A DNA stretch of 64,000 nucleotides from an uncultured Pseudomonadota bacterium. GTDB taxonomy: Bacteria > Pseudomonadota > Gammaproteobacteria > Steroidobacterales > Steroidobacteraceae. Below, piece by piece: positions 1 through 64,000 of the stretch. The stretch spans positions 1 to 64,000 of the forward strand of contig CAIYLH010000070.1 in NCBI GenBank assembly GCA_903927005.1, given 5' to 3'. The notes under the pieces are model-generated. The model saw only the letters and a list, made by a program, of their open reading frames with translations, ran no database searches and was not told the origin of the DNA. A program made the position numbers and the translations under genes. Every line of letters begins with the position of its first letter. Positions within the stretch are counted from its first letter, which is position 1.

Positions 1-79
1 TCTCCGCCAGGCGCGCCGCCTCGTGCTTGAACTCGCGCGTGTACCGACGGCTCGGTACCTCCGATTTCTGCTGTCCCAT
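1..79 (-). CDS. IS3-type transposase OrfA, N-terminal fragment
   Basis: Only the first 26 codons lie inside the window. They read MGQQKSEVPSRRYTREFKHE and continue AARLAE. The YTxEFKxEAxRLAE pattern is the usual beginning of the helix-turn-helix OrfA of IS3-family elements, which binds the element's ends and is normally fused by frameshifting to the DDE OrfB. The ATG at 79 is preceded by a strong ribosome binding site (GGAGG, seven bases upstream). Nothing can be said about whether the full transposase is intact. Confidence 0.65.
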   Translation of the reverse strand, partial: MGQQKSEVPSRRYTREFKHEAARLAE

Positions 80-89
80 ATCGTCCTCC

Positions 90-121
90 GTACATCAGTC
101 AAATTAGCATTTCTGATGTAC
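90..121. repeat. inverted repeat in the IS leader
   Basis: The arms GTACATCAG (90-98) and CTGATGTAC (113-121) are perfect 9-base inverted repeats around a 14-base AT-rich centre. They lie directly upstream of the transposase ribosome binding site. This could be a transposase or repressor binding site that controls OrfA, or a leader hairpin. It is not at the element's outer tip. Confidence 0.55.
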
Positions 122-156
122 GTGGAGACCGGGCAAGGTCATGGTTCCAGCGTGCG

Positions 157-243
157 TCACGGGCACACCGAAGGGCGCGACTTCTTGATCTCACTGCCGA
201 CTGTCGGATCAAGAGAGACCAGCCAGATCTCACCACGTTTCAC
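157..243 (-). pseudogene. mazF: MazF/PemK-type toxin, truncated by insertion
   Basis: A GTG at 243 overlaps the antitoxin stop (GTGA), the usual coupling in mazEF operons. The frame reads VKRGEIWLVSLDPTVGSE and then IKKSRPSV before a stop at 157-159. This is the N-terminal beta-strand region of MazF-family endoribonucleases, normally about 110 residues long, with the conserved RGEIW and RP motifs. Homology ends at the RP motif, where the insertion sequence begins. Only about 25 native residues remain, so the toxin cannot fold into the family barrel and is inactive. The rest of the gene may persist beyond the element, outside the window. Confidence 0.75.
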
Positions 244-497
244 CACTCGTGCTCCGACTCTGCAGCATTCGCAAACTCGCCCATCAAGAGCTCGTCTTCG
301 CCCTGGTTAACAACTGCGCACGCGGCGTCAGCCCAGCCCGTGCGCGCAGGCTTACGAGGCTTGCGCAACACGATGGCCCCGCGTTCGGCGGTGAGCTCGG
401 CCTGCTCGGATAGGCCGACCTGAGCCAAAACGGGCTTTGGGATCACAATGCCAAGTGAATTCCCAATGCGGCGGAGGTTTACGGGCAAGGCTCTCAT
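240..497 (-). CDS. mazE: MazE-type AbrB-fold antitoxin
   Basis: This 85-residue protein begins MRALPVNLRRIGNSLGIVIP, the swapped-hairpin SpoVT-AbrB DNA-binding motif of MazE antitoxins. The acidic C-terminal tail (GEDELLMGEFANAAESEHEW) is the segment that usually wraps and blocks the MazF dimer. The ATG at 497 was chosen over one 51 bases upstream because the AbrB motif starts here and an operator-like palindrome overlaps it. The gene is intact although its toxin partner is truncated, so it is an orphan antitoxin that may still repress its own promoter or neutralise related toxins. Confidence 0.8.
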   Translation of the reverse strand: MRALPVNLRRIGNSLGIVIPKPVLAQVGLSEQAELTAERGAIVLRKPRKPARTGWADAACAVVNQGEDELLMGEFANAAESEHEW

Positions 498-510
498 TGT
501 GTTAACAATG
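495..510. promoter_or_regulatory. palindrome over the mazE start, candidate operator
   Basis: CATTGT and ACAATG form perfect 6-base arms separated by GTTA, and the arm at 495-497 contains the antitoxin ATG. AbrB-type antitoxins bind palindromes at their own promoters, so autoregulation is a reasonable inference. No binding data are available from sequence. Confidence 0.4.
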
Positions 511-657
511 TTATGACTGCGCGCGCAGCTATCAACCGCGACCGGCACCGCCGGAACTACGCCGAGTCGTCACGACAACCCGACGCCGTGCGAACGGTGA
601 GCTACGGCGTATAGCCGCACACCGCGGGCGCTAACCGCATGAATCAACAGGGGGAAA

Positions 658-733
658 TGGTGGCCGGGGTCGGAATCGAACCAACGACACGCGGATTTTC
701 AATCCGCTGCTCTACCAACTGAGCTACCCGGCC
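658..733 (-). tRNA. tRNA-Phe (GAA anticodon)
   Basis: The minus strand starts GGCCGGGTAGCTCAGTTGG and folds into a standard 76-base cloverleaf with acceptor GGCCGGG/CCCGGCC. The anticodon stem encloses a TTGAAAA loop with GAA at the wobble triplet, the T-arm is GGTTCGATTCC, and the terminal CCA is encoded. A small hairpin (CTCCTTG, TTTTT, CAAGGAG at 741-759) lies just upstream of the 5' end. The mazEF remnant and the insertion sequence lie directly 3' of this tRNA, a common insertion point for islands. Confidence 0.95.
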
Positions 734-890
734 ATCTTAACTCCTTGTTTTTCAAGGAGACCCGCTTTACCCGGAGGGGCGCGGGGCGCGTATTAGACCG
801 GGGGCGGCCCAGAGCCGTCAAGGTTGGCTCGCAATTCTCTGTTTTTATAGCCGCCAGCCCTCGCTTGCCGTAGCGGCCGCCGGGGTGCGC

Positions 891-1706
891 TCAATTCGAC
901 GGATGCGCCCAGTTCACCACGATGCGGCTCAACGCCTCCAAGCCGTCCGTCAGCGCCGCCGGCCCCGGCTGCAGGATGATCGGCGACTTGACCTCATGCA
1001 GTTGCCCGGCGCGCACCGCCGGGATCTCGGCCCAGCCATGCCGCGCAGCGACGGTGTCGGGCCGAAATTTCTTACCACACCAGGAGCCGATGATCAGCTC
1101 CGGGGCGCGTCGTGGCACCTCCAGCGGATCGGCAATGATGCGATCGCGACCCAGCGATTGCGCAGCCAACTCAGGGAAGCAATCGTCGCCGCCGGCAATC
1201 TGGATCAACTCTGACACCCAACGGATCGCTGAGATCTGCGGCTCATCCCACTCCTCGAAATAGACCCGCGGCCGTCGCACGAGTTGCGCCGCGGTCCGCC
1301 GCGCCAGGTCGAGGCCGGATTCGAGTTCGTCGACCAACGTCGCGGCCTTCCCCTCGCAACCAATCATCCCGCCCAGCACGCGGATCATCTGCAGTATCTC
1401 GGCAACGCTGCGCTGATTGAAGATGTGCACGGAAATTCCGGCACGGACCAGATCGGCAGCGATGTCAGCCTGCAGATCGGAAAATCCCAGCACGAGGTCA
1501 GGCTTCAGCGCCACGATGCGGTCGATCTTCGCGCTGATGAATGCCGAGACGCGTGGCTTTTCTCGACGCGCGCGCGGCGGTCGCACCGTAAAGCCGGATA
1601 TCCCAACGATCCGCCAGTCCTCAGCGAGCAGATAGAGCGTCTCGGTGGTCTCTTCGGTGAGACACACGATGCGCTCCGGATAGCCGGACTTTCGACTGCT
1701 CAACAT
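891..1706 (-). CDS. BtuF-like metal/cobalamin substrate-binding protein
   Basis: This roughly 270-residue protein has the helical-backbone metal receptor fold of BtuF/FhuD-like ABC transporter binding proteins. It has the opening IVCLTEETTETLYLL, the strand-turn VGISGFTVRPP, the KPDLVLGFSD motif and a second lobe beginning RVYFEEWDEP. No signal peptide is visible, so it may act in the cytoplasm or its export signal may be missed. No BtuC or BtuD genes are adjacent. The ATG at 1706 is preferred over a GTG at 1721, though a start closer to RIVCLTEE is possible. The exact ligand (corrinoid, haem or iron chelate) cannot be read from sequence. Confidence 0.75.
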   Translation of the reverse strand: MLSSRKSGYPERIVCLTEETTETLYLLAEDWRIVGISGFTVRPPRARREKPRVSAFISAKIDRIVALKPDLVLGFSDLQADIAADLVRAGISVHIFNQRSVAEILQMIRVLGGMIGCEGKAATLVDELESGLDLARRTAAQLVRRPRVYFEEWDEPQISAIRWVSELIQIAGGDDCFPELAAQSLGRDRIIADPLEVPRRAPELIIGSWCGKKFRPDTVAARHGWAEIPAVRAGQLHEVKSPIILQPGPAALTDGLEALSRIVVNWAHPSN

Positions 1707-1781
1707 GAAGGGTCTCGCCACGGACGGCTTTGCTCAACCGATGACGATCACGCGTCTGTCGACGCGCGCCGCACGGATTCG

Positions 1782-2069
1782 TTAGGTACTAGGCGTCCCA
1801 CCACTCGGATCGACGAAGCCGGCGGGCTTAGCCACCCCGCCGCCGAACAGGAATTTCTCCATTTCAGTGACCAGGAACTCCCGGTTCTTGGGATCGATCG
1901 GCGTCAGGCGATACTCGTTAATCAGCATCGTCTGGTGAGCAACCCACCGCTGCCAGGCCTCCTTAGAGATCTGGTTGTAGATGCGCTTGCCGAGGTCGCC
2001 TGGATACGGCGCGTAGGTAAGCCCTTCGGCGGCGCGACCCAACACGACACATTGAACGATGCGAGCCAT
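1782..2069 (-). CDS. yggX: YggX-type Fe(II)-trafficking/oxidative damage protection protein
   Basis: The protein starts [17 protein letters not shown], with the CVxLG...GL pattern and the near-N-terminal Cys (residue 7) typical of YggX. It continues with [19 protein letters not shown] and the conserved ML-NEYRL segment. At 95 residues it matches the family. YggX protects labile iron-sulfur clusters and limits oxidative damage. It lies 19 bases downstream of mutY, the same gene pair as in Escherichia coli, so co-transcription is likely. The start at 2069 is favoured over an ATG 39 bases upstream because family members start at MARIV. Confidence 0.93.
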
Positions 2070-2088
2070 CACGTCTCCTAGGTGCAGA

Positions 2089-3192
2089 TCATCTGTTGCG
2101 CTGCGCAAAACCGGGTACGGCCAGCAACCCCACCAACGCCGTGACCGGCGCGGCCAGACCCAGCTTTGCCGGCCGGCGCGAGTTGTACCATGTCTCCCCG
2201 CCTCCCTCCATCACCCCATCGGCGGCCTGCTCATCCGGCACCTCGTGCAGCAAGGGCGTAATACGTAACGTGAAGTGCGTGAACTCATGAACGATCACCT
2301 CGAGGCGCCGAGCGCGCGCTTTTGGCGCCGCCCCCCGGCTACGCGCCTCGCGCGTCGCCGCCGCTGCGTTCGTGAACTCCGGAAACCCCCACAGCCCGCC
2401 CCACAGGCCAGTCGGCGCTCGTTGCGCGAGCAGTAGCGACTCACCACGGCGCAGCACGAGCCACACCACCTCGCGGCTGGGACGAGCCTTCCCCGGCCGG
2501 GCGCTGGGCAACTCGTCGGTACGGTTGGTGGCGAGCGCCACGCAGCCGCTGGCAACCGGGCAGTCGCCGCAGCGCGGCTGACCCCGCGTGCATAACGTCG
2601 CACCCAAATCCATGATGGCCTGCGTGAACGCGGCCGACTCCCGTGCTGGCGTCACCGCCTCGCTGACGGCCCACAGCGCACGCTCCACCGGTTGCGCACC
2701 CGGGAATCCCTCGACCCCCGCCCAGCGCGCAAGTACGCGGCGGACGTTGCCGTCGAGGATAGGCTGGCGCTGGTCGAGAGCGAGCGAGAGGATCGCACCG
2801 GCTGTCGAGCGCCCGATTCCAGGCAGCGCGTGCAGCGCCTCAAATTCCTGCGGAACTTCGCCGCCGTGAGCGGCCGAGATCCGCCCCGCCGCCAGGTGCA
2901 GGTTGCGCGCACGCGCGTAGTACCCCAGCCCAGACCAATGGTGCAGCACTTCGTCCAACGGCGCACTCGCAAGCTCGGCAACGCCCGGGAAGCGCTCCAT
3001 GAAGCGGGTGTAGTACGGAATTACCGTCGCGACCTGAGTCTGCTGCAGCATGATTTCGGAGATCCACACACGATAGAGCGTGCGATCCTGCTGCCACGGC
3101 AGATCGTGGCGGCCGTGGTGGCGATACCAGGCGAGCAGCGCGGGCGCGAAACGCGCAGCGGCCGCGCTGGAGACTTTGACTGGCATCGGCAT
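2089..3192 (-). CDS. mutY: A/G-specific adenine glycosylase MutY
   Basis: MutY removes adenine mispaired with 8-oxoguanine. The HhH-GPD core carries the catalytic Glu near residue 46 ([12 protein letters not shown]), the helix-hairpin-helix [12 protein letters not shown], and the catalytic Asp near 147 (PILDGNV). The iron-sulfur cluster ligands follow the pattern C-x6-C-x2-C-x5-C at about 201-217. A C-terminal NUDIX-like domain that senses 8-oxoG follows ([13 protein letters not shown]). Length is about 367 residues, slightly longer than E. coli MutY. Three in-frame starts (GTG 3198, ATG 3192, ATG 3186) are close together; 3192 is chosen because of an upstream G-rich ribosome binding site. 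Confidence 0.95.
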
Positions 3193-3275
3193 GAACACCC
3201 CGGGGGTTCATGCCATTGTAAGTGGCGGCGGGCATCGCGTGCGACCTATTGATCGCACGCCAGCTGCCGGATGGG

Positions 3276-4211
3276 CTACTTGTGCATGCAGAGCTTAACG
3301 TCGCCGCTCTTGGTATCGACGCGCACGCGTCCGGTACCGGCCCCTTCGCGAAAGTTCAGCCGATTACCCGGCCCGAAGCCCTCGCGCGCACCCTTGCGTC
3401 CGCTGCACGTCTCCAGGTCGCCGCTAAAGGTCTGCAGGTCGTACTCGGCCGGCGGCAAAGCGCCAGCGAAGTCAACGTTCAGGTCGCCACTGATCGACTC
3501 GGCATCAAAACGCCCGTCCGCGGCGAGCGTGAGCGCTACGTTGAAGTCTCCCGACACGGTCTTGACCTTGAACCTTGCTACCCCGCCAATGCGCAGCAGG
3601 CCGTCCCCACTGACCGAGTTGATGCTTATCTCGCCGCCGCCACCGTCAATAATCAGGTCGCCACTGACCGTCTGCACCTCGATCAGGCGCGACTCGGGTC
3701 CGGCGTTAAGCTTCACATCGCCACTGACCGTATGCACGCGAACCTCGTGCTGAACGGCGGCCAACACATCACCACTCACGGTCTGGATTTCCTGATTGCC
3801 GCTGACACCACTGACATTGACGTCGGCACTCACCAACTGGGCGCTGATTGATGCAGTGGTTGGTACGTGTATGACGAGCCGCGCTTCCTCGGGGGCGGTC
3901 GGATTCCAGCCAAAATGGATTCCAGCCAACCCGTGCGTTACGACCCTTACGGTCGTGCGCGATCCAACGGTCGTGATCTCCAGACGTTCCACACCGCCTC
4001 CGAGGGTGCCGTTGACTGCAAGTTCAGGCTTGTCCCAACCGATGATTTCGACCCGACCGGCAACGTTGATGACCTCCACCTGGGCATGCGAATCCACCGG
4101 TCGGTGCTCATCTATGTTGCGTGGAGCCGCGGCCAGCGCGAGGGCAGGACACACAGCGGCGAGCAGCAGGCACGCACGCAGCGGGGGCGAAACAAAGCGT
4201 AAGGCGTTCAT
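3276..4211 (-). CDS. secreted DUF4097-family beta-repeat protein
   Basis: This 311-residue protein begins with a signal peptide ending near ALALAAAPR. It then contains repeated short beta units built around VSGD (for example VSADVNVSGVSG, TVSGDVLAAV, TVSGDVKLNA, TVSGDLIIDG, SVSGDGLLRIG, TVSGDFNVAL). This is the DUF4097 right-handed beta-helix-like pattern found in many envelope proteins of unknown function. It is the last gene of an operon in which its start overlaps the anti-sigma-like gene by four bases. It is therefore probably a product controlled by, or reporting to, the sigma/anti-sigma pair, for instance in envelope stress sensing. That role is inference. Confidence 0.8.
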   Translation of the reverse strand: MNALRFVSPPLRACLLLAAVCPALALAAAPRNIDEHRPVDSHAQVEVINVAGRVEIIGWDKPELAVNGTLGGGVERLEITTVGSRTTVRVVTHGLAGIHFGWNPTAPEEARLVIHVPTTASISAQLVSADVNVSGVSGNQEIQTVSGDVLAAVQHEVRVHTVSGDVKLNAGPESRLIEVQTVSGDLIIDGGGGEISINSVSGDGLLRIGGVARFKVKTVSGDFNVALTLAADGRFDAESISGDLNVDFAGALPPAEYDLQTFSGDLETCSGRKGAREGFGPGNRLNFREGAGTGRVRVDTKSGDVKLCMHK

Positions 4212-4771
4212 GTGAGAGTCCTTGTGGCAACAGGTTCGGTGCTGCGTCCAACGATCGAATACAAATCGAATTCCTGCTGTGTCGTGCTCTCGTAGAGCCT
4301 GAGCAGCACGCGACTACCCGGGTCGGCCGAGAGCGCGCGGCGAATGTCGTCCTGGGCGCGGCGGATGCTGGCGAGATCTGCCGCGATGCGCACGCGGGTG
4401 GCCGGCGACAGCAGCCTCACTCGCTCCTCGTAGGTACGTTGCAGCGCAACCCGGGTCGCCTGGTACTCGCTTTCCTTGGCCTCGACCGCGCGCACGCTGC
4501 CGCTCGCGCGGGGCGCATCGACTGCCGACGTGACGGCGGCAAGCTCCACCGGCGGATGGACGGCACGCCCGGCAAGTACCACGGCGACCCCCACGACCGC
4601 GAGCCCCGCCGCGAGGGCATACAGCCTATTACGACGCGCAGGGTGCGCCGGCGCAGCCGAGATCGCTGCATTGATGGCGGGCCACAGATCGGCCGGTGGC
4701 GGCACTGCGCGCGGCAAGGCGGCGAGTAGCCCGTCGAGGTCACGGTCAGACGCGCTCAGGGGCCTGTTCAT
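4208..4771 (-). CDS. membrane-anchored anti-sigma-factor-like protein
   Basis: The 187-residue protein has a short cytoplasmic N-terminus, a single transmembrane helix (LYALAAGLAVVGVAVVLAGR, about residues 50-69) and a periplasmic alpha-helical tail rich in Arg and Glu. It overlaps the upstream ECF sigma gene by four bases and the downstream DUF4097 gene by four bases. Context and topology suggest an anti-sigma factor that holds the sigma factor at the membrane. No zinc-binding ZAS motif (HxxxCxxC) is visible, so it is not a classic zinc anti-sigma. The assignment rests on position and topology. Confidence 0.6.
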   Translation of the reverse strand: MNRPLSASDRDLDGLLAALPRAVPPPADLWPAINAAISAAPAHPARRNRLYALAAGLAVVGVAVVLAGRAVHPPVELAAVTSAVDAPRASGSVRAVEAKESEYQATRVALQRTYEERVRLLSPATRVRIAADLASIRRAQDDIRRALSADPGSRVLLRLYESTTQQEFDLYSIVGRSTEPVATRTLT

Positions 4772-5349
4772 GTCGATGTCTCCAGGCCGAGTCGAGCCGT
4801 GAGCAAAGCGCGCGCACGGTGAAGCTGAGCCTTACTGGTACCAACGGCAATGCCTAGCTCTGCCGCCGCTTCCTCGTGACTGAAGCCATAGAGGCCCACC
4901 ATCACCAGAACGTGGCGGGCGCCGTCCGGCAATGTCGCGATCGCAGCCTCGACGTCGAGGGCGGGCAAGTCGTCGACGGCACGGCGGTCGAGTACCTCGG
5001 CGGGTTCGTCCGTCACCATCTCGAGGCGGGCCGCAAGTCCACGCTGCCGCCCGATCACGGTGTTCACGGCGATACGATGCAGCCACGTGGAGAAGCGACT
5101 GCGCGACGCAAATCCCGGCAGGGCCCGCCAGGCGGCGATGAAGGTCTCCTGCACACAGTCCTCGGCGCGGTCGTGGCGCCCGGTCATGCGCAGGCACAGG
5201 GCGTATATCTGGCCTACATGCCGGCGATACAGCCGCTCGAAGGCACGACGATCGCCACGGGCGGCTGCAGCCACCGCGAGCAGGTCTTCATCGGGTCCGG
5301 CACCCTTGGGGGCCGTGTACTCGCTGAGGGGTGCCGCCGCGACGTCCAT
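4768..5349 (-). CDS. ECF-family RNA polymerase sigma factor
   Basis: The protein of about 193 residues contains sigma region 2 (FERLYRRHVGQIYALCLRMTG and then AEDCVQETFIAAWRALPGF) and the region 2.4 segment FSTWLHRIAVN. Region 4 follows with a helix-turn-helix (YGFSHEEAAAELGIAVGTSK). This is an extracytoplasmic-function sigma factor. The ATG at 5349 is chosen because upstream codons in the longer frame are Arg/Pro-rich and unlike the family. It heads a three-gene operon with the membrane anti-sigma-like protein and DUF4097 protein. Such operons are usually autoregulated, but no promoter motif was identified with confidence. Confidence 0.9.
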   Translation of the reverse strand: MDVAAAPLSEYTAPKGAGPDEDLLAVAAAARGDRRAFERLYRRHVGQIYALCLRMTGRHDRAEDCVQETFIAAWRALPGFASRSRFSTWLHRIAVNTVIGRQRGLAARLEMVTDEPAEVLDRRAVDDLPALDVEAAIATLPDGARHVLVMVGLYGFSHEEAAAELGIAVGTSKAQLHRARALLTARLGLETST

Positions 5350-5441
5350 GCCTGCCTTGCTCCGGATCCTAAGAGCTTGGAGGCGACCACGGGCCCTAAG
5401 GTTTAAACCGCGGGCGGGCGCAGAATGCCCAGCCCGTTCGG

Positions 5442-6152
5442 TCAGGGGCCGCCAGCGGCGTCGCGGCCTGAGAACCAATTGACCGCGTACTGAACGAGCT
5501 GTGAGCCGGTCGCGAGGTTCAGCTTGCGCTTGATGCGCTGACGGTGAGACTCAATGGTCTTGATCGACAGATTGAGCGCCTCTGCAGCCTCGCGGGTAGA
5601 CGAGCCACGGCCAATCATTTGCAGAATCTGCAGCTCGCGGTTAGAAAGCTGGTCGATCGGGTTGGCAGAGACGTATGAAGCGCCCGAAGCGAACTTCTGG
5701 ATCATGCTGCTGCCGACCGCCTCGCTGACATAAATGGCGCCGGACAGCACGCGTCGCAGCGCGGTCAGAAACTGGTCGCTGGCGGCCTGTTTCATGATGT
5801 AACCGTTTGCACCCGCCGCCAACAGGCGTTCCGCGTAGATCGTCTCGTCATGCATCGACAGGACGAGGATCGGCAGCGACGAATAGTGTGCACGGGCATC
5901 CTTGACGATCTCGATACCATCCCCCTGCTTGAGCGAGATATCAACGATCACCACATCCGGACTGAGTTCGCGGATGGCTATCTTGGCATCGCGTGCGTTG
6001 TCGGCCTCGCCGCAAACGCAAAGATCTGGCTCCTGGTCGATCAGCCGCTTCAAGCCCTGCCGGACGATCGGGTGATCATCAACGATCAGAACACGGCGAC
6101 GTGACGCAGCAGAGGCATCACCGGATGCGCCGCGAGCAGGGGCAGTGGCCAT
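5442..6152 (-). CDS. NarL/LuxR-type response regulator
   Basis: An N-terminal receiver domain starts RVLIVDDHPIVRQGLKRLI, with the acidic pocket DD and a phospho-acceptor Asp in DVVIVDISLKQGDG. It has the conserved switch Ser (ILVLSMHD) and Lys (GYIMKQA). The C-terminal LuxR helix-turn-helix reads LSNRELQILQMIGRGSSTRE and continues to IKTIESHRQRIKRKLNL. No sensor kinase is adjacent, so this is an orphan regulator. It sits 92 bases upstream of the ECF sigma operon in the same direction and could be transcribed with it, although the gap leaves room for a separate promoter. Confidence 0.92.
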   Translation of the reverse strand: MATAPARGASGDASAASRRRVLIVDDHPIVRQGLKRLIDQEPDLCVCGEADNARDAKIAIRELSPDVVIVDISLKQGDGIEIVKDARAHYSSLPILVLSMHDETIYAERLLAAGANGYIMKQAASDQFLTALRRVLSGAIYVSEAVGSSMIQKFASGASYVSANPIDQLSNRELQILQMIGRGSSTREAAEALNLSIKTIESHRQRIKRKLNLATGSQLVQYAVNWFSGRDAAGGP

Positions 6153-6498
6153 CTAGAGTCTCCTTCAGAGAATCAATCGAACGAAAAACAGCTGCCAATA
6201 TTGCAACCATCGGCACAGCGAAGACGCCCCGAAGCACCTGCCGCCCGGCCCGCCGCCGGCAACCGCCAGCCCGAAATGTTGCGCTGCAACGTCGGCAAGC
6301 AGCCGATGATCTGGAGGCCAAATACCGACTCGATGGGGCCGCTAGGCTGCACTAGTGGCGGCGCACGCGGCGCCGACACCCGACTCACAGGCACCGGGAC
6401 ACATTGTCCACCGCCTCCCCGCAGGATCCTACCGGGGAAACCCCTAGCAATTTATCAGGGTTCGTGAAGCCCCGCTTGCCAGCGGGCCCTGCGGACGA
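6153..6498. other. 346-base intergenic stretch, no gene seen
   Basis: This stretch lies between the response regulator start and the YceI stop, both on the minus strand. Short frames in it have no recognisable features. It must contain the response regulator promoter and the end of the cytochrome b561-YceI transcript. No strong hairpin was seen. Confidence 0.5.
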
Positions 6499-7131
6499 TC
6501 AGCGCTTAGGCTTGGGCTGGCCTACGGACTTCAATGTCGACTTTGCCACCGGCACCTCGCCCGGCACGACGGGCCCGAGCACGAGGCGCACGGTCACCTC
6601 GACCTTGCGACCGATCATGGCATCGTCAGCCCAATCCCCGGTCCCAAGACCATAGTCGAGCCGATCCAGCGTCACCCGCGCATCCAGCGTGGCGCCACTG
6701 GCTGCCCCTTTCCAGGTAAACGGAAACGCGATGCGCCGCGTACGTCCCTTGATGGTCACGTCAGCATCCGCGACTACGCCGGTTGCCGTCATATGCATCG
6801 CGACGGTGCGAAAAGTCGCGTTGGGGAAGTGCGTGAAGTCGAACCAGTCCGCAGTGGCCAGCGCTGCGTCACGCTCAGAGTTCTTGCTGTCGAGCGACTT
6901 CAACGGAATCGTCACGTCGAAGTGCGACCCCGCAAGGTCATCTGGCGCGTACTGAATGCGCGCATCGAAGGCCCGAAAGACACCATTAAAGCGCTCACCT
7001 TGTTGCGTGCCGGAGAACGCAAGTGAACTCCGCGCAGCGACAACCGGATACACAGGCGCCGCAACGGCGAGCGTTGCCACGAAAGCAAGCGCCACAAAAG
7101 CCGTCCGGAAAACCGCTAAAACTCTCTTCAA
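6499..7131 (-). CDS. YceI-family periplasmic lipid-binding protein
   Basis: A signal peptide (VALAFVATLAVAAPVYPV) is followed by the YceI lipocalin-like barrel. Recognisable parts are SSLAFSGTQQGERFNGVF, FDVTIPLKSLDSKNSERD, WFDFTHFPNATF and the final VTVRLVLGP. YceI proteins bind polyisoprenoid or other amphiphilic ligands in the periplasm. The gene overlaps the cytochrome b561 gene by four bases (ATGA). This b561-YceI pairing is common in proteobacteria and suggests a shared electron-transfer or isoprenoid role. Confidence 0.92.
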   Translation of the reverse strand: MKRVLAVFRTAFVALAFVATLAVAAPVYPVVAARSSLAFSGTQQGERFNGVFRAFDARIQYAPDDLAGSHFDVTIPLKSLDSKNSERDAALATADWFDFTHFPNATFRTVAMHMTATGVVADADVTIKGRTRRIAFPFTWKGAASGATLDARVTLDRLDYGLGTGDWADDAMIGRKVEVTVRLVLGPVVPGEVPVAKSTLKSVGQPKPKR

Positions 7132-7682
7132 AATCTATCCCCCCGCCAAGGCAACATCCGCCGGAGCGTTACGTCATTGTCGATAAAGTGGTGTTTTAGC
7201 GCCACCAGCGCGTGCAGCGCAACCACGCCGATCAACGCGACTGCGCCAATCTCGTGCACGGACCTCGCCAGTACTTTCAGGTGAGGATCGGCGCGAGCCA
7301 GCGCCGGAAGATTCAGCACATGAAACCACTGCAGCGGAAAGCCAGACGCCGAGTTGTACAGCCATCCGGACAGCGGCATCAACAACAGAAGCCCATAGAG
7401 AAGCAAGTGGGCGCTGTGCGCCACGCGCACCTGCCAGATCGGCATTACCGGCAGCGCCGGTCGCTGCTCGGAGAGGCGCCACAGCGCCCGCAGGATCGCG
7501 AGCACGAGAAGCGTCAAGCCGATAGATTTGTGCAGCGCGTAGATCTTCAGCTTGACCGGGCCCAGCGGCAAAGTGGTCATGTAGTAGCCGACCGACACGA
7601 TGCCAAGGAGCAGCACCAACATTCCCCAGTGAAATGTTCGCGTGACCGAGCCCCAACCCCCCGCCGTCGAACGTAGCGCCAT
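7128..7682 (-). CDS. cytochrome b561 family membrane protein
   Basis: This roughly 184-residue protein has four predicted membrane helices and paired haem-ligand His residues: FHWGMLVLLLG, LHKSIGLTLL, HSAHLLLYGLLLLMPLSGWL, and VHEIGAVALIGVVALHALVALKHH. It fits the two-haem YodB/CybB-type cytochrome b561 family, which shuttles electrons from quinols. The ATG at 7682, preceded by GAAGGAATGAAGT, is chosen over upstream starts that would add an unrelated basic leader. It is translationally coupled to the downstream YceI gene. Confidence 0.9.
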   Translation of the reverse strand: MALRSTAGGWGSVTRTFHWGMLVLLLGIVSVGYYMTTLPLGPVKLKIYALHKSIGLTLLVLAILRALWRLSEQRPALPVMPIWQVRVAHSAHLLLYGLLLLMPLSGWLYNSASGFPLQWFHVLNLPALARADPHLKVLARSVHEIGAVALIGVVALHALVALKHHFIDNDVTLRRMLPWRGDRF

Positions 7683-8802
7683 TACTTCATTCCTTCGGGG
7701 CCAGAAAGCCCTCCGCATCGAGACGGATTTCGACCCAATCGGAAACTCCAGGCACGTACGCCGAAACACCAACAGCGGAGCGTTCGACCGGAGTGGTTGC
7801 CGTAGGCCCTATTGCCACCGTCTTGCACATCGGAGCCCGCCCACCTTGTTCGCGCTCAGGTCGAATACGGCCGGACCGGTGCCGCCATCATTGGCAGATC
7901 ACCATGAATCTTACCGTGAGTCACACAAATCTTCTCGACCTGTCTGCCGGCGAATTTTGTCTCTCCAAACGCGCTGACTTCGAGGACCTCCGCACTGAAG
8001 CGAGGACGGCAAGCGCACGCGCAAGTGCGCGATATCGCAAGGCAAACGAGGCCGCATAGTCGGGTTAGCGTATCCAGCGCCGCCCGGACACGCACCGCGC
8101 ATGAGCTAGCCAATCTTGGCACCAACCGGGCTTTTTGAATGCTCAGCGGCAAGTTCACTCCACCCGTGCGGACTGGAATGAACCGCTATCAATGCGCCCC
8201 CCCTCCGCACCAAGGACTAGAGCCTCGCGCACAGAGCTCTGGGCATAACGATGACGCCCGCTTCCACGCCCACCGCCACCCCCAGCGACGTACGTTCGCG
8301 CAGTGGCGGCCGCAGCATCACGCCGCGCCACACGCTCCCGAGCAATATCGACACGGAAATTCGAGGCAGCCGATGCAGACCCTGCCACTCCTCGCAAAAC
8401 GTTGTAGCGACCTCGTACAGGATGGCGTTTATCACTCACGCGCTTGATCGCAACCGACTTGGCAACACCCAGCCCAGCGACCGAAACTGAGCGTATACGG
8501 TACTTACGCGCGGCGCAGCCCGCCCCCGAGCGCTGCCATGGTTCGGGCGGTGCACCGCGGGTAGCGATACTTCGCCTTGAAGATCAATTTATATACCTTC
8601 ACCCCAAGTCAGCGCTCAGATCGCCACGCCACACCCGCAGCTCGGCGCATCGAATTCCCCCTGCTGGCCGACCCGGCCGAGGGGCGAAATTTTTCGCTGC
8701 GCCGCCGCAAGACTGACCTAGACCACGCGTTGGAGCGCGCCGCACCGCTAGCGAGAACTATTTCGGAGCGATCGCTATACTGAAACTCGCCCTGCAACGT
8801 CA
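7683..8802. other. 1.1 kb region without a convincing gene
   Basis: No frame in this stretch is recognisable. Frames up to about 100 codons on both strands have low-complexity, shadow-like composition and no clear start signals. The DNA is more AT-rich in places (for example 8580-8600, CTTGAAGATCAATTTATATA, which resembles a promoter). A TATACT box at 8776-8781 could serve the downstream HD-GYP gene. The region could be a decayed gene, a long leader or an undetected non-coding RNA, and I cannot decide between these. Confidence 0.4.
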
Positions 8803-11800
8803 ATGAGGAACGTAAGCTTGGAAGACAGCCGCCACGTCGGGTTTGGTTGGATGATGCCCTTTAAGGACACCACCATCGCCACGTTGGCCTGTTCAGTACT
8901 GGCCATAACAACCGCCACTGCGTTATTGGCCTTTAACCACTATGCCGACTCCACCCAAATGGAGGCGGAGAAAACGATGCGATTTCTTGCCGAATCGCGC
9001 GCCACCGAAATCGAGTATTTCATCCGCGAACGGCTCGCCGACGCAGAAATCTTCGGCGCCCGGCTAACAGATCTGAGAGCTCAGCACACAGCCGCAGTTG
9101 CGTTTCTTGAACCAACCTCTGCGGACGCAACTCAACAACTTCTCGCGCAGACTTTGAAGAGCTATGGATATCGCGACATATTCATCATCGACGCCAAGGG
9201 CCACGTTGCGCGCTCGGCCCTCGGCGCTTCGTCGAACCCTCTCGACAAAGAAGTATTTTCCGCAACACTAGTCACTGACCAACAACAATCGACACACCTC
9301 TATCAGGCCGTGTCCGGCAAGACTTCGTTGGGTGTGGTCCATCGTCTATACGCCGCAGACTCGCGCCCGAGGCAACTCGACGGAACGGTCTACTTCGAGG
9401 TCGATCTCAACGCGAGCCTCACGCCCCTGATCGCGGAGTGGAGGGCCGCCTCGTCCAATGAGGAAAACCTACTCGTCCGAAAGAGCTCTGCTGGACTAAC
9501 CTACCTTACGCTGGGCAGACGAGCTGACGTAACGAGCCGCCAAACGCGGCCAGGCAACTACCAAACCGTCGCCTCCCAGATCATCAAGATTTCCGCTACG
9601 ACGCAGCTCAACGGCCTGGACGACCGCGGCACGGCAGTGATCGGTGCTATCACGCCGATTAGGGGAACGGACTGGTGCCTGCTGGTAAAAACTGACCGCG
9701 CCATAATAGACCGGCCAATCGCGGCCCTTCGCCTCGCGATACTGTCGATTCTTGGAATATTAGTGATCTTGTTGGCGGTAGCGGCGCATCTCATTCGGCG
9801 AAGCCGACAGGCCGCGTCACTGCCAGCAAGCGCAGCGGCAGCCGCAAGGTATCGTGCCGCAATCGAAGCCTCGATGGATGGCTACTTTGTTGCCAGCAAC
9901 AGGGGCGTAATTCTTGAAGCAAACGACTCGCTGCTTCAGCTGCTCCACGTCAACCGTAGCGACTTAATCGGACGGCGCATACAAGACCTACAGTCACAGA
10001 TGACGCCAGATGAATGCGACGTCGCGCTGGAGAAACTCATCGCCGCTGGCAACTCTCGCGTGCGAACACGACACCTGCGGAGCGACGGCGAAACGGTCGA
10101 ACTAAAAGTGAGCCTCGCACACATCGCGAGTCCCCCAGAGGGGCAGATCCACGGATTCATAAGCGACGCGGGCCCGGAACTGGCGTCGCAGCGGCGAATC
10201 GAGCGCCTTAGCGCTTTTTACTTGTTTACAAGCCACGTTAATGCCGCGATCTTCAATCTGCGAAAGCCGCAGGAGATCCTCGACGCCGTCTGCCGTGCTG
10301 CTGTTCGAGATGCGGGCTTCGTGCTGGCCTGGGCCGGATTCATGGAGGTCTCCAAAGACTCTTTAAAACCGTCAATAGTCTACGGCGACGCCGCCGACTA
10401 CGCCCGCACCCTCGAAATAACCATCGATCCGGTGCTTCCTACGAGCACCGGACCGACACGCCAATGCATGTTGGAAGGACGCATTATCTGCGTGAATAAC
10501 TTCCAATCTGATCCGAGCACGGAACCCTGGCATGACAAGGCCAATCGCTACGGGATAAATTCCTCCGCAGCCATCCCGATACTCGTCAATGGCGAAGCCA
10601 TTGCCTCGTTGTCTTTCTACTCGCGAGAAATAGACTACTTCGACATAGAGCTTGAAGCGCTCTTAGAGGAGACGGCGCATAACATCTCCCTTGCGCTGCA
10701 ATCAGCCACCGCCGAGCGAGAACGCTTAGTCGCAGAAGCCGGTCGCCATGACAGCGAAGAACGCTTTTCCAGAATATTTGAGTCATCGCCGTTCCCGATG
10801 GAGATCTGGACCCTCCCAGACCGAAAACTTCTCGCGATGAACAGGGCACACGAGCGTGCCTATGGATACACACGCGAAGAGATCGCAGACCCATCGACGT
10901 GGAATACGACCACTGCTCCGGATCCGGAATACCGAAGTGAACTCCTGCGTCTTTTTGACAACGACATAGAGCGCGCGGTAGCCGGCGGACCGTCGGCGGT
11001 AATCGAATCTCCAGAAATCTCTATCCACTGCAAAAGCGGCGAAAATCGCTTCGTCCGCGGCTACATGAGCGTGTCCGGCGCCGACCTGATCATCCAGTGG
11101 CTAGACGTCACAGACATCAAACGCCAGCAGGCGGACCTCGTCGAGGGGGAGCGGCGTTTCCGCGGGATGATTGAACAGACGCTGTCGGGTGTATACGTCA
11201 CCGCGAACGAATGCATCGTATACGTCAACCCTCAGCTGGAGAGCATTCTCGGGCTCCCCCGAACGGAACTCCTCGGGGCGACCCGACTTACGCTCGGCGA
11301 TGTGGCTGAAAAATCGGACGCTGAAAAAATAAGAGAAAAGCTGCATGCTGCGTCAAAGGACCCCGACAGCACTCTTTTCGTAAGTCGTCCCGATGGCGCA
11401 CGAGTTGTCATTAACATGCATGCCACCTCGGGCACTTGGGATGGAGCAGCAGCACAGATCGTGATGGCGCAGGACATTACTGAGAAAAGCCGCACAGAAG
11501 AAAAGATAAAAAGCTACGTTCGCCAACTGGAGGGAACGATGCGCGGCACGCTGCAGGCGGTCGCGAATATGATCGAGCTGCGCGATCCATACACGTCCGG
11601 ACACGAACGTCGCGTCGGCATTATTGCCAGCGACATTGCGCGCGAACTCGGCTGGACTGCGTCCGCCAGCGACGGCCTTCAGCTAATTGGACTAGTGCAC
11701 GACATCGGTAAGATCGGAATACCGGCCGAGATCCTGGCGAAGCCAACACAGCTAACGGCACTCGAGTACTCGATGATTAAGACTCACGCGGAGAAGGGCT

Positions 11801-12108
11801 TCGAGATCCTGAAGGACATCGATTTCCCCATTCCGATCGCCGAAATCATCCTACAGCACCATGAGCGTATGGATGGCAGCGGCTACCCACGAGGACTCAA
11901 GGGCGAGGAGATACGACTTGAGGCACGCATAATCGCGGTTGCCGACACACTCGAAGCGATGGCGTCGCACCGTCCGTATCGCGCCAGCCTCGGCGTAAGT
12001 GCCGCACTGCGGGAGCTAGAAAGCAACCGAGGAACCTTGTTTGACGCCGCTGTCGTCGACGCAACATTGCGACTGGTTCGTGAAAAGGGCTATCAGCTGC
12101 CACTCTGA
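8803..12108 (+). CDS. multi-sensor HD-GYP c-di-GMP phosphodiesterase
   Basis: This 1101-residue membrane sensor has a transmembrane helix near residues 25-45, a periplasmic dCache-like region to about 305, and a second helix at about 306-328 (LAILSILGILVILLAVAAHL). PAS domains follow, then a GAF domain (about 470-640), two more PAS domains and a C-terminal HD-GYP domain. The catalytic motifs are present: HDIGKIGIP near 966 and HHERMDGSGYP near 1020, the latter a GSGYP variant of GTGYP. It should hydrolyse c-di-GMP in response to an external signal. Alternative starts are a TTG at 8818 with GAGGA upstream and an ATG at 8851. A possible -10 box TATACT lies at 8776. Confidence 0.92.
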   Translation: MRNVSLEDSRHVGFGWMMPFKDTTIATLACSVLAITTATALLAFNHYADSTQMEAEKTMRFLAESRATEIEYFIRERLADAEIFGARLTDLRAQHTAAVAFLEPTSADATQQLLAQTLKSYGYRDIFIIDAKGHVARSALGASSNPLDKEVFSATLVTDQQQSTHLYQAVSGKTSLGVVHRLYAADSRPRQLDGTVYFEVDLNASLTPLIAEWRAASSNEENLLVRKSSAGLTYLTLGRRADVTSRQTRPGNYQTVASQIIKISATTQLNGLDDRGTAVIGAITPIRGTDWCLLVKTDRAIIDRPIAALRLAILSILGILVILLAVAAHLIRRSRQAASLPASAAAAARYRAAIEASMDGYFVASNRGVILEANDSLLQLLHVNRSDLIGRRIQDLQSQMTPDECDVALEKLIAAGNSRVRTRHLRSDGETVELKVSLAHIASPPEGQIHGFISDAGPELASQRRIERLSAFYLFTSHVNAAIFNLRKPQEILDAVCRAAVRDAGFVLAWAGFMEVSKDSLKPSIVYGDAADYARTLEITIDPVLPTSTGPTRQCMLEGRIICVNNFQSDPSTEPWHDKANRYGINSSAAIPILVNGEAIASLSFYSREIDYFDIELEALLEETAHNISLALQSATAERERLVAEAGRHDSEERFSRIFESSPFPMEIWTLPDRKLLAMNRAHERAYGYTREEIADPSTWNTTTAPDPEYRSELLRLFDNDIERAVAGGPSAVIESPEISIHCKSGENRFVRGYMSVSGADLIIQWLDVTDIKRQQADLVEGERRFRGMIEQTLSGVYVTANECIVYVNPQLESILGLPRTELLGATRLTLGDVAEKSDAEKIREKLHAASKDPDSTLFVSRPDGARVVINMHATSGTWDGAAAQIVMAQDITEKSRTEEKIKSYVRQLEGTMRGTLQAVANMIELRDPYTSGHERRVGIIASDIARELGWTASASDGLQLIGLVHDIGKIGIPAEILAKPTQLTALEYSMIKTHAEKGFEILKDIDFPIPIAEIILQHHERMDGSGYPRGLKGEEIRLEARIIAVADTLEAMASHRPYRASLGVSAALRELESNRGTLFDAAVVDATLRLVREKGYQLPL

Positions 12109-12714
12109 TCAGGCGATCGCTCCGGTAGCGCCGAGGCTAAGCAAGGCGTCTCGCACGGCAAGCGCGATCTCCAGTCCTGCCGTGGATCGACGCAGTTGGT
12201 GCGGCACCTCGATTTGCACGCCGCAGCTAGAAAGACCGCGATTGCAGATATTGTCGGGGTGAGTTGCCGGGAACCGATGGCCCTCGGCAGAAGCCGCTAT
12301 ACCCGCTGCGTGCAGCGCCCGCGTTAGCAGATGACGAAGAGGCGAATTCAAACCCCCAAGCAGCACGACCGGTTCATGACTCTCGCAGCCATGAACAGCG
12401 ACAACGTGTGCGCAACTCGCGAGCAGCCGTAGGCACTCCGGCTCATCGAAACGATGACTGGTCAGATGCAGCAGCCGATAGTTCAGTGATGATCGCCGGC
12501 CCTCCAGCAGGTAGAGGTTAAAGTCCTCGCCTGCGATTGCACGCGCGATCTCCGACGTGCCGTCCTCAATGGCCCCACCATGCGGAGCGAGCACGGCAAC
12601 AGCGGATCCCGGTCTTTTTGACGCTAGGATTTCATAGTCCAAGCCGCGCTTGTTCCAGCGCTCGAGGTCCGCGTATCCACGGTAGTCTCTCGCGTCGGGG
12701 AGGCGATCGGTCAC
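12109..12714 (-). CDS. poly-gamma-glutamate hydrolase-like zinc enzyme
   Basis: This 201-residue protein contains AVLAPHGGAIEDGTSEIARA, the zinc-ligand region of phage-type poly-gamma-glutamate hydrolases (PghP/YmaC family). It also has VVAVHGCES and EPVVLLGGLN, and DNICNRG and GVQIEVP later. Members cleave gamma-glutamyl chains. The GTG start at 12714 overlaps the stop of the M20 peptidase (GTGA), so the two hydrolases are co-translated. No signal peptide is visible. No poly-gamma-glutamate synthesis genes are nearby, so the physiological substrate is open. Confidence 0.75.
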   Translation of the reverse strand: MTDRLPDARDYRGYADLERWNKRGLDYEILASKRPGSAVAVLAPHGGAIEDGTSEIARAIAGEDFNLYLLEGRRSSLNYRLLHLTSHRFDEPECLRLLASCAHVVAVHGCESHEPVVLLGGLNSPLRHLLTRALHAAGIAASAEGHRFPATHPDNICNRGLSSCGVQIEVPHQLRRSTAGLEIALAVRDALLSLGATGAIA

Positions 12715-14132
12715 TCTGGACCTCGGTCGCTGGCGTACTGCTTGACGAGACGGTAAAGAAACTCCCGCCCCTCGATGACCGACTGCACTCGAATTCTCTC
12801 GTTGAGCCCATGTATCCCGCCGCCGTCCGGGTCAGAGAACAGCCCGGTGATTCCATATGTCGGTATGCCGACTGGATTCAGAAACTGGGCATCGGACGCC
12901 CCCGGCTCGAGCGCCGTCACCACCGGCACACCTGGCCACAATTCATGGGCTACCGACTCGACTGGCCTGAGAATCTGCGGCGTAAGTGGCGTCGGCTTTG
13001 CAGGCGGACCGCGCACCTCGGGAACGCTGACGATCACTGCGGGGTCGGCAACCAGGCGAACGAGTCGCGCTTGCACCTCATCACTCGGCACGCCCGGAAA
13101 GATGCGACAGTTAATGTTCGCCTTGGCACGCTGCGGCAAGGCATTCGTCGCATGTCCGGCGGACAGCATCGTCGCGACGCAGGTCGTGCGCAGCATCGCA
13201 TGCAGGTTGGCATCCCGGTCGAGGGCAGCGACAGCTTTCGTGTTGTTAGGATTCTGCGCGACAGCCTGCATTTCGGCGCCGAGTATGCCACCGACGATCT
13301 TGCCCATCCCCACCAGGTAGCCGCGGTTCGCGCCGTTTATTTGCACGGGAAACTCGTAGCGACTGACGCGGTCCACGGCGCGGACCAGATGATAAATGGC
13401 GTTGTCGGCTATCGGCCGTGAGCTGTGGCCGCCGGGATTCGTCACCTCGAACTGGAAGTTCTGGGAGACCTTTTCTGCTGCCAGCACGCCTACGGCGAGA
13501 CGACGCCCCTGATCGTCCAGGTAACCGTCAACTCCCTCGGTAATGGCAAACGCCGCGTCGATTTCCTCGCGTGCGTGCGTCGCAAGCCAGCCGGCGCCGT
13601 TGAGAGCGCTGTTGGTCTCCTCACCACAGGTGAGTGCAAGCTTAATCGTACGGCGCGGCTTGTAGCCTTCCTCACGATAACGGACGAGATTATCGACCCA
13701 GATTGCGGCTTGCGCCTTCATGTCGCTGCTGCCACGACCGTAGTAGTAACCGCCCTCTTCGACTAATGTAAACGGATCACGCGTCCAATCCTCTCGGCGT
13801 GCCTCGACGACATCGACGTGGGCGAGCATCAGGATCGCCTTTGCGGCAGGCTCCGTGCCCCGCAGTACAGCTATCAAACCACCCTCCTTGGGATGGCCAT
13901 CCGGGACGAAGAGGTGCAAGTCGGCATCGGAGTAACCAGCGGCGCGCAGGCGTACGGCCATTCGCTGCGCTGCGAGCGTGCAGTCGCCGCTCGATAGGGT
14001 CGTGTTGGTTTCCAACAACTCCTTATAGGTTGCGCGGAAGCGACCGTAACTGTCGTCACCGGCGGCGTCCGCGACTGACACCACGCTCGCCAGCACGGCG
14101 CCAAGAACAATCAGCGTCTTCCTTACAGCCAT
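12711..14132 (-). CDS. secreted M20-family metallopeptidase
   Basis: The 473-residue protein has a signal peptide (LIVLGAVLASVVSVADAAG) and the M20/M28 metal-binding motifs MLAHVDVVEARREDW (His and Asp), GRGSSDMKAQ (bridging Asp), LTCGEETN (Glu pair) and a final GITGLFSDPDGGGIHGLNER. M20 enzymes of this length act as carboxypeptidases or dipeptidases with two zinc ions. The dimerisation domain is inserted at about residues 220-340. It is the first gene of a two-gene operon with the poly-gamma-glutamate hydrolase-like protein and divergent from the GGDEF-EAL gene across 280 bases. Confidence 0.92.
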   Translation of the reverse strand: MAVRKTLIVLGAVLASVVSVADAAGDDSYGRFRATYKELLETNTTLSSGDCTLAAQRMAVRLRAAGYSDADLHLFVPDGHPKEGGLIAVLRGTEPAAKAILMLAHVDVVEARREDWTRDPFTLVEEGGYYYGRGSSDMKAQAAIWVDNLVRYREEGYKPRRTIKLALTCGEETNSALNGAGWLATHAREEIDAAFAITEGVDGYLDDQGRRLAVGVLAAEKVSQNFQFEVTNPGGHSSRPIADNAIYHLVRAVDRVSRYEFPVQINGANRGYLVGMGKIVGGILGAEMQAVAQNPNNTKAVAALDRDANLHAMLRTTCVATMLSAGHATNALPQRAKANINCRIFPGVPSDEVQARLVRLVADPAVIVSVPEVRGPPAKPTPLTPQILRPVESVAHELWPGVPVVTALEPGASDAQFLNPVGIPTYGITGLFSDPDGGGIHGLNERIRVQSVIEGREFLYRLVKQYASDRGPE

Positions 14133-14412
14133 GAAATTCTCCGCAGTACGGTGGGTCCGGCACCTGACTTCATCGACCTCGACCGGTTTGAGCTTATCCG
14201 AATCGAGTCCGCGCGGGGATGGGTTGGCCGCCCCCCAACCCCATGGGCCAAGCCGGCATTAAAGCCAATGGACGACGACGATGGGGGCGCATTAGGGAGC
14301 GCGGGCCGACCCGGACTGGCCGGCGGATCATTCGTGAGCCAGTTCACGCATTAGGGCTCCGCGCCCACAAGCCCGCCACGCCGACCCAAACAAACGCGAC
14401 GCACATCCCATC

Positions 14413-17319
14413 GTGGTCGTTTCGGCCTTGCCACAGGCGACCGCGCAACGCATGTTTACAAGGCGCGGGAGACACTTAGGACAAGCCGACGCACCGGCCG
14501 TGCGAATGCCTCCCAAAAAAGGGGCCCAATTGAGCGCAGAAGCAGGGACGCTACAGCAACACTCCACCGGCGCGGCGCCGCATTGGGTAGATCGTGTCTA
14601 TGGCGCGCTTGTGCTGTACGTCGCCATCGCCATAGCCGTGATGCTTACGGGCATCGGCGGCGAAGAAGCCCGTCACTACGTCGGTCTACTGGCGGACACG
14701 CCAGCGTGCGCAATCGCACTGCTTGTGACGCTAGAGACCACCCGGCGCATGGAGCCCGGCACCACCAAGGCCGCCTGGCGTTTCCTGTCCGCTGCATTGG
14801 CGGTGTATTTCATCGGCACTACGATTGGCGTCAACTCCTGGCTTCATCATCGCGACCCGTTCCCCGGTGTTGCTGACCTTTTTTACCTCGCTTTCTACCC
14901 TGCTTTTTTTGCCTCCATTGGGTTGATGATCCGCGCGGCGGCTGCCCGCATACGCTGGGCTCAGTTCCTCCTGGATGCCACAATTCTCGTCGCCGGATTC
15001 GGCGCCTTCTTCTGGTTCCTTATAGTTCTTCCAGCAACTAGCGGAAGTGAAATTGACGCAATCAAGAGCACCCTGAGCCAGACTTACATCGCTCTGAACT
15101 GCGTCGTGGTGTTGACTCTTGGCGTGCTTCTCCTCGCCGAGTCTGAGAACACGCGTGACCGGCGCGTCTCTCTCCTTCTTTCGATCAGCTTCACGACAAT
15201 GCTGCTCGGCGACGTCGTTTGGTCGGTCGCCAAAATGACTCACCACTATCTTTCAGGTGACCTCCAAGACGTTCTGTACATCGCATGGTATGTACCACTG
15301 GCAGCCGCTGGGCGGGCGCAACGCCGAAGGGGTGGCGACGCCGATCGAACCCGAACAGCCACGCGCTTGGCACAAGCTTTACCGTACGCGGCAATGCTTG
15401 CAGCGTTTCTTGTTCTGGTAACTCTTACCCACAGCGACGTTGGCAGCCCCGCCACTGTAATGACCATCATCGTGTTTTGTTTGGCAATGCTGGTAATGGT
15501 TAGGCAGGCTCTGGTTCTGCGCGAGGACGCCGCCACGCGCGAGCGACGCGCGGCGTTTCTGGTAGAGGCCAGGTACGCGTCGCTGATCGCAAACGCGTCC
15601 GATGTAATCATGATTGTCGACCGGAACGGCGCGCCGCGCTTTGCGTCCCCCGCAGCCGAGCGCACCCTCGGCTTAGTGCCTGAAGACCTCGATGGGCGGA
15701 ACCTGCTGGACCTGTGGTCGGGAGTCGATGCCGATCGACTGCGCGAGTTTCTTCACGAGGTTTCGGCAACGGCAGGCGGCACGATCGGCCCGATCGAAAT
15801 AGCGATCGAGCGTGGGCAAAACCGCTACGTGCTGGAAATTGTTGGCAGCAATCTCACTGCAGATCCGGCGGTGCAAGGTCTCACGCTTAATTTTCGCGAT
15901 ATTACAGAGCGAAAGGCGTTGGAGGAGCAGCTTCGCCAGCTGGCCTTTCACGACTCACTGACCCTGCTCGCCAACCGCAGTCTGTTCCGCGACCGCGTGC
16001 AGCACTCGCTCGCCCTCGCGCAGCGTGCCGGTCAACAGGTCGCCGTCATGTTCCTGGACCTGGACAACTTCAAGAACATCAACGACACACTCGGTCACGA
16101 TGCCGGCGACCGGCTGCTGCAGGCAGTCGCGCAGCGGCTCGTCAAATCTACGAGATCTTCCGACACGGTGGCCAGGCTGGGGGGCGACGAATTTGCCATC
16201 CTTGTTGAGGGCGGTGCGACCGATCTGGGGGTAGAAAAGCTCGGCGCAGCGCTCATCGAAATACTCAGCCAGCCGTTCACTTTGGGAAGCAGCCAGGTGC
16301 ATGTCTCGGCGAGCATAGGCGTTGCCTTTTCGTCTCTGGAGACTGGAGCTGATGCTCTGCTCAGTAACGCAGATATTGCCATGTACCACGCGAAGGCGGA
16401 CGGCAAGAGCCGCCTTACAATTTTCGAGCCAAGCATGCAGGAGATTCTCCAGGAGCGGATTCGGCTGGAAGCTGATCTGCCCCGAGCGCTGGCAAACGAG
16501 GAGTTCATCGTCGAGTACCAGCCCATCATCGACCTTGGGACGCGCAGCCTCCTTGGGGTCGAGGCTCTAGTGCGCTGGCAACATCCTGAATTTGGAACGC
16601 TAATGCCGCGCCGCTTTATCCCAATTGCCGAGGACTGCGGGCAGATCGCACGGCTCGGCCAGTTCGTGCTGCTTAGAGCCTGTCAGGACCTGCGGCGGTG
16701 GCGGGGGGTAGTGGCGGGGGGCGAAGGACTACGAGTGTCGGTAAACATTTCCGGTCGCCACCTACAACACGGCGACCTGGTGGGTGATATCGCCCACGCG
16801 CTTGAGGTGTCGGGCCTGGAAGCCGGCAATCTGGTGATAGAGCTGACCGAAAGCACGATCATGCAAAACACCGAGGCCAACCTCGCGCGACTTGTGGATA
16901 TGAAATCGCTGGGAGTGCAGCTCGCGATTGACGATTTCGGTACCGGCTACTCGTCGCTGTCGTACCTGCACCGCTTCCCTATCGACATTTTAAAGATAGA
17001 CCACTCTTTCGTCAGTCGGCTGACCAACACCTATAACGGCGCAGAGCTTGCCAGAGCAGTAATTACACTGAGCGAAACGCTCGGGCTCGACACCATTGCA
17101 GAGGGCATCGAGGTTGAAGGTGAAGTAGAGGCCTTGCTCGGACTGGGTTGCGTCGCAGGTCAGGGATTTCTGTTCGCACCGTCGGCCCCCCTAGAATCGC
17201 TGACCCACAGCCCGTTCGTCGTTACCCGAAACGCCTTATGGAACGCGGCCGCCGATATTCTTGACGCCACACCGACCGGCCGCTTTTCGGCTCTTCGACG
17301 CGCCGTAGACGCGGCTTGA
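14413..17319 (+). CDS. membrane PAS-GGDEF-EAL c-di-GMP enzyme
   Basis: The 968-residue protein has about eight N-terminal membrane helices (residues 60-360), a PAS domain (about 390-500), a GGDEF domain and an EAL domain. The cyclase site RLGGDEF near 590 is canonical, and RSSD five residues upstream is an intact inhibitory I-site. The EAL domain keeps EALVRW near 717, NISGRHL, ELTES, DDFGTGYSS, LKIDHSF and AEGIE, so both synthesis and breakdown of c-di-GMP are possible. The membrane region probably senses a signal in or near the bilayer. The start is the first in-frame candidate. A shorter start near residue 32 is also possible. Confidence 0.92.
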   Translation: MVVSALPQATAQRMFTRRGRHLGQADAPAVRMPPKKGAQLSAEAGTLQQHSTGAAPHWVDRVYGALVLYVAIAIAVMLTGIGGEEARHYVGLLADTPACAIALLVTLETTRRMEPGTTKAAWRFLSAALAVYFIGTTIGVNSWLHHRDPFPGVADLFYLAFYPAFFASIGLMIRAAAARIRWAQFLLDATILVAGFGAFFWFLIVLPATSGSEIDAIKSTLSQTYIALNCVVVLTLGVLLLAESENTRDRRVSLLLSISFTTMLLGDVVWSVAKMTHHYLSGDLQDVLYIAWYVPLAAAGRAQRRRGGDADRTRTATRLAQALPYAAMLAAFLVLVTLTHSDVGSPATVMTIIVFCLAMLVMVRQALVLREDAATRERRAAFLVEARYASLIANASDVIMIVDRNGAPRFASPAAERTLGLVPEDLDGRNLLDLWSGVDADRLREFLHEVSATAGGTIGPIEIAIERGQNRYVLEIVGSNLTADPAVQGLTLNFRDITERKALEEQLRQLAFHDSLTLLANRSLFRDRVQHSLALAQRAGQQVAVMFLDLDNFKNINDTLGHDAGDRLLQAVAQRLVKSTRSSDTVARLGGDEFAILVEGGATDLGVEKLGAALIEILSQPFTLGSSQVHVSASIGVAFSSLETGADALLSNADIAMYHAKADGKSRLTIFEPSMQEILQERIRLEADLPRALANEEFIVEYQPIIDLGTRSLLGVEALVRWQHPEFGTLMPRRFIPIAEDCGQIARLGQFVLLRACQDLRRWRGVVAGGEGLRVSVNISGRHLQHGDLVGDIAHALEVSGLEAGNLVIELTESTIMQNTEANLARLVDMKSLGVQLAIDDFGTGYSSLSYLHRFPIDILKIDHSFVSRLTNTYNGAELARAVITLSETLGLDTIAEGIEVEGEVEALLGLGCVAGQGFLFAPSAPLESLTHSPFVVTRNALWNAAADILDATPTGRFSALRRAVDAA

Positions 17320-17340
17320 GTTGCCCTGTCTTATGCATAG

Positions 17341-17532
17341 CGGCAGTGGGTGTGTGGTGAGTGCCGGTGTGCTCACGACCGCGACGTCAACGCCGCGAAA
17401 AACATTCGCGCCGCGGGGGGGGGTGCCCCTCGTCCGTGCACGGGAACGAGTCATCGCCCCGACACGCGCGGGCAAGCCGGACACCTCGTCCGCGCAAGGC
17501 TAAGGATAGCGCGTGTCAGGGCGGCGGCATGA
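17341..17532 (+). pseudogene. tnpB: TnpB (IS200/IS605 OrfB) C-terminal relic
   Basis: Immediately after a stop codon at 17338 the frame reads RQWVCGECRCAHDRDVNAAK, then NIRAAG. The C-x2-C zinc-ribbon half followed by HDRDVNAAKNI is the diagnostic end of TnpB, where the Asp of DRDVNAA is the third RuvC catalytic residue. Everything N-terminal to it is gone, and the frame after AAG is Pro/Arg-rich and unlike TnpB. This is therefore a relic, not a gene. An imperfect hairpin lies 16 bases past the frame's end. Its origin was an IS605-type element with an RNA-guided nuclease. Confidence 0.65.
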
Positions 17533-17547
17533 GCACCAGGTTTACCG

Positions 17548-17565
17548 GCCTACGCCGGTGTAGGC
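17548..17565. repeat. hairpin downstream of the TnpB relic
   Basis: GCCTAC (17548-17553) and GTAGGC (17560-17565) form a 6-base stem around a 6-base loop. IS200/IS605 elements have subterminal hairpins recognised by TnpA, so this may mark the old right end. It could equally be a small REP-like palindrome. The rest of 17533-17863 shows no gene. Confidence 0.3.
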
Positions 17566-17863
17566 GGTCGTTCCGCCCGCAAACCCCGGCCCACCGCAAT
17601 TCGGGGCGGGAGCAGTCGGCGGAACTGAATTCGGCTGCAAAATGCGCGCACGTAGGCGGCGGCTCGCGTCGTCGTTTGCGATTGACCCCGACGCGTGCCG
17701 CGGCGATGGCACGGGGATCCTGGGCGTTCTTTGATTCCGTTTCGCGGCAGACCCTGATGACATGGCGGGCCGGCACGCATTCAGTCGGCTTGGTCTTTTT
17801 AGCCGCACCCCATACTCAATAGTTGCCGCAACGCCTGAGATTCCAATAGAATCTGCGGCCTGC

Positions 17864-17934
17864 GCGGGTGTAGTTCAATGGTAGAACTGCAGCTTCCCAA
17901 GCTGCTAACGTGGGTTCGATTCCCATCACCCGCT
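17864..17934 (+). tRNA. tRNA-Gly (CCC anticodon)
   Basis: The gene starts GCGGGTGTAGTTCAATGGTA and folds with acceptor GCGGGTG/CACCCGC, an anticodon stem GCAGC/GCTGC around a TTCCCAA loop (anticodon CCC), and T-arm GTGGGTTCGATTCCCAT. Discriminator T is at 17934 and the next three bases are CAA, so CCA is not encoded exactly. The toxin-antitoxin pair begins about 260 bases downstream, in the same orientation. Confidence 0.93.
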
Positions 17935-18172
17935 CAAAACCCGCTTTCGCCCAAGGCAACATCAGGCAACGAGATCGCGCATAACACGATGGTCGAATGA
18001 CTGGTGTTTATGCTTTGCCGATCCCTGCGATTCGGCTCAGCGTTGCCCTGCGTGGCCCGCGGATGCCCCAGCAATCGCCCGTCGCGTCGCACGCGGTGCT
18101 TTCCCAGAAAGTCGCCTGCGATTCCTCTCGCCTTTGTCGGTGCAGGCGCGACGTCCCATGTCTTGCGCAGCG

Positions 18173-18190
18173 GTATAACCACGGTTATAC
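18173..18190. promoter_or_regulatory. perfect palindrome upstream of the antitoxin, candidate operator
   Basis: GTATAACC and GGTTATAC are perfect 8-base arms separated by AC. They end seven bases before the GTG start of the antitoxin and overlap a TATAC sequence that could serve as a -10 box. Ribbon-helix-helix antitoxins bind such sites cooperatively with their toxin, so this is a good operator candidate. Confidence 0.6.
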
Positions 18191-18197
18191 TTGTGAT

Positions 18198-18440
18198 GTG
18201 AAAACCGCGATTTCGATTCCGGATGAAATCTTCGAGCAGGCCGAGCGGCTCGCGAAGAGCCGGGGCTGGTCGCGAAGCGAGCTGTATGCGAATGCCGTAT
18301 CCGCCTTCGTCAACAGCGAGCGGTTTTTGGGCGTGCGCGAGACACTCGATGCCGTTTACGGCGATCACGCGGATGACTCTGCGCTTGATCCGCTGCTTGC
18401 GACTGCGCAGGCGCGATCCCTGGCCCAGGGGAAGTGGTAG
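18198..18440 (+). CDS. ribbon-helix-helix antitoxin of a MazF-type pair
   Basis: The 80-residue protein starts VKTAISIPDEIFEQAERLAK and continues RGWSRSELYANAVSAF, a classic ribbon-helix-helix pattern (beta strand, then two helices with SRSELY at the turn). The C-terminal half is acidic and probably disordered until it meets the toxin. The GTG at 18198 follows a palindromic operator, and the stop overlaps the toxin start. It differs in fold from the AbrB-type antitoxin at the left edge of the window, so the two pairs are not recent duplicates. Confidence 0.85.
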   Translation: MKTAISIPDEIFEQAERLAKSRGWSRSELYANAVSAFVNSERFLGVRETLDAVYGDHADDSALDPLLATAQARSLAQGKW

Positions 18441-18778
18441 TGCGTCGCGGAGAAATCTGGTGGGCATCCCTCGGAGAACTTCAGGGGTCTGGACCTGGAT
18501 TCAGAAGGCCTGTACTCGTGGTCCAGTCCAACGAGTTCAATGAAAGCGCTATCGGTACGGCCATTTGTGCAGCGATAACATCGAACATTCGCTTGGCTGC
18601 CGCTCCCGGCAACGTCCGGGTCACCCGCCGCATCAGCAGCCTGGCCCACGACTCGGTCATCAACGTTTCGCAGCTCATCACACTAGACAAAAGCATGTTG
18701 ACTGAGTTGGTGAGTCGACTGCCCGCAGAAGCACTGCGTGAGGTGGATGCCGGTATAAAGTTGGTGTTGGCGCTTTAG
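18440..18778 (+). CDS. MazF/PemK-type endoribonuclease toxin
   Basis: The 112-residue protein begins VRRGEIWWASLGELQGSGPG and has the RRPVLVVQSNEFN, AIGTAICAAITSN, and ISSLAHDSVINVSQLITLDK segments of MazF/PemK toxins, which cleave mRNA. The Arg of RRPVLVVQ and the Thr/Ser of the following strand, implicated in catalysis in the family, are present. Length is normal and no lesion is seen. GTG codons at 18434 and 18440 both overlap the antitoxin stop; the second is chosen because the family begins (M/V)RRGEIW. Confidence 0.9.
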   Translation: MRRGEIWWASLGELQGSGPGFRRPVLVVQSNEFNESAIGTAICAAITSNIRLAAAPGNVRVTRRISSLAHDSVINVSQLITLDKSMLTELVSRLPAEALREVDAGIKLVLAL

Positions 18779-18836
18779 CTCAAGAAGGCAGATCGGCCGT
18801 TGGAGCATGTGCTCACACGTAAATCGCTCGCGGCCC

Positions 18837-18864
18837 CGCCCGCGCACCTGGCGGTGCGCGGGCG
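18837..18864. terminator. GC-rich hairpin between convergent genes
   Basis: CGCCCGCGCACC and GGTGCGCGGGCG pair perfectly over 12 bases around TGGC. The hairpin lies five bases past the stop of the leftward BNR-repeat gene and about 60 bases after the toxin stop. There is no T-run, so termination strength is uncertain. It may work for both directions. Confidence 0.55.
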
Positions 18865-18869
18865 TTCGC

Positions 18870-21800
18870 TCATTCTTCGTCGGCTGAGTTGAGATCCCGC
18901 GCCGGCCGTTGGTCCGGCTGGATTGGCGACAGATGCGCGGACTTCAGCTGGCCATTCATAGTTGATATCCCGGCCAGGAGCTTCGTCCAGGCCGCCCGCG
19001 GCGCCGCGAACTCCGCACTAATTACCTCGAACGCATCACTCTGCGCAGCCGTCGGGGCAGCGTCAGCACGCGTCACCGCAAGGTACAGCGTAGCCGCGTC
19101 AGCTTGCAGGGCCGGCAGCAGCCGCGCTCCACCCGCTGCCGCTCCCTGCGGCGCTTCAACCAGCTTCGCGGCGCGCCCGTCGAGCTCATGTAGCGCCGAC
19201 GCGAGCTTGCCGGTCGCGCGCAGGGCCTTCACCTGCTCGCGTACCGACGTAACCCCGAGCAACGCACGTGAAGTATCAGTCAGCAGACCCGAGAGCTTCT
19301 GCGCCAACTGCAGCTGCGTGGCGAGCGCCGCAGCGTCAGCCGGAACGCGAGGATCGGGCTTGAGGGTCAAGGGCGCCTCGCTACGGCGGCCCTCCACCGT
19401 CAGGCGTACGTGGTACTGGCCGGCCAGCGCGACCGGCCCTTCCGGGCCACGCGGCGTCGCGTGCGGCACAGCGCTAATCGGATAGCCACGCGTGATGCTG
19501 AGCGGTGCCGGGTACTGCAGGTCCCAGACCCAGCGATGCATCCCTGCGCGAGTCGACAAACTGGCTGCTGGCTTGACCCAGTAAGGCGGAATCAACTGAC
19601 TGGCGAGGTCCTCGGCAGACGGCTCGAGTGGATCGCTGCTCGAGTAACTGCGCACGAGCGCCCCATTCGCATCGAGAATTTCCAACTGTACGGCGCCCTT
19701 GGCGTCGTGCGGCAGGTAATACTCGATCACGGCTCCTGCCGGCGGGTTGGCAGCAGTCGGCTCGTCGGGCGGGATCGGCGTATCCGACCAAGTGCTACGC
19801 ATCACTCGATAGGTCACAGCAGGTGTCGCAAGGAACGTGTCGCTCATACGGGCGGGCGACAGCTCACGCAGCCTCGCGATGTCATCGAGAATCCAGAAAC
19901 CGCGACCGTGGGTGGCCACAATCAGATCGTCATCATGGATCGCCAGATCGCGCATGGAGGTGTGCGGCAGGTTAGCCTGCAGCGAATCCCAGTGATCGCC
20001 GGCATCAAAGGAGATCCATACCGCGGATTCGGTCGCCGCGAAGAGCAGCCCGGCACGGCGCGTGTCCTCGCGCACGGCATTGACGGCCGCGTCTGCCGGC
20101 AGACCCGCAGAGATCAACTGCCAAGTCCTGCCGGCGTCGCGCGTCCGGTAGACATACGGGCGGCGGTCATCGATACGGAACCGACTGACAGAGACGTAGG
20201 CTGTGTCGGCATCGAAGTGCGACGCCTCAATTTGGGTCACTTTGCTCCAAGGAGTCATAAGCGGCGGCGTGATGTCTGACCAATTCCCACCGCCATCGCG
20301 CGTATGCCATACCAGCCCGTCATCGGTTCCCGCCCACAGCGTGCCGGCCTGCAGCGGCGATGCGGCCAGCGAGTAAATCGCGCCACGCTGCTTGCCGGTG
20401 CTATCGGGGAAAAGCTTGCCGACGCTCGCCGGCATGCCGGGCTCCGCACGGGTGAGGTCCGGGCTGATTGCCTGCCAATGCCCGCCCCCATCGGTGGTGC
20501 GATAGAGCCTGTTCGCCGCGTAGTAAAGCGTGTGCGGATCCAGGGGCGAGAACAACAACGGCTCGGTGCGATCGACGCGAGCGGAGCCGCGCAGCGGCAG
20601 TGGCGTTACGTTCTGTATCTGCCCCGTCGACCAGTGGAACTTCGATACCTCGTTGCGGCCAGCGCCATACACGACATCGGGGTCAAGCGGATCCGGGGCG
20701 ACGTAACCGTATTCGATCGTGCCAACCGGACGCCAGTCCCGAACCGTGACCATCCCATCGTTGCCGCGGCTCGAAATGCAAACCGAGCCGCTCTCCTGTT
20801 GTCCCGAGCAGACGCGGTACGGAAAGGTCGGCGTGATGCCGACGTGGTACAGCTGCGCGGTCGGCTGGTTGAACCATGAACTCCACGTCTGACCGCCGTT
20901 CACGGTGACCACGGCACCTTGATCGGCAACCAAGGCGATGACGTTCGAATCGACGGGGCTGATCCACAGGTTCTGGTAGTCATCGCCGCCCGGTGCGCCG
21001 CGCAGTGCCGTCCATGTCCTGCCACCATCAAGGGACTTCGTCGACACGGTACTCGCGCTGTAGACCACGTCGGCGTTCTGCGGATCGACGCGCAGGACGG
21101 AGAGGTCACCGCCACCGATTCTCAGCGCCGGGCGCGGGTCCTGGGTAATTCGCACCCACGTCTCGCCCGCATCGTCGGAGCGGAACACACCAAGCCCAGC
21201 CGAGGAGGCGTAATCGCCGGGCTCGTTGGTACCGACGCTCAGGAATAGCCGGTTCGGGGCACTGGGCGCGATCGCAATGTTGGCCTGCGAGAGGTTCGCA
21301 GGGAGGCCCGCCGCCAGCTTGCGCCAGCTGGTACCGCCGTCGATGGACTTGTAGAGCCCACCGCCGGTACCGTTGAACTCGTTGTTGTCTTCCCACGGCC
21401 CGAGGCGCGCTTCCCAGAGCGCCGCGTAGACGACCTCAGGATGCTGCGGATCGATCACAACCGCACTGCCGCCGGTGTTTTCGTCCCGGGCCAGTACCTG
21501 CTGCCAGCTACGTCCGCCATCCAGCGAACGATAGATGCCACGCTCCGCACTCGGCCCATACGGGTGACCGAGTACCGCCGCAAATAGGCGGTCCGGGTTG
21601 TGCGGATCGACGGCCAGTTCGGGGATCTGCTGCGCTCCGGCAAGTCCCAGATGCACCCAGCTGCGGCCGCCATCGGCCGAGCGGTAGATGCCGTCGCCGA
21701 CCGACAGGTCAGGCCGGTACAGACCCTCGCCACTACCGACGTAGACGACGTTCGGGTCGGACGGCGCGACCGCGATCGCGCCTATCGACTGCGTGGGCTG

Positions 21801-22064
21801 GTCATCGAAAATGGGCTTCCAGGTCCGGCCGGCATCATCGGTCTTCCAGACGCCGCCGTTGACCGCGCCGACATAGAACACATTCGGCTGCGTGGGTACG
21901 CCGGCCACGGCCCGCGTGCGCCCGCCGCGGAACGGCCCGACCATCCGCCATTGCAGGTCCTGGAAGGCTCCAGCCGGCAGGGACTGCGCTTGGGCGAGGT
22001 CGGCGACTAGTCCAACCGAGAAGGCGATCAGCGCCCCGAGTAGAAATGAATTGCGTACGCGCAC
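18870..22064 (-). CDS. secreted BNR/sortilin-like beta-propeller protein
   Basis: The 1064-residue protein has a signal peptide ending near ADLAQAQS, then two beta-propellers made of BNR/Asp-box repeats (SADGGRSW, SLDGGRSW, SIDGGTSW, SDDAGETW, TRDGGGNW, TRDAGRTW and others). The first propeller opens with WRMVGPFRGGRTRAVAGVP. A beta-sandwich and a helical C-terminal domain (about 850-1064) follow. The family is annotated as glycosyl hydrolase or VPS10-like, but no catalytic residues can be pointed to and its ligand is unknown. The start is a GTG. A paralogue of the same architecture lies at 34526-37687 on the other strand. Confidence 0.88.
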   Translation of the reverse strand: MRVRNSFLLGALIAFSVGLVADLAQAQSLPAGAFQDLQWRMVGPFRGGRTRAVAGVPTQPNVFYVGAVNGGVWKTDDAGRTWKPIFDDQPTQSIGAIAVAPSDPNVVYVGSGEGLYRPDLSVGDGIYRSADGGRSWVHLGLAGAQQIPELAVDPHNPDRLFAAVLGHPYGPSAERGIYRSLDGGRSWQQVLARDENTGGSAVVIDPQHPEVVYAALWEARLGPWEDNNEFNGTGGGLYKSIDGGTSWRKLAAGLPANLSQANIAIAPSAPNRLFLSVGTNEPGDYASSAGLGVFRSDDAGETWVRITQDPRPALRIGGGDLSVLRVDPQNADVVYSASTVSTKSLDGGRTWTALRGAPGGDDYQNLWISPVDSNVIALVADQGAVVTVNGGQTWSSWFNQPTAQLYHVGITPTFPYRVCSGQQESGSVCISSRGNDGMVTVRDWRPVGTIEYGYVAPDPLDPDVVYGAGRNEVSKFHWSTGQIQNVTPLPLRGSARVDRTEPLLFSPLDPHTLYYAANRLYRTTDGGGHWQAISPDLTRAEPGMPASVGKLFPDSTGKQRGAIYSLAASPLQAGTLWAGTDDGLVWHTRDGGGNWSDITPPLMTPWSKVTQIEASHFDADTAYVSVSRFRIDDRRPYVYRTRDAGRTWQLISAGLPADAAVNAVREDTRRAGLLFAATESAVWISFDAGDHWDSLQANLPHTSMRDLAIHDDDLIVATHGRGFWILDDIARLRELSPARMSDTFLATPAVTYRVMRSTWSDTPIPPDEPTAANPPAGAVIEYYLPHDAKGAVQLEILDANGALVRSYSSSDPLEPSAEDLASQLIPPYWVKPAASLSTRAGMHRWVWDLQYPAPLSITRGYPISAVPHATPRGPEGPVALAGQYHVRLTVEGRRSEAPLTLKPDPRVPADAAALATQLQLAQKLSGLLTDTSRALLGVTSVREQVKALRATGKLASALHELDGRAAKLVEAPQGAAAGGARLLPALQADAATLYLAVTRADAAPTAAQSDAFEVISAEFAAPRAAWTKLLAGISTMNGQLKSAHLSPIQPDQRPARDLNSADEE

Positions 22065-22371
22065 TGTGTGAAGCTCCGGCCGTCTTGACTGGGACCAGCA
22101 GCATAATCCGGCGTACCCGGCAATTGCGAACCCCCCTCCTTTTCAGCCCCCCCCCGACCCACGCCGCGAGGCGGCCCTGGGGATTCGAGACAAGCCATCC
22201 ATGCTTGGAAAGGGCGCCACAGCTGCTGCAAATGACGGGTTTTCCTCAGACTGGAAGTTGACTGACTTCACATAACGATCGGCGCCAAGACGGCATTGTC
22301 TACCCCAGTAACGACGCAGCAGGCCGCACCGGACCGACCGGCCGCAGCGACAACATAAAAGGGGGAAACAC
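22065..22371. other. 307-base divergent intergenic region
   Basis: This separates the leftward BNR-repeat gene and a small rightward lipoprotein-like gene and should hold both promoters. A run of C residues (22143-22152) is noticeable. No gene or clear hairpin was recognised. Confidence 0.5.
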
Positions 22372-22725
22372 ATGGACGCGAAACACCTGCTAGCTCTGCT
22401 GGTGCTGGGATGCACCACCGGCTGCGCCACAGTCGGCCCGACGATGCCCATCGAGGCCCAACTAGCGGCCGCTTCCGAGCGGCTTCAGGCAGTCACCGCG
22501 GACGAACGCACGCCGCTGGCGCTCACCGACATCGGACGCCCACTCACCCGCCGCAACGCCCACAGCCGCGTCGACTGGACTGGCGCGCTTGGTATCACCC
22601 GCAACCGCGTCAAGACCTGGCCCGTCGTGCGCTCGCTGCGCGCGCTACAGCCGCAGACCTTCGATCACCTCGGCGTCACCCTGGAACACGATCAGGTCGG
22701 GCTGACGTTCTCGACACGGTTCTGA
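22372..22725 (+). CDS. small predicted lipoprotein of unknown function
   Basis: The 117-residue product starts MDAKHLLALLVLGCTTGCAT, a lipoprotein signal peptide with two possible lipidated Cys residues (in VLGC or TTGC). The remainder is charged and has no recognised domain. A ribosome binding site-like AAAGGGGGAA lies eight bases before the ATG. It is probably anchored in the envelope. It stands alone, with no obvious operon partner. Confidence 0.6.
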   Translation: MDAKHLLALLVLGCTTGCATVGPTMPIEAQLAAASERLQAVTADERTPLALTDIGRPLTRRNAHSRVDWTGALGITRNRVKTWPVVRSLRALQPQTFDHLGVTLEHDQVGLTFSTRF

Positions 22726-22838
22726 GCGGACCGCCCAACGCGGTCGCGACGGACCGACTTGGGCCGCGATGCGGCCCACGCCAAAAATACTGGTAGAGAT
22801 TCGGCGCGACGGTCCGGCCGCGCAGGGAAGGCACCGCC

Positions 22839-23252
22839 TCAGGCGTGCGCGGCGTCGCGCTCCAGACGCTTAGCAGCGGCCGTAAGTACCGCCCACTGCC
22901 AGCCGAAGCCAACCGCAAGCGCAACCGGTACGGTACCCAACCAGATCACGACCGGGACGGCGACCGTCCCAACCGCAAGCGCGGTGGAAACCACGACGCA
23001 CCACCCGCACCAATGCGCGCGGGCGCGGATTCTTCGCGGCGAAGCGCTGGCGTAACGGGCGAGCTCTGCTGTCTCCAATACCTCACACTCAAAGTCCGTC
23101 AGCTCGGGTACCTTCTTGGCAGGCGTGGGACACGGCAGGTCCACGAGCAGCGGCTCACGCCACCGAACGTGTTGCTGCGGCACCGACACTTCGACGGTCG
23201 CAATCGCCCATTCGTCGGAAGTCACGTCCAGTTGGCGGCAGGTGTGGCTCAT
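22839..23252 (-). CDS. hypothetical membrane protein with two C-terminal helices
   Basis: I do not recognise a family. The 137-residue product from the ATG at 23252 has a soluble N-terminal half (MSHTCRQLDVTSDEWAIATV) with a proline-rich segment, then two hydrophobic helices (CVVVSTALAVGTVAVPVVIW and TVPVALAVGFGWQWAVLTAA). A longer frame reaches 23363 but its extra residues look non-native. It ends near an uncharacterised lipoprotein gene on the opposite strand. Codon usage is compatible with a real gene but evidence is modest. Confidence 0.45.
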   Translation of the reverse strand: MSHTCRQLDVTSDEWAIATVEVSVPQQHVRWREPLLVDLPCPTPAKKVPELTDFECEVLETAELARYASASPRRIRARAHWCGWCVVVSTALAVGTVAVPVVIWLGTVPVALAVGFGWQWAVLTAAAKRLERDAAHA

Positions 23253-23473
23253 GGCGGGTCCCTCGAGGACGGTCGACCAAGGCTGGTCGACCTGCGTGAA
23301 CGGTGCCACGAAGCGCGGCCGGTTGACTCGACGCCGATCACAAAAAAATGCTGGCAGCGGCAAGCCACAGCCCGCAGCAGCAGCAAGCTAATCCAACTCC
23401 CTAGACGCCAGCGCGACAATCGATCAGAAACCGCGGTTACACTTGCGTCTGGTCCTGCCGCCGGAGACTTTCG

Positions 23474-24811
23474 ATGCCATCAATCGCCATGCTCCCTCGT
23501 ATCCAGCGCCTGCTCGCGCTGCTACTGACGACCGCACTGCTCACCGGCGCGGGCGCTGCCCTGGCGGCACCGGCCACAACAATGCTGCGCGCCGCGCGCC
23601 TGATCGACGGCCGGGGGGGCGCGCCACTGGCGCCGGCGATGGTACGGATCGAGGGCGATCGGATCGTCGCAGTAGCCAGCTCACTGCCCGTACCGGCTGG
23701 CGCACGCGTGATCGACCTCGGCGAATCGACGCTACTGCCAGGCTTCATCGACCTGCACACCCACCTCACTGGCCGCAGCGATGTGCACTGGGAGGAAGCG
23801 CTGCTGAAGACGACGCCTCCCGAGGAAGCGCTCTGGGGCGCGCACTGGGCGGAAGTCACGCTGATGACCGGCTTTACCACGGTGCGCGATATGGGCCCGA
23901 ACTGGCCCTACATCGACGTCGCTTTGCGCGATGCGATCGAGGCAGGTGCCGTTCGCGGCCCACGCATGCTCGTGGCCGGAGCCTATGTCTCATCCACCGG
24001 CGGCGCCGGCGATGCCAGTCAATACTCACGCTACGTCGACGTGCCGTTGGTCCGCAACCTTGCCGACGGCCCGGTGGAGATCACCAAGGCGGTACGCACG
24101 AACTTCAAGAATGGCGCCGACTTCATCAAGATTCTTGCGACCGGCGCCGTACTTTCGAAGGGCATCGCGCCCGGCGCCCAGCAGTATTCTGAAGAGGAGA
24201 TCCGCGCCGCCGTGATCGAGGCGCGTCGCTGGGGACGCGATGTGGCCGCACATGCCCATGGCAGCGAGGGCATAAAGACGGCAATTCGGGCCGGCGTCCA
24301 CACGATTGACCATGGATCCGGCCTGGACGACGAGGCCGTTGCGCTACTCAAGGCACAACCAACGACCTACACCTACTACGTGCCGACGCTCGCGCTGCTC
24401 GCCTCGGCAATCGACGACGGCGAGTCAGCGACAATTCCAGGCCCCGAGATGGAGCGCATGCGCGCTCTGCGGACGATGGCTGAGGCCGCGTTTCGCCGGG
24501 CGCTTGCCGCCGGTCTGCCGATAGGCTTCGGCACCGACGCGCCAGTCATTCCGCACGGGCGCAACGCGCGTGAATTCCGCACTCGCGTTCACCTGGGCGA
24601 GACCCCAATGTCCGCACTCGTGTCAGCGACCCGTCTCAATGCTGAGATCCTCCACCTCCAGGACCGCCTCGGCACGGTCGAAGTGGGCAAGTTCGCGGAC
24701 CTCGTCGCAGTACCTGGCAATCCGCTGGCCGACATCACTGCCACCGAGCGGGTTGGCTTTGTAATGAAGGGCGGCGTCATTTACCGGCAGGAGCTGGCAC
24801 GCGGCCGCTAG
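23474..24811 (+). CDS. secreted metal-dependent amidohydrolase
   Basis: The 445-residue protein has a signal peptide (LLALLLTTALLTGAGAALAA) and the full amidohydrolase motif set. These are GFIDLHTHLTG (metal His pair), FIKILATGA (the Lys that is carbamylated in related imidopeptidases), AAHAHGSEG, TIDHGSGLDD and GFGTDAPVIPHG (final Asp). It resembles the imidazolonepropionase-like group that cleaves Xaa-Pro dipeptides or acylated amino acids. Substrate is not determined. The aminoglycoside phosphotransferase pseudogene starts 25 bases downstream, suggesting a former two-gene unit. Confidence 0.9.
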   Translation: MPSIAMLPRIQRLLALLLTTALLTGAGAALAAPATTMLRAARLIDGRGGAPLAPAMVRIEGDRIVAVASSLPVPAGARVIDLGESTLLPGFIDLHTHLTGRSDVHWEEALLKTTPPEEALWGAHWAEVTLMTGFTTVRDMGPNWPYIDVALRDAIEAGAVRGPRMLVAGAYVSSTGGAGDASQYSRYVDVPLVRNLADGPVEITKAVRTNFKNGADFIKILATGAVLSKGIAPGAQQYSEEEIRAAVIEARRWGRDVAAHAHGSEGIKTAIRAGVHTIDHGSGLDDEAVALLKAQPTTYTYYVPTLALLASAIDDGESATIPGPEMERMRALRTMAEAAFRRALAAGLPIGFGTDAPVIPHGRNAREFRTRVHLGETPMSALVSATRLNAEILHLQDRLGTVEVGKFADLVAVPGNPLADITATERVGFVMKGGVIYRQELARGR

Positions 24812-24836
24812 CGCCGACGCAGGATCGGCGCCACCG

Positions 24837-25678
24837 ATGGGGACACCTGCTGCCGAAGTGCCTATTGACGAGGAGCTCGTCCACAGGCTGCTTGCAGCGC
24901 AACACCCGGACCTCGCCGAACTGCCGGTAAGACCGGTCGCCGAGGGCTGGGACAACGCAATCTTCCGCATCGGCGACGCGCTGTCGATTCGACTGCCGCT
25001 GGCGATCCCGGTGCCACTTCGCACCGGCCCGCCGCAGGACGAATATCCGTGGCACTGGAGCGTAACTCCATGGCTCGATGGAGAGACTGCAGCCCTGGCC
25101 GTGCCCGACTCCTCCCAAGGTGCGGCGCTCGCAGGCTTCCTCTCGGCGCTACACCGACCCGCGCCGCCAGATGCTCCGCACAATCCCTATCGGGGCGTTC
25201 CCATCATTGATCGGACCTCGACCTTTGAGGACCGCCTGCATCGCGTCGACACCCCCGGAGGTGCTCTTGCCACCAGACTGCGCGCGCTGTGGGAGGCAGC
25301 GATCGCCGCTCCCGTGGATCCGATTGCCTCATGGATACATGGCGATCTTCATCCGCGCAACGTGCTGGTTGCAGAGTGCCGTTTTGCGGCCGTACTCGAC
25401 TGGGGCGATCTCGCGGGCGACGATAGAGCAACCGACCTTGCTGCCGTGTGGATGCTGCTGCCTGACGCTGACGCACGCGCCAAGGCAATGGCCAGCTACG
25501 GACCCGCGCCGGCCGGCAGCGGGCGCGGGGGTGGGCCGTTTTGTTCGGCGTGATCCTGCTCGCGGCAGGGCGCGCGGACGACGAACGGATGGCCGCTATC
25601 GGCAGAAAGACCCTCTCCCGCCTGCTGGCGGACGAAGCCCGTGCCGGCAGTGACAAAACAGTCGCATTTCTTCTGTAG
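24837..25678 (+). pseudogene. aminoglycoside phosphotransferase family, deleted and frameshifted
   Basis: The N-terminal part (GDALSIRLP) runs directly into LAIPVPLRTGPP. In intact relatives about two dozen residues, including the helix carrying the conserved Glu of the nucleotide site, lie between these motifs. The catalytic loop WIHGDLHPRNVLV and metal Asp VLDWGDLAGDD remain. Near 25510 the frame shifts: the current frame ends at 25553 with GSGRGGGPFCSA. The family C-terminus (RARGWAVLFGVILLAAGR onward) continues in another frame to a stop at 25678. Two separate lesions argue for a decaying gene, although a sequencing error at the frameshift cannot be excluded. Confidence 0.75.
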
Positions 25679-25732
25679 CGTTGAAAGGCAGAGCCGGACG
25701 CCACAGCACAACCGCTCACAGGAGAAGCCCCC

Positions 25733-26773
25733 TTGACGCATCGCCGCACCGCCACGCTTAGCCAGTGGATCGGCGCCGCGCTATGCCTGCTGGGAGCGGC
25801 TTGCGCCGCGGCTGACGGCCGTGATCGCGTACGGCTCGTTGGCTCCTCGACGGTATTTCCGTTCGCAACTACCGTCGCAGAGACGTTCGGGCGATCGGGG
25901 CAATGGAAGACGCCGGTCGTAGAGTCGACCGGTACCGGTGGCGGATTCAAGATCTTCTGCAGCGGAGCAGGCCTCAATACGCCGGACATCAATAACGCAT
26001 CACGACCGATGACGGACACGGAGCGGCAGACCTGCGCGCGCCATGGGGTCGCCGGCATTCTTGCCTTGCGAATCGGCTATGACGGGATCGTGGTAGCCAG
26101 CAGCAGGCAGGCAAGGCACTTCGATTTGACCCGCTTGGAGCTCTACCGCGCAGTCGCGAAGAGGACCGTCTTCAATGGCCGCCTTATCGACAATCCCTAC
26201 CGCCGCTGGAGCGATATCGACCCCCGCCTGCCGAACCAACCGATTTCGGTCTTGGGACCGGCACCGAACCACGGCACCCGGGACACATTCGTCGCGCTGG
26301 TGATGAACCCGGCATGCGAAGCATTGCCGCAAATCCGGGCCCTTGCGCACGACGAACAGGTCATCGCCTGCGAGGCAGTGCGCGAGGACGGCGCCTGGAC
26401 GGATATGCCGGGGGACTATTCGCTGCTGGTCGAGCGACTCACGGCCGACAAGGCGACCATCGGCATCCTCACGCTTGCCTACCTAGACCAGAACCGTGAC
26501 CGGATCCAGGCCAGCCGGATCGATGGCGTCGCACCAACCTCCGCCACAGTGGCGGCGTGGACGTACCCTATGTCGCGGCCGATCTTCGTGTACATCAAGA
26601 CAGTTCACATCGGCGCAGTCCCCGGCCTTATCGAATTCGTCCGCGAATTCGTCAGCGAGCGCGCCGCTGGACAGGATGGCTATCTCGTGGAGAAGGGACT
26701 GACGCCACTGCCCAAGGCCTGGCTCGATCTGGAGCGCTCCAAGCTAGCCAAGCTCGGTGCAGGCGGGCGTTGA
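25733..26773 (+). CDS. PstS-like phosphate-binding protein
   Basis: The 346-residue protein starts at a TTG with GGAGAAG six bases upstream. It has a signal peptide (WIGAALCLLGAACAAADG) and the PstS-type opening VRLVGSSTVFPFATTVAETF, then STGTGGGFKIFCSG and NNASRPMTDTE. Its first ligand loop (GSSTV) matches PBP-like phosphate binders. It is slightly longer than average. No pstC, pstA or pstB gene lies nearby, so it may be an independent phosphate scavenger or a sensor. The SLOG-like gene begins 36 bases after its stop. Confidence 0.85.
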   Translation: MTHRRTATLSQWIGAALCLLGAACAAADGRDRVRLVGSSTVFPFATTVAETFGRSGQWKTPVVESTGTGGGFKIFCSGAGLNTPDINNASRPMTDTERQTCARHGVAGILALRIGYDGIVVASSRQARHFDLTRLELYRAVAKRTVFNGRLIDNPYRRWSDIDPRLPNQPISVLGPAPNHGTRDTFVALVMNPACEALPQIRALAHDEQVIACEAVREDGAWTDMPGDYSLLVERLTADKATIGILTLAYLDQNRDRIQASRIDGVAPTSATVAAWTYPMSRPIFVYIKTVHIGAVPGLIEFVREFVSERAAGQDGYLVEKGLTPLPKAWLDLERSKLAKLGAGGR

Positions 26774-26809
26774 CACGGCTTACCGTCGCGATCTCACAAT
26801 GAAGCGGGG

Positions 26810-28612
26810 ATGGAACCCCGGACAGACGGTATCGAACCCTTGACTGACCCCACACTTACCGCGAACTCGCCATTCATCGTCGGCGTTTCCGGTCACCGCG
26901 ACCTCGATCCCGCTGCCTTCCCGGCTCTGCGCAGCGCGGTGGAAAACTTCATCCATGCCCTGCAACGGCAACTGCCGGACACGGAGATCTGCTTCATCGT
27001 CGGCATGGCAGAAGGTGCCGACCTGCTCGTGGCCGAGACTGCAAGCGCACTCGGCGTCCGAATCGAGGCGATCCTGCCGATGCCCCTGGCACGCTACGCC
27101 ACAGACTTCGAGGCAGACAACCTCAGCACATTGCGCCGCCTGCTAAACCGACCTGACGTCAGCTGCATAGAAATCGCCAGCACCGATGCCGTGGAAGACC
27201 CGGTCCGATCACCACCCAGCGCAGATCGTGACGCGTCGTACGGGCACCTGATGCAGGCGCTGATCCGGCGCAGCAGCCTGCTGCTGGTGCTCTGGGATGG
27301 TCGTTCCTCGCCGCTGCCCGGCGGCACAGCCGACACCCTGCTCCGCTACCTGGATGTTCGATCTAACGATCAACTAACCGATGCGGCGCTTGAATTCGCT
27401 GCCGCAGATGGCGCGCACGACATGGCGTCGCGGCTGGCGTACTGGATTCCATCTCCGCGGCGCAACGCGTCGCAGGCAAATGACCTCCCCTCCCCGTGCT
27501 ACCTCACCGGCAGCGGCGACCATACCCTACAGTGCCACCCGCAGCTGCCGGAGTACTTCCGCACACGCATGGCCGAGCTGAACGCCTACAACCTAGAGTA
27601 CGACCAGCTTAAGGAAAAGGGACAGATCGGCGACGCTGATTCTCTGCTTGCGGCATTGCCACCGGCTGTGGAGCTGCGAGGTCGATCGCGCCTTGAGGAC
27701 ATAGACCTGCAGTACGGCAAGGCGGACTCGCTCGCCGTGCATTTCCAGCGGCGCTCAGATCGCCTGTTCGTACTATTTGGCGTTATGACGTTCGCGATGG
27801 GACTGTCGTACCTTATCTACGAGAAGCTGACTGAATCACGACTGATGCTGCTCACCTACATGATCGTGCTGATCGGCAGCCTGGGTGTTTACTATCTTCT
27901 GGAAGGCCGACGCTGGTTTGCGAAGCACCTCGCCTATCGGGCTCTCGCGGAGACCATGCGCACCAAGTTCTACCTGCGCCTGGCAGGCGCCGACCATCGA
28001 GTCGATGCGCGCGAAATATTGTCGCTCTCAGGAACCGACCGCTTCCACGGCTTCGGCTGGCTGGGCTTTGTAATCAGCGCCGTAGAGCATGTCGGACTGC
28101 GCGCATGCCCCAGCTACGATCCAGACAGCCCGCAATCGCGCTGCGTCGAGAATGCGTGGATCGAGAGCCAGCACGCCTACTTCACACACAAGGTCGCGCA
28201 ACTCGAACGGGCCACGATCGGCACGGGACGGCTTCGCAGCGCACTTTTTGTCGTCATCATCACTGCGATACTGACGCTATTCCTATTCGGTGACGCACTA
28301 CACGAAATAGATGCCGGCAACGGCGTACCGATGAAGAACGTCGTCACGTTCCTGATGGGGTTCTTTGCCGTACTGCTCGGTGCCTGGGAACTGCACCAGA
28401 ACAAGATGGCAACGCGCGAACTACTTTGGCAGTACCGCAACCAGCTGGGCCACTTCACGCGAGCGCGGACTCACTTGGCACGAATCGCCGGCACCGAACG
28501 ACGCAGCGAAGTGCTGGCTGAGCTAGGCAAGGACTCCATGATGGAAAGCTTCCTGTGGACGATCCACCGTTATCATCGCGAGCACGAGCCCCCTAGCAGC
28601 GGCGGAAGCTGA
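26810..28612 (+). CDS. SLOG-like nucleotide-sensor with four membrane helices (SLATT-type effector?)
   Basis: The 600-residue protein begins with a Rossmann-type domain carrying VGVSGHRDLD (residues 24-33), IVGMAEGADLLVAE (63-76) and LLLVLWDGRSSPLPGGTADT. These are glycine-rich loops of the SLOG (DprA/LOG) superfamily that bind or process nucleotide ligands. After a linker (about 200-310) come two membrane hairpins: helices at about 317-338 and 344-365, then 476-497 and 511-528. Amphipathic helices lie between and after them, an arrangement resembling duplicated SLATT domains. In other bacteria SLOG-SLATT proteins are predicted conflict effectors that perforate membranes. No cyclase gene is adjacent. 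The function is inference. Confidence 0.65.
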   Translation: MEPRTDGIEPLTDPTLTANSPFIVGVSGHRDLDPAAFPALRSAVENFIHALQRQLPDTEICFIVGMAEGADLLVAETASALGVRIEAILPMPLARYATDFEADNLSTLRRLLNRPDVSCIEIASTDAVEDPVRSPPSADRDASYGHLMQALIRRSSLLLVLWDGRSSPLPGGTADTLLRYLDVRSNDQLTDAALEFAAADGAHDMASRLAYWIPSPRRNASQANDLPSPCYLTGSGDHTLQCHPQLPEYFRTRMAELNAYNLEYDQLKEKGQIGDADSLLAALPPAVELRGRSRLEDIDLQYGKADSLAVHFQRRSDRLFVLFGVMTFAMGLSYLIYEKLTESRLMLLTYMIVLIGSLGVYYLLEGRRWFAKHLAYRALAETMRTKFYLRLAGADHRVDAREILSLSGTDRFHGFGWLGFVISAVEHVGLRACPSYDPDSPQSRCVENAWIESQHAYFTHKVAQLERATIGTGRLRSALFVVIITAILTLFLFGDALHEIDAGNGVPMKNVVTFLMGFFAVLLGAWELHQNKMATRELLWQYRNQLGHFTRARTHLARIAGTERRSEVLAELGKDSMMESFLWTIHRYHREHEPPSSGGS

Positions 28613-28628
28613 CGGCGGCGGAACAAAA

Positions 28629-28654
28629 AAAGGGCGCCCAAATGGGCGCCCTTT
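28629..28654. terminator. strong hairpin between convergent genes
   Basis: AAAGGGCGCCC and GGGCGCCCTTT pair perfectly over 11 bases around AAAT. The leftward transcript then has a T-run (TTTTTTG), making this a good intrinsic terminator for the secreted protein at 28680. It also ends the SLOG-like transcript, whose downstream tail is weaker (CTTTCC). Confidence 0.85.
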
Positions 28655-28679
28655 CCATTGCCGCTGAACCAATCGCGGG

Positions 28680-30005
28680 TTACGGCACGCAGTTTGGCTT
28701 TTGCAGCGCCGACGGGCCCGTGAGCACGCTGGGATCAGGGTAGCTGTATGCCCCACCGATCGCATTCGAGTGGCGCTTGAACTGGAACCACTGCAGCAAG
28801 GCCTCGTTCTGCGGGTGGTAGGTGTAGCCCTTCATGACCATCGGATAAGTGGCGTTAGGCAGACCTTCGATCGCGTCACCGTCTTCCAGATCATTCTGGC
28901 AGTTGCCGTTGGGAGACAACCACCAGGGCGTGGCATTGATCACGCCATCGAACACCACGAACGGATCGTTGTAGATTTCGGCGATCTCGTGGCTGAGCGG
29001 CGTGATATCGGAGAAGGCAGACCCGAACAGACCCGGCGTGACCCACGATGCATAGTCCATGACGTAAAAGCGCGGCAGGTTACCGTTGCTCGCGTCACCC
29101 GGCTCGTAGTCGAAACTGTGATAGCCGAGCGCGCAGCACTGATTAACGTCGTTGTTGAAGTACAGGAAGGTATTCGGAAACAGGAAGGACGTGATGTCCG
29201 TCGTGGTCATGTCACCATTTAGCTCCGCGGCGCCGATCGGGGTGCTGTTGTCTACCGTCGTGGGGAACAGCGCGCTGCTGAAGTCAGCCTCGTTGACCAG
29301 CACGTACGCACAGCAGGTGCCGTCTGCGTTCAGGGCGAACTGGTACGTGCCACGGATCAGCACCATGGTCCGCGCCTTGCCCACAACCGGTGCCAGCAGC
29401 GTATGCCAGTCATCGCGCATGTCCTCCCAGAACTCGGCGCGCTGGACGGCGTCGGTAAACTGGGTCGGGCGGGCGCTGCTCGAGTACGTCGCGTTCTTAA
29501 ACAAGGGCGAGTCAATGACCGGGCGGACATAACGGGTCGCGTCCACAAACAGGCGGACCTTGTGTTCCGGCCGGTTCGGATCCTGGACGAAGCGCGGCGA
29601 GCCGTCGTAGTCGCGCAGGTCGATCGATACCGGAATCACTGGCGCACGCACACGGGTCGTGCCGCCACGCTGCGGCGAGGCGCCCACCATCGCGTAAATC
29701 CAATCCTTCTGCGGGGCACCAGACCCGTCGAACCCGTTCGCACGGTAGCGGCCGGTGAAGTTAGCGAGGGAGTCGATTCCCGGCACGCCGGTCCCGCTGC
29801 TAGAGGCGCTCTGTACGCCGGCGGCGAGCGCCGAGACGCCAGCAAATCCTGCGGAGCGGCCGGTCACTGTCGCGTGAATGCGCGCTTTGTTGCGCAGCCC
29901 GGTCGGGCTCATCTGGTCGGAGTCGACCGCGAGCGCCGCCGTACTCGCGGCCAGCAACGAGAAAATGCCCAACATCGCCAGTGACGATCGCAAAAAGGTC
30001 TTCAT
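28680..30005 (-). CDS. secreted protein with HEIAE motif, possible metallopeptidase
   Basis: The 441-residue protein has a clear signal peptide (SSLAMLGIFSLLAASTAALA) and an extracellular domain that I do not recognise by name. A DITPLSHEIAEIYNDPF segment provides His and Glu spaced as in an incomplete zinc-peptidase HExxH motif (here HEIAE). A later NGNCQNDLEDGDAIEG and TYHPQNEALLQWF are conserved-looking. Cys pairs (TCCAYV, QCCALG) may form disulfides. Cleavage of protein or a binding role is possible. The gene ends at a strong terminator and stands alone. Confidence 0.65.
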   Translation of the reverse strand: MKTFLRSSLAMLGIFSLLAASTAALAVDSDQMSPTGLRNKARIHATVTGRSAGFAGVSALAAGVQSASSSGTGVPGIDSLANFTGRYRANGFDGSGAPQKDWIYAMVGASPQRGGTTRVRAPVIPVSIDLRDYDGSPRFVQDPNRPEHKVRLFVDATRYVRPVIDSPLFKNATYSSSARPTQFTDAVQRAEFWEDMRDDWHTLLAPVVGKARTMVLIRGTYQFALNADGTCCAYVLVNEADFSSALFPTTVDNSTPIGAAELNGDMTTTDITSFLFPNTFLYFNNDVNQCCALGYHSFDYEPGDASNGNLPRFYVMDYASWVTPGLFGSAFSDITPLSHEIAEIYNDPFVVFDGVINATPWWLSPNGNCQNDLEDGDAIEGLPNATYPMVMKGYTYHPQNEALLQWFQFKRHSNAIGGAYSYPDPSVLTGPSALQKPNCVP

Positions 30006-30420
30006 GACGCGGATGACTCCCTAGCAGTAGCAAACTTTAGCGTGAACCTTCAGGCCTATTCCGCGGCGCCGTCTCCGGGCAGGCTTGCTGCACCAGCGCT
30101 GACGCTTGCTCCTGACAAACCACGGATGTGCCCAAAAATACTATGTAGCGGGTGGCTTATCTACCTGAAGACAGGGCAAAACGGCAGGTCTGCCTAGTTA
30201 TACCGTTGCTCAGAGCAACCCGCGCTGCAGGTAGGCGCCCTGGCCGCAGCGCAACAAGGGCTGCAGCGCATTTTTTGCCACTCACAGACGTTACGGCTGC
30301 CGGATCATGGTGACCGGCCAACTGGTTTGGCGGCCTCCGGGCTCAGTGCTACCATCGAGAAACTTGGGAGCCGCCAACAACTTGGCGCGCATGCAGTTAC
30401 GAGCAGGGGACTTAATAACG
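30006..30420. other. 415-base divergent intergenic region
   Basis: This lies between the leftward secreted protein and the rightward Rieske oxygenase and should hold both promoters. No gene, tRNA or convincing hairpin was seen. An in-frame upstream extension of the oxygenase to 30307 has poor coding character. Confidence 0.5.
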
Positions 30421-31782
30421 ATGGCCGCTAATTTCAAAGCCACCTGGCCCATGAGCCTGAACGCGCCGGCCGACTCGCTGGAAGCGAAGCAGCCCGCGGT
30501 CGACAACGGCCTGGACGTGGTCAACCCCGAGCGCTACTACGCCGCCGAGTACATGAAGAAGGAATGGCACTTGATGTGGCCGCGCGTGTGGCTGCTTGCC
30601 GCGGTCACGCCCGACATTCCAGAACACGGCGACTACTCGGTGTTCGAGATCGGCCACGAGGAATTCGTTGTCGTCCGCCAGGAGGACGGCTCGATCAAGG
30701 CGTTCTACAACGTCTGTCCTCATCGCGCGAATCGTATCTGCCTGAACGAGCGAGGCAGCGTCGAGCGGTTCACCTGCGCGTTCCACGGCTGGAAGTTCGG
30801 CTGTGACGGCGAGCTGGAGAGCATCACCGACGAGATGTCCTTCGCCCCGGAGCTGGTGGCCCACCGCCCGGGCCTGACCGAGGTCCGCTGCGACGTGGTC
30901 GGCGGCCTGGTCTTCATCAACATCGACGGCAAGGCGCCCCCGTTACGCGAGTGGATCGGGCTGCCGCCGGGATACATTGAGAACTACGAGATTGAGAAGA
31001 TGAACGTGGTTCGCCACGTGCGCAGCGAGTGGCTCGCCAACTGGAAGGCTGGCATCGACGCCTTCTACGAAACCTACCACCTGCCGCACATTCATCCGCA
31101 GACACAAGGCGTGATGGAGGACTTCAGCCAGTACGACCTGTACCCAAACGGCTTCAGCCGCATGATCGTGCCGATCGGGGTCAAGTCACACCGCGTTGCC
31201 GACCAGCAGAGCGTAGATCCGTACCAGCAGTACATGCTCAAGGAAGCGGGCATAGACCCGGCTACCTTCAAGGGCAATGCTCACGATGTGCGCGGCGCGA
31301 TCCAGCAGGCCAAGCGCGAGCGCGGCAAGCGCTTCGGGCTGGACAACTACGACAAGATGACAGACGGCCAGCTGACCGACAGCTGGGCGACGGGTTACTT
31401 CCCGAACGTGCAGATCGGCATGCATCCGGAAGGCGTGTTCATCATGCGCTTCCTGCCGCACCCCACTGATCCGGAGCGATTCTTCTACGACAACATCACG
31501 ATGTTCCGTCATGTGCCGGATCCGAGCTACGCCGTCCCAGGATGGATGGGGCTGCCAGAAGGCCTCGACGTGACCGGCGCCACGCGCCCGAACGTCGAGC
31601 ATGTACCGGCCGGCATCAAGCCGAACCTCGGAGAAGTGCTGGATCAGGATGTGGAGCTGGTGGCAGCCGTACAGCGCGGCTCCAAGTCGGCCGCGTTCCG
31701 CGGTCCGCTCTGGTCAGACCAGGAACAGCGTCTGCGGCACTTCCACCGCGAACTCGACCGCTACATCAACAGCGAGAAGTAG
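30421..31782 (+). CDS. Rieske-type aromatic ring-hydroxylating oxygenase, alpha subunit
   Basis: The 453-residue protein carries a Rieske [2Fe-2S] site with CPHRANR and TCAFHGW, the C-x-H-x17-C-x2-H spacing. Its catalytic domain has a mononuclear iron site in AGIDAFYETYHLPHIH, giving the two His ligands. Such enzymes insert oxygen into aromatic or steroid-like substrates using electrons from a ferredoxin. The ATG at 30421 follows an AGGGGA sequence. A Rieske ferredoxin gene faces it from 31790 on the other strand and could be its electron donor, although the genes are convergent and not in one operon. No beta subunit or reductase is adjacent. Confidence 0.92.
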   Translation: MAANFKATWPMSLNAPADSLEAKQPAVDNGLDVVNPERYYAAEYMKKEWHLMWPRVWLLAAVTPDIPEHGDYSVFEIGHEEFVVVRQEDGSIKAFYNVCPHRANRICLNERGSVERFTCAFHGWKFGCDGELESITDEMSFAPELVAHRPGLTEVRCDVVGGLVFINIDGKAPPLREWIGLPPGYIENYEIEKMNVVRHVRSEWLANWKAGIDAFYETYHLPHIHPQTQGVMEDFSQYDLYPNGFSRMIVPIGVKSHRVADQQSVDPYQQYMLKEAGIDPATFKGNAHDVRGAIQQAKRERGKRFGLDNYDKMTDGQLTDSWATGYFPNVQIGMHPEGVFIMRFLPHPTDPERFFYDNITMFRHVPDPSYAVPGWMGLPEGLDVTGATRPNVEHVPAGIKPNLGEVLDQDVELVAAVQRGSKSAAFRGPLWSDQEQRLRHFHRELDRYINSEK

Positions 31783-31789
31783 CCGCCCG

Positions 31790-32131
31790 CTACAGGGTCA
31801 GCGGCCGCTCTACGGCGGCCGCAAGACTCACCTCGACCATGTCGTCGGTCAATCGCACGGCATGGCACGCCAGCGGCCGGGAGGCGGGCGCGCCAAGCGC
31901 CTTGCCGTCGCGCACGTCGAACGACGCGCCGTGCAGCGGGCAGATCAGCCGCACGCCGCGCAGTCTTCCTTCCGACATTCTCGCGTGAGCATGCGTGCAA
32001 ATGTTGTCAAGCGCGTAGAGGCCGTCCTTGGTCCGGCACACCACAACTTCGCGACCGTTGATGACGCAGTCACGCATCCCTCCTTCCTTAAGGTCCGACA
32101 GCGCCATCACCTTTTCGAAGTTCTCCGACAT
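31790..32131 (-). CDS. Rieske [2Fe-2S] ferredoxin
   Basis: The 113-residue protein has ICTHAHARM and ICPLHGASFDVRDG, the CxH and CxxH cluster ligands of soluble Rieske ferredoxins that feed oxygenases. The ATG at 32131 has GGAGAGC upstream. The stop lies seven bases from the end of the Rieske oxygenase on the other strand. The oxygenase is a plausible partner. The CdsA gene ends 84 bases upstream in the same direction, so read-through is possible. Confidence 0.9.
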   Translation of the reverse strand: MSENFEKVMALSDLKEGGMRDCVINGREVVVCRTKDGLYALDNICTHAHARMSEGRLRGVRLICPLHGASFDVRDGKALGAPASRPLACHAVRLTDDMVEVSLAAAVERPLTL

Positions 32132-32215
32132 CGCTGCTCTCCGCCTCGCCTGCACGGCTCATTGACCGCGGCGGGAGGCTAGCATGCGATTCGCGCCGAC
32201 GGATACGGCGCACAG

Positions 32216-32932
32216 CTAGAGCGGGGCGCCAGGCATCGCAAGCAGCGCAACCGCTGCGATCAGACTGTCGAAACGGTCGAGGAAGCCACCCTGCCCGGGC
32301 AGAGCCGCCGAATAGTCCTTGAGCCCCGCGCGGCGCTTCAACCACGAAGCGGCAAGATCCCCCGCGAGGCCGGCAAGCGCGATCGCCACACCCCAGACGG
32401 CCGCAGCCGCGACCCCGAGCCCCACCGAGGCACGCAGCGCGACGCTCGCCACCACCGCGGCGACGATTCCGCCAACCGCTCCCTCAAGCGTCTTTGCCGG
32501 GCTCAACCGCGCGGCGAGCAGCCGTCTGCCGGCCAATTGACCGGTTACCTGCGCGAAACCGTCCGCGCAGGCGACCGTCATGAAGCACCAGACCAGCGAA
32601 CTTGCCTCATGGTGAAGCGTCGCCCAGATCGCGAGCAGCACTAGCGCCAGCCCGACCAGCAATACTCGCCGCGGCCGGGGAGCCGCGAGCAGCCGCCAGG
32701 CGCCGACCGCCTCCTGCACGCAGCAAGCCCACAACAACAGATACAAGACCCGCAGTGCACCGCTGCCGAGCGCCGCAGCGACGAGAACCGCGTGAACGAT
32801 GACGAAGAACACCGCGAACTTCAGCCAACGCTGGCGTGCAATCGACGCCTCGACGCGCCTCGTTGCAGCGGCCATGCCCGCAGCGCCCAGCGCGAAGCCA
32901 ATTAGCGACACTTCCAGAAACGCTAGCGTCAC
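32216..32932 (-). CDS. phosphatidate cytidylyltransferase (CdsA-like)
   Basis: The 238-residue protein is highly hydrophobic, with about seven helices, and ends with the CDP-diglyceride synthetase signature: SPAKTLEGAVGG, then GDLAASWLKRRAGLKDYSA and PGQGGFLDRFDS. CdsA converts phosphatidic acid and CTP to CDP-diacylglycerol. Its GTG start overlaps the diacylglycerol kinase stop (GTGA). It is the last of three coupled lipid genes. It is shorter than typical E. coli CdsA (285 residues) at the N-terminus, so it may be a second, specialised copy. Confidence 0.88.
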   Translation of the reverse strand: MTLAFLEVSLIGFALGAAGMAAATRRVEASIARQRWLKFAVFFVIVHAVLVAAALGSGALRVLYLLLWACCVQEAVGAWRLLAAPRPRRVLLVGLALVLLAIWATLHHEASSLVWCFMTVACADGFAQVTGQLAGRRLLAARLSPAKTLEGAVGGIVAAVVASVALRASVGLGVAAAAVWGVAIALAGLAGDLAASWLKRRAGLKDYSAALPGQGGFLDRFDSLIAAVALLAMPGAPL

Positions 32933-33792
32933 CGCACTGCACTCACACAGCGAACCGCTGCGGATTCACAGGCGATCGCCACCTCCAGCACTGCCGGCGT
33001 CAACTCACCATCCAGCATCAGCAGCGTCGGCTGCGTCAGCCGCAAAACCATCCCAGGCGCCTGCCACAGCCGCGCTGGGCCGAACCGCTGGCTGCCGGCG
33101 AGAATCGCGCCGTTGTGTAGCATTTGCCGGCCCCAGCCGTAGGAGCTTTCGAACGCATCGAGGGTCCCGTCGTCGAGGCGCGCGTCGTGGAAGGCGCGGA
33201 AGTTGGCGAGATGTGCGGTGTTGTTGACGACCAGCGTCGTGACCGATCGATCGCTATCGCCGTGCATCCCGACCCGCAACGATCGTGGCCGGGTCATGAG
33301 CGCAGCCGCCGTATACGCGTGACGGCCAAGCCAGGCTAGCCGGGTGCGGCCGAGGCGCACAACATCCGCAACGTATCCCAGCGCAAGGGTGCTGGCAGCG
33401 AGGCAATTTCTGCGGGTTGCGGCGGTACGAATATCTACCCGCATAAGGTCGATAGGCTCAGAGCGGCCCACCTCCAGAGCTGCCAGTGCCGCCGTCATTT
33501 CGCCTACGCCAAGATCGCGCGCCAGGCAATTGCCATGGCCGGCGGGGACGAGCGCAAGACGCTGCCGCGAGCGATCCATGCCGTTGAGCACCTCGGCGAC
33601 GGTGCCATCACCGCCTACCACCAGCAGCTCGTCGTAACCGCTCGCTTCGCGGGCGATCCGGGTCGCATCACCCGGTCCGTGGGTGCACTCGAGATCCGGC
33701 ACCGCGCCGCGCCCAACCAATCCGGCGATCAGCCTGCGGTTGGCGCGTGCAAGTCCCGCCGCGGGATTGAAGATCGCAAGCCGGCGCGTCAC
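32929..33792 (-). CDS. diacylglycerol kinase catalytic-domain protein (YegS-like)
   Basis: The 287-residue soluble protein has the lipid-kinase nucleotide motifs RRLAIFNPAAG, LLVVGGDGTVAEVLNGM and LALVPAGHGNCLARDLG, and a C-terminal beta-sandwich region with LDDGTLDAFESS. It phosphorylates diacylglycerol, or a similar lipid, to the phosphatidic acid level. A much longer frame upstream is rejected because the GTG at 33792 overlaps the stop of the CDP-alcohol phosphotransferase (GTGA) and exactly precedes the NPAAG strand. It sits between that gene and CdsA. Confidence 0.88.
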   Translation of the reverse strand: MTRRLAIFNPAAGLARANRRLIAGLVGRGAVPDLECTHGPGDATRIAREASGYDELLVVGGDGTVAEVLNGMDRSRQRLALVPAGHGNCLARDLGVGEMTAALAALEVGRSEPIDLMRVDIRTAATRRNCLAASTLALGYVADVVRLGRTRLAWLGRHAYTAAALMTRPRSLRVGMHGDSDRSVTTLVVNNTAHLANFRAFHDARLDDGTLDAFESSYGWGRQMLHNGAILAGSQRFGPARLWQAPGMVLRLTQPTLLMLDGELTPAVLEVAIACESAAVRCVSAVR

Positions 33793-34379
33793 GGGGAGTC
33801 GCCGCGCGCCTCGCGCAGCACCCAGTAGAGGCCTTTTACGTTCGCTCGCCAGGTAGGCAGCAGGCCGATCAGGAGTAGCTCCTCGAGGCTCGCCACCACA
33901 CCCACAGTGATAGCAAGGTAAAGCAGCGGGGTGGATGGGCCCCACACGAACAAGACGCCCGTCATTAGCCCGAGCAGGTAAGCGGCGACCTTCGACGCAT
34001 AGGTATGAAACGACGAAATGCGGCCGTAGCGCGCGATCGCAACCAGCGGCTCGCCCGCCCACAACATCACCAATAACACGCAGGCCGGGCGATGCTGCAG
34101 CAGTAGCCCCGCATGGAAGCACCAGATCCCGACAACTGCCACCAGGAACAGCAGCAGGTCACCGATAGAATCGAGCATCGCGCCGAGCACGGAGGTCAGT
34201 TGCAGCCGACGCGCGAGGTAGCCATCCACAATGTCACTGAGCAGCGCGACAATGAACAACCAGGCAAACGCCCGCTCGGCACCATGGACCGCGAGCACGA
34301 CGAGCACCGGTGCGGCGCAGATACGCAGCAGACTGATCGCGTTGGGAAGATGGCGCAGCCTCGCCGGGGTCTCTCGCAT
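33789..34379 (-). CDS. CDP-alcohol phosphatidyltransferase
   Basis: The 196-residue membrane protein carries the family signature DG-x2-AR-x8-G-x3-D-x3-D (in DIVDGYLARRLQLTSVLGAM, then LDSIGD). These proteins use CDP-diacylglycerol or CDP-alcohols to make phospholipids such as phosphatidylglycerol phosphate or phosphatidylserine. The ATG at 34379 is preferred over an in-frame one at 34436, because family members start shortly before LPNAISLLR. It leads a three-gene cassette with the diacylglycerol kinase and CdsA-like genes. The alcohol acceptor cannot be assigned. Confidence 0.88.
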   Translation of the reverse strand: MRETPARLRHLPNAISLLRICAAPVLVVLAVHGAERAFAWLFIVALLSDIVDGYLARRLQLTSVLGAMLDSIGDLLLFLVAVVGIWCFHAGLLLQHRPACVLLVMLWAGEPLVAIARYGRISSFHTYASKVAAYLLGLMTGVLFVWGPSTPLLYLAITVGVVASLEELLLIGLLPTWRANVKGLYWVLREARGDSP

Positions 34380-34525
34380 GCGGTCCTGCCTTGCGGCGCG
34401 CCGATACGGCGCCAATCCTTGATAACACAGAGCCATGGAGCCTGCGATATCCGCAATCGCCGCTACGGCGGCCGGATTCGCATAGGATGGTCGCCCAAAG
34501 GCACTTGCCTGTTTGGAGGGTTTTC

Positions 34526-37500
34526 ATGATGCAGCGCGTCAAGCAGTTCATTTCACTGGTGGCACTCGCCGTCGCAACGCTGATCCCGGCGGTCGGCGCC
34601 CATGCTCAGGTCAATCCCGCCCTGATCTCAGGCATGAAGTGGCGCCAGATCGGCCCGTTCCGCGGCGGTCGGGTCGAGGCCGTCACCGGCGTGCCCGGCG
34701 ATTCGGCCACCTGGTACTTCGGCGGTGTCGCCGGCGGCGTATGGAAGAGCACGGATGCCGGCGTCACCTGGCAGCCGACGTTCGACGACCAGAAGATCTC
34801 CGCGATCGGCTCGATCGCCATCGCGGAGTCCGACCACAACGTGCTCTACGTCGGCAGCGGCGAGGCTTGCCCGCGCGGCAACATCACCTACGGCGATGGC
34901 GTCTACAAGTCGACCGACGGTGGCCATAGCTGGAAAAACCTCGGCCTGCGCGACTCGCAGCACATCGGCGCCGTGGTGGTGCACCCTCACAATGCCGACG
35001 TAGCGCTGGTTGCCGCCCTCGGCCACGCCTTCGGCCCGAACGAGGAGCGCGGCGTGTTCCGCACCGCGGACGGCGGCAAGAGCTGGCAAAAGACGCTCTA
35101 CAAGAACGCCGATACGGGCGCGGCCGATATCGTGCTCGACCCGGCAAACCCGTCTATCGCCTATGCCTCGATGTGGCAGATGCGCCGCCAGCCGTGGCAC
35201 TTTGCCAGCGGCGGCCCCGGCTCGGGCCTGTACAAGTCGACCGACAACGGCGTGACCTGGAAGCAGTTGCAGGGGCACGGACTGCCGGCGGGCAACCTCG
35301 GGCGCATCGGCCTGTCGGTCGCTGGCGGCGGCTCTGGCCGCGTCTACGCCCTGATCGAGGCAGAGGAAGGCGGTCTGTACCGCTCCGATGATCAGGGCAA
35401 CAGCTGGACGCGAGTCAACAGTGACCACCGTTTCCGCCAGCGCGCCTGGTACTTCAGCCACGTCTTTGCTGACCCGCAGTCGCCGGACGTCGTCTACGTC
35501 GCGAACACCGGGCTGTTCCGTTCGACCGACGGCGGCCGCACGTTCGAATTGCTCCCGGCGCCGCACGGCGACCATCACGCGATGTGGATCGACCCCACCA
35601 ATCCGCGGCGAATTATCGAGAGCAGCGACGGCGGCGCGAGCCTGTCGGTGGATGGCGGCAAGTCCTGGTCACCGGTCTACAACCAGCCGACGGCGCAGTT
35701 TTACCACGTCGCCGTCGATAACCACGTTCCGTACCGCATCTACGGCGCGCAGCAGGACAACACGACGGTGGCGATCGCCAGCCGCAGCGACGAGGGCGTG
35801 ATCGGCCGGCAGGACTGGTACCCGGTCGGCGGCGGCGAGAGCGGCTACATCGCGCCCGATCCGCGCGATCCGGAGATTGTCTACGCCAACTCAGAAGGCG
35901 GAACGGTCACGCGTTACGATCATCGAACCAACAACTATCGGGACGCCTCGCCCTACCCGCTGGATGTATCCGGCAATGGCGCCGAGTCGCTCAAGCACCG
36001 CCAGCAGTGGACCGAGCCGCTGTTCGTGTCGCAGTACGATTCCAACGTGCTCTATACCGCGTCGCAATTCGTACTCAAGACGACCGACCAGGGACGCAGC
36101 TGGCATGCGATCAGCCCGGACCTGACGCGCAACGACAAGAGCAAGCAGAAGCCCTCCGGCGGCGACATTACGCTCGACATCACCAGCGTCGAGTACTACG
36201 ACACCGTATTCGCGCTGAGCGAGTCGCCCCTGCAGCGCGGCATGCTCTGGGCCGGCACGGACGATGGCCTGATCCACCTGACGCGCGACGACGGCAGCAG
36301 CTGGCAGAACGTCACACCGAAGGACATGCCGGCCTGGAGCATGATCAGCATCATCGAGGCCTCCACGCACGATGCAGGCACGGCGTTCGTCGCGGTGGAC
36401 CGTCACAAGCTGGATGACCTCAAGCCGCTGATCTATAGGACGCATGACTACGGCAAGACCTGGACGCGAATCACCACCGGGATACCCGAGGGGGCCTACG
36501 TGCGCTCGGTTCGAGAGGACCCGACCCGCGCTGGCCTGCTCTATGCGGGCACGGAACTGGGCGTGTTCTTCTCGATGGACGATGGCGCGCACTGGCAACC
36601 GCTGCAGCTGAACCTGCCGCCGGTGCCGATCCACGATCTTGCGATCAAGGACGGCGACCTGGTCGCAGCGACGCACGGTCGTTCGTTTTGGGTCCTCGAC
36701 GACCTGTCGCCACTGCGTCAGTCGAGCTCAGTCCGCGCCGACGCCGCCGCGCACCTGTACCGTCCGGCGCCGGCCGTACGCTTGCGCGTGCCGTCACAGG
36801 TCGAGCGCCGGCTGCCGGTGGGCGACAACCCGCCGCCCGGAGCGGTGGTCGACTTCTACCTGAAGGAGAAGCCGGCGGCTGAGGAGGAGATCACGCTCGA
36901 GTTCCTGGATGCGGGCGGTGTGCTGGTCAAGAAGTTCTCGAACCACAAGCCGAAGGACGCCTACGATCAGCCGGCAGAGTGGACCGATCGCGAAGTGACG
37001 GCCGACACGATCCCGTCCGACGCCGGCGCCAACCGCTTCGGGTGGGACCTGCGCCGCACTGATCCGACGGTCATCCCCGGTGCCGTATACGCCGACGACG
37101 GCCCGCGCGGGTCGGTTGTACGTCCCGGGCACTATCAGGTAAGACTGACCGTGCGTGGCCAGAGCCAGACCGTCCCGCTGGAGGTCGTGCTCGACCCACG
37201 TCTCAACGGTCAGGTCACCGAGCAGGAGTTGGGCAGCCTGGAGGCACTGGCACTACAGACGTGGACCGATATTGACGCGCTGCACCGCGCCGTCAATCAA
37301 ATGCGGGAGACACGGACCAAGCTGCAGACCCTGCAGAAGTGGAGCGCCGACAACGCTGCGGCGAAGCCGGTGATTGCGGCGAGCGAGGCGCTGGTCGCCA
37401 GGATCGGCGCGATCGAGGAGCAGATGCTGCAGACGCGACTCGAGGCGTCCGAGGACTCGCTGCGCTACCCGGTCAAGCTAAACGAGCAGTACGACACCTT

Positions 37501-37687
37501 CTCGTGGAACCTTGACTCGGACTGGGCACCCACCACCCCGCAGCGCGAGATCTACACGCTGCTACACGGCCAGCTGACAACGGAGCTCGGCCGCTGGCGC
37601 GAGCTGGTGCACACCGACCTGCCTGCACTCAACGCCCTGCTACGCACGCACGGCGTACCGCAGATCGGTGGGTTCGAGGCTCCCTGA
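34526..37687 (+). CDS. secreted BNR/sortilin-like beta-propeller protein, second copy
   Basis: The 1053-residue protein has a signal peptide (ISLVALAVATLIPAVGAHAQ) followed by two propellers rich in Asp-box repeats (STDAGVTW, STDGGHSW, TADGGKSW, STDNGVTW, SDDQGNSW, STDGGRTF). It begins WRQIGPFRGGRVEAVTGVPG, nearly the same as the paralogue at 18870-22064. Two ATGs (34526 and 34529) lie 5 and 8 bases past a GGAGGG ribosome binding site. The C-terminal helical region (about 910-1040) is shared too. No catalytic residues are evident. The pair suggests expansion of a secreted recognition or polysaccharide-processing protein. Confidence 0.9.
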   Translation: MMQRVKQFISLVALAVATLIPAVGAHAQVNPALISGMKWRQIGPFRGGRVEAVTGVPGDSATWYFGGVAGGVWKSTDAGVTWQPTFDDQKISAIGSIAIAESDHNVLYVGSGEACPRGNITYGDGVYKSTDGGHSWKNLGLRDSQHIGAVVVHPHNADVALVAALGHAFGPNEERGVFRTADGGKSWQKTLYKNADTGAADIVLDPANPSIAYASMWQMRRQPWHFASGGPGSGLYKSTDNGVTWKQLQGHGLPAGNLGRIGLSVAGGGSGRVYALIEAEEGGLYRSDDQGNSWTRVNSDHRFRQRAWYFSHVFADPQSPDVVYVANTGLFRSTDGGRTFELLPAPHGDHHAMWIDPTNPRRIIESSDGGASLSVDGGKSWSPVYNQPTAQFYHVAVDNHVPYRIYGAQQDNTTVAIASRSDEGVIGRQDWYPVGGGESGYIAPDPRDPEIVYANSEGGTVTRYDHRTNNYRDASPYPLDVSGNGAESLKHRQQWTEPLFVSQYDSNVLYTASQFVLKTTDQGRSWHAISPDLTRNDKSKQKPSGGDITLDITSVEYYDTVFALSESPLQRGMLWAGTDDGLIHLTRDDGSSWQNVTPKDMPAWSMISIIEASTHDAGTAFVAVDRHKLDDLKPLIYRTHDYGKTWTRITTGIPEGAYVRSVREDPTRAGLLYAGTELGVFFSMDDGAHWQPLQLNLPPVPIHDLAIKDGDLVAATHGRSFWVLDDLSPLRQSSSVRADAAAHLYRPAPAVRLRVPSQVERRLPVGDNPPPGAVVDFYLKEKPAAEEEITLEFLDAGGVLVKKFSNHKPKDAYDQPAEWTDREVTADTIPSDAGANRFGWDLRRTDPTVIPGAVYADDGPRGSVVRPGHYQVRLTVRGQSQTVPLEVVLDPRLNGQVTEQELGSLEALALQTWTDIDALHRAVNQMRETRTKLQTLQKWSADNAAAKPVIAASEALVARIGAIEEQMLQTRLEASEDSLRYPVKLNEQYDTFSWNLDSDWAPTTPQREIYTLLHGQLTTELGRWRELVHTDLPALNALLRTHGVPQIGGFEAP

Positions 37688-37697
37688 GGGGAAATCA

Positions 37698-37731
37698 GTC
37701 CCCTGCGTCGCCCAAGGGCGATGCAGGGGAC
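37698..37731. terminator. long hairpin after the BNR gene
   Basis: GTCCCCTGCGTCGCCC and GGGCGATGCAGGGGAC pair over 16 bases with one G-T wobble and a tiny loop. It lies 10 bases after the BNR stop and about 70 bases from the stop of the convergent S9 gene. No T-run follows on either strand, so it may be a factor-dependent or bidirectional terminator. Confidence 0.6.
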
Positions 37732-37798
37732 ACTCCTGCGGAACGCACTGTCCGGTGGAGATTGACCAGCCGGCGAAAACCGCCGCCGCAACGCAGCT

Positions 37799-39754
37799 TC
37801 AGTGAAGCTGCTGCGGCGTCAGATTTGCGCGCAGGAATTCTTCAATTTCGCGCATCACACGAACGCGATCTTTCGTCGTCCACGACCAGTCATCCTCGCC
37901 CTCAAGACGAACAAGCGTCACCTTCTTGCCGCCGGCCTTGAGCGCGTTCGCGAATTTTTCGGACTGGTCGAAGGGTATGCGCCGATCTGCGGTAGCGTGT
38001 ATGAGCAGCACCGGCGCCTTGATGGCAGCAACGGCGTTCAGCGGGGATTTTTCGACCAGCCCACGATCATTCGGCGCACCTAGATGGACCTTCCAGTAGG
38101 CGAGGTTGGTTGAATCGGCAAAGTCGAATATCTTCGCGGTCTCCACGATCAGTGTGGGCAAATCGGACGCGCCACCGATGCTGACCGCACACGCATACAG
38201 ATCGGGAGTGAATGCCACGCCGGCCAGCGCCACGTAGCCGGCGTAGTTTTCGCCGACAATGCAGATGTGCTGCCGATCGGCCACGCGCCGCTCGATCATC
38301 GCTCGGACGCCATCAGTGACGTCGTCCTGCATCAGGCCGCCCCACTGACGCATCCCTGCTTCACGGAACGCTTCCCCAAAGCCACTAGAACCGCGAAACT
38401 GTGGCTGCAACACCGCATAGCCGCGGCTGGCGAAAAACTGCACGATCCAGTTGAACAGCGCGTAGTCGCGCGAATCTGGCGCCTCATGCGGCAGCACGAC
38501 CATCGGCAGCGGCGAGGCGGGCTGCTCAGAAATGCCAGGTGGCAGCGTCAGGTAAGCAGGAATCTTCGCTCCATCACGAGCGGAGTAGGAAATCTCGTGG
38601 ACGGATGCCATCGGCACCTTCGCGAGCGTTGGATATTCCTCCGCGGCGATATCCGCTCGCCGCGCAGCGAAATCTACAAGGTAGTAAACCGGCGGCGTCG
38701 CATCGGTCTCGACGCGCGCAATGACCTTCTGGCCATCGGCACTCCAGTTGGTCATCCATACGATGCGGCCGCTGAACGAGCGTTGCAGCGACTCAGCGCG
38801 CTGCTTGGCGCCGGGGTCGACCCAGCGCGGGCCGGGGTGCTCGCCGGTCGCGAAGACTCCGGCCATGACGCCGGTGTTCGGATCGCGGAGCACGCCCGTG
38901 ATGTCGGATGACGGATCTTCGACGAAGACCTGTGGTGGCGCGCCGTCTAACGGTAGCGCCCACGCAGCGACATGCGCACGACCGTTAGCCGCCAGCAGCA
39001 CGACGGAGGAACGCTCGGGGGACAGCCCCACAAGGATCGGTCGCTCGCTATCGTCGTGCCTGTAGATTTCCTTGACGCCCTCCCCTGCCAGAGAAAAGAC
39101 GCGATACACGTGGTGACGCCAGTCCCAGTCCTCGCGAGCAACCGCGCGCCCGTCGGCATCGACGACCCAGTCCACCGTCATCGGATTTCCGAAAGCGACC
39201 GGCGTGGGCACGCCGGTTCGGGTATCCACCTCGTAGAGACAGCGCTCGGTACCGCCCTTGCAACCGTAGTAGGACGCCATGATCACCGTCTTCGGTTTCG
39301 TCGTGCGCGCAGCGATGAGCGCGGCATGCGGCCCGGACTTTCCGCCAACGGCCATGAGCATACGGCCCACACCCCCGCTAACGTCGTGGGCGATTGTGCG
39401 GACGGCTTCGAATCCGGGGCCAGCGCCATGGCGCGGCGGCCGCGTTTCGCTCACGGTGATGAGCAAGGTCTCGCCATCCACCCAGTTCAGGGCGCGCAAT
39501 CGAGTCTGTTCGGGCACCGCGAGCACGCGCTGCGTCTTGCGCGCCTGTACGTCAAACATCACGACACGCGGCTGCGCCTCGGTTTGGTCGCACCACGCCA
39601 GCCAGCGGCCATCGGGACTGATCACGACGGCCGTCTCGGCCGGAAATGCCGCAAAAGCTTCGACTGATGGCAGTGCGGCGGCGGCCGCGTTGGCCGCCAG
39701 CGACGCCAGCAAGCACGCACCTACCCGTAGTAAGGCGGTAAATATGAACTTCAC
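37799..39754 (-). CDS. S9 prolyl-oligopeptidase homologue lacking Ser and His, pseudoenzyme
   Basis: The 651-residue protein has a signal peptide (FTALLRVGACLLASLAANAA), an N-terminal propeller of WD-like blades and a C-terminal alpha/beta-hydrolase domain. In the nucleophile elbow the expected GxSxGG is VGENYAGY, with Asn at about residue 503 in place of Ser. The usual GEDHW His motif is GEDDW, with Asp at about 622. The third triad residue, Asp in HATADRRIP, remains. It should therefore lack peptidase activity. The reading frame is intact, and codon use and length (family about 650-700) are normal. The start is GTG 39754, just before the signal peptide. Confidence 0.85.
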   Translation of the reverse strand: MKFIFTALLRVGACLLASLAANAAAAALPSVEAFAAFPAETAVVISPDGRWLAWCDQTEAQPRVVMFDVQARKTQRVLAVPEQTRLRALNWVDGETLLITVSETRPPRHGAGPGFEAVRTIAHDVSGGVGRMLMAVGGKSGPHAALIAARTTKPKTVIMASYYGCKGGTERCLYEVDTRTGVPTPVAFGNPMTVDWVVDADGRAVAREDWDWRHHVYRVFSLAGEGVKEIYRHDDSERPILVGLSPERSSVVLLAANGRAHVAAWALPLDGAPPQVFVEDPSSDITGVLRDPNTGVMAGVFATGEHPGPRWVDPGAKQRAESLQRSFSGRIVWMTNWSADGQKVIARVETDATPPVYYLVDFAARRADIAAEEYPTLAKVPMASVHEISYSARDGAKIPAYLTLPPGISEQPASPLPMVVLPHEAPDSRDYALFNWIVQFFASRGYAVLQPQFRGSSGFGEAFREAGMRQWGGLMQDDVTDGVRAMIERRVADRQHICIVGENYAGYVALAGVAFTPDLYACAVSIGGASDLPTLIVETAKIFDFADSTNLAYWKVHLGAPNDRGLVEKSPLNAVAAIKAPVLLIHATADRRIPFDQSEKFANALKAGGKKVTLVRLEGEDDWSWTTKDRVRVMREIEEFLRANLTPQQLH

Positions 39755-39974
39755 GATGTCGCCCCCCAAAGCATCCCTGTCTTGGTCGCACGGCGGCATG
39801 GCCGCAGGCGGCTGATATGCAAGCGCCATCCAGTCTGCGCGACTGCAGGCGTCATGCCAATACGGTCAGCGCAGCGGCTGGGCCAAGACACAGGGGACGG
39901 GGGGATCTGCGCTGGGCGACAGAGGAGCTGTCGGCGGGCGGCGCTCGATGAGCGCCTTGTGCCCTGATAAGACT

Positions 39975-40006
39975 GCGCCGCGGGCAGGAGAGCCTGCCCG
40001 CGGCGC
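39975..40006. terminator. perfect 14-base hairpin after the NapC-like gene
   Basis: GCGCCGCGGGCAGG and CCTGCCCGCGGCGC pair perfectly around AGAG. It lies six bases past the stop of the leftward tetraheme cytochrome gene. It has only a weak T-rich tail, so it is a probable but not proven terminator. Confidence 0.6.
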
Positions 40007-40012
40007 TAGCGC

Positions 40013-40612
40013 TTACTCTTCTTCAGGCTCGACGTATTCTGCCGGCAGCAGATGCGCGATGCCCTTGTGGCAATCGACGCAAGTCTTGCCGGTAGCCTGT
40101 GCCATCGCGTGCTTCTTCTGCGCCGCAGGCTTCTGCTTGGCCGTCTCCATCGCTTCCCAGCTGTGGCAGTTTCGGCACTCACGCGAGCCCGCTTCCTTCA
40201 TGCGTGCCCACTCGCTGGTGGCGAGCTCCATGCGGTGCTTCTCGAACTTCTCCGGCGTGCCGACCTTGCCGGTGAACTTCGCCCACAGCTCGAAGCTGGC
40301 TTTCGCCTTGCGGACCATCATGTGGGTCCACTCGCGCGGCACGTGGCAGTCAGGGCAGGCGGCACGCACGCCGAACTTGTTCTGGTAGTGGACCGTTTCC
40401 TTGTATTCCTTGTAGACGGTGTCGCGCATTTCGTGACAGGAGATGCAGAACTCCAGCGAGTTCGTCATGTGCACCGCGGTGTTGAAGCCACCCCAGAAGA
40501 CGATGCCACCGAAGCCACCGACTACCAGCAGCGTCAGCAGCGAGTACTTTGCACTCGGTCGACGCAGCGTCGTCCAGATGCGGCTGAGGAACCCAGGTTG
40601 TTTTTCATTCAC
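40013..40612 (-). CDS. tetraheme NapC/NirT-family cytochrome c
   Basis: The 199-residue protein has one N-terminal membrane anchor (SLLTLLVVGGFGGIVFWGGF) and four CxxCH haem sites: CISCH, CPDCH, CRNCH and CVDCH. NapC/NirT proteins pass electrons from the quinol pool to periplasmic reductases. It ends in an acidic tail (EYVEPEEE). A class I-like cytochrome c gene lies 78 bases upstream in the same direction and is probably co-transcribed. No terminal reductase gene (nitrate, nitrite or TMAO) is in the window, so the acceptor is unknown. Confidence 0.93.
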   Translation of the reverse strand: MNEKQPGFLSRIWTTLRRPSAKYSLLTLLVVGGFGGIVFWGGFNTAVHMTNSLEFCISCHEMRDTVYKEYKETVHYQNKFGVRAACPDCHVPREWTHMMVRKAKASFELWAKFTGKVGTPEKFEKHRMELATSEWARMKEAGSRECRNCHSWEAMETAKQKPAAQKKHAMAQATGKTCVDCHKGIAHLLPAEYVEPEEE

Positions 40613-40690
40613 CGTTCTTTTCTCCTGTCATGACCCGACGGGCGCGGTTGCGACCGCCGGGTCTGCGACTCGATTACCCAAACAGGTCGC

Positions 40691-41035
40691 TTACAGCGAC
40701 AGGATCCAGTCGATCAGATTCTTGGTCTTGGCGGGATCCGGCGACTTGATGATCTTGTGTTCTTCTTCGTGGCCGTCCGCGAACTTCGCCTTCTCACCGG
40801 TCGTCAGGTGCGTGAACAGACGCGCCGGCGCTTCCGGCTTACCCTTGTACTTGGCCGCAACGTCCTTCCAGGCCGGTCCGTCCTTGGCCTTCTCGACGCT
40901 GTGGCAACGGAAACAGTTGTTCTGCCGGGCGAGCGCCTGTGCGGCATCGGCATCGGCAGCCTGAGCGGCTGGCGCGAGGATCACAAAGCAAGCGGCCACG
41001 GCGGCAGCAATGGAGACAGAGGCATGAGAACGCAT
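40691..41035 (-). CDS. small secreted cytochrome c
   Basis: The 114-residue protein has a signal peptide (VSIAAAVAACFVILAPAAQA) and one haem site, NNCFRCHSVEKAKDGPAW. This pattern is that of class I cytochromes c that carry electrons in the periplasm, here followed by a Lys-rich region and IIKSPDPAKTKNLIDWILSL. The ATG at 41035 has GGGAGTC upstream; longer extensions are rejected. It is the first gene before the NapC-like cytochrome and may be its electron acceptor or donor. Confidence 0.92.
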   Translation of the reverse strand: MRSHASVSIAAAVAACFVILAPAAQAADADAAQALARQNNCFRCHSVEKAKDGPAWKDVAAKYKGKPEAPARLFTHLTTGEKAKFADGHEEEHKIIKSPDPAKTKNLIDWILSL

Positions 41036-41150
41036 CGGCAGACTCCCAAAATAATTGGCTTTACTGGTACAGGACTGATTATCGGGGGCTAACCGCCCGG
41101 GCGATTCGTGAAAAGTACGGATATCTGCAACCGTCTGCGTAGGGACGCGG

Positions 41151-41567
41151 TTAACGGCTGGGGTCGGGAACAGCGCCGCAGGCGCCACTGAGCGGCAGCC
41201 CCTGAGCTTTCCAGGCCAATACGCCCCCCTCCAGGTGGGCCAGCCGGGTGTAGCCCATCTCGCGCAGCGCCTTGGCGCCAAGCGCGGAGCGACCGCCGGA
41301 GGCGCAGTACAGGATTACTCGGCGCTCGGGCGACAGTGCGGGGTTGTGCAGCGGACTGGCGGAATCCGCCGCAAATTCGAGCAGGCCACGCGGCACGTGG
41401 ATCGCACCGGGAAGCAGCCCATCCCGGGCAATTTCCTCCCGCTCGCGCAAATCTACGAGAACCGTAGCCTCTGCGGGCCACTCGGCAATGAGCTGGGCGG
41501 GAGTGAGTGCTTCAAGTCCTGACCTCGCGGCCGCGATCAGCGCAGCGGCAGTCCTCTCCAGCGGCAC
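41151..41567 (-). CDS. rhodanese-domain protein
   Basis: The 138-residue protein has a rhodanese fold with VLVDLREREEIARDGLLPGA, HVPRG and the catalytic loop YCASGGRSALGAK, where Cys is the sulfur acceptor. It ends with LEGGVLAWKAQGLP, a usual single-domain rhodanese end. The GTG start at 41567 has AAGGAG seven bases upstream. It may handle sulfane sulfur or cyanide. Partners are not apparent; the cytochrome pair follows 115 bases downstream. Confidence 0.9.
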   Translation of the reverse strand: MPLERTAAALIAAARSGLEALTPAQLIAEWPAEATVLVDLREREEIARDGLLPGAIHVPRGLLEFAADSASPLHNPALSPERRVILYCASGGRSALGAKALREMGYTRLAHLEGGVLAWKAQGLPLSGACGAVPDPSR

Positions 41568-41666
41568 GGTGAACTCCTTTTCAGAACCTGACGAAATGGT
41601 ACGCCCGGGCCGCTAGCACGGGAACCGAGAGCAACGACTATACGGAGTTGTACTGGACAGCAAATC

Positions 41667-43019
41667 TCAATTTCCTGCCGCTGCCCCCCGGCGGTTCAGC
41701 CACCAGCCGAGAACGGCCGCGACTAGCACCATCCGCACCGCAAACCAGCCCGAACGCGGATCGTCGGCCAACGCCGCGAACAGAAATGCCACCGACCCCA
41801 GCAGCACAATGGCCGCCGCCCACGGGTAGCCAAGCGCCCGGAACGGTCGCTCCAGGCCCGGCTCCCGCCAGCGCAGTGTGAATAGCGCCAGGTAGCCGGC
41901 AACGTAGTTCATGACAAACAGCACCGCAGCCAACGCGATCAGTTCTTCCAGCGATCCCCACAGGATCAGCAGCAGCGCCGCGACGCTGGTGAACGCGAGC
42001 GCCACCCGCGGCGTGCCGCCCTCACTGACGGACGCCACAGCACCAATACTCAGGTCGCGGCCGACGGCGTAGAAGATGCGCGGCGCACCGAGCAGGATGG
42101 CGTTAATCAGCCCGAGCACCGTGCACAGCGAGACGATGGTCACAAACTCCGCACCGCCATGCGGGAAGAGCTGGCGCGCGACATCGGCCGCCGGCAGCTT
42201 CGAGGCGGCCAGCACCGGCAGCGACAACGCGTGCACGAAGCCAATGTTGATCAACAGGTACAGCGCGGTCACGAGCAGCGCGCAGCCGATCATGGCCCGC
42301 GGCACGGCGCGCGACGCGTCGACGGTCTCCTCGGCGAGGTAGATAGCGGTGTACCAGCCGTCGTAGGTCACGACCACCGAGCGCAGCGCGGCGGCGAGCG
42401 CTGCCACCATGCCCACTGACAGCAGCGGCAGGCTGGCTATCGAGATTGGCGCCGGCGGCAGGGCGCCCGCCACCGGCGTACCGGTCAATGTCAGGCTGCC
42501 GAGCGCGAGCCCCACCAGCAGCATGCCGACCAGCGCACTGATCGTGTTCTGCACCGTGCTGCCGATGCGGATGCCGATCCAGTGCAGCGCGGTGAACGCG
42601 AGTACCACGCCAATCGCGAGCCACCGGCCGTGTGGCGCGTAGGCCGGCACCAGCACGATGAAGAACTCCGCGGCCGTCGCGGCTGCATAGGAGATCGTCA
42701 GACTGTTGAGGAGCCAGTCGTTCAGGCCGACAACGAAGCCCGTGGTGGGCCCGAACGCTCTGCGTGCGTAAACATAGAAGCCACCCGCCTTCGGCAGAGC
42801 CGAGGCAAGCTCGGCGAGCGACACGGCCCCGAGCAGGGCATACACACCGCCGATCACCCACACCAGGATGATCAGCCGCACATCGCCAAGCGCCGCCGCC
42901 ACCGTGCCAGGAAGACGCAGGATGCCCACGCCAATCGTGCCACCGAAGGCCAGCGCAATGCTGAAGCCGAAACCCAGGATCCGCGATAGCGACGGCGCCG
43001 GCGGGGAAGTGGCGCTCAT
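41667..43019 (-). CDS. APC-family amino acid permease
   Basis: The 450-residue protein shows twelve predicted membrane helices and the APC opening GFGFSIALAFGGTIGVGILR. It continues with PGTVAAALGDVRLIILVWVIGG-type helix pairs and an ETVDASRAVPRAMIGC loop. It should move amino acids or polyamines with a cation. The substrate cannot be assigned. The gene follows the GNAT acetyltransferase gene by 89 bases in the same direction and could be transcribed with it. Confidence 0.9.
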   Translation of the reverse strand: MSATSPPAPSLSRILGFGFSIALAFGGTIGVGILRLPGTVAAALGDVRLIILVWVIGGVYALLGAVSLAELASALPKAGGFYVYARRAFGPTTGFVVGLNDWLLNSLTISYAAATAAEFFIVLVPAYAPHGRWLAIGVVLAFTALHWIGIRIGSTVQNTISALVGMLLVGLALGSLTLTGTPVAGALPPAPISIASLPLLSVGMVAALAAALRSVVVTYDGWYTAIYLAEETVDASRAVPRAMIGCALLVTALYLLINIGFVHALSLPVLAASKLPAADVARQLFPHGGAEFVTIVSLCTVLGLINAILLGAPRIFYAVGRDLSIGAVASVSEGGTPRVALAFTSVAALLLILWGSLEELIALAAVLFVMNYVAGYLALFTLRWREPGLERPFRALGYPWAAAIVLLGSVAFLFAALADDPRSGWFAVRMVLVAAVLGWWLNRRGAAAGN

Positions 43020-43108
43020 TGCGTGCCACCGGCGGCCAGGATCGCGTGGATCGTCATACAGTGCTCCGGCCAGAGGAAGGGATCATCGCCAGACGAGCCA
43101 GTGGCGCA

Positions 43109-43714
43109 TCAGGCAATCGGTTCAATGAGTGGAATATGCGGGGCTGCCGAGCGCGGCGCGAGCCCGGTCAGGCGTGGGTCGTCGGCAACCTCGACCTTGC
43201 GTGCATAGGCGCAAAAGCCCGACCGCAGGTAGAACGCCAGCGCGCCGGGATGGTCCGTCGTGCAAGTATGTACCCACAGCCGCCGCAGCGGATGCAGCCA
43301 CCCGCGCTGCAGCGCGTGGTTCATCAGCGCCCGCCCCGCCCCCTGACCCAGCAGCGCCCCAGTCAGGCCGAAGAACGCCAGCTCACAGTGCCCCGCATCG
43401 CGAAAATCGAGCTCCATCAGGCCCTCGTCGCGACCCTCCACGGACAGCGCGTAGACCTCGACCGCAGGATCCTGAATGATCGACTCAAGCTGGGCCACCG
43501 GCATCTGCAGGCGTGAGAACCACAACCACTCCGTGCCCACCCGCGCGTACAGATCGCGATACCAGCCAGCCTCCGGCCGCGGCACCGCGCGGATGCTCCA
43601 CGGCGGATCTGCGCGCTCAGGGCGCGGCGTCGGTGCCTGCAGCATCTCCAGGCATGTGACCACGGTCGCCAGCTTGCCAGGCGCAACGTCGGAATACCCA
43701 TCGGGCAGCAACAT
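43109..43714 (-). CDS. GNAT-family N-acetyltransferase
   Basis: The protein of about 200 residues starts MLLPDGYSDVAPGKLATVVT and has a GNAT core with VEVYALSVEGRDEGLMELDF, LAFFGLTGALLGQGAGRALM (the acetyl-CoA Q/RxxGxG/A loop) and VHTCTTDHPGALAFYLRSGF. It should acetylate an unknown amine. Upstream in-frame starts to 43867 are rejected. An earlier GTG at 43756 remains possible. The start of the AroQ-PheC fusion lies on the opposite strand 118 bases away, so the two share a divergent promoter region. Confidence 0.82.
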   Translation of the reverse strand: MLLPDGYSDVAPGKLATVVTCLEMLQAPTPRPERADPPWSIRAVPRPEAGWYRDLYARVGTEWLWFSRLQMPVAQLESIIQDPAVEVYALSVEGRDEGLMELDFRDAGHCELAFFGLTGALLGQGAGRALMNHALQRGWLHPLRRLWVHTCTTDHPGALAFYLRSGFCAYARKVEVADDPRLTGLAPRSAAPHIPLIEPIA

Positions 43715-43832
43715 GTCGGTTAGACCCTTGACGTCGTAAACGCGCAACCTTCGCACAACCGCGAAGTTGCTGTCACGTACGCCGCTGGTCGATGATGACG
43801 GTCCCGCCTTTTTGACTGCCCCGGAGCTCCAC

Positions 43833-45110
43833 TTGCGCCATCGCCTGCCCCTGCCGTCGCTGTTCATACTCGCGCTGCTGCTGTGCGGACGCTTGCCGAC
43901 CGGTCAGGCGGCCGAGACAGTGCCGCTGGCCGGCGCAGGCGAGCTGGTCGGCGCAGTCTTTACGCTCGCCGACCAGCGCTTGGCGGTCATGCCCGATGTT
44001 GCCGCCGCAAAGTGGGCCAGCGGCCAGCCAATCACCGACGCGAGCCGCGAGGCGATCGTGATTCGCGCCGCCGGCGACGGCGCAACCGCGCTGGGGCTCG
44101 GCCGGACCCCGGTGGAGGCCCTGTTCGAGCTGCAGGTGCGCCTCGCGCGCGAAACGCAGGAGGCACTGCACGCGCGCTGGCGTCGCGACGGCTACCACGA
44201 GCCCGGGCCAGTGCCGTCGCTGGCCAACGTGCTGCGCCCGCAGCTAGACCGGCTGACCCGAGAGTTAATGCAGGCGCTGTATCTGGCGGCCCCCTCGTCG
44301 GCAGGCCAGGACCTGGCCGCCATCGCCGCCGAGAAATTGCCCCGCCAACGCTGGTCGGATAGTGCGCGCGCGGAGTTTGTCGCGGCGCTGGCACAGGTGC
44401 GTCTGGAGGGCGCACGCACTCCGGCGCGGGCGCGGGCAGCAGGGGTGCTGCGCATCGGCACGCCGGGCGACTACGCGCCGTTTGCGACCCTGCACGATGA
44501 CAGACTCGAAGGCTCCGACGTGGACCTCGCCGTGCGCCTCGCAGCCACACTGGGCCTGCGGCCGGTATTCATCGCCAGCCGCTGGGGCACGCTGGTCGAC
44601 GACCTGCAAGCGGACCGCTTCGACCTTGCGATTGGCGGCATCTCGATCACCGAGGCGCGCCGCACGCGGGCGTCATTCTCGCTGCCGCTTGCGCGCGGCG
44701 GCAAGACGGCAATAGGCCGCTGCCGCGACCGCGATCGCCTCGCCACCTGGGCCGCCATCGACCACGACGGCGTGCGGATCATCGAGAACGCCGGCGGCAC
44801 CAACGAGGGCTTCGCCCGACGCCAGCTGCGTCACGCCGCACTGCTCATACACCCGGACAACCGCACCGTCTTCGCCGAGCTCAGCGCCGACCGCGCCGAC
44901 GTGATGTTCACCGACGATACCGAGATCGCGCTGGTGACGCACCAGCGGCCGGAGCTGTGCCGCCTGCTCAGCGAACTGTACGACCCGGCAGAAAAGGCCA
45001 TCCTGCTACCGCACGACGGCGGCTGGACCGAGGAGGTGGACGGATGGCTGCGTCAGGCGCTAGCGCAGGGCCTGCCTGCAGCATTGCTGGCCGAGCATCT
45101 GGCGCGCTGA
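43833..45110 (+). CDS. periplasmic chorismate mutase-cyclohexadienyl dehydratase fusion
   Basis: The 425-residue product has a signal peptide (LPSLFILALLLCGRLPTGQA). An AroQ-gamma-like chorismate mutase domain follows, with ADQRLAVMPDVAAAKWA, ASREAIVIRAAGDG and FELQVRLARETQEALHAR. Its second domain, from about residue 205, resembles PheC-type cyclohexadienyl dehydratase, a solute-binding-protein fold (VLRIGTPGDYAPFATLHDDR, then GSDVDLAVRLAATLGL). Together they could convert chorismate to prephenate to phenylpyruvate outside the cytoplasm. The TTG start at 43833 has CGGAG nearby. Both parts are known as separate secreted enzymes. Confidence 0.8.
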   Translation: MRHRLPLPSLFILALLLCGRLPTGQAAETVPLAGAGELVGAVFTLADQRLAVMPDVAAAKWASGQPITDASREAIVIRAAGDGATALGLGRTPVEALFELQVRLARETQEALHARWRRDGYHEPGPVPSLANVLRPQLDRLTRELMQALYLAAPSSAGQDLAAIAAEKLPRQRWSDSARAEFVAALAQVRLEGARTPARARAAGVLRIGTPGDYAPFATLHDDRLEGSDVDLAVRLAATLGLRPVFIASRWGTLVDDLQADRFDLAIGGISITEARRTRASFSLPLARGGKTAIGRCRDRDRLATWAAIDHDGVRIIENAGGTNEGFARRQLRHAALLIHPDNRTVFAELSADRADVMFTDDTEIALVTHQRPELCRLLSELYDPAEKAILLPHDGGWTEEVDGWLRQALAQGLPAALLAEHLAR

Positions 45111-45194
45111 ACGGCTTGCGCTGCGGCATCTGCGGAGGGCCTGCGGACCGCGCACGTGATCCGATGGCGTCCCGCAATCGACGACGGCAGGACG

Positions 45195-45584
45195 ATGGAC
45201 AGCACTACGCTTTGCACTCCCTACGAGCTCCTCGGTCACGACGCCGGCGTCGCAGCACTGGTCAACCGGTTCTATGACCTGATGGATCAGGAGCCGGCCT
45301 ACGCACCGCTACGCCAAATGCACGCGGCAGACCTTGCGCCGATGCGCGACAAGCTGAACGACTGGCTGGCTGGCTGGCTAGGCGGACCACAGCGCTACCA
45401 CGACCGTCCGGATGCGGCCTGTATAGGCAGCGCCCATGCCCCCTACGCGATCGACGCGGCAATGCGCGACCAATGGCTGGACTGTATGTTCCGGGCGCTG
45501 GACGGGATAGATGCGTCCGCCGCGGCGCAGGCCCGCATCCGCCCACCGCTCGCGGCAATGGCGGAGATGCTACGTAACCGCTGA
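45195..45584 (+). CDS. group II truncated haemoglobin
   Basis: The 129-residue protein has the 2-on-2 globin pattern: VNRFYDLMDQEP (B helix Tyr), LNDWLAGWLGGPQRYHDR, SAHAPYAI with the proximal His, and RDQWLDCMFRALDGID with the Trp typical of group II. Such globins bind oxygen or NO. The ATG at 45195 is chosen to match family length. It sits 84 bases downstream of the fused aromatic-pathway gene and might share its transcript, though no functional link is known. Confidence 0.9.
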   Translation: MDSTTLCTPYELLGHDAGVAALVNRFYDLMDQEPAYAPLRQMHAADLAPMRDKLNDWLAGWLGGPQRYHDRPDAACIGSAHAPYAIDAAMRDQWLDCMFRALDGIDASAAAQARIRPPLAAMAEMLRNR

Positions 45585-45690
45585 ACGCCGGCGTCGCCGC
45601 CATGCGATCGGCTGACGTAGACTCAGGGTGCGCCCGGCATAGACGGCCCACCGCGCACCTGCTTTGCACGCCCACCCGAGGAATCTCACC

Positions 45691-46971
45691 ATGCTCACGC
45701 GCCGACAACTGCTGGCAAATGCCACCCTTGCGAGCGGTGCCGCGCTGGCGCTCGGCCGAGCCGCCGACGCGGACGCCGCCACCAGCAGACTGCCGCCGGC
45801 GATCGCTGCCCTGCGCTCGCGCCACGCCGAAGCCGCGCCCATCAGTGCTGACGAGCATCGCGCGCGCATGGAACACGCGCGCCAGTTGCTGACCGAGCGC
45901 GGCCTCGACGCACTGGTGCTGGCCGAAGGCACGTCGCTGACCTATTTCACCGGCGCCAGCTGGTGGGGCAGCGAGCGTCTGTTCGCGGCAGTCATACCGG
46001 TGCGCGGGCAGCCCTTTTACGTCTGCCCCGCGTTCGAGGAAGGCCGGGCGCGCGAGCAACTCACCGACGGCGAGCACGCCGACGTACGTATCTGGCAGGA
46101 GGATGAGAGCCCATACCAGCGCCTCGCGCAGGGCCTGCAGGACCGCGGCATCGCCGCCGGCCGCGTCGGACTCGAGGAGAACGTGCGGTTCGTGTTCGCC
46201 GATGGCATCGCGGCCGCCGCGCCACAGCTGAAGCTGGTCAGCGGCACAGCGGTCACGGCCGGCTGCCGGATGATCAAGAGCGCGCACGAAATCGCCCTGA
46301 TGCGGCTCGCCTCGCAAGTCACGCTCGCCGCGTACGAGGCCACCTACCGCTCGATCCGCGTCGGCATGACCCAATACGAAGTCAGCGAACTGTCGCGCCA
46401 GGCGCACGATCGGCTGGGCTTCACAGGCGCCGCCGACCTCGTGCTGATCGACGCGTCGTCCGCGTTCCCACATGGCTCGGTCAAGCCGCAGCACATCGCG
46501 GAAAACTCGCTGGTGCTGTTTGACGGCGGCTGCGACGTGCACGGCTACAAGTCGGACCTCACTCGCACGTTCGTCCTCGGCAAGCCGAGCGCCCGCATGA
46601 AATCCGTGTTTGAGGTCGTACAGCGGGCGCAGCGGGCGGCACTCGAGGCGGCCCGCCCGGGTGTCGAGTGCAGTGCCATCGACGCCGCCGCGCGGGCGGT
46701 AGTGACGGCCGCAGGGCACGGCCCGGACTACCGCACGTTCACGCACCGGCTGGGACACGGCATGGGCATGGACGGTCACGAATGGCCGTACCTCGTGCGT
46801 GGCAACGCCACGCTGCTGGCAGCCGGCATGACCACCAGCAACGAGCCTGGCATCTACCTGCGCGGCGAATTCGGCGTGCGGCTCGAGGACGACATGCACA
46901 TCACTAGCGACGGCGCGGAACTGTTCACGCATCGCAGCCGCTCGCTCGAGGAGCCGTTCGCGCCGGCCTGA
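45691..46971 (+). CDS. secreted M24 (Xaa-Pro-type) aminopeptidase
   Basis: The 426-residue protein has a Tat-like start (MLTRRQLLANATLASGAALA) suggesting export in a folded state. Its pita-bread domain has all five metal ligands: Asp in FDGGCDV, Asp in KSDLTRTF, His in HRLGHGMGMDGHE, Glu in SNEPGIYL and Glu in VRLEDDMHI. It is therefore probably an active metallopeptidase of the M24 group with creatinase-like N-domain. The ATG at 45691 has GAGGAA upstream. The gene ends 9 bases from the convergent PPK2 stop. Confidence 0.92.
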   Translation: MLTRRQLLANATLASGAALALGRAADADAATSRLPPAIAALRSRHAEAAPISADEHRARMEHARQLLTERGLDALVLAEGTSLTYFTGASWWGSERLFAAVIPVRGQPFYVCPAFEEGRAREQLTDGEHADVRIWQEDESPYQRLAQGLQDRGIAAGRVGLEENVRFVFADGIAAAAPQLKLVSGTAVTAGCRMIKSAHEIALMRLASQVTLAAYEATYRSIRVGMTQYEVSELSRQAHDRLGFTGAADLVLIDASSAFPHGSVKPQHIAENSLVLFDGGCDVHGYKSDLTRTFVLGKPSARMKSVFEVVQRAQRAALEAARPGVECSAIDAAARAVVTAAGHGPDYRTFTHRLGHGMGMDGHEWPYLVRGNATLLAAGMTTSNEPGIYLRGEFGVRLEDDMHITSDGAELFTHRSRSLEEPFAPA

Positions 46972-46980
46972 GCGTCGCTG

Positions 46981-47889
46981 TCAGTCGGCGGCGATCAGGC
47001 GCCGACGCGCGAGGCGCAGCCTGCGCTCGTCGGCCGGGGTCGGAGTTGGCAGCTTCAGCCCTAGGGACCGGATCGTGCCACTGAGGATCGCGGCGATGCT
47101 GGCCCGCGCAACGTGCTTGTGGTCGGCCGGAATGACGTGCCACGGCGCCCACTCGGTGCTCGTGGCCCGCAGCATGTCCTGATAGGCGCCCATATAGTCG
47201 TCCCAGTAGCTGCGCTCCTCGAGGTCGGCGGCCGAGAACTTCCAATGCTTCTCGCTCGCGTCGATCCGCTGCAGCAGACGGCGCTGCTGCTCTGCCTTCG
47301 AAACGTTCAGGAAGAACTTCAGGATCACGGTGCCGTTGCGTACCAAATGCCGCTCAAAGGCATTGATGTCCTCGTACCTGTCACGCCAGAAACGTGGGCC
47401 GCGTGACCCAGGGGGCAGCCGCTGCGCGGCGATCATCTCCGGATGCACCTTCACGATCAGCACGTCCTCGTAGTAGGAACGGTTGAACAAGCCGATCCGC
47501 CCGCGTTCAGGAACGTGCTGGAAATAGCGCCACAGAAAGGTGTGATCGAGCTCCGACTCGGTCGGGGTTGCGAAACTGTGCACATCGCAGCCCTGCGGGC
47601 TGACCCCGGACATCACGTGCTTGATCGTGCCGTCCTTGCCTGAGGCATCCATCCCTTGCACCACCACCAGCACCGAATAGGTATCGCTCGCCCACAGCAA
47701 CTCCTGCGCCCGGGCCAGCTCCTCGCGACTGATCTCAAGCAACTCCTCAGCGCGCGCCTTGACCGACTCGCTGCCGCGGGGCAGCAGGTCGTCACCGCCG
47801 GCATCGGACGGATTATGGTCGCGGATGCGGATCCGACTGCCGGGTGGTACGCGATAGCGCTTGATCAGGCGATGGTGGTGTTTAGACAT
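46981..47889 (-). CDS. polyphosphate kinase 2 (PPK2 family)
   Basis: The 302-residue protein has the Walker A loop VVVQGMDASGKDGTIKHVMS, the ELDHTFLWRYFQHVPERGRI lid and GLFNRSYYEDVLIVKVHPE. It ends in a basic tail. PPK2 enzymes phosphorylate nucleoside mono- or diphosphates using polyphosphate. The HVMSGVSPQG context is closer to class III (AMP/ADP) than to class I, but this is inference. The ATG at 47889 opens MSKHHHRLIKRYRVPPGSR, and the in-frame extension upstream is rejected. Confidence 0.9.
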   Translation of the reverse strand: MSKHHHRLIKRYRVPPGSRIRIRDHNPSDAGGDDLLPRGSESVKARAEELLEISREELARAQELLWASDTYSVLVVVQGMDASGKDGTIKHVMSGVSPQGCDVHSFATPTESELDHTFLWRYFQHVPERGRIGLFNRSYYEDVLIVKVHPEMIAAQRLPPGSRGPRFWRDRYEDINAFERHLVRNGTVILKFFLNVSKAEQQRRLLQRIDASEKHWKFSAADLEERSYWDDYMGAYQDMLRATSTEWAPWHVIPADHKHVARASIAAILSGTIRSLGLKLPTPTPADERRLRLARRRLIAAD

Positions 47890-48025
47890 GCAATGGCTCC
47901 CCCTAGAGCGTCGGCGGCACGGCCACCTGCCACCATGAATACTCCGTCCTCGTGCCGCGCGAAAGCGCTGGAACCACACGCCGTGCCGCGCCACACTTGC
48001 GTCCCTGCCGACCGATCCGAGCCTC

Positions 48026-48733
48026 ATGACCGACCACCCCCCCCCGCCCGCCGCGGACGGCCCGCGCCGCGCGATCCGCTCCTTCGTCCGTCGCGCCGGC
48101 CGCATCACCGGCGGCCAGGCGCGCGCCCTCGAAGAGCTGTGGCCGCGCTATGGGGTCGACTATGCCGGCGGCCCACTGGACCTCGACGCCGTATTCGGTC
48201 GGCACGCACCGCGGACCATGGAGATCGGCTTCGGTGACGGCGAGACGCTGGTCGCGTTGGCGGCAGCGCACCCGGAACGGGACTACCTGGGCCTCGAGGT
48301 ACATCCGCCGGGCATCGGCCACTGTCTGCTGCGCGCAGCTGAGGCGGAGCTGTCCAACCTGCGCGTGATCAGCCATGACGCGGTCGAGGTGCTCGAGCGC
48401 GGCATCGCCCCGGGCACCCTCGACGAAGTGCTGGTCTACTTTCCCGATCCCTGGCCCAAGAAGCGCCACCACAAGCGCCGCATCGTGCAAGCGAGCTTCG
48501 CCTCGCTGGTCGCCAGCCGCCTCGCTCCGGCGGGACGACTGCGTCTGGCCACAGACTGGGTACCGTACGCGCAGTGGATGCGCGAGGTGCTCGACGCCAG
48601 TGCCGACTACGTGAACGCCGCCGGCGAAGCAGGCTACGTGGAGCGACCGGCTGAACGGCCGGTGACGAAGTTCGAGCGACGCGGCGCCCGCCTCGGACAC
48701 GAAGTCAGGGACATGGCCTACCTGCGACGCTGA
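48026..48733 (+). CDS. trmB: tRNA (guanine-46-N7)-methyltransferase
   Basis: The 235-residue protein has the SAM motif MEIGFGDGETLVALAA, EVHPPGIGHCLL, the tRNA-contact segment LVYFPDPWPKKRHHKRRIVQ, and the C-terminal TKFERRGARLGHEVRDM. TrmB puts m7G at position 46 of tRNAs. Length is in the usual range. The ATG at 48026 is divergent from ppk2 across 136 bases. It converges on the MarC-like gene. Confidence 0.95.
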   Translation: MTDHPPPPAADGPRRAIRSFVRRAGRITGGQARALEELWPRYGVDYAGGPLDLDAVFGRHAPRTMEIGFGDGETLVALAAAHPERDYLGLEVHPPGIGHCLLRAAEAELSNLRVISHDAVEVLERGIAPGTLDEVLVYFPDPWPKKRHHKRRIVQASFASLVASRLAPAGRLRLATDWVPYAQWMREVLDASADYVNAAGEAGYVERPAERPVTKFERRGARLGHEVRDMAYLRR

Positions 48734-48742
48734 TCCGACCAC

Positions 48743-49363
48743 TCAGGCGAGGTGGAATGCCTGCTTGAGCCCGTCGATGACGAACTGCACGGCGAGGGCT
48801 GCGAGCACGACACCGGCTATGCGCGCAACGACGTTAGCGCCCGTCACACCGAACAGCCGCATCACCACCGGGGCGAGCAGCATCGCGCCCAACGACGCGG
48901 CGACGACCAGCGCGAGCACCGCCAGTAGCCCCGCGTACAACAGCGGGTCATGGCGCGCAGAGCCAAATGTCAGCAATACCGTCGCCAGCGAGCCAGGCCC
49001 GGAAATCAACGGAAACGCCAATGGAAACACCGAGATATCGGCACGGCGCCGCGTCTCGGCATTTTCCTCGGGGGTCGTCTTCTCCTCGCGCGCAAACACC
49101 ATGTCCAGCGCGATCAGGAACAGCATGATGCCGCCACCGATGCGGAACGCCTCGATACTGATGTCCATCACACCGAGGAACCAGCGGCCGCCGAGGGCGA
49201 AGGCGGCGAAGATGAGAAATGCTATGACGCTCGACTTGAACGCCATGCGCCGCCGGTAACCGCTGCTGGCCCCTTCCGTCATCGTGGCGAAAATAGGCGC
49301 AAGCGACGGCGGATCGACCACCACGAACATCACTACGAAGAATTTGAGCAGGTCGTCCAGCAT
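48743..49363 (-). CDS. MarC-family integral membrane protein
   Basis: The 206-residue protein has six predicted helices, starting MLDDLLKFFVVMFVVVDPPS and including IGGGIMLFLIALDMVF and PLAFPLISGPGSLATVLLTF. This is the MarC (UPF0056) family, whose transport role is unclear. The ATG at 49363 is preferred over one 27 bases upstream. The Rieske gene at 49414 precedes it in the same direction with a 50-base gap. Confidence 0.9.
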   Translation of the reverse strand: MLDDLLKFFVVMFVVVDPPSLAPIFATMTEGASSGYRRRMAFKSSVIAFLIFAAFALGGRWFLGVMDISIEAFRIGGGIMLFLIALDMVFAREEKTTPEENAETRRRADISVFPLAFPLISGPGSLATVLLTFGSARHDPLLYAGLLAVLALVVAASLGAMLLAPVVMRLFGVTGANVVARIAGVVLAALAVQFVIDGLKQAFHLA

Positions 49364-49413
49364 GGCCTCGCCTTGGAGCGCATCGAGCATAGCAGCCCGA
49401 CACGGGCGGTTCG

Positions 49414-49806
49414 TCAGGTGGGCGGTGCGAGCACGTCAGAGCCAGTCCCTAGGCGCACCTCGCCAGCCACCAACTCGACGCGGATCCGACGCAGCGATGC
49501 CCCCGTGCAGGGACCGCCCACGCAGCGCCCGGTGGCACGCTCGAACTTCGCGCCGTGCGAGCGGCAGATCAGCAGCCGGCCGTCGGGCGCGTAGAAGTCG
49601 TCCGGACTCAAGTTCAGCGCGTGGCCCGCGTGCGGACAGCGATTGAGCCACGCGTGCACCGCGTCGCCGTCGCGCACTACGAAACCGCGCAAGGGCCACT
49701 CCCCCTCGCCAATCTGGAACTCGCGCGCACCGTTCGCCGGAATGTCTTCCAGCGCGCAGATCACCCCTGCGCCCGCCACCCGCGGCAGCGCGTCAGCGGG
49801 GCACAT
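49414..49806 (-). CDS. Rieske (2Fe-2S) domain protein
   Basis: The 130-residue protein has NRCPHAGHALNL and LLICRSHGAKFERATGRCVG, with CxH and CxxH ligands. The middle spacing is slightly longer than in ferredoxins of oxygenases. It is a small Rieske protein of unknown partner. The start overlaps the ampG stop by 14 bases, so it is co-translated with that operon. It is different in sequence from the ferredoxin at 31790. Confidence 0.85.
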   Translation of the reverse strand: MCPADALPRVAGAGVICALEDIPANGAREFQIGEGEWPLRGFVVRDGDAVHAWLNRCPHAGHALNLSPDDFYAPDGRLLICRSHGAKFERATGRCVGGPCTGASLRRIRVELVAGEVRLGTGSDVLAPPT

Positions 49807-51064
49807 CGATCGACCTGATTCGCTCGCGCAGCCACCAGACGGTGACGAGGCCAGGCATGCCCAGCGCGAAGCTGACGATATAGTAGGTCGGCCAGCCGGC
49901 GTGATCGGCGACCCAGCCCGCCGGCCAACCCAGGCCGTAGCGCGGCAGCTGCGACAGCGTCGATAGCAGCGCGTACTGGAAGGCGCTGAAACGAATGTCG
50001 CATAGCGCCATCATCAGTGCCACAACCGCGACATTGCCCATCGCGTGGGTCACGTGCTCGACGATGACCGCGAAGTACATGACCGGGTAGTTCTTGCCGG
50101 CGAGCGCGAGCGCGAAATAGGCGAGATTGGAGAGCGCCTGCATCACGCCGAAGGCGAGCATGGCCCGCAGCAGGCCCAGACGCACCATCCAGATGCCGCC
50201 CAGCACCGAGCCACCGATGGCCGCGGCGACCCAAATGATCTTGATGACGACACCGATCTCGGTCTTCGAGAAGCCCGTGTCCATCATGAAGGGCGTGAAC
50301 AGCTTCAGCGAGAACGCATCGCCCAGCTTGAACAGCATCACCAGCACCAGCAACCCGCGTGCCCCCGGCGAACCGAGTAGTTCGCGCAGCGGAATCACGA
50401 TTGACTCGCGTAGCGAGGCAGGCGGCGGCGAGAGCCGCACCGGCTCTGGCGCGCGCGTGGTGGCGAGCGCCAGCAACCCCATCAGCCCGGCCAGCGCCAG
50501 TATGGCCGGCCGCCAGCCGACGTGATCAGCGAGCACGAGCGCGATGGCCGGCGCGACATAGGCCGCAACCCGATAACCCACCGTCGCCGCGGTCACCGCC
50601 AGGCCGCGCTCGGCCGGCGCCGCCACATCGGTGCGGTAGGCGTCAATGACGATGTCCTGCGTCGCCGACAGGAACACGATCGCGACCGAACAGACCGTGA
50701 CGCCGACCAGCGATACCGCCGGATCCTGGAACGCCAGCATGGCGATCGCCACGGCGAGCAACACCTGCGAGGCAAGGATCCAGCCCCGGCGCCTGCCCAG
50801 AAACGGCAGCGGGTAGCGGTCGACCAGAGGCGCCCACAGGAACTTCAGCAGGTACGGCATCGCAACGTAGGAAACGATGCCTATCTGCGTGTTCGAGACG
50901 TGCACGTCCTTGAGCCACGCCTGCAGCGCACTCTCAGTCACCTGATTGGGAAAGCCCGAGGCGGCGCCCAGCACCATCAGGAGCAGCATCTTCGGACTCG
51001 CGAGAACCTCGCGCAGCGAAGGTTTGGGCGCGACCGGCGCGCCGACCTCAGATGGCGTGGTCAT
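49793..51064 (-). CDS. AmpG-like muropeptide/MFS transporter
   Basis: The 423-residue protein has twelve predicted helices and an MFS/AmpG pattern: MLLLMVLGAASGFPNQVTES, then LLKFLWAPLVDRYPLPFLGR and SATQDIVIDAYRTD. AmpG imports anhydro-muropeptides for cell wall recycling. It starts at 51064 within the 3' end of xthA (17-base overlap), so the genes form an operon with the Rieske protein downstream. Cell-wall recycling partners are not in the window, and a more general substrate is possible. Confidence 0.88.
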   Translation of the reverse strand: MTTPSEVGAPVAPKPSLREVLASPKMLLLMVLGAASGFPNQVTESALQAWLKDVHVSNTQIGIVSYVAMPYLLKFLWAPLVDRYPLPFLGRRRGWILASQVLLAVAIAMLAFQDPAVSLVGVTVCSVAIVFLSATQDIVIDAYRTDVAAPAERGLAVTAATVGYRVAAYVAPAIALVLADHVGWRPAILALAGLMGLLALATTRAPEPVRLSPPPASLRESIVIPLRELLGSPGARGLLVLVMLFKLGDAFSLKLFTPFMMDTGFSKTEIGVVIKIIWVAAAIGGSVLGGIWMVRLGLLRAMLAFGVMQALSNLAYFALALAGKNYPVMYFAVIVEHVTHAMGNVAVVALMMALCDIRFSAFQYALLSTLSQLPRYGLGWPAGWVADHAGWPTYYIVSFALGMPGLVTVWWLRERIRSIDVPR

Positions 51065-51821
51065 AGTCGAGAATCAGGGGTGCATGATCGGAGAAGCGGG
51101 TCGTCTTCCAGATACTCGCCGCGCGCACCTTGGCGGCGAGCGATGGGCTGACGATATGGTAGTCGATGCGCCAGCCGACGTTCTTAGCCCAGGCCTGACC
51201 GCGATTGGACCACCAGGTGTACTGGTCTGCGCCCGGTTCGACGGCGCGAAACGCATCGACCCAGCTGAGCTTGCCGAAGACGAGATCGAGCCAGGCGCGC
51301 TCCTCGGGCGTGAAGCCGGAGTTCTTCTGGTTGGAGCGCCAGTTCTTCAGGTCGATCTCCTTGTGGGCGATGTTCCAGTCACCACACAACACGACGTCGC
51401 GACGCGCGCGCTGCAGCTTGTCCAGCTGGGCCTCGAAATCGGCCAGACAACGAAACTTGGCCGCCTGGCGCTCCGGGCCCGAGGAACCGGACGGCAGGTA
51501 GACCGAGACGATCGAAAGGTTGCCGAAACGTACCTCAAGGTATCGACCCTCGCGGTCGAACTCCTCCGAGCCGAAGCCGCGGATCACCTTGTCGGGCTTG
51601 CGGCGCGAGTAGATCGCGACGCCGCTGTAGCCCTTCTTCTCAGCATGCAGCCACTCCGAGTGATAGCCGGCCGGATGGTAAAGCGGCTCGGTGATGTCGC
51701 CGTCCGTGCAGCGGGTCTCCTGCAAGCAGACGACGTCTAGTTCGTGCTGCGGCAGCCAGTCGTAGAAGCCCTTGCGCGCGGCAGAGCGGATTCCATTGCA
51801 GTTGAGCGTTGCGATTCGCAT
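51048..51821 (-). CDS. xthA: exodeoxyribonuclease III
   Basis: The 257-residue protein starts MRIATLNCNGIRSAARKGFY and has the EEP nuclease set: VVCLQETRC (metal Glu), YSGVAIYSRRKP, GDWNIAHKEIDLKNW (Asp and Asn), WWSNRG and SDHAPLILDYD (final Asp-His). It cleaves abasic DNA and removes nucleotides from 3' ends. The ATG at 51821 is chosen because the earlier in-frame start adds an atypical leader. It is divergent from pyrE across 70 bases. Confidence 0.95.
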   Translation of the reverse strand: MRIATLNCNGIRSAARKGFYDWLPQHELDVVCLQETRCTDGDITEPLYHPAGYHSEWLHAEKKGYSGVAIYSRRKPDKVIRGFGSEEFDREGRYLEVRFGNLSIVSVYLPSGSSGPERQAAKFRCLADFEAQLDKLQRARRDVVLCGDWNIAHKEIDLKNWRSNQKNSGFTPEERAWLDLVFGKLSWVDAFRAVEPGADQYTWWSNRGQAWAKNVGWRIDYHIVSPSLAAKVRAASIWKTTRFSDHAPLILDYDHAI

Positions 51822-51891
51822 GCTCGGATCATAGCAAGCGCGGCGCCCCGCTTGTCCGGACAGGGGGTTCTGGCGGAAACTATCGTCCATC

Positions 51892-52554
51892 ATGCAAGCC
51901 TTTCAACACGACTTCCTCGAACTCGCCGTGCGCCTTGGCGTACTGCGCTTCGGCTCCTTCACCCTCAAGTCAGGCCGGCAGAGCCCCTATTTCTTCAACG
52001 CAGGGCTGTTCGACACTGGCGCTGCGATCGCCGGCCTCGGTCGCGCCTACGCCGCCGCACTGCAGCGTTCGGGCATTGAGTTCGACATGCTATTTGGGCC
52101 TGCCTACAAGGGCATCCCGCTGGTCACCGCCACCGCCGCGGCACTGGCCGACGGCCAAGGCCGCGACGTCCCTTACTGCTTCAACCGCAAGGAAGCCAAG
52201 GATCACGGCGAAGGCGGGCGCATCGTCGGCCGCCCACTGGCAGGACGGGTACTGATCGTCGACGACGTGATCACCGCCGGGACCGCGATCCGTGAGTCGA
52301 TCGATATCATCCGCGCGGCGGGAGCGACCCCGGCAGGCGTACTGCTGGCGCTCGACCGTGAAGAGCGCGGCCGGGACTCGGCGCTATCGGCCGTGCAGGA
52401 GGTGCGCGCGAGCTTTGGGCTACCGGTGGTATCTATCCTGGCGCTAGCGGACCTCATCGCGGGCCTGCAGAGCGGGATCGGCGGCGTCGAGCCGGCCGTT
52501 CTTAGCGCCCTGCAGGCCTATAGGGCCGAATACGGGGCCCGAAACGAGACCTAA
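51892..52554 (+). CDS. pyrE: orotate phosphoribosyltransferase
   Basis: The 220-residue protein has [34 protein letters not shown] and the PRPP site [17 protein letters not shown], all normal for PyrE. It transfers ribose phosphate to orotate in UMP synthesis. A hypothetical coiled protein follows 94 bases downstream. The start ATG is the usual [12 protein letters not shown]. Confidence 0.97.
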
Positions 52555-52648
52555 GGCACTCGCCGACGCGGTCGAGCGTGACGAAATTCTCGGACCGCAC
52601 CCGCGACGCGTGCAAATTGACAGCGACTATCGGCACACTGCACCCCTA

Positions 52649-53356
52649 ATGTCCCTGCACATCCCTCGCCTGCTGCTCCTGCTCACCGTGCTCGCCACGG
52701 CGAGCACGCCTCTGGCCGGTGCCCCGCCGCCGGCGCGGGACAGCAGCAACAAGGCACGCGTGTACCGCTGGCTCGACGAGCGCGGCGGCGTACATTACGG
52801 CGATGCGATCCCGCCGCAATACGCCGACCAGGACCAGATCGTGCTAAACGGCCAGGGCGTACAGATAGGTGCCATCCCAGGCCGGCGCACCCCAGAACAA
52901 CTGCAGACGGAAGCGAGCCAGCACGCCGCCGAAGAACACACTCGCACAGTCACCGTGCAGGCCCGCCAGCGCGACCAGAACCTGCTGGCCACCTACCTGT
53001 CGGTAGAGGAAATTGAGGCACTGCGCGACCGTCGCGCGGAAATCGTCGAAGGACAGGCGCGCGTCACGACCCAGTACGTCGAGCAGCTACGCGCGCGTCA
53101 GGCACAGCTCGAGCAGCAAGCCCGCCACTTCAAGCCCTACAACACCGCCCCGAACGCAGCTCCGATGGCAGAGCGGCTGGCGGAGGACCTGGTGCGCACG
53201 ACCACCGACATTGCGACCCAGCAGCGCAACCTCGAGGCGAAACGCCAGGAACTGGACCGGATGAAGTCGCAGTTCGCGAGCGACATCGCCCGCTTCCGCG
53301 AGCTGAAGAAGATCGAGAGCGATTATTCGCGCGGCGCGGTACCGACGAAGAACTAG
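52649..53356 (+). CDS. DUF4124-domain secreted coiled-coil protein
   Basis: The 235-residue protein has a signal peptide ([20 protein letters not shown]), a short DUF4124 domain ([20 protein letters not shown]) near residues 35-60, and a long alpha-helical region with heptad-like Glu/Gln/Arg repeats (about 100-225). DUF4124 proteins are periplasmic and mostly uncharacterised. It ends four bases inside the convergent dut 3' end. The ATG at 52649 was chosen before the signal peptide. Confidence 0.8.
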
Positions 53357-53808
53357 CTGCGCCCGGAACTCCCGAAACCGCCGGCACCACGATCGGTCGC
53401 CGTGAACTCCTGCACGACCTCCAGACGGACCTGCACAACCGGCACGACCACCAGCTGCGCAATGCGCTCGCCCGGCTGGATCGTGAATGCCGCAGTTCCC
53501 CGATTCCACAGCGACGCCATCACCGGCCCCTGGTAGTCCGAATCAATCAGCCCGACCAGATTGCCGAGCACGATGCCGTGCTTGTGACCCAGCCCAGAGC
53601 GCGGCAACAGAATCGCCGCCAGTCCCGGATCGTCGAGGTGTATCGCAAGCCCGGTCGGCACAAGTTCAGTGCAGCCAGGCTCCAGCGTCAGCGGCGCATC
53701 CAGACAGGCACGCAAGTCCAGCCCGGCGGAGCCGGCGGTAGCGTACGTGGGCAGCGGCCATTCCGTGCCGAGCCGGGCATCCAGCACCTTCACCTGCAAT
53801 GCACGCAT
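53353..53808 (-). CDS. dut: dUTP diphosphatase
   Basis: The 151-residue protein has the five dUTPase motifs: [44 protein letters not shown] and [10 protein letters not shown]. It hydrolyses dUTP to dUMP. The start at 53808 lies eight bases after the coaBC stop, the same coaBC-dut order as in many gammaproteobacteria. Length is normal. Confidence 0.97.
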
Positions 53809-53816
53809 GGGAATCC

Positions 53817-55055
53817 TCAGACGAGAGCGGGAACGGGGGACACAGCGCAGCGGGGGGTCTCGCGATAGCGTTCGGCGACCAGCGCGATGAACTCCCGCGC
53901 CAGATCTGCCTTCGATTTCAGCTCCAGCTGCCGGCGACCGCCCGGCCACAGCAACAGTAGCGCGTTGTCCTCGCGGTCAAAGGCACGGTCAGTGCCTACC
54001 TCGTTTGCAGCAATCAAATCGAGGTGCTTGCGCACGAGTTTTCCCAACGCGTGTCGCTCAACGTCATTGGTCTCTGCCGCGAAGCCCACCGTGAACGGCC
54101 GGCGCTCCAGCGCCGACACCGAGGCGAGGATATCTGCTGCTTTGTGCAGCGACAGCTCGAGGCAATCGCTGGTTTTCTTGATCTTCTGGCTCGCGCAGCA
54201 GGTGGGGGTGTAATCGGCGACAGCCGCCGCACCAATGTAGATATCAGCATCGCCGATCGCGCCGTGCACAGCGGCGTACATCTGCGCCGCGGTCTCGACG
54301 TCAATGCGCCGCAGGCCAGCAGGCGTCGGCAGTGACACCGGGCCGCTGACCAACGTTACACGCGCGCCCGCATCACGGGCTGCAGCGGCGACCGCAAATC
54401 CCATCTTGCCGGAACTGCGGTTACTGATGAACCGGACCGGATCGAGCGGCTCACGAGTGGGTCCGGCACTGATCACGACGTGGAGTCCCGCCAACGCACC
54501 GGCACCCTCCGCGGCATGCAGCGCCTCAACGATCGCCGCCGGCTCCAACATGCGGCCGGGGCCTGTTTCGCCGCAGGCCTGGGAGCCACAGTCGGGACCG
54601 AGCAGCTGCACGCCGCGACCGGTGAGCGTCGCGACGTTAGCGCAGGTCGCGGCATTGGCCCACATCAGACGATTCATCGCCGGCGCCACCCAGATCGGCG
54701 CCTCGGTGGCGAGGCACAGCGTCGCGAGCAGGTCGTCCGCACGGCCCGCTGCCAAGCGCGCAAGAAAGTCGGCACTGGCGGGCGCAACCAGCACCAGGTC
54801 AGCCCAGCGGGCGAGTTCAATGTGCCCCATGGCCGCCTCGGCGGCCTCGTCCCACAAGCCGTAACGCACGGGCCGGCCGGACAGCGCCTGAAAGGTCAGC
54901 GGAGTCACGAAGCGCGTCGCGGCATCGGTCATGACCACCTGCACCTCGGCTCCCTGCTGTCGCAAGCGACGAACCAGGTCGGCCGACTTGTAGGCGGCGA
55001 TGCCGCCGGTGATCCCGAGCAGGATCCGGCGCGGTGCGGCAATGGGCGTTGTCAT
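53817..55055 (-). CDS. coaBC: bifunctional phosphopantothenoylcysteine decarboxylase/phosphopantothenate-cysteine ligase
   Basis: The 412-residue protein has a CoaC domain with [20 protein letters not shown] and [13 protein letters not shown], then a CoaB domain with [20 protein letters not shown] and SSGKMG. It converts 4-phosphopantothenate and Cys, and then decarboxylates to 4-phosphopantetheine, in coenzyme A synthesis. The ATG at 55055 is preferred over one 36 bases earlier. It precedes dut. Confidence 0.97.
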
Positions 55056-55126
55056 GGACGGATTATCGGCTGCCGGACCCCGCCGTTCCAAGTCCCACGG
55101 CCGCGTACCCGAGAACCGTTGGTTAT

Positions 55127-55147
55127 GGGCCGGCCGGCGGCCGGCCC
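55127..55147. terminator. GC-rich hairpin after the kinase-like gene
   Basis: GGGCCGGCC and GGCCGGCCC form a perfect 9-base stem around GGC. It lies about 20 bases after the stop of the leftward gene at 55169 and 70 bases ahead of coaBC. There is no T-run. Confidence 0.5.
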
Positions 55148-55168
55148 CAGACGCCCCAGGGCCGCGGA

Positions 55169-56194
55169 CTAAAGACGCGGAAAGTTAGCCTTCGACAGCC
55201 AGCCACAGGCGTCGACCCGCTTCACCACGCCTAGCCCCAGCCCGCCGCCGGCGAACTTCTGCTTGAGGAAGTTCAGGATCTTGGTGCCGCCGCTTTCCAT
55301 CCCGCGCACGATGCGCGGGCACGCGTCGGTAGGCATGCGGGTCTGCTTTTGAAACGCGAACGTCCGGTTGCGGGGGCCGAGTATGGTCTCGAAGTCCGCC
55401 ACGACGTCCTGCGCCAGCTTCACGCGTCTGGCCGCCGCGTCCGCCCTCAGGATCCGGCCCGGATAGGCAAAATCCGGCTCTGGGAAATTGTTCATGTCCT
55501 TGAACTGGTTGGTCGGATCAAAGACATCCAGTCCCAGCACGGTCAGCCGACCGCCGCCTTCGCCGATGAAGATATTGCCCGGATTCTGGATGCACTTCAG
55601 GCTGCCGGCGCCAGGCCAGGGCTTGCCTGCGCCCTCGAAGTTAATCCGGTCCTGGTTGCCGTTGAACGCGTCCACGGCGAGCACCTCGCCCAGCTTTTCG
55701 AGTACGCCAGGCTGCTTGAAGACCTGCTGCAAGCTCTTGACGCCGCTCTTGTCACGCACGGTGATATTGCCGTCGCCATCCTGGCCCAACCCCTTGAGCC
55801 CTTCCGCCTGCAGGTCCGTCAGCTGGGCTTTTGCCTCCATGACGATAAAGACCTTGCTGTATTGCGGCCCCTGCCCCGGCAGCGGCGGCCGTAGACCACT
55901 GGCCAGCTCTGACATCAGATAGCCCGGCTGCTCCTCAAGGTCCGCGGCATGCCCCATCACCCAGCCACGGATACCCAGCATCTCGGTCTTGGAGAGCACC
56001 CGTGAAGGGGCGTGCGGGTCGACCGCGTTCATGATTTCGATCGGTGCCGAGAGGTGCGCCGTCCGGTTGGCGCCATCGGCCTTGATCACGCACTGGTCAC
56101 CATTCGCCATCGAGAGCAGGAAGACCGGATGGCCCTGCGACAGCTGCTTGATACGCTGGATAAAATTCGACTGGATTGGCGTCATGATATTCAT
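55169..56194 (-). CDS. predicted kinase-like protein, PI3/4-kinase-type catalytic loop
   Basis: The 341-residue protein is not one I can name. It has a possible ATP-binding Lys in CVIKAD (residue 38) and a catalytic-loop-like VDAFNGNQDRIN (174-185) resembling the GNxDR of PI3/4-kinase-like bacterial proteins. NPGNIFIGEGGG (204-215) then follows, with a metal-binding Asp in TVLGLDVFDP (223). No signal peptide or membrane segment is visible. Such kinase folds occur in HipA-like toxins, lipid kinases and injected effectors. The longer frame upstream is rejected because an AGGGA ribosome binding site and family-like start lie at 56194. It sits alone between coaBC and radC. Confidence 0.6.
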   Translation of the reverse strand: MNIMTPIQSNFIQRIKQLSQGHPVFLLSMANGDQCVIKADGANRTAHLSAPIEIMNAVDPHAPSRVLSKTEMLGIRGWVMGHAADLEEQPGYLMSELASGLRPPLPGQGPQYSKVFIVMEAKAQLTDLQAEGLKGLGQDGDGNITVRDKSGVKSLQQVFKQPGVLEKLGEVLAVDAFNGNQDRINFEGAGKPWPGAGSLKCIQNPGNIFIGEGGGRLTVLGLDVFDPTNQFKDMNNFPEPDFAYPGRILRADAAARRVKLAQDVVADFETILGPRNRTFAFQKQTRMPTDACPRIVRGMESGGTKILNFLKQKFAGGGLGLGVVKRVDACGWLSKANFPRL

Positions 56195-56372
56195 TTCACG
56201 GTCCCTGCCTGACCAAGGTTTTAGGGGCGCGTCATGCGCCCATGGGCTAACTATGCCACCAAGGGCGTCACGCCGTGAACCCTCCTGCGGCCACGAACCA
56301 TCGACGCAATTTGTGCTGCTTTGAGCTGATTTGACGCTCGGTGTCCGGCGCTCGCCACCGCACACTCGGGCC

Positions 56373-57047
56373 ATGAAGATCCATGACTGGCCGGCCGCCG
56401 AACGGCCCCGTGAACGCCTGCTGGCGGTCGGCCCGCGGGCCCTGTCGGAATCCGAACTGCTGGCGATCTGGCTGCGCTGCGGGACGCGGGGCTGGAACGC
56501 CGTGGAGCTTGCCCGCGACCTGCTGATCGAATTTGGATCACTGCGGGGCCTGCTGGGGGCGGACGCCGAGCGCCTTTGTGGCCATCGTGGCATCGGTCCG
56601 GCGCGCTACGCCCAGCTACAGGCGGCGCTGGAACTCACACGGCGACATCACCTGGAAACCCTCAAAGCAGGCCCGCCGCTCACCAGCCCAACCTTGGCCC
56701 GCGACTATCTGCTGGCGGAACTGCGCGACCGGGATTACGAAGTGTTCTGCAGCCTGTATCTCGATAGCCGCCATCGGGTAACGGGCTTCGAGGAACTGTT
56801 CCGCGGCACGATCGACGGCGCGAGCGTGCATCCACGCGAGGTCGTAAAGAGGGCCCTCGCCTGCCGCGCGGCCGCCGTGATCCTCGTCCATAACCATCCT
56901 TCCGGGGTCGCCGAGCCCAGCCACGCCGACGAGCGAATCACAACCCGGCTGCGCGATGCGCTGGCACTGGTCGACATTCGGGTCGTAGACCACCTGATCA
57001 TTGGTGAAGGGACCTGCACGAGCCTGGCCGAAAGAGGCCTGCTCTGA
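56373..57047 (+). CDS. radC: RadC-family JAB-domain DNA repair protein
   Basis: The 224-residue protein has a helix-hairpin-helix ([18 protein letters not shown]), then the JAB metalloprotease-like domain with [20 protein letters not shown], the HxHx7-SxxD zinc motif. Its exact role is disputed, and DNA repair names are historical. The ATG at 56373 ([16 protein letters not shown]) is the family start. It is in the gammaproteobacterial radC-coaBC-dut neighbourhood, interrupted by the kinase-like gene. Confidence 0.95.
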
Positions 57048-57196
57048 CGTCAGCGACAGGCCGCAATTTCCATTGGACATAATCCAGCTGGAAATCCCGG
57101 CCCCGAAACACGCAACAGCCGCAGCGCCAGCATTGGCCAGCGGCACCCTGGCCGTGCACACTGCGGCGACTGCAACCAACCCGGGAGAAGATTTCC

Positions 57197-57964
57197 GTGG
57201 AAACAGCCGCCGTGAAGGATTACGTCGCTACCCCGCCTTACCCGCGCTTCTACGTCTGGATGGCCGTGGTGTTCCTGCTGGTCACGTTTGGCGGCTTCAC
57301 GCCGTCGTACTGGGCGCGACTGGCCAGCGGTGGCTTCCACCCTCCCCCGATCATGCACATCCACGGCGCGCTGCTGTTCGCCTGGAGCGCCTTCTATCTC
57401 GCCCAGACGGCCTGGGTCGCGTCCGGTCGGACCCCGATGCACCGCGCCTGGGGGCTGGCGGGCATCGCGCTGTTCACCCTGGTGCTGTGCTCGATCGTGA
57501 TCCTGAAGATCACGATCCTGCGCTTGGATGAGGCGCGCGGGCTGGGCGAGGCGAGCCGGCGCTTTTCAGCGGTCGCGATCTGCGCCGTGCCCATGATGAT
57601 CGGCATGTTCGGGCTTGCCATTGCCAACGTAAAACGACCCGATATCCATAAGCGGCTCATGTATGTGCTGATGGCCGGCATGACTGTGCCCGCGATCGCG
57701 CGCGTGTTTCTAGCCCTGCTGGCGCCAGCAGGCGCGCTGGACGGTGGCCCGCCACCGTCCTTCGTCGCACTGCCCCCGGCCATCGTGGCGGAGCTTTTCA
57801 TCGTCGCGGCCGTCGTCCACGACTGGCGGGCGGGACGCCGGCTGCACCCGGCCTATCTCTACGGCGGCCTGACATTGCTCCTGGTCACGGGATTTTCAGT
57901 CCTGATCTCCTACACCAGCTGGTGGCTAGGGATCGCGGCCTACCTCGAAGGGCTAGCCGGCTAG
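57197..57964 (+). CDS. hypothetical multi-pass membrane protein
   Basis: The 255-residue protein shows seven likely membrane helices, among them FYVWMAVVFLLVTFGGFTPS, MHIHGALLFAWSAFYLAQTA and AGIALFTLVLCSIVILKITI. The MHIHG and MHRAWG motifs may hold haem or metal ligands, and the layout recalls DUF2306-like proteins. The function is not known. The GTG start at 57197 has GGGAGAAG upstream. It lies 149 bases after radC and 103 bases before rpmB. Confidence 0.65.
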   Translation: METAAVKDYVATPPYPRFYVWMAVVFLLVTFGGFTPSYWARLASGGFHPPPIMHIHGALLFAWSAFYLAQTAWVASGRTPMHRAWGLAGIALFTLVLCSIVILKITILRLDEARGLGEASRRFSAVAICAVPMMIGMFGLAIANVKRPDIHKRLMYVLMAGMTVPAIARVFLALLAPAGALDGGPPPSFVALPPAIVAELFIVAAVVHDWRAGRRLHPAYLYGGLTLLLVTGFSVLISYTSWWLGIAAYLEGLAG

Positions 57965-58067
57965 GCGGCGGGCGTACTGAAGAGCCGCCGGGGGGTTGCA
58001 TCAGGCCACGGCCGGTGGTCAAATACGCGGCTCTCCGGCCTTGTGTGGCCGGATCAGGATCATAGCC

Positions 58068-58304
58068 ATGTCACGAGTCTGTCAAATCACCGGAAAGAAG
58101 CCGCTAGTCGGCAACACGGTGTCGCACGCGAACAACAGGAACCGCCGTCGCTTCCTCCCGAACCTGCACACGCATCGGTTCTGGATTGAGGAAGAGAAGC
58201 GCTGGGTCACCCTCAAGGTGTCCACGCGTGGTCTGCGGACAATCGAAAAGCACGGCGTGGCCGCCGCGGTTGCAAAGCTGCGCTTGCGCGGCGAGCACGT
58301 CTGA
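58068..58304 (+). CDS. rpmB: 50S ribosomal protein L28
   Basis: The 78-residue protein begins [20 protein letters not shown] and has [17 protein letters not shown] and [12 protein letters not shown], all L28 hallmarks. It binds the large subunit near the exit tunnel. It is followed by rpmG, as in most gammaproteobacteria. Confidence 0.98.
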
Positions 58305-58331
58305 CCGGCCCGGGCTTAGGAGTCTCTAGCG

Positions 58332-58487
58332 ATGCGTGACAAGATCAAGCTCGTGTCTAGTGCCGGTACCGGCCACTTCTACACGACGACCAAGAACAAG
58401 CGCCTTCATCCTGAAAAGATGGAAGTGTCGAAGTACGACCCCGTGGTCCGCAAGCACGTGGCGTACAAGGAAGCGAAGATCAAGTAA
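58332..58487 (+). CDS. rpmG: 50S ribosomal protein L33
   Basis: The 51-residue protein [20 protein letters not shown] continues [20 protein letters not shown], a canonical L33 that lacks the zinc-binding Cys pairs (C-minus type). It lies 27 bases after rpmB and the two form an operon. It ends at a GC hairpin. Confidence 0.97.
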
Positions 58488-58492
58488 GGCGC

Positions 58493-58512
58493 CGGGCGGC
58501 TCATGCCGCCCG
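58493..58512. terminator. hairpin between rpmG and the desaturase
   Basis: CGGGCGGC and GCCGCCCG pair perfectly over eight bases around TCAT, five bases after the rpmG stop. It can serve the rpmBG transcript and the convergent desaturase gene. No T-run is present. Confidence 0.6.
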
Positions 58513-58532
58513 ACTGACCTGCTTCGCTCCGC

Positions 58533-59729
58533 TCAGACGCCGGCCACCATCGCCGGCGTCGCCAGCCGATAGCCCTTCAGAGCTCGCGCGAACTCCTGCA
58601 GTCGCTCGATTCCGCTCGCCTCGGCCTCGCGCACCCAATCGCGCAAGTACCCCGTCAACCGCTCGTTGTCGCCGATCGTGCCGCTCCACAGCACGGCCAA
58701 GCGCTGCTGGAAGTCGTGCACCGTACGCAGCGCAGCACTCTGCGCGAGTACCTGCTGCAGGCGCGCGCGCGCGGCGTCGTCCAGCAACTTAGGATGGCGG
58801 ACCAGCAGCTTTCGAACCCGCAGGCTGAGCGCACCGGCGCTACGCGCCGCCTCGGCCTTCAACACCGGCATCGTCACCGTGCGCGCGTAGTTACGCAGCA
58901 CATCCATGCGCGCAGTGATCACCGTGCGCACTGTATCCAGATCCACCACCGGCCGCGGCGCCTCGACGCGCGCACGCGGGGCGACCTTGCGCACCTTGGC
59001 CAGCCCGACCGCGGAGAACAGCGTCAGCCACATCCAGCCGATATCGAACTCGTAACTGCGCATCGAGAAACGCGCCGAGGAGGGGAATGCATGGTGGTTG
59101 TTGTGCAACTCCTCGCCACCGGTCAGCAGCCCCCACGGCATCAGATTGCGGGCGGCGTTGTCGCATTCGAAGTTGCGGTAACCCAGCGCGTGGCCGAGGC
59201 CATTGATGACGCCCGCCGCCATGACCGGCATCGCGGCCATCTGCACCGCGATGATGATGATTCCCGGGACACCAAACAGCACCAGATCGGCCAAAATCAG
59301 CGAAATCAGGCCCAGGTTGCGGTAGCGCGCGTACACGTTGCGCTCGACCCAGTCATCCGGCGTGCCACGGCCGTACTTGGCTGCGATCGCCGGATCGCGA
59401 GCGGACGCTTGGTACACTTCGGCACCCTCAAGCAGGATCTTGCGTAGGCCGAGCAGGACGGGACTGTGCGGATCGCCCTCGACGTCGGAAAACGCGTGAT
59501 GCTTGCGATGCACGGCGACCCACTCACGGGTAATTTGCCCGGAGGTGGCCCAGATCCAGAGGCGGAAGAAATGACGCAGTACCGGGTGCAGGTCGACGGC
59601 GCGGTGCGCAGCGTCGCGATGCAGGTACAACGTGACCGCCATCATCGTGATCTGCACCATGACAAAGCCGGCCAGAACGTAGCCCCAGAAGCTCAGATTC
59701 AGGACACCGTAGAGAAAATCGAGGTTCAC
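58533..59729 (-). CDS. delta-9-type fatty acid desaturase
   Basis: The 398-residue membrane enzyme has the three His boxes: HRDAAH, HRKHH (AVHRKHHAFSDVEGDPHSP) and HNNHH (EELHNNHHAFPSSARFSM). It inserts a double bond into acyl chains. The C-terminal third (about 285-398) is helical and longer than in typical desaturases. The start is one of two in-frame GTGs (59735 and 59729) after AGGAGTGAA; the second is chosen for spacing. It is divergent from mutM. Confidence 0.92.
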   Translation of the reverse strand: MNLDFLYGVLNLSFWGYVLAGFVMVQITMMAVTLYLHRDAAHRAVDLHPVLRHFFRLWIWATSGQITREWVAVHRKHHAFSDVEGDPHSPVLLGLRKILLEGAEVYQASARDPAIAAKYGRGTPDDWVERNVYARYRNLGLISLILADLVLFGVPGIIIIAVQMAAMPVMAAGVINGLGHALGYRNFECDNAARNLMPWGLLTGGEELHNNHHAFPSSARFSMRSYEFDIGWMWLTLFSAVGLAKVRKVAPRARVEAPRPVVDLDTVRTVITARMDVLRNYARTVTMPVLKAEAARSAGALSLRVRKLLVRHPKLLDDAARARLQQVLAQSAALRTVHDFQQRLAVLWSGTIGDNERLTGYLRDWVREAEASGIERLQEFARALKGYRLATPAMVAGV

Positions 59730-59877
59730 GTGCACTTCACTCCTAAGTTCCAGCGCGGGATTGGCGCGGCTCCCTCTGGGGCCCGCCCAAGCAGGCATCA
59801 TACGCCCGTTATGGGGGATATAAGCTGCGGATTCAATAGGGGTTTTTTAATTTCAGCCGGCCACGGAACAGATTCAC

Positions 59878-60693
59878 GTGCCTGAACTGCCCGAAGTTGA
59901 GACCACCTGCCGGGGGCTGGCACCGCTGCTCGACGGCCAGCGGATCGCAGCAGTGCTCGTCCACGAGCGCCGACTGCGCTGGCCGCTGCCGCACGGCTTC
60001 GAGCAGGCGCTGACGGGGCGGCGCCTGCTCGCGGTGCGGCGGCGCGCCAAGTACCTGCTGATCGACACCGATGGCGGCACCCTGTTAGTGCACCTGGGCA
60101 TGTCGGGCAGCCTGCGCGGGGCGGATCCGGCAACGCCGCGCAAGACACACGACCACGTCGAGATCGTGCTGTCCTCAGGGCGCTGCCTGCGCTTCAACGA
60201 CCCACGCCGCTTCGGCAGCATGCACGTCGTAGCAGGCGACCCGGCGTTGCATCCACTGCTGGCACATCTGGGGCCAGAGCCGCTGTCGGACGACTTCGAC
60301 GCCCACTACCTGCACGGCCGCACACGCGGGCGGCGCGTCGCGATAAAACTGCTACTGATGAATGCGCAGATCGTCGTCGGCGTCGGCAACATCTATGCAA
60401 GCGAAGCGCTGTTTCACGCCGGCGTCGCACCGGGGCGCGCCGCCGGGCGGCTTAGCCACGCCGAGGTCGCGCGCATCGTTGCCGCAATCCGGCAGGTACT
60501 CGCCGCCGCGATCAAGGTCGGCGGCACGACCCTGCGCGACTACGTCAATGCAGACGGCGCGCCGGGGTATTTCAGCCAGAAGCTGTACGTCTACGAGCGC
60601 GCCGACGAACCCTGCCGCCGCTGCGCGACGCCGGTGCGACACCGGGTGCAGGGGCAGCGCTCAACCTACTGGTGCCCTACCTGTCAGCGCTGA
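59878..60693 (+). CDS. mutM: formamidopyrimidine-DNA glycosylase
   Basis: The 271-residue protein begins PELPEVETTCRGL after the initiator, giving the catalytic Pro2 and Glu3. It has the conserved Lys in RRAKYLLID and the zinc finger CRRCATPVRH then YWCPTCQR at the end. It removes oxidised purines such as 8-oxoguanine. The GTG start at 59878 is confirmed by this family start. It complements mutY elsewhere in the window. Confidence 0.97.
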   Translation: MPELPEVETTCRGLAPLLDGQRIAAVLVHERRLRWPLPHGFEQALTGRRLLAVRRRAKYLLIDTDGGTLLVHLGMSGSLRGADPATPRKTHDHVEIVLSSGRCLRFNDPRRFGSMHVVAGDPALHPLLAHLGPEPLSDDFDAHYLHGRTRGRRVAIKLLLMNAQIVVGVGNIYASEALFHAGVAPGRAAGRLSHAEVARIVAAIRQVLAAAIKVGGTTLRDYVNADGAPGYFSQKLYVYERADEPCRRCATPVRHRVQGQRSTYWCPTCQR

Positions 60694-61192
60694 ACTGAAC
60701 GCGCACGGCCGGCTGGATCAAGAGCAGCACGAGCGCCGCGGCGACCGCGAACATCACCAGCAGCACCTGCGTCGCCAGCGCATCGACCGCCATGGCGAAG
60801 CTCGCCCGATCGGCATAGCCGCGCGCCAGCGCGACCAATGCATCGTGCAGTAGGACACGCAGGACTATAGCCAGCGCCAGGCCCAGCGCGGTGGCGATGA
60901 TCGTCACGCCGCGAGCGCCGCGCCAGCGCCGCACCAGTCCCCAGCCAAGCGCAGCGACCGCCGCCTGCAGCACGACAGCCGCCAGCAGCAAGGCGGGCAT
61001 CCGCAAGAAGATCCACACGAGATAGTCGCCAGCGATACCGGAGTGCCGCCAGATATCCGCGACCGCAGGAATGGAGCCTGCGACAAACCAGACTCCCAGC
61101 TGCCAGGCCGCGAGGAGCGCGCCCAACGATCCCAGCAGCAGCAAGCTCAGACCCACCGCTGTCACCATCGTCACCGCCAGCGCGAACGGCAT
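60677..61192 (-). CDS. hypothetical four-helix membrane protein
   Basis: The 171-residue protein has four or five predicted helices (FALAVTMVTAVGLSLLLLGS, LVWIFLRMPALLLAAVVLQA, TIIATALGLALAIVLRVLLH and LLVMFAVAAALVLLLIQPAV). No family is recognised. It starts four bases after the ggt stop, so it is the tail of the rsmD-coaD-ggt unit. Its 3' end overlaps mutM by 17 bases, convergently. Confidence 0.65.
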   Translation of the reverse strand: MPFALAVTMVTAVGLSLLLLGSLGALLAAWQLGVWFVAGSIPAVADIWRHSGIAGDYLVWIFLRMPALLLAAVVLQAAVAALGWGLVRRWRGARGVTIIATALGLALAIVLRVLLHDALVALARGYADRASFAMAVDALATQVLLVMFAVAAALVLLLIQPAVRVQFSADR

Positions 61193-61196
61193 CCGG

Positions 61197-62879
61197 CTAA
61201 TACACCAGCCCGACGCCCGCACCGCGCGGATCGGAGGCAGCCTCGACCTTGCCGCTGCCGTAGTCCCAGGTCACGACCTGCGTGTTGCCCCAGCTACTGC
61301 GGCCATCGTGCAGCTTGTGACCACGACGCTCAAGATCTGCACGCTCCTCGGCGTTGAGCGCACCAGGCTCTAGCATCACACTGTCCGGCAGATACTGGTG
61401 GTGTACGCGCGGGGCAGCGACGATTTCCGCAGCGCTCTTGCCGTCGAGCCAGTTGAGAATCCCGCCCAGCACGTTGGAGATGATCGTGCTGCCGCCTGGC
61501 GAGCCGATGATCAGCAGCCCACTCGGCCGCTCCACGAAGGTCGGCGTCATGCTCGACAGCGCACGCTTGCCCGGGGCGATCGCATTGGCGTCTGCGCCAA
61601 CCAGACCAAATGCGTTGGGCGTGCCGGCGCTGACGGCGAAGTCGTCCATCGTGTCATTGAGCATGAAGCCCGTGCCCGGCACCATGTAGGTGGCACCAAA
61701 GAACAGGTTGATAGAGACCGTGGCCCCGACCCTGTTGCCCTCACGATCGAGCACAGAGAAGTGCGTTGTCGAAGGGCTCTCGTCACCGGTATAGACAGGC
61801 CGCAGCACGGACGACGGCGTCGCGCGATCCAGCCGGATCGAGGTGCGTTGGCCGGCCGCATACTGCGAGCTCAACAGCAGCTCGAGCGGAATCTGCACGA
61901 AATCCGGGTCGCCGAGATACTCGGCCCGGTCCCTATAGGCACGGCGCAGGGCCTCGATCGTCAGATGGCGCCGCGTATTGGCGTCCAGCGAGGCAAGGTC
62001 GTAGCCGGCAAGGATCGCGAGCGCGTCCCCGATCACCACTCCGCCGGACGACGGCGGCGAGGCGGTGACAAGGGTCGCGTCACCGTAATGCAGGCGCAGC
62101 GGCGCCCGCTCGATAACACGGTATCGGGCAAGATCGTCGACCGTCCACAGGCCGCCATCCTTGCGCACGCCGGCGGCCAGCTTTGCCGCGAACGCGCCTT
62201 TGTAGAAGCCATCCGCACCCTCGCGTGCGAGCAGTTCGAGCGTACCGGCAAGCAGCGGCTGGCGAATGCGCGCACCCACCGGTGGAACTGCGCCCTTGAG
62301 CAGGAACACACCCGCTGCGTCCGGCGACTGCAGAAGTTGCTTCTGCTTGACGCGAATCGCGTTCTGCAAGCGGGGATAAAGTTCGAAGCCATCACGCGCG
62401 ATCCTGATCGCGCTCTTCAGGCTGGTGGCCAGCGGCAGGCGGCCGTAGTGACTGGCGACCCAGGCCCAGGCGGCAGGCTCGCCAGGAATGCCGGCCGCTA
62501 GCGGCCCTGCGGTCGAGCCCTCGGCGCGACCGGCGTACATGTCGCGCGTCGCGGCCATCGGCGCCGTCTCACGCCCGTCCACCATCACGTCGTGACCGGT
62601 CGCAGCAACATGCAGCAGGTAGAAGCCGCCGCCGCCAACCCCGGAACTGGCAGGCTCCACCACGGCAAGCACGGCGCTGACCGCGACCGCGGCATCAAAG
62701 GCATTGCCGCCCTGCGCGATCACATCCAGTCCCGCCTGGGTGGCGAGCGGATGCCCGCTGGCGATGGCGGCCTTCGGCGGCAGCGGCACGGGCGTCGCCG
62801 CGGCCGACACAACAACGAGGCAGACGCCGAACAGGGCGGCAGCGAACCACCGCACCTGCGAGTGCACGGCCATGCTCAA
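61197..62879 (-). CDS. ggt: gamma-glutamyltransferase
   Basis: The 560-residue protein has a signal peptide ([20 protein letters not shown]) and the typical GGT sequence: [20 protein letters not shown], then [11 protein letters not shown], and the autoprocessing Thr in [35 protein letters not shown] is the oxyanion region. It cleaves glutathione and other gamma-glutamyl compounds in the periplasm. The TTG at 62879 overlaps the coaD stop (TTGA), although an ATG six bases later is also possible. Confidence 0.95.
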
Positions 62880-63400
62880 GCCGCCGGTTCGGGGGGTGGT
62901 GCCCCGCGAGCGAACAGCGGCGCGCGGGCCTTCAGCTGCTCTGCAACGTACGGATGCACAAACTCACTGACGTTGCCGCCGAGGGAGGCTATTTCGCGGA
63001 CCAGCGTCGAGGAAATGAACGTGAACTGCTCCTGCGGAGTCAGGAACACATGCTCGACCTCCGGCGACAAGTGTCGGCTCATGTTGGCAAGCTGGAACTC
63101 GAACTCAAAGTCAGACACGGCGCGCAAGCCGCGCACGACGACGTGCATGCCGCGGCTGCGGGCGTACTCGACGGTGAGGCCGGTGTAACCGCAAACCTCT
63201 ATGTTAGGAATGTCGTCGAGTACCAGTCGCGCCATTTCGACGCGCTGCTCAAGCGGGAACATCGGGGTCTTGTTGGGATTGGCGGCAATCGCCACGACCA
63301 CATGCTCAAAAATGCCTGACGCACGCCTCACCAGGTCCTTGTGGCCATTGGTGATCGGGTCAAACGTGCCGGGGTATACAGCGCGTCTTTTCTGGTTCAT
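62876..63400 (-). CDS. coaD: phosphopantetheine adenylyltransferase
   Basis: The 174-residue protein begins [20 protein letters not shown], the nucleotidyltransferase motif TFDPxTNGH. It has [31 protein letters not shown] and [15 protein letters not shown]. It adds AMP to phosphopantetheine. The ATG overlaps the rsmD stop by four bases (ATGA). CoaD and CoaBC in the same window cover two coenzyme A steps. Confidence 0.97.
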
Positions 63401-64000
63401 CTGCCGTCCGTCCGCTCACCGCCGGCGGCCGGGTCAGCCGTACCCCGACGCTGCGCCAGCACGCCTCGCACTTCGCCGGCGCGTGTCTCGCGTACCGCCT
63501 CCCAGCCGTCCGGCAGCGGCACGACGGCATCGCTGACAGCATTTTCCAGGTAGACGTAAGCACGCGGCGCGAGCCAACCCCTTTGTTCGAGCAGTGTACA
63601 CAATTCAGGCAGCAGCCCCGAAGCGAAGGGCGGGTCGAGAAAGACCACGTCGAATGGCCGCGGCAGTCCCTGCAGGTAGCCCCGCGCGTCGGCGACGACG
63701 ATCAGCGCCTGCGGACTGCCTAGCAAGGCGGCAGACGCACGCAAAGCGCGCGCCACCGCGACATCGCGCTCGACCAGCACGACCTCGGCAGCCCCCCGCG
63801 ACAACGCCTCGAAGCCGAGCGCACCACTACCGGCGCACAGGTCCAGGCAGCGGGCATCGACCACCGGGCGCTGCAGCCAGTTGAAAAGCGTCTCACGGAC
63901 ACGGTCCGGCGTTGGGCGCAATTCGAGCACGGTGGGAAACCGCAGCAGACGACCACGCCACCGACCAGCGATGATCCGTACCGAGTTACGAGTTACGAGC
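63397..64000 (-). CDS. rsmD: 16S rRNA (guanine-966-N2)-methyltransferase, 5' end outside window
   Basis: The open frame reaches the right edge with no stop. Its N-terminal part reads [13 protein letters not shown] before [16 protein letters not shown], matching RsmD. It has the SAM-binding [18 protein letters not shown] and the catalytic motif [11 protein letters not shown] (DPPF). The start codon is just beyond position 64000, because no in-frame start suits the family inside the window. It is followed by coaD with a four-base overlap. About 201 residues are visible. Confidence 0.95.

Follow-up and report, generated by a model that had tools for sequence, protein, structure and literature searches.

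What maintains an open, full-length peptidase gene whose product carries neither the catalytic serine nor the catalytic histidine of its family? The question was raised by a gene on the minus strand (37799..39754) of a 64,000-nucleotide stretch of DNA, hereafter the window, from an uncultured bacterium of the family Steroidobacteraceae. A preliminary description had read the product as an S9 peptidase deprived of both residues and probably kept as a pseudoenzyme.

An S9 fold that lacks the catalytic serine and histidine

The gene encodes a 651-aa protein in a frame that is open from the GTG start to the stop, in agreement with the complete frame of the preliminary description, and its codon composition is ordinary (GC3 of 0.738, compared to 0.66–0.85 for seven further ORFs on this stretch). 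The Pfam model Peptidase_S9 (PF00326) matched residues 434–645 at 1.5e-36 and 126.3 bits, against a gathering cut-off of 22.6. An AlphaFold model computed from an input alignment of 57 sequences (the window protein and related loci) reached a pLDDT of 93.1 and a pTM of 0.91. A beta-propeller at residues ~40–372 (38639..39637, minus strand), delimited from the model strands and from full-length alignment to acylaminoacyl peptidases, precedes an alpha/beta-hydrolase domain at residues ~381–648 (37811..38614, minus strand), delimited from the Pfam match and the model. Both the family-model score and this order of a predicted N-terminal propeller and C-terminal hydrolase mark the protein as a member of S9. 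Residues ~1–26 (39677..39754, minus strand) form a probable Sec signal peptide, read by eye from a basic residue, a hydrophobic helix and an Ala-rich end, and the model contains a helix at residues 2–21.

Foldseek followed by VIA-align matched the model to an S9 carboxypeptidase (8wt1; Z 36.4, rmsd 4.3, 571 aligned residues) and to the Aeropyrum acylaminoacyl peptidase (1ve6; Z 36.2, rmsd 4.6, 549 aligned residues), and solved S9 structures among the 50 VIA-align entries listed scored Z 31–36. The confident model and the closeness of these solved structures suggested that the S9 fold is retained despite the missing catalytic residues. The acylaminoacyl and other S9 peptidases 1ve6, 5l8s, 8wt1 and 7c72 share with the window protein the propeller and the hydrolase domain (Z 35.3–36.4 over 549–578 residues) and the identical order of the triad motifs, whereas they carry Ser and His where the window protein, at 17–19% identity, has Asn-Asp-Asp, and HGGP where it has HEAP. 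Acylaminoacyl peptidases bear the subfamily label S9C in one source (PMC11878206). The two top-scoring NCBIfam models, the Atxe2-type lasso peptide isopeptidase (NF033523; 44.7 bits, 7.9e-12) and the dipeptidyl-peptidase Dpp5 (NF053518; 71.4 bits, 5.8e-20), scored the protein far under their curated cut-offs of 400 and 900, respectively.

In place of the GxSxGG elbow of active S9 serine peptidases, the window protein has GENYAGY (38234..38254, minus strand; GGC GAA AAC TAC GCC in the bases), with Asn503 (AAC, 38246–38248) replacing Ser. The former His motif GEDHW now reads GEDDW (37886..37900, minus strand; GAG GAT GAC TGG), with Asp622 (GAC, 37889–37891) in place of His. Pairwise alignment with the solved enzyme 5l8s placed its GGSYGGY serine on Asn503 and its EGHG histidine on Asp622, confirming the claims of the preliminary description that catalytic Ser was lost from VGENYAGY (Asn at about residue 503) and catalytic His from GEDDW (Asp at about residue 622). 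Two further features are absent from the preliminary description. The catalytic Asp590 (GAT, 37985..37987, minus strand), assigned from the bases and from its alignment column, is retained, and the HGGP motif of the intact homologs listed, which we take to have an oxyanion role in S9 enzymes, reads HEAP at residues 423–426 (38477..38488, minus strand), so that PHGGP has become PHEAP (residues 422–426) with two residues altered. We infer from established S9 chemistry that the protein would not hydrolyze peptides. A peptidase annotation drawn from the family match alone would be misleading for such genes, as Pfam scores the protein well above its cut-off.

Triad departures concentrate in one clade

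A whole-genome search of 217 genomes of the window's family returned some match in 209 of them. In the wider genome contigs, a single-protein query gave no match and a profile query did. Of the 202 homologs that were aligned, 114 were left from 129 rows after cuts at 560 aa and 150 bits, and the other 88 were admitted without the length cut. The nearest homologs were 45–52% identical to the window protein, the best in the searched genomes reaching 52%. Alignment with these relatives, which the preliminary description had proposed, bore out N503 and D622 as departures, the Ser-Asp-His triad being intact in 181 of the 202. As many as 15 of the 21 departures fell into a single 17-row clade containing the window gene, in which two members are intact; this concentration indicated that the loss in the window gene is more than a chance event, and it supplied the similarly changed relatives that were to be searched for. 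All 15 dead rows of the clade are open frames of 609–667 aa, as found after the 560-aa length cut.

The clade is composed of two subclades. In the eight-row subclade of the window gene, the triad columns read N-D-D in the window protein, S-D-H in both L012 and L128, Y-gap-Y in L013, G-D-D in L014, A-D-H in L015, A-E-Q in L016 and T-T-A in L018; L018, L012 and L128 retain the HGGP motif, which is altered in the other five (the window protein, L013, L014, L015 and L016). The sister subclade (L035, L036, L038, L039, L040, L068, L071, L072 and L074) has Gly at the serine column in 9/9 members, combined with His (5/9), Asn (3/9) or Gln (1/9) at the histidine column, and in all eight of its rows listed the RGSTG loop is altered together with the HGGP motif. 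The contig of the intact member L128 (VBAK01000182.1) is titled Terrabacteria group bacterium ANGP1, yet its protein sits firmly among those of Steroidobacteraceae; the contig is possibly misbinned, or the gene transferred. A clade that combines recurrent loss with intact relatives at 47–58% identity provides a natural comparison set for examining which function causes a dead peptidase to be retained and whether that function predates the loss.

Outside the clade, the triad was intact in 179 of 185 rows. In three of the six exceptions (L124, L189 and L161) the C-terminal end seems to be absent or displaced, and three resemble real losses: the second gene of L076 (R-D-R), L101 (G-D-H) and the second gene of L185 (D-D-H). 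The L076 second gene (Ser to Arg, His to Arg) and L101 (Ser to Gly) belong to genus g5 and to a group with intact close relatives, a placement pointing to similar losses elsewhere in the family. The second gene of L185, on a contig of Phenylobacterium haematophilum, has at the serine column the Asp that is found in DPP6, and the primary S9 gene lies on the same locus.

These relatives also bear on the suspicion that Asn503 and Asp622 are assembly or sequencing errors. The genome is a draft of 139 contigs, and each codon is one base away from the catalytic one (AGC to AAC, CAC to GAC). An artifact would nevertheless take two in-frame errors exactly at the catalytic codons in addition to the two altered residues of the oxyanion motif, and similar losses recur in other genomes, which leaves this explanation a negligible probability.

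Separate losses or loss followed by regain

A tree of 47 rows was built with the catalytic and oxyanion columns excluded. Support was 96/91 for the 17-row clade, 99/95 for the window subclade of eight rows, 100/99 for that subclade without L015 (seven rows), 100/100 for the Gly subclade, 97/95 for the group of L128, L012 and L013 and 96/89 for the pair L012 and L013; L016 with L018 was more weakly supported (92/91). If loss is irreversible, six separate losses are required on this tree, namely in the Gly subclade, L015, the window gene, L014, the ancestor of L016 and L018, and L013. Unordered parsimony needs a minimum of three changes between the intact and lost states, one regain included, and this shorter count favors a different history, in which the ancestor of the clade was already dead, survived in a non-catalytic capacity, and passed on a peptidase that was revived when L012 and L128 regained the serine through the other codon family. 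The codons are in line with such a regain, as L012 and L128 use TCT and TCA, and their nearest intact relatives use AGC or AGT; switching between the serine codon sets takes a tandem substitution (PMC6872785). If it were true, the regain would represent natural reactivation of an enzyme inside a pseudoenzyme lineage. However, TCN codons occupy the serine column in 38 of the 184 serine-bearing homologs, the codon class thus varying also in groups without any sign of loss, and in L012 and L128 all remaining active-site motifs are in place, with none of their 34 near-active-site cells altered, which would be unlikely after a dead phase. On these two grounds we favor repeated loss and regard a revived clade as distinctly unlikely.

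Dead members are constrained and change more densely near the active site

Pairwise dN/dS was compared between dead and intact members. The close dead pairs of the Gly subclade gave 0.35, 0.25, 0.13, 0.18 and 0.31 by NG86 and 0.27, 0.20, 0.09, 0.15 and 0.19 by YN00, and two more distant dead pairs (58–62% identity) gave 0.30 and 0.43, for an overall range of 0.09–0.43 in seven dead pairs. Intact pairs gave 0.05, 0.03, 0.03, 0.04, 0.19 and 0.26 when close and 0.20, 0.21, 0.23 and 0.29 when distant; one further intact pair, with almost no changes, gave 0.46, and the mixed pair of intact L081 and dead L101 gave 0.20. With NG86 values of 0.13–0.43, compared to 0.025–0.29 in the ten intact pairs, the Gly subclade evolved more loosely than several, though not all, of the intact pairs. 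The window gene paired with four relatives at 48–52% identity gave NG86 values of 0.21–0.29 that are unreliable, dS being 1.6–2.2 and near saturation. One-ratio codon models of the window subclade returned an omega of 0.041 when limited to its six dead members, whose synonymous changes are near saturation, and 0.063 for all eight; omega was 0.177 for the Gly subclade, and 0.092 and 0.069 for two intact sets. The dead relatives are under protein-level constraint, the Gly subclade more loosely, and among them the selection measurement called for in the preliminary description came out below 1 on either approach.

To locate the changes within the hydrolase domain, we used 62 columns with a uniformity of at least 95% across 30 intact rows, of which 17 lie near the active-site motifs (triad excluded) and 42 are others. 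Dead members of the window subclade were altered at 21 of 102 near-site cells versus 28 of 252 elsewhere (p 0.026), and those of the Gly subclade at 72 of 153 versus 62 of 378 (p 1e-12), in contrast to the intact members L012 and L128 with 0 of 34 versus 6 of 84 (p 0.18); rows share ancestry, which makes all three p values optimistic, and taken row by row p fell below 0.05 in some dead rows only. Decay in the dead members is concentrated at the active-site motifs, and farther from the active site the dead rows keep 84–89% of the uniform hydrolase columns. A shift of constraint to the propeller was considered and not adopted. The hydrolase/propeller ratio of terminal branches had a higher median in all 15 dead rows than in intact Steroidobacteraceae rows (0.81 versus 0.63, p 0.02, optimistic for the same reason of shared ancestry), but the difference was not significant for the six rows of the window subclade alone (p 0.26), and no shift appeared in codon omegas computed separately for propeller and hydrolase (0.040 and 0.048 in the window dead members, 0.197 and 0.153 in the Gly subclade).

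Low dN/dS and intact frames have to be weighed against evidence that genes of this family do disappear. Full-length clade members were present in 3 of 15 genomes of the window's genus, and presence is patchy in genera g1 and g2. Another genome of the window's genus, G099, contains a remnant (L253 1711–2137, G099:C116) that comprises the C-terminal part only, with 50% identity to residues 504–585, a continuation to residue 645 in another frame and Tyr at the His column; the N-terminal part was not found in the 4 kb read. This remnant adjoins another S9 gene on the opposite strand. A partial homolog in another genus (L058 in G136, 48% identity) has kept the triad motifs and lost the central part of the sequence, a situation opposite to that of the window gene. 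Together, the two broken copies demonstrated that the family loses copies, and the G099 remnant in particular weakens the case for retention and strengthens that for decay. Their count is a lower bound, since the 560-aa length cut partly filtered broken copies. The window gene could accordingly be on its way to loss under relaxed selection, its catalysis redundant, its active site drifting and its frame open just because decay is recent. The variety of triad residues among most dead lineages and the higher dN/dS of Gly-subclade pairs relative to several intact ones would suit such decay. Against it stand the full length of lineages that are ~50% identical to each other, the Gly subclade that stayed open through several splits without its serine, dN/dS well below 1, and the conserved hydrolase columns off the active site. 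Recent decay is therefore possible but, in our judgment, unlikely.

Candidate substitute catalytic residues

The preliminary description had named another Ser/His pair replacing the triad as the result that would contradict it. Such a pair was sought over all 15 dead rows of the 202 aligned, and no Ser, His or Cys common to dead and rare in intact members was found. At the column of residue 503, the dead rows of the window subclade carry N, Y, G, A, A and T, and the sister subclade has G throughout, so that no replacement nucleophile is common to them. Five residues, D56, T184, D234, E387 and Y431, none of them Ser, His or Cys, were each present in at least five of the six dead members of the window subclade and seldom in intact rows. 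D234 and E387 were rejected as substitutes on account of their presence in both intact members L012 and L128, and D56 and Y431 on account of their presence in one of the two; these four residues mark the clade, not the loss. Thr184 (39203–39205), in the propeller, sets the dead members of the window subclade, all six of which have it, apart from L012 and L128, which lack it.

The protein might alternatively still be an enzyme, its active site having been rebuilt. Asn503, Asp590 and Asp622 would be adjacent by homology and might form, for example, a metal site, L014 has Asp at the His column as well, and serine-less proteins of the alpha/beta-hydrolase fold with another activity exist (PMC11878206). 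The dead members nevertheless have no common set of replacement residues, and the oxyanion motif is altered too, to HEAP. We consider a rebuilt enzyme, whether with a metal site or with another reaction of this fold, very improbable.

A putative non-catalytic role and its precedents

The window protein has lost its nucleophile and base along with part of the oxyanion motif, it is encoded in an open frame, and purifying selection acts on related dead genes. The product is probably a secreted or periplasmic S9 pseudopeptidase of a soil bacterium, retained for a non-catalytic role of its active ancestor, most likely the binding of peptide or protein. The earlier reading of a gene kept as a pseudoenzyme is supported within limits, by homologs that are dead, divergent, open and constrained. 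The apparently separate losses among relatives suggest that the protein has a second, non-cutting job. The active ancestor may already have possessed a second function that needed the folded propeller and hydrolase body and not catalysis, most likely the binding of a peptide or of a protein partner, within or close to the interdomain tunnel. Catalysis would then have become dispensable in a genome with other S9-like genes, and could have been lost separately in several lineages, mostly to a different residue each time. Five columns that mark at least seven of the eight window-subclade members, dead and intact alike, four of them in the propeller, fit such a common non-catalytic function, if thinly.

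The published S9 pseudoenzymes of known function that we located are channel subunits of animals. In mammals, the S9 proteins DPP6 and DPP10 are inactive (PMC4873792, PMC4350108); they resemble the window protein in having lost the nucleophile (replaced by Asp in DPP6 and by Gly in DPP10) and in acting non-catalytically. Unlike the window protein, they are partners of Kv4 channels, DPP10 keeps its His, and DPP6 chains match the window protein weakly (4.5e-7 to 1.2e-6). Neither DPP6 nor DPP10 appeared among the 50 VIA-align entries listed, a result uninformative on kinship. Fly DPP10 both binds Kv4 channels and cleaves peptides (PMC4873792). Fungal Ssd1/Dis3L2 pseudonucleases offer a parallel of another kind: their active-site signature was lost independently at least four times, for which a bifunctional ancestor has been proposed (PMC8097288). 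They differ in having an unrelated fold, in belonging to unrelated organisms and in a second function, RNA binding, that is known. By analogy, fly DPP10 and Dis3L2/Ssd1 may serve as precedents for the bifunctional ancestor envisaged here (PMC4873792, PMC8097288).

A survey of prokaryotic prolyl oligopeptidases describes the triad as highly conserved in all subtypes (PMC4522959). A BEM46-like S9 pseudopeptidase is listed for Trypanosoma brucei in another source (PMC4376731). No bacterial S9 pseudopeptidase clade was found among the literature matches listed, subscription papers being largely outside their scope. S9 pseudoenzymes are known in animals; relative to these matches, a clade of recurrent loss in bacteria is new.

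Genomic context

The window's genome, a draft, contains ten other S9-like matches, partial and 24–32% identical to the window protein. All eight of the ten that were displayed keep the elbow serine, making peptidase redundancy in the same genome likely. Regulation of a close active paralog was rejected as a role of the window protein, as the ten matches include no close active twin.

Neighbors were compared around 22 loci (the window, other clade members and intact relatives), and none clearly recurs beside the window subclade, whereas close relatives within the Gly subclade, and the pair L132 and L199, have strongly common neighbors. An amino-acid permease lies 2–4 kb from the window gene and 1–3 kb from the gene in the genome of L012, the two permeases being 33% identical and differing in orientation, and an EAL/GGDEF protein is encoded directly beside the intact genes of L132 and L199 and ~6 kb from the gene in the genome of L014 (28–29%). 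Both were discarded as functional hints, being common families with weak recurrence. The window gene itself is flanked by genes for a VPS10/BNR-repeat protein, a NapC/NirT cytochrome and a cytochrome c that have no stated link to it. Two large VPS10/sortilin-like BNR-repeat proteins are encoded within the 64 kb (34391–37687, plus strand, and 18870–22064, minus strand), and one of the two genes is convergent with that of the pseudopeptidase. Farther along, a 422-aa ORF (58533–59801, minus strand) joins a fatty-acid desaturase (residues 38–241) and an ISL3-type transposase domain (residues 326–412) in a single frame, perhaps as an insertion-element fusion.
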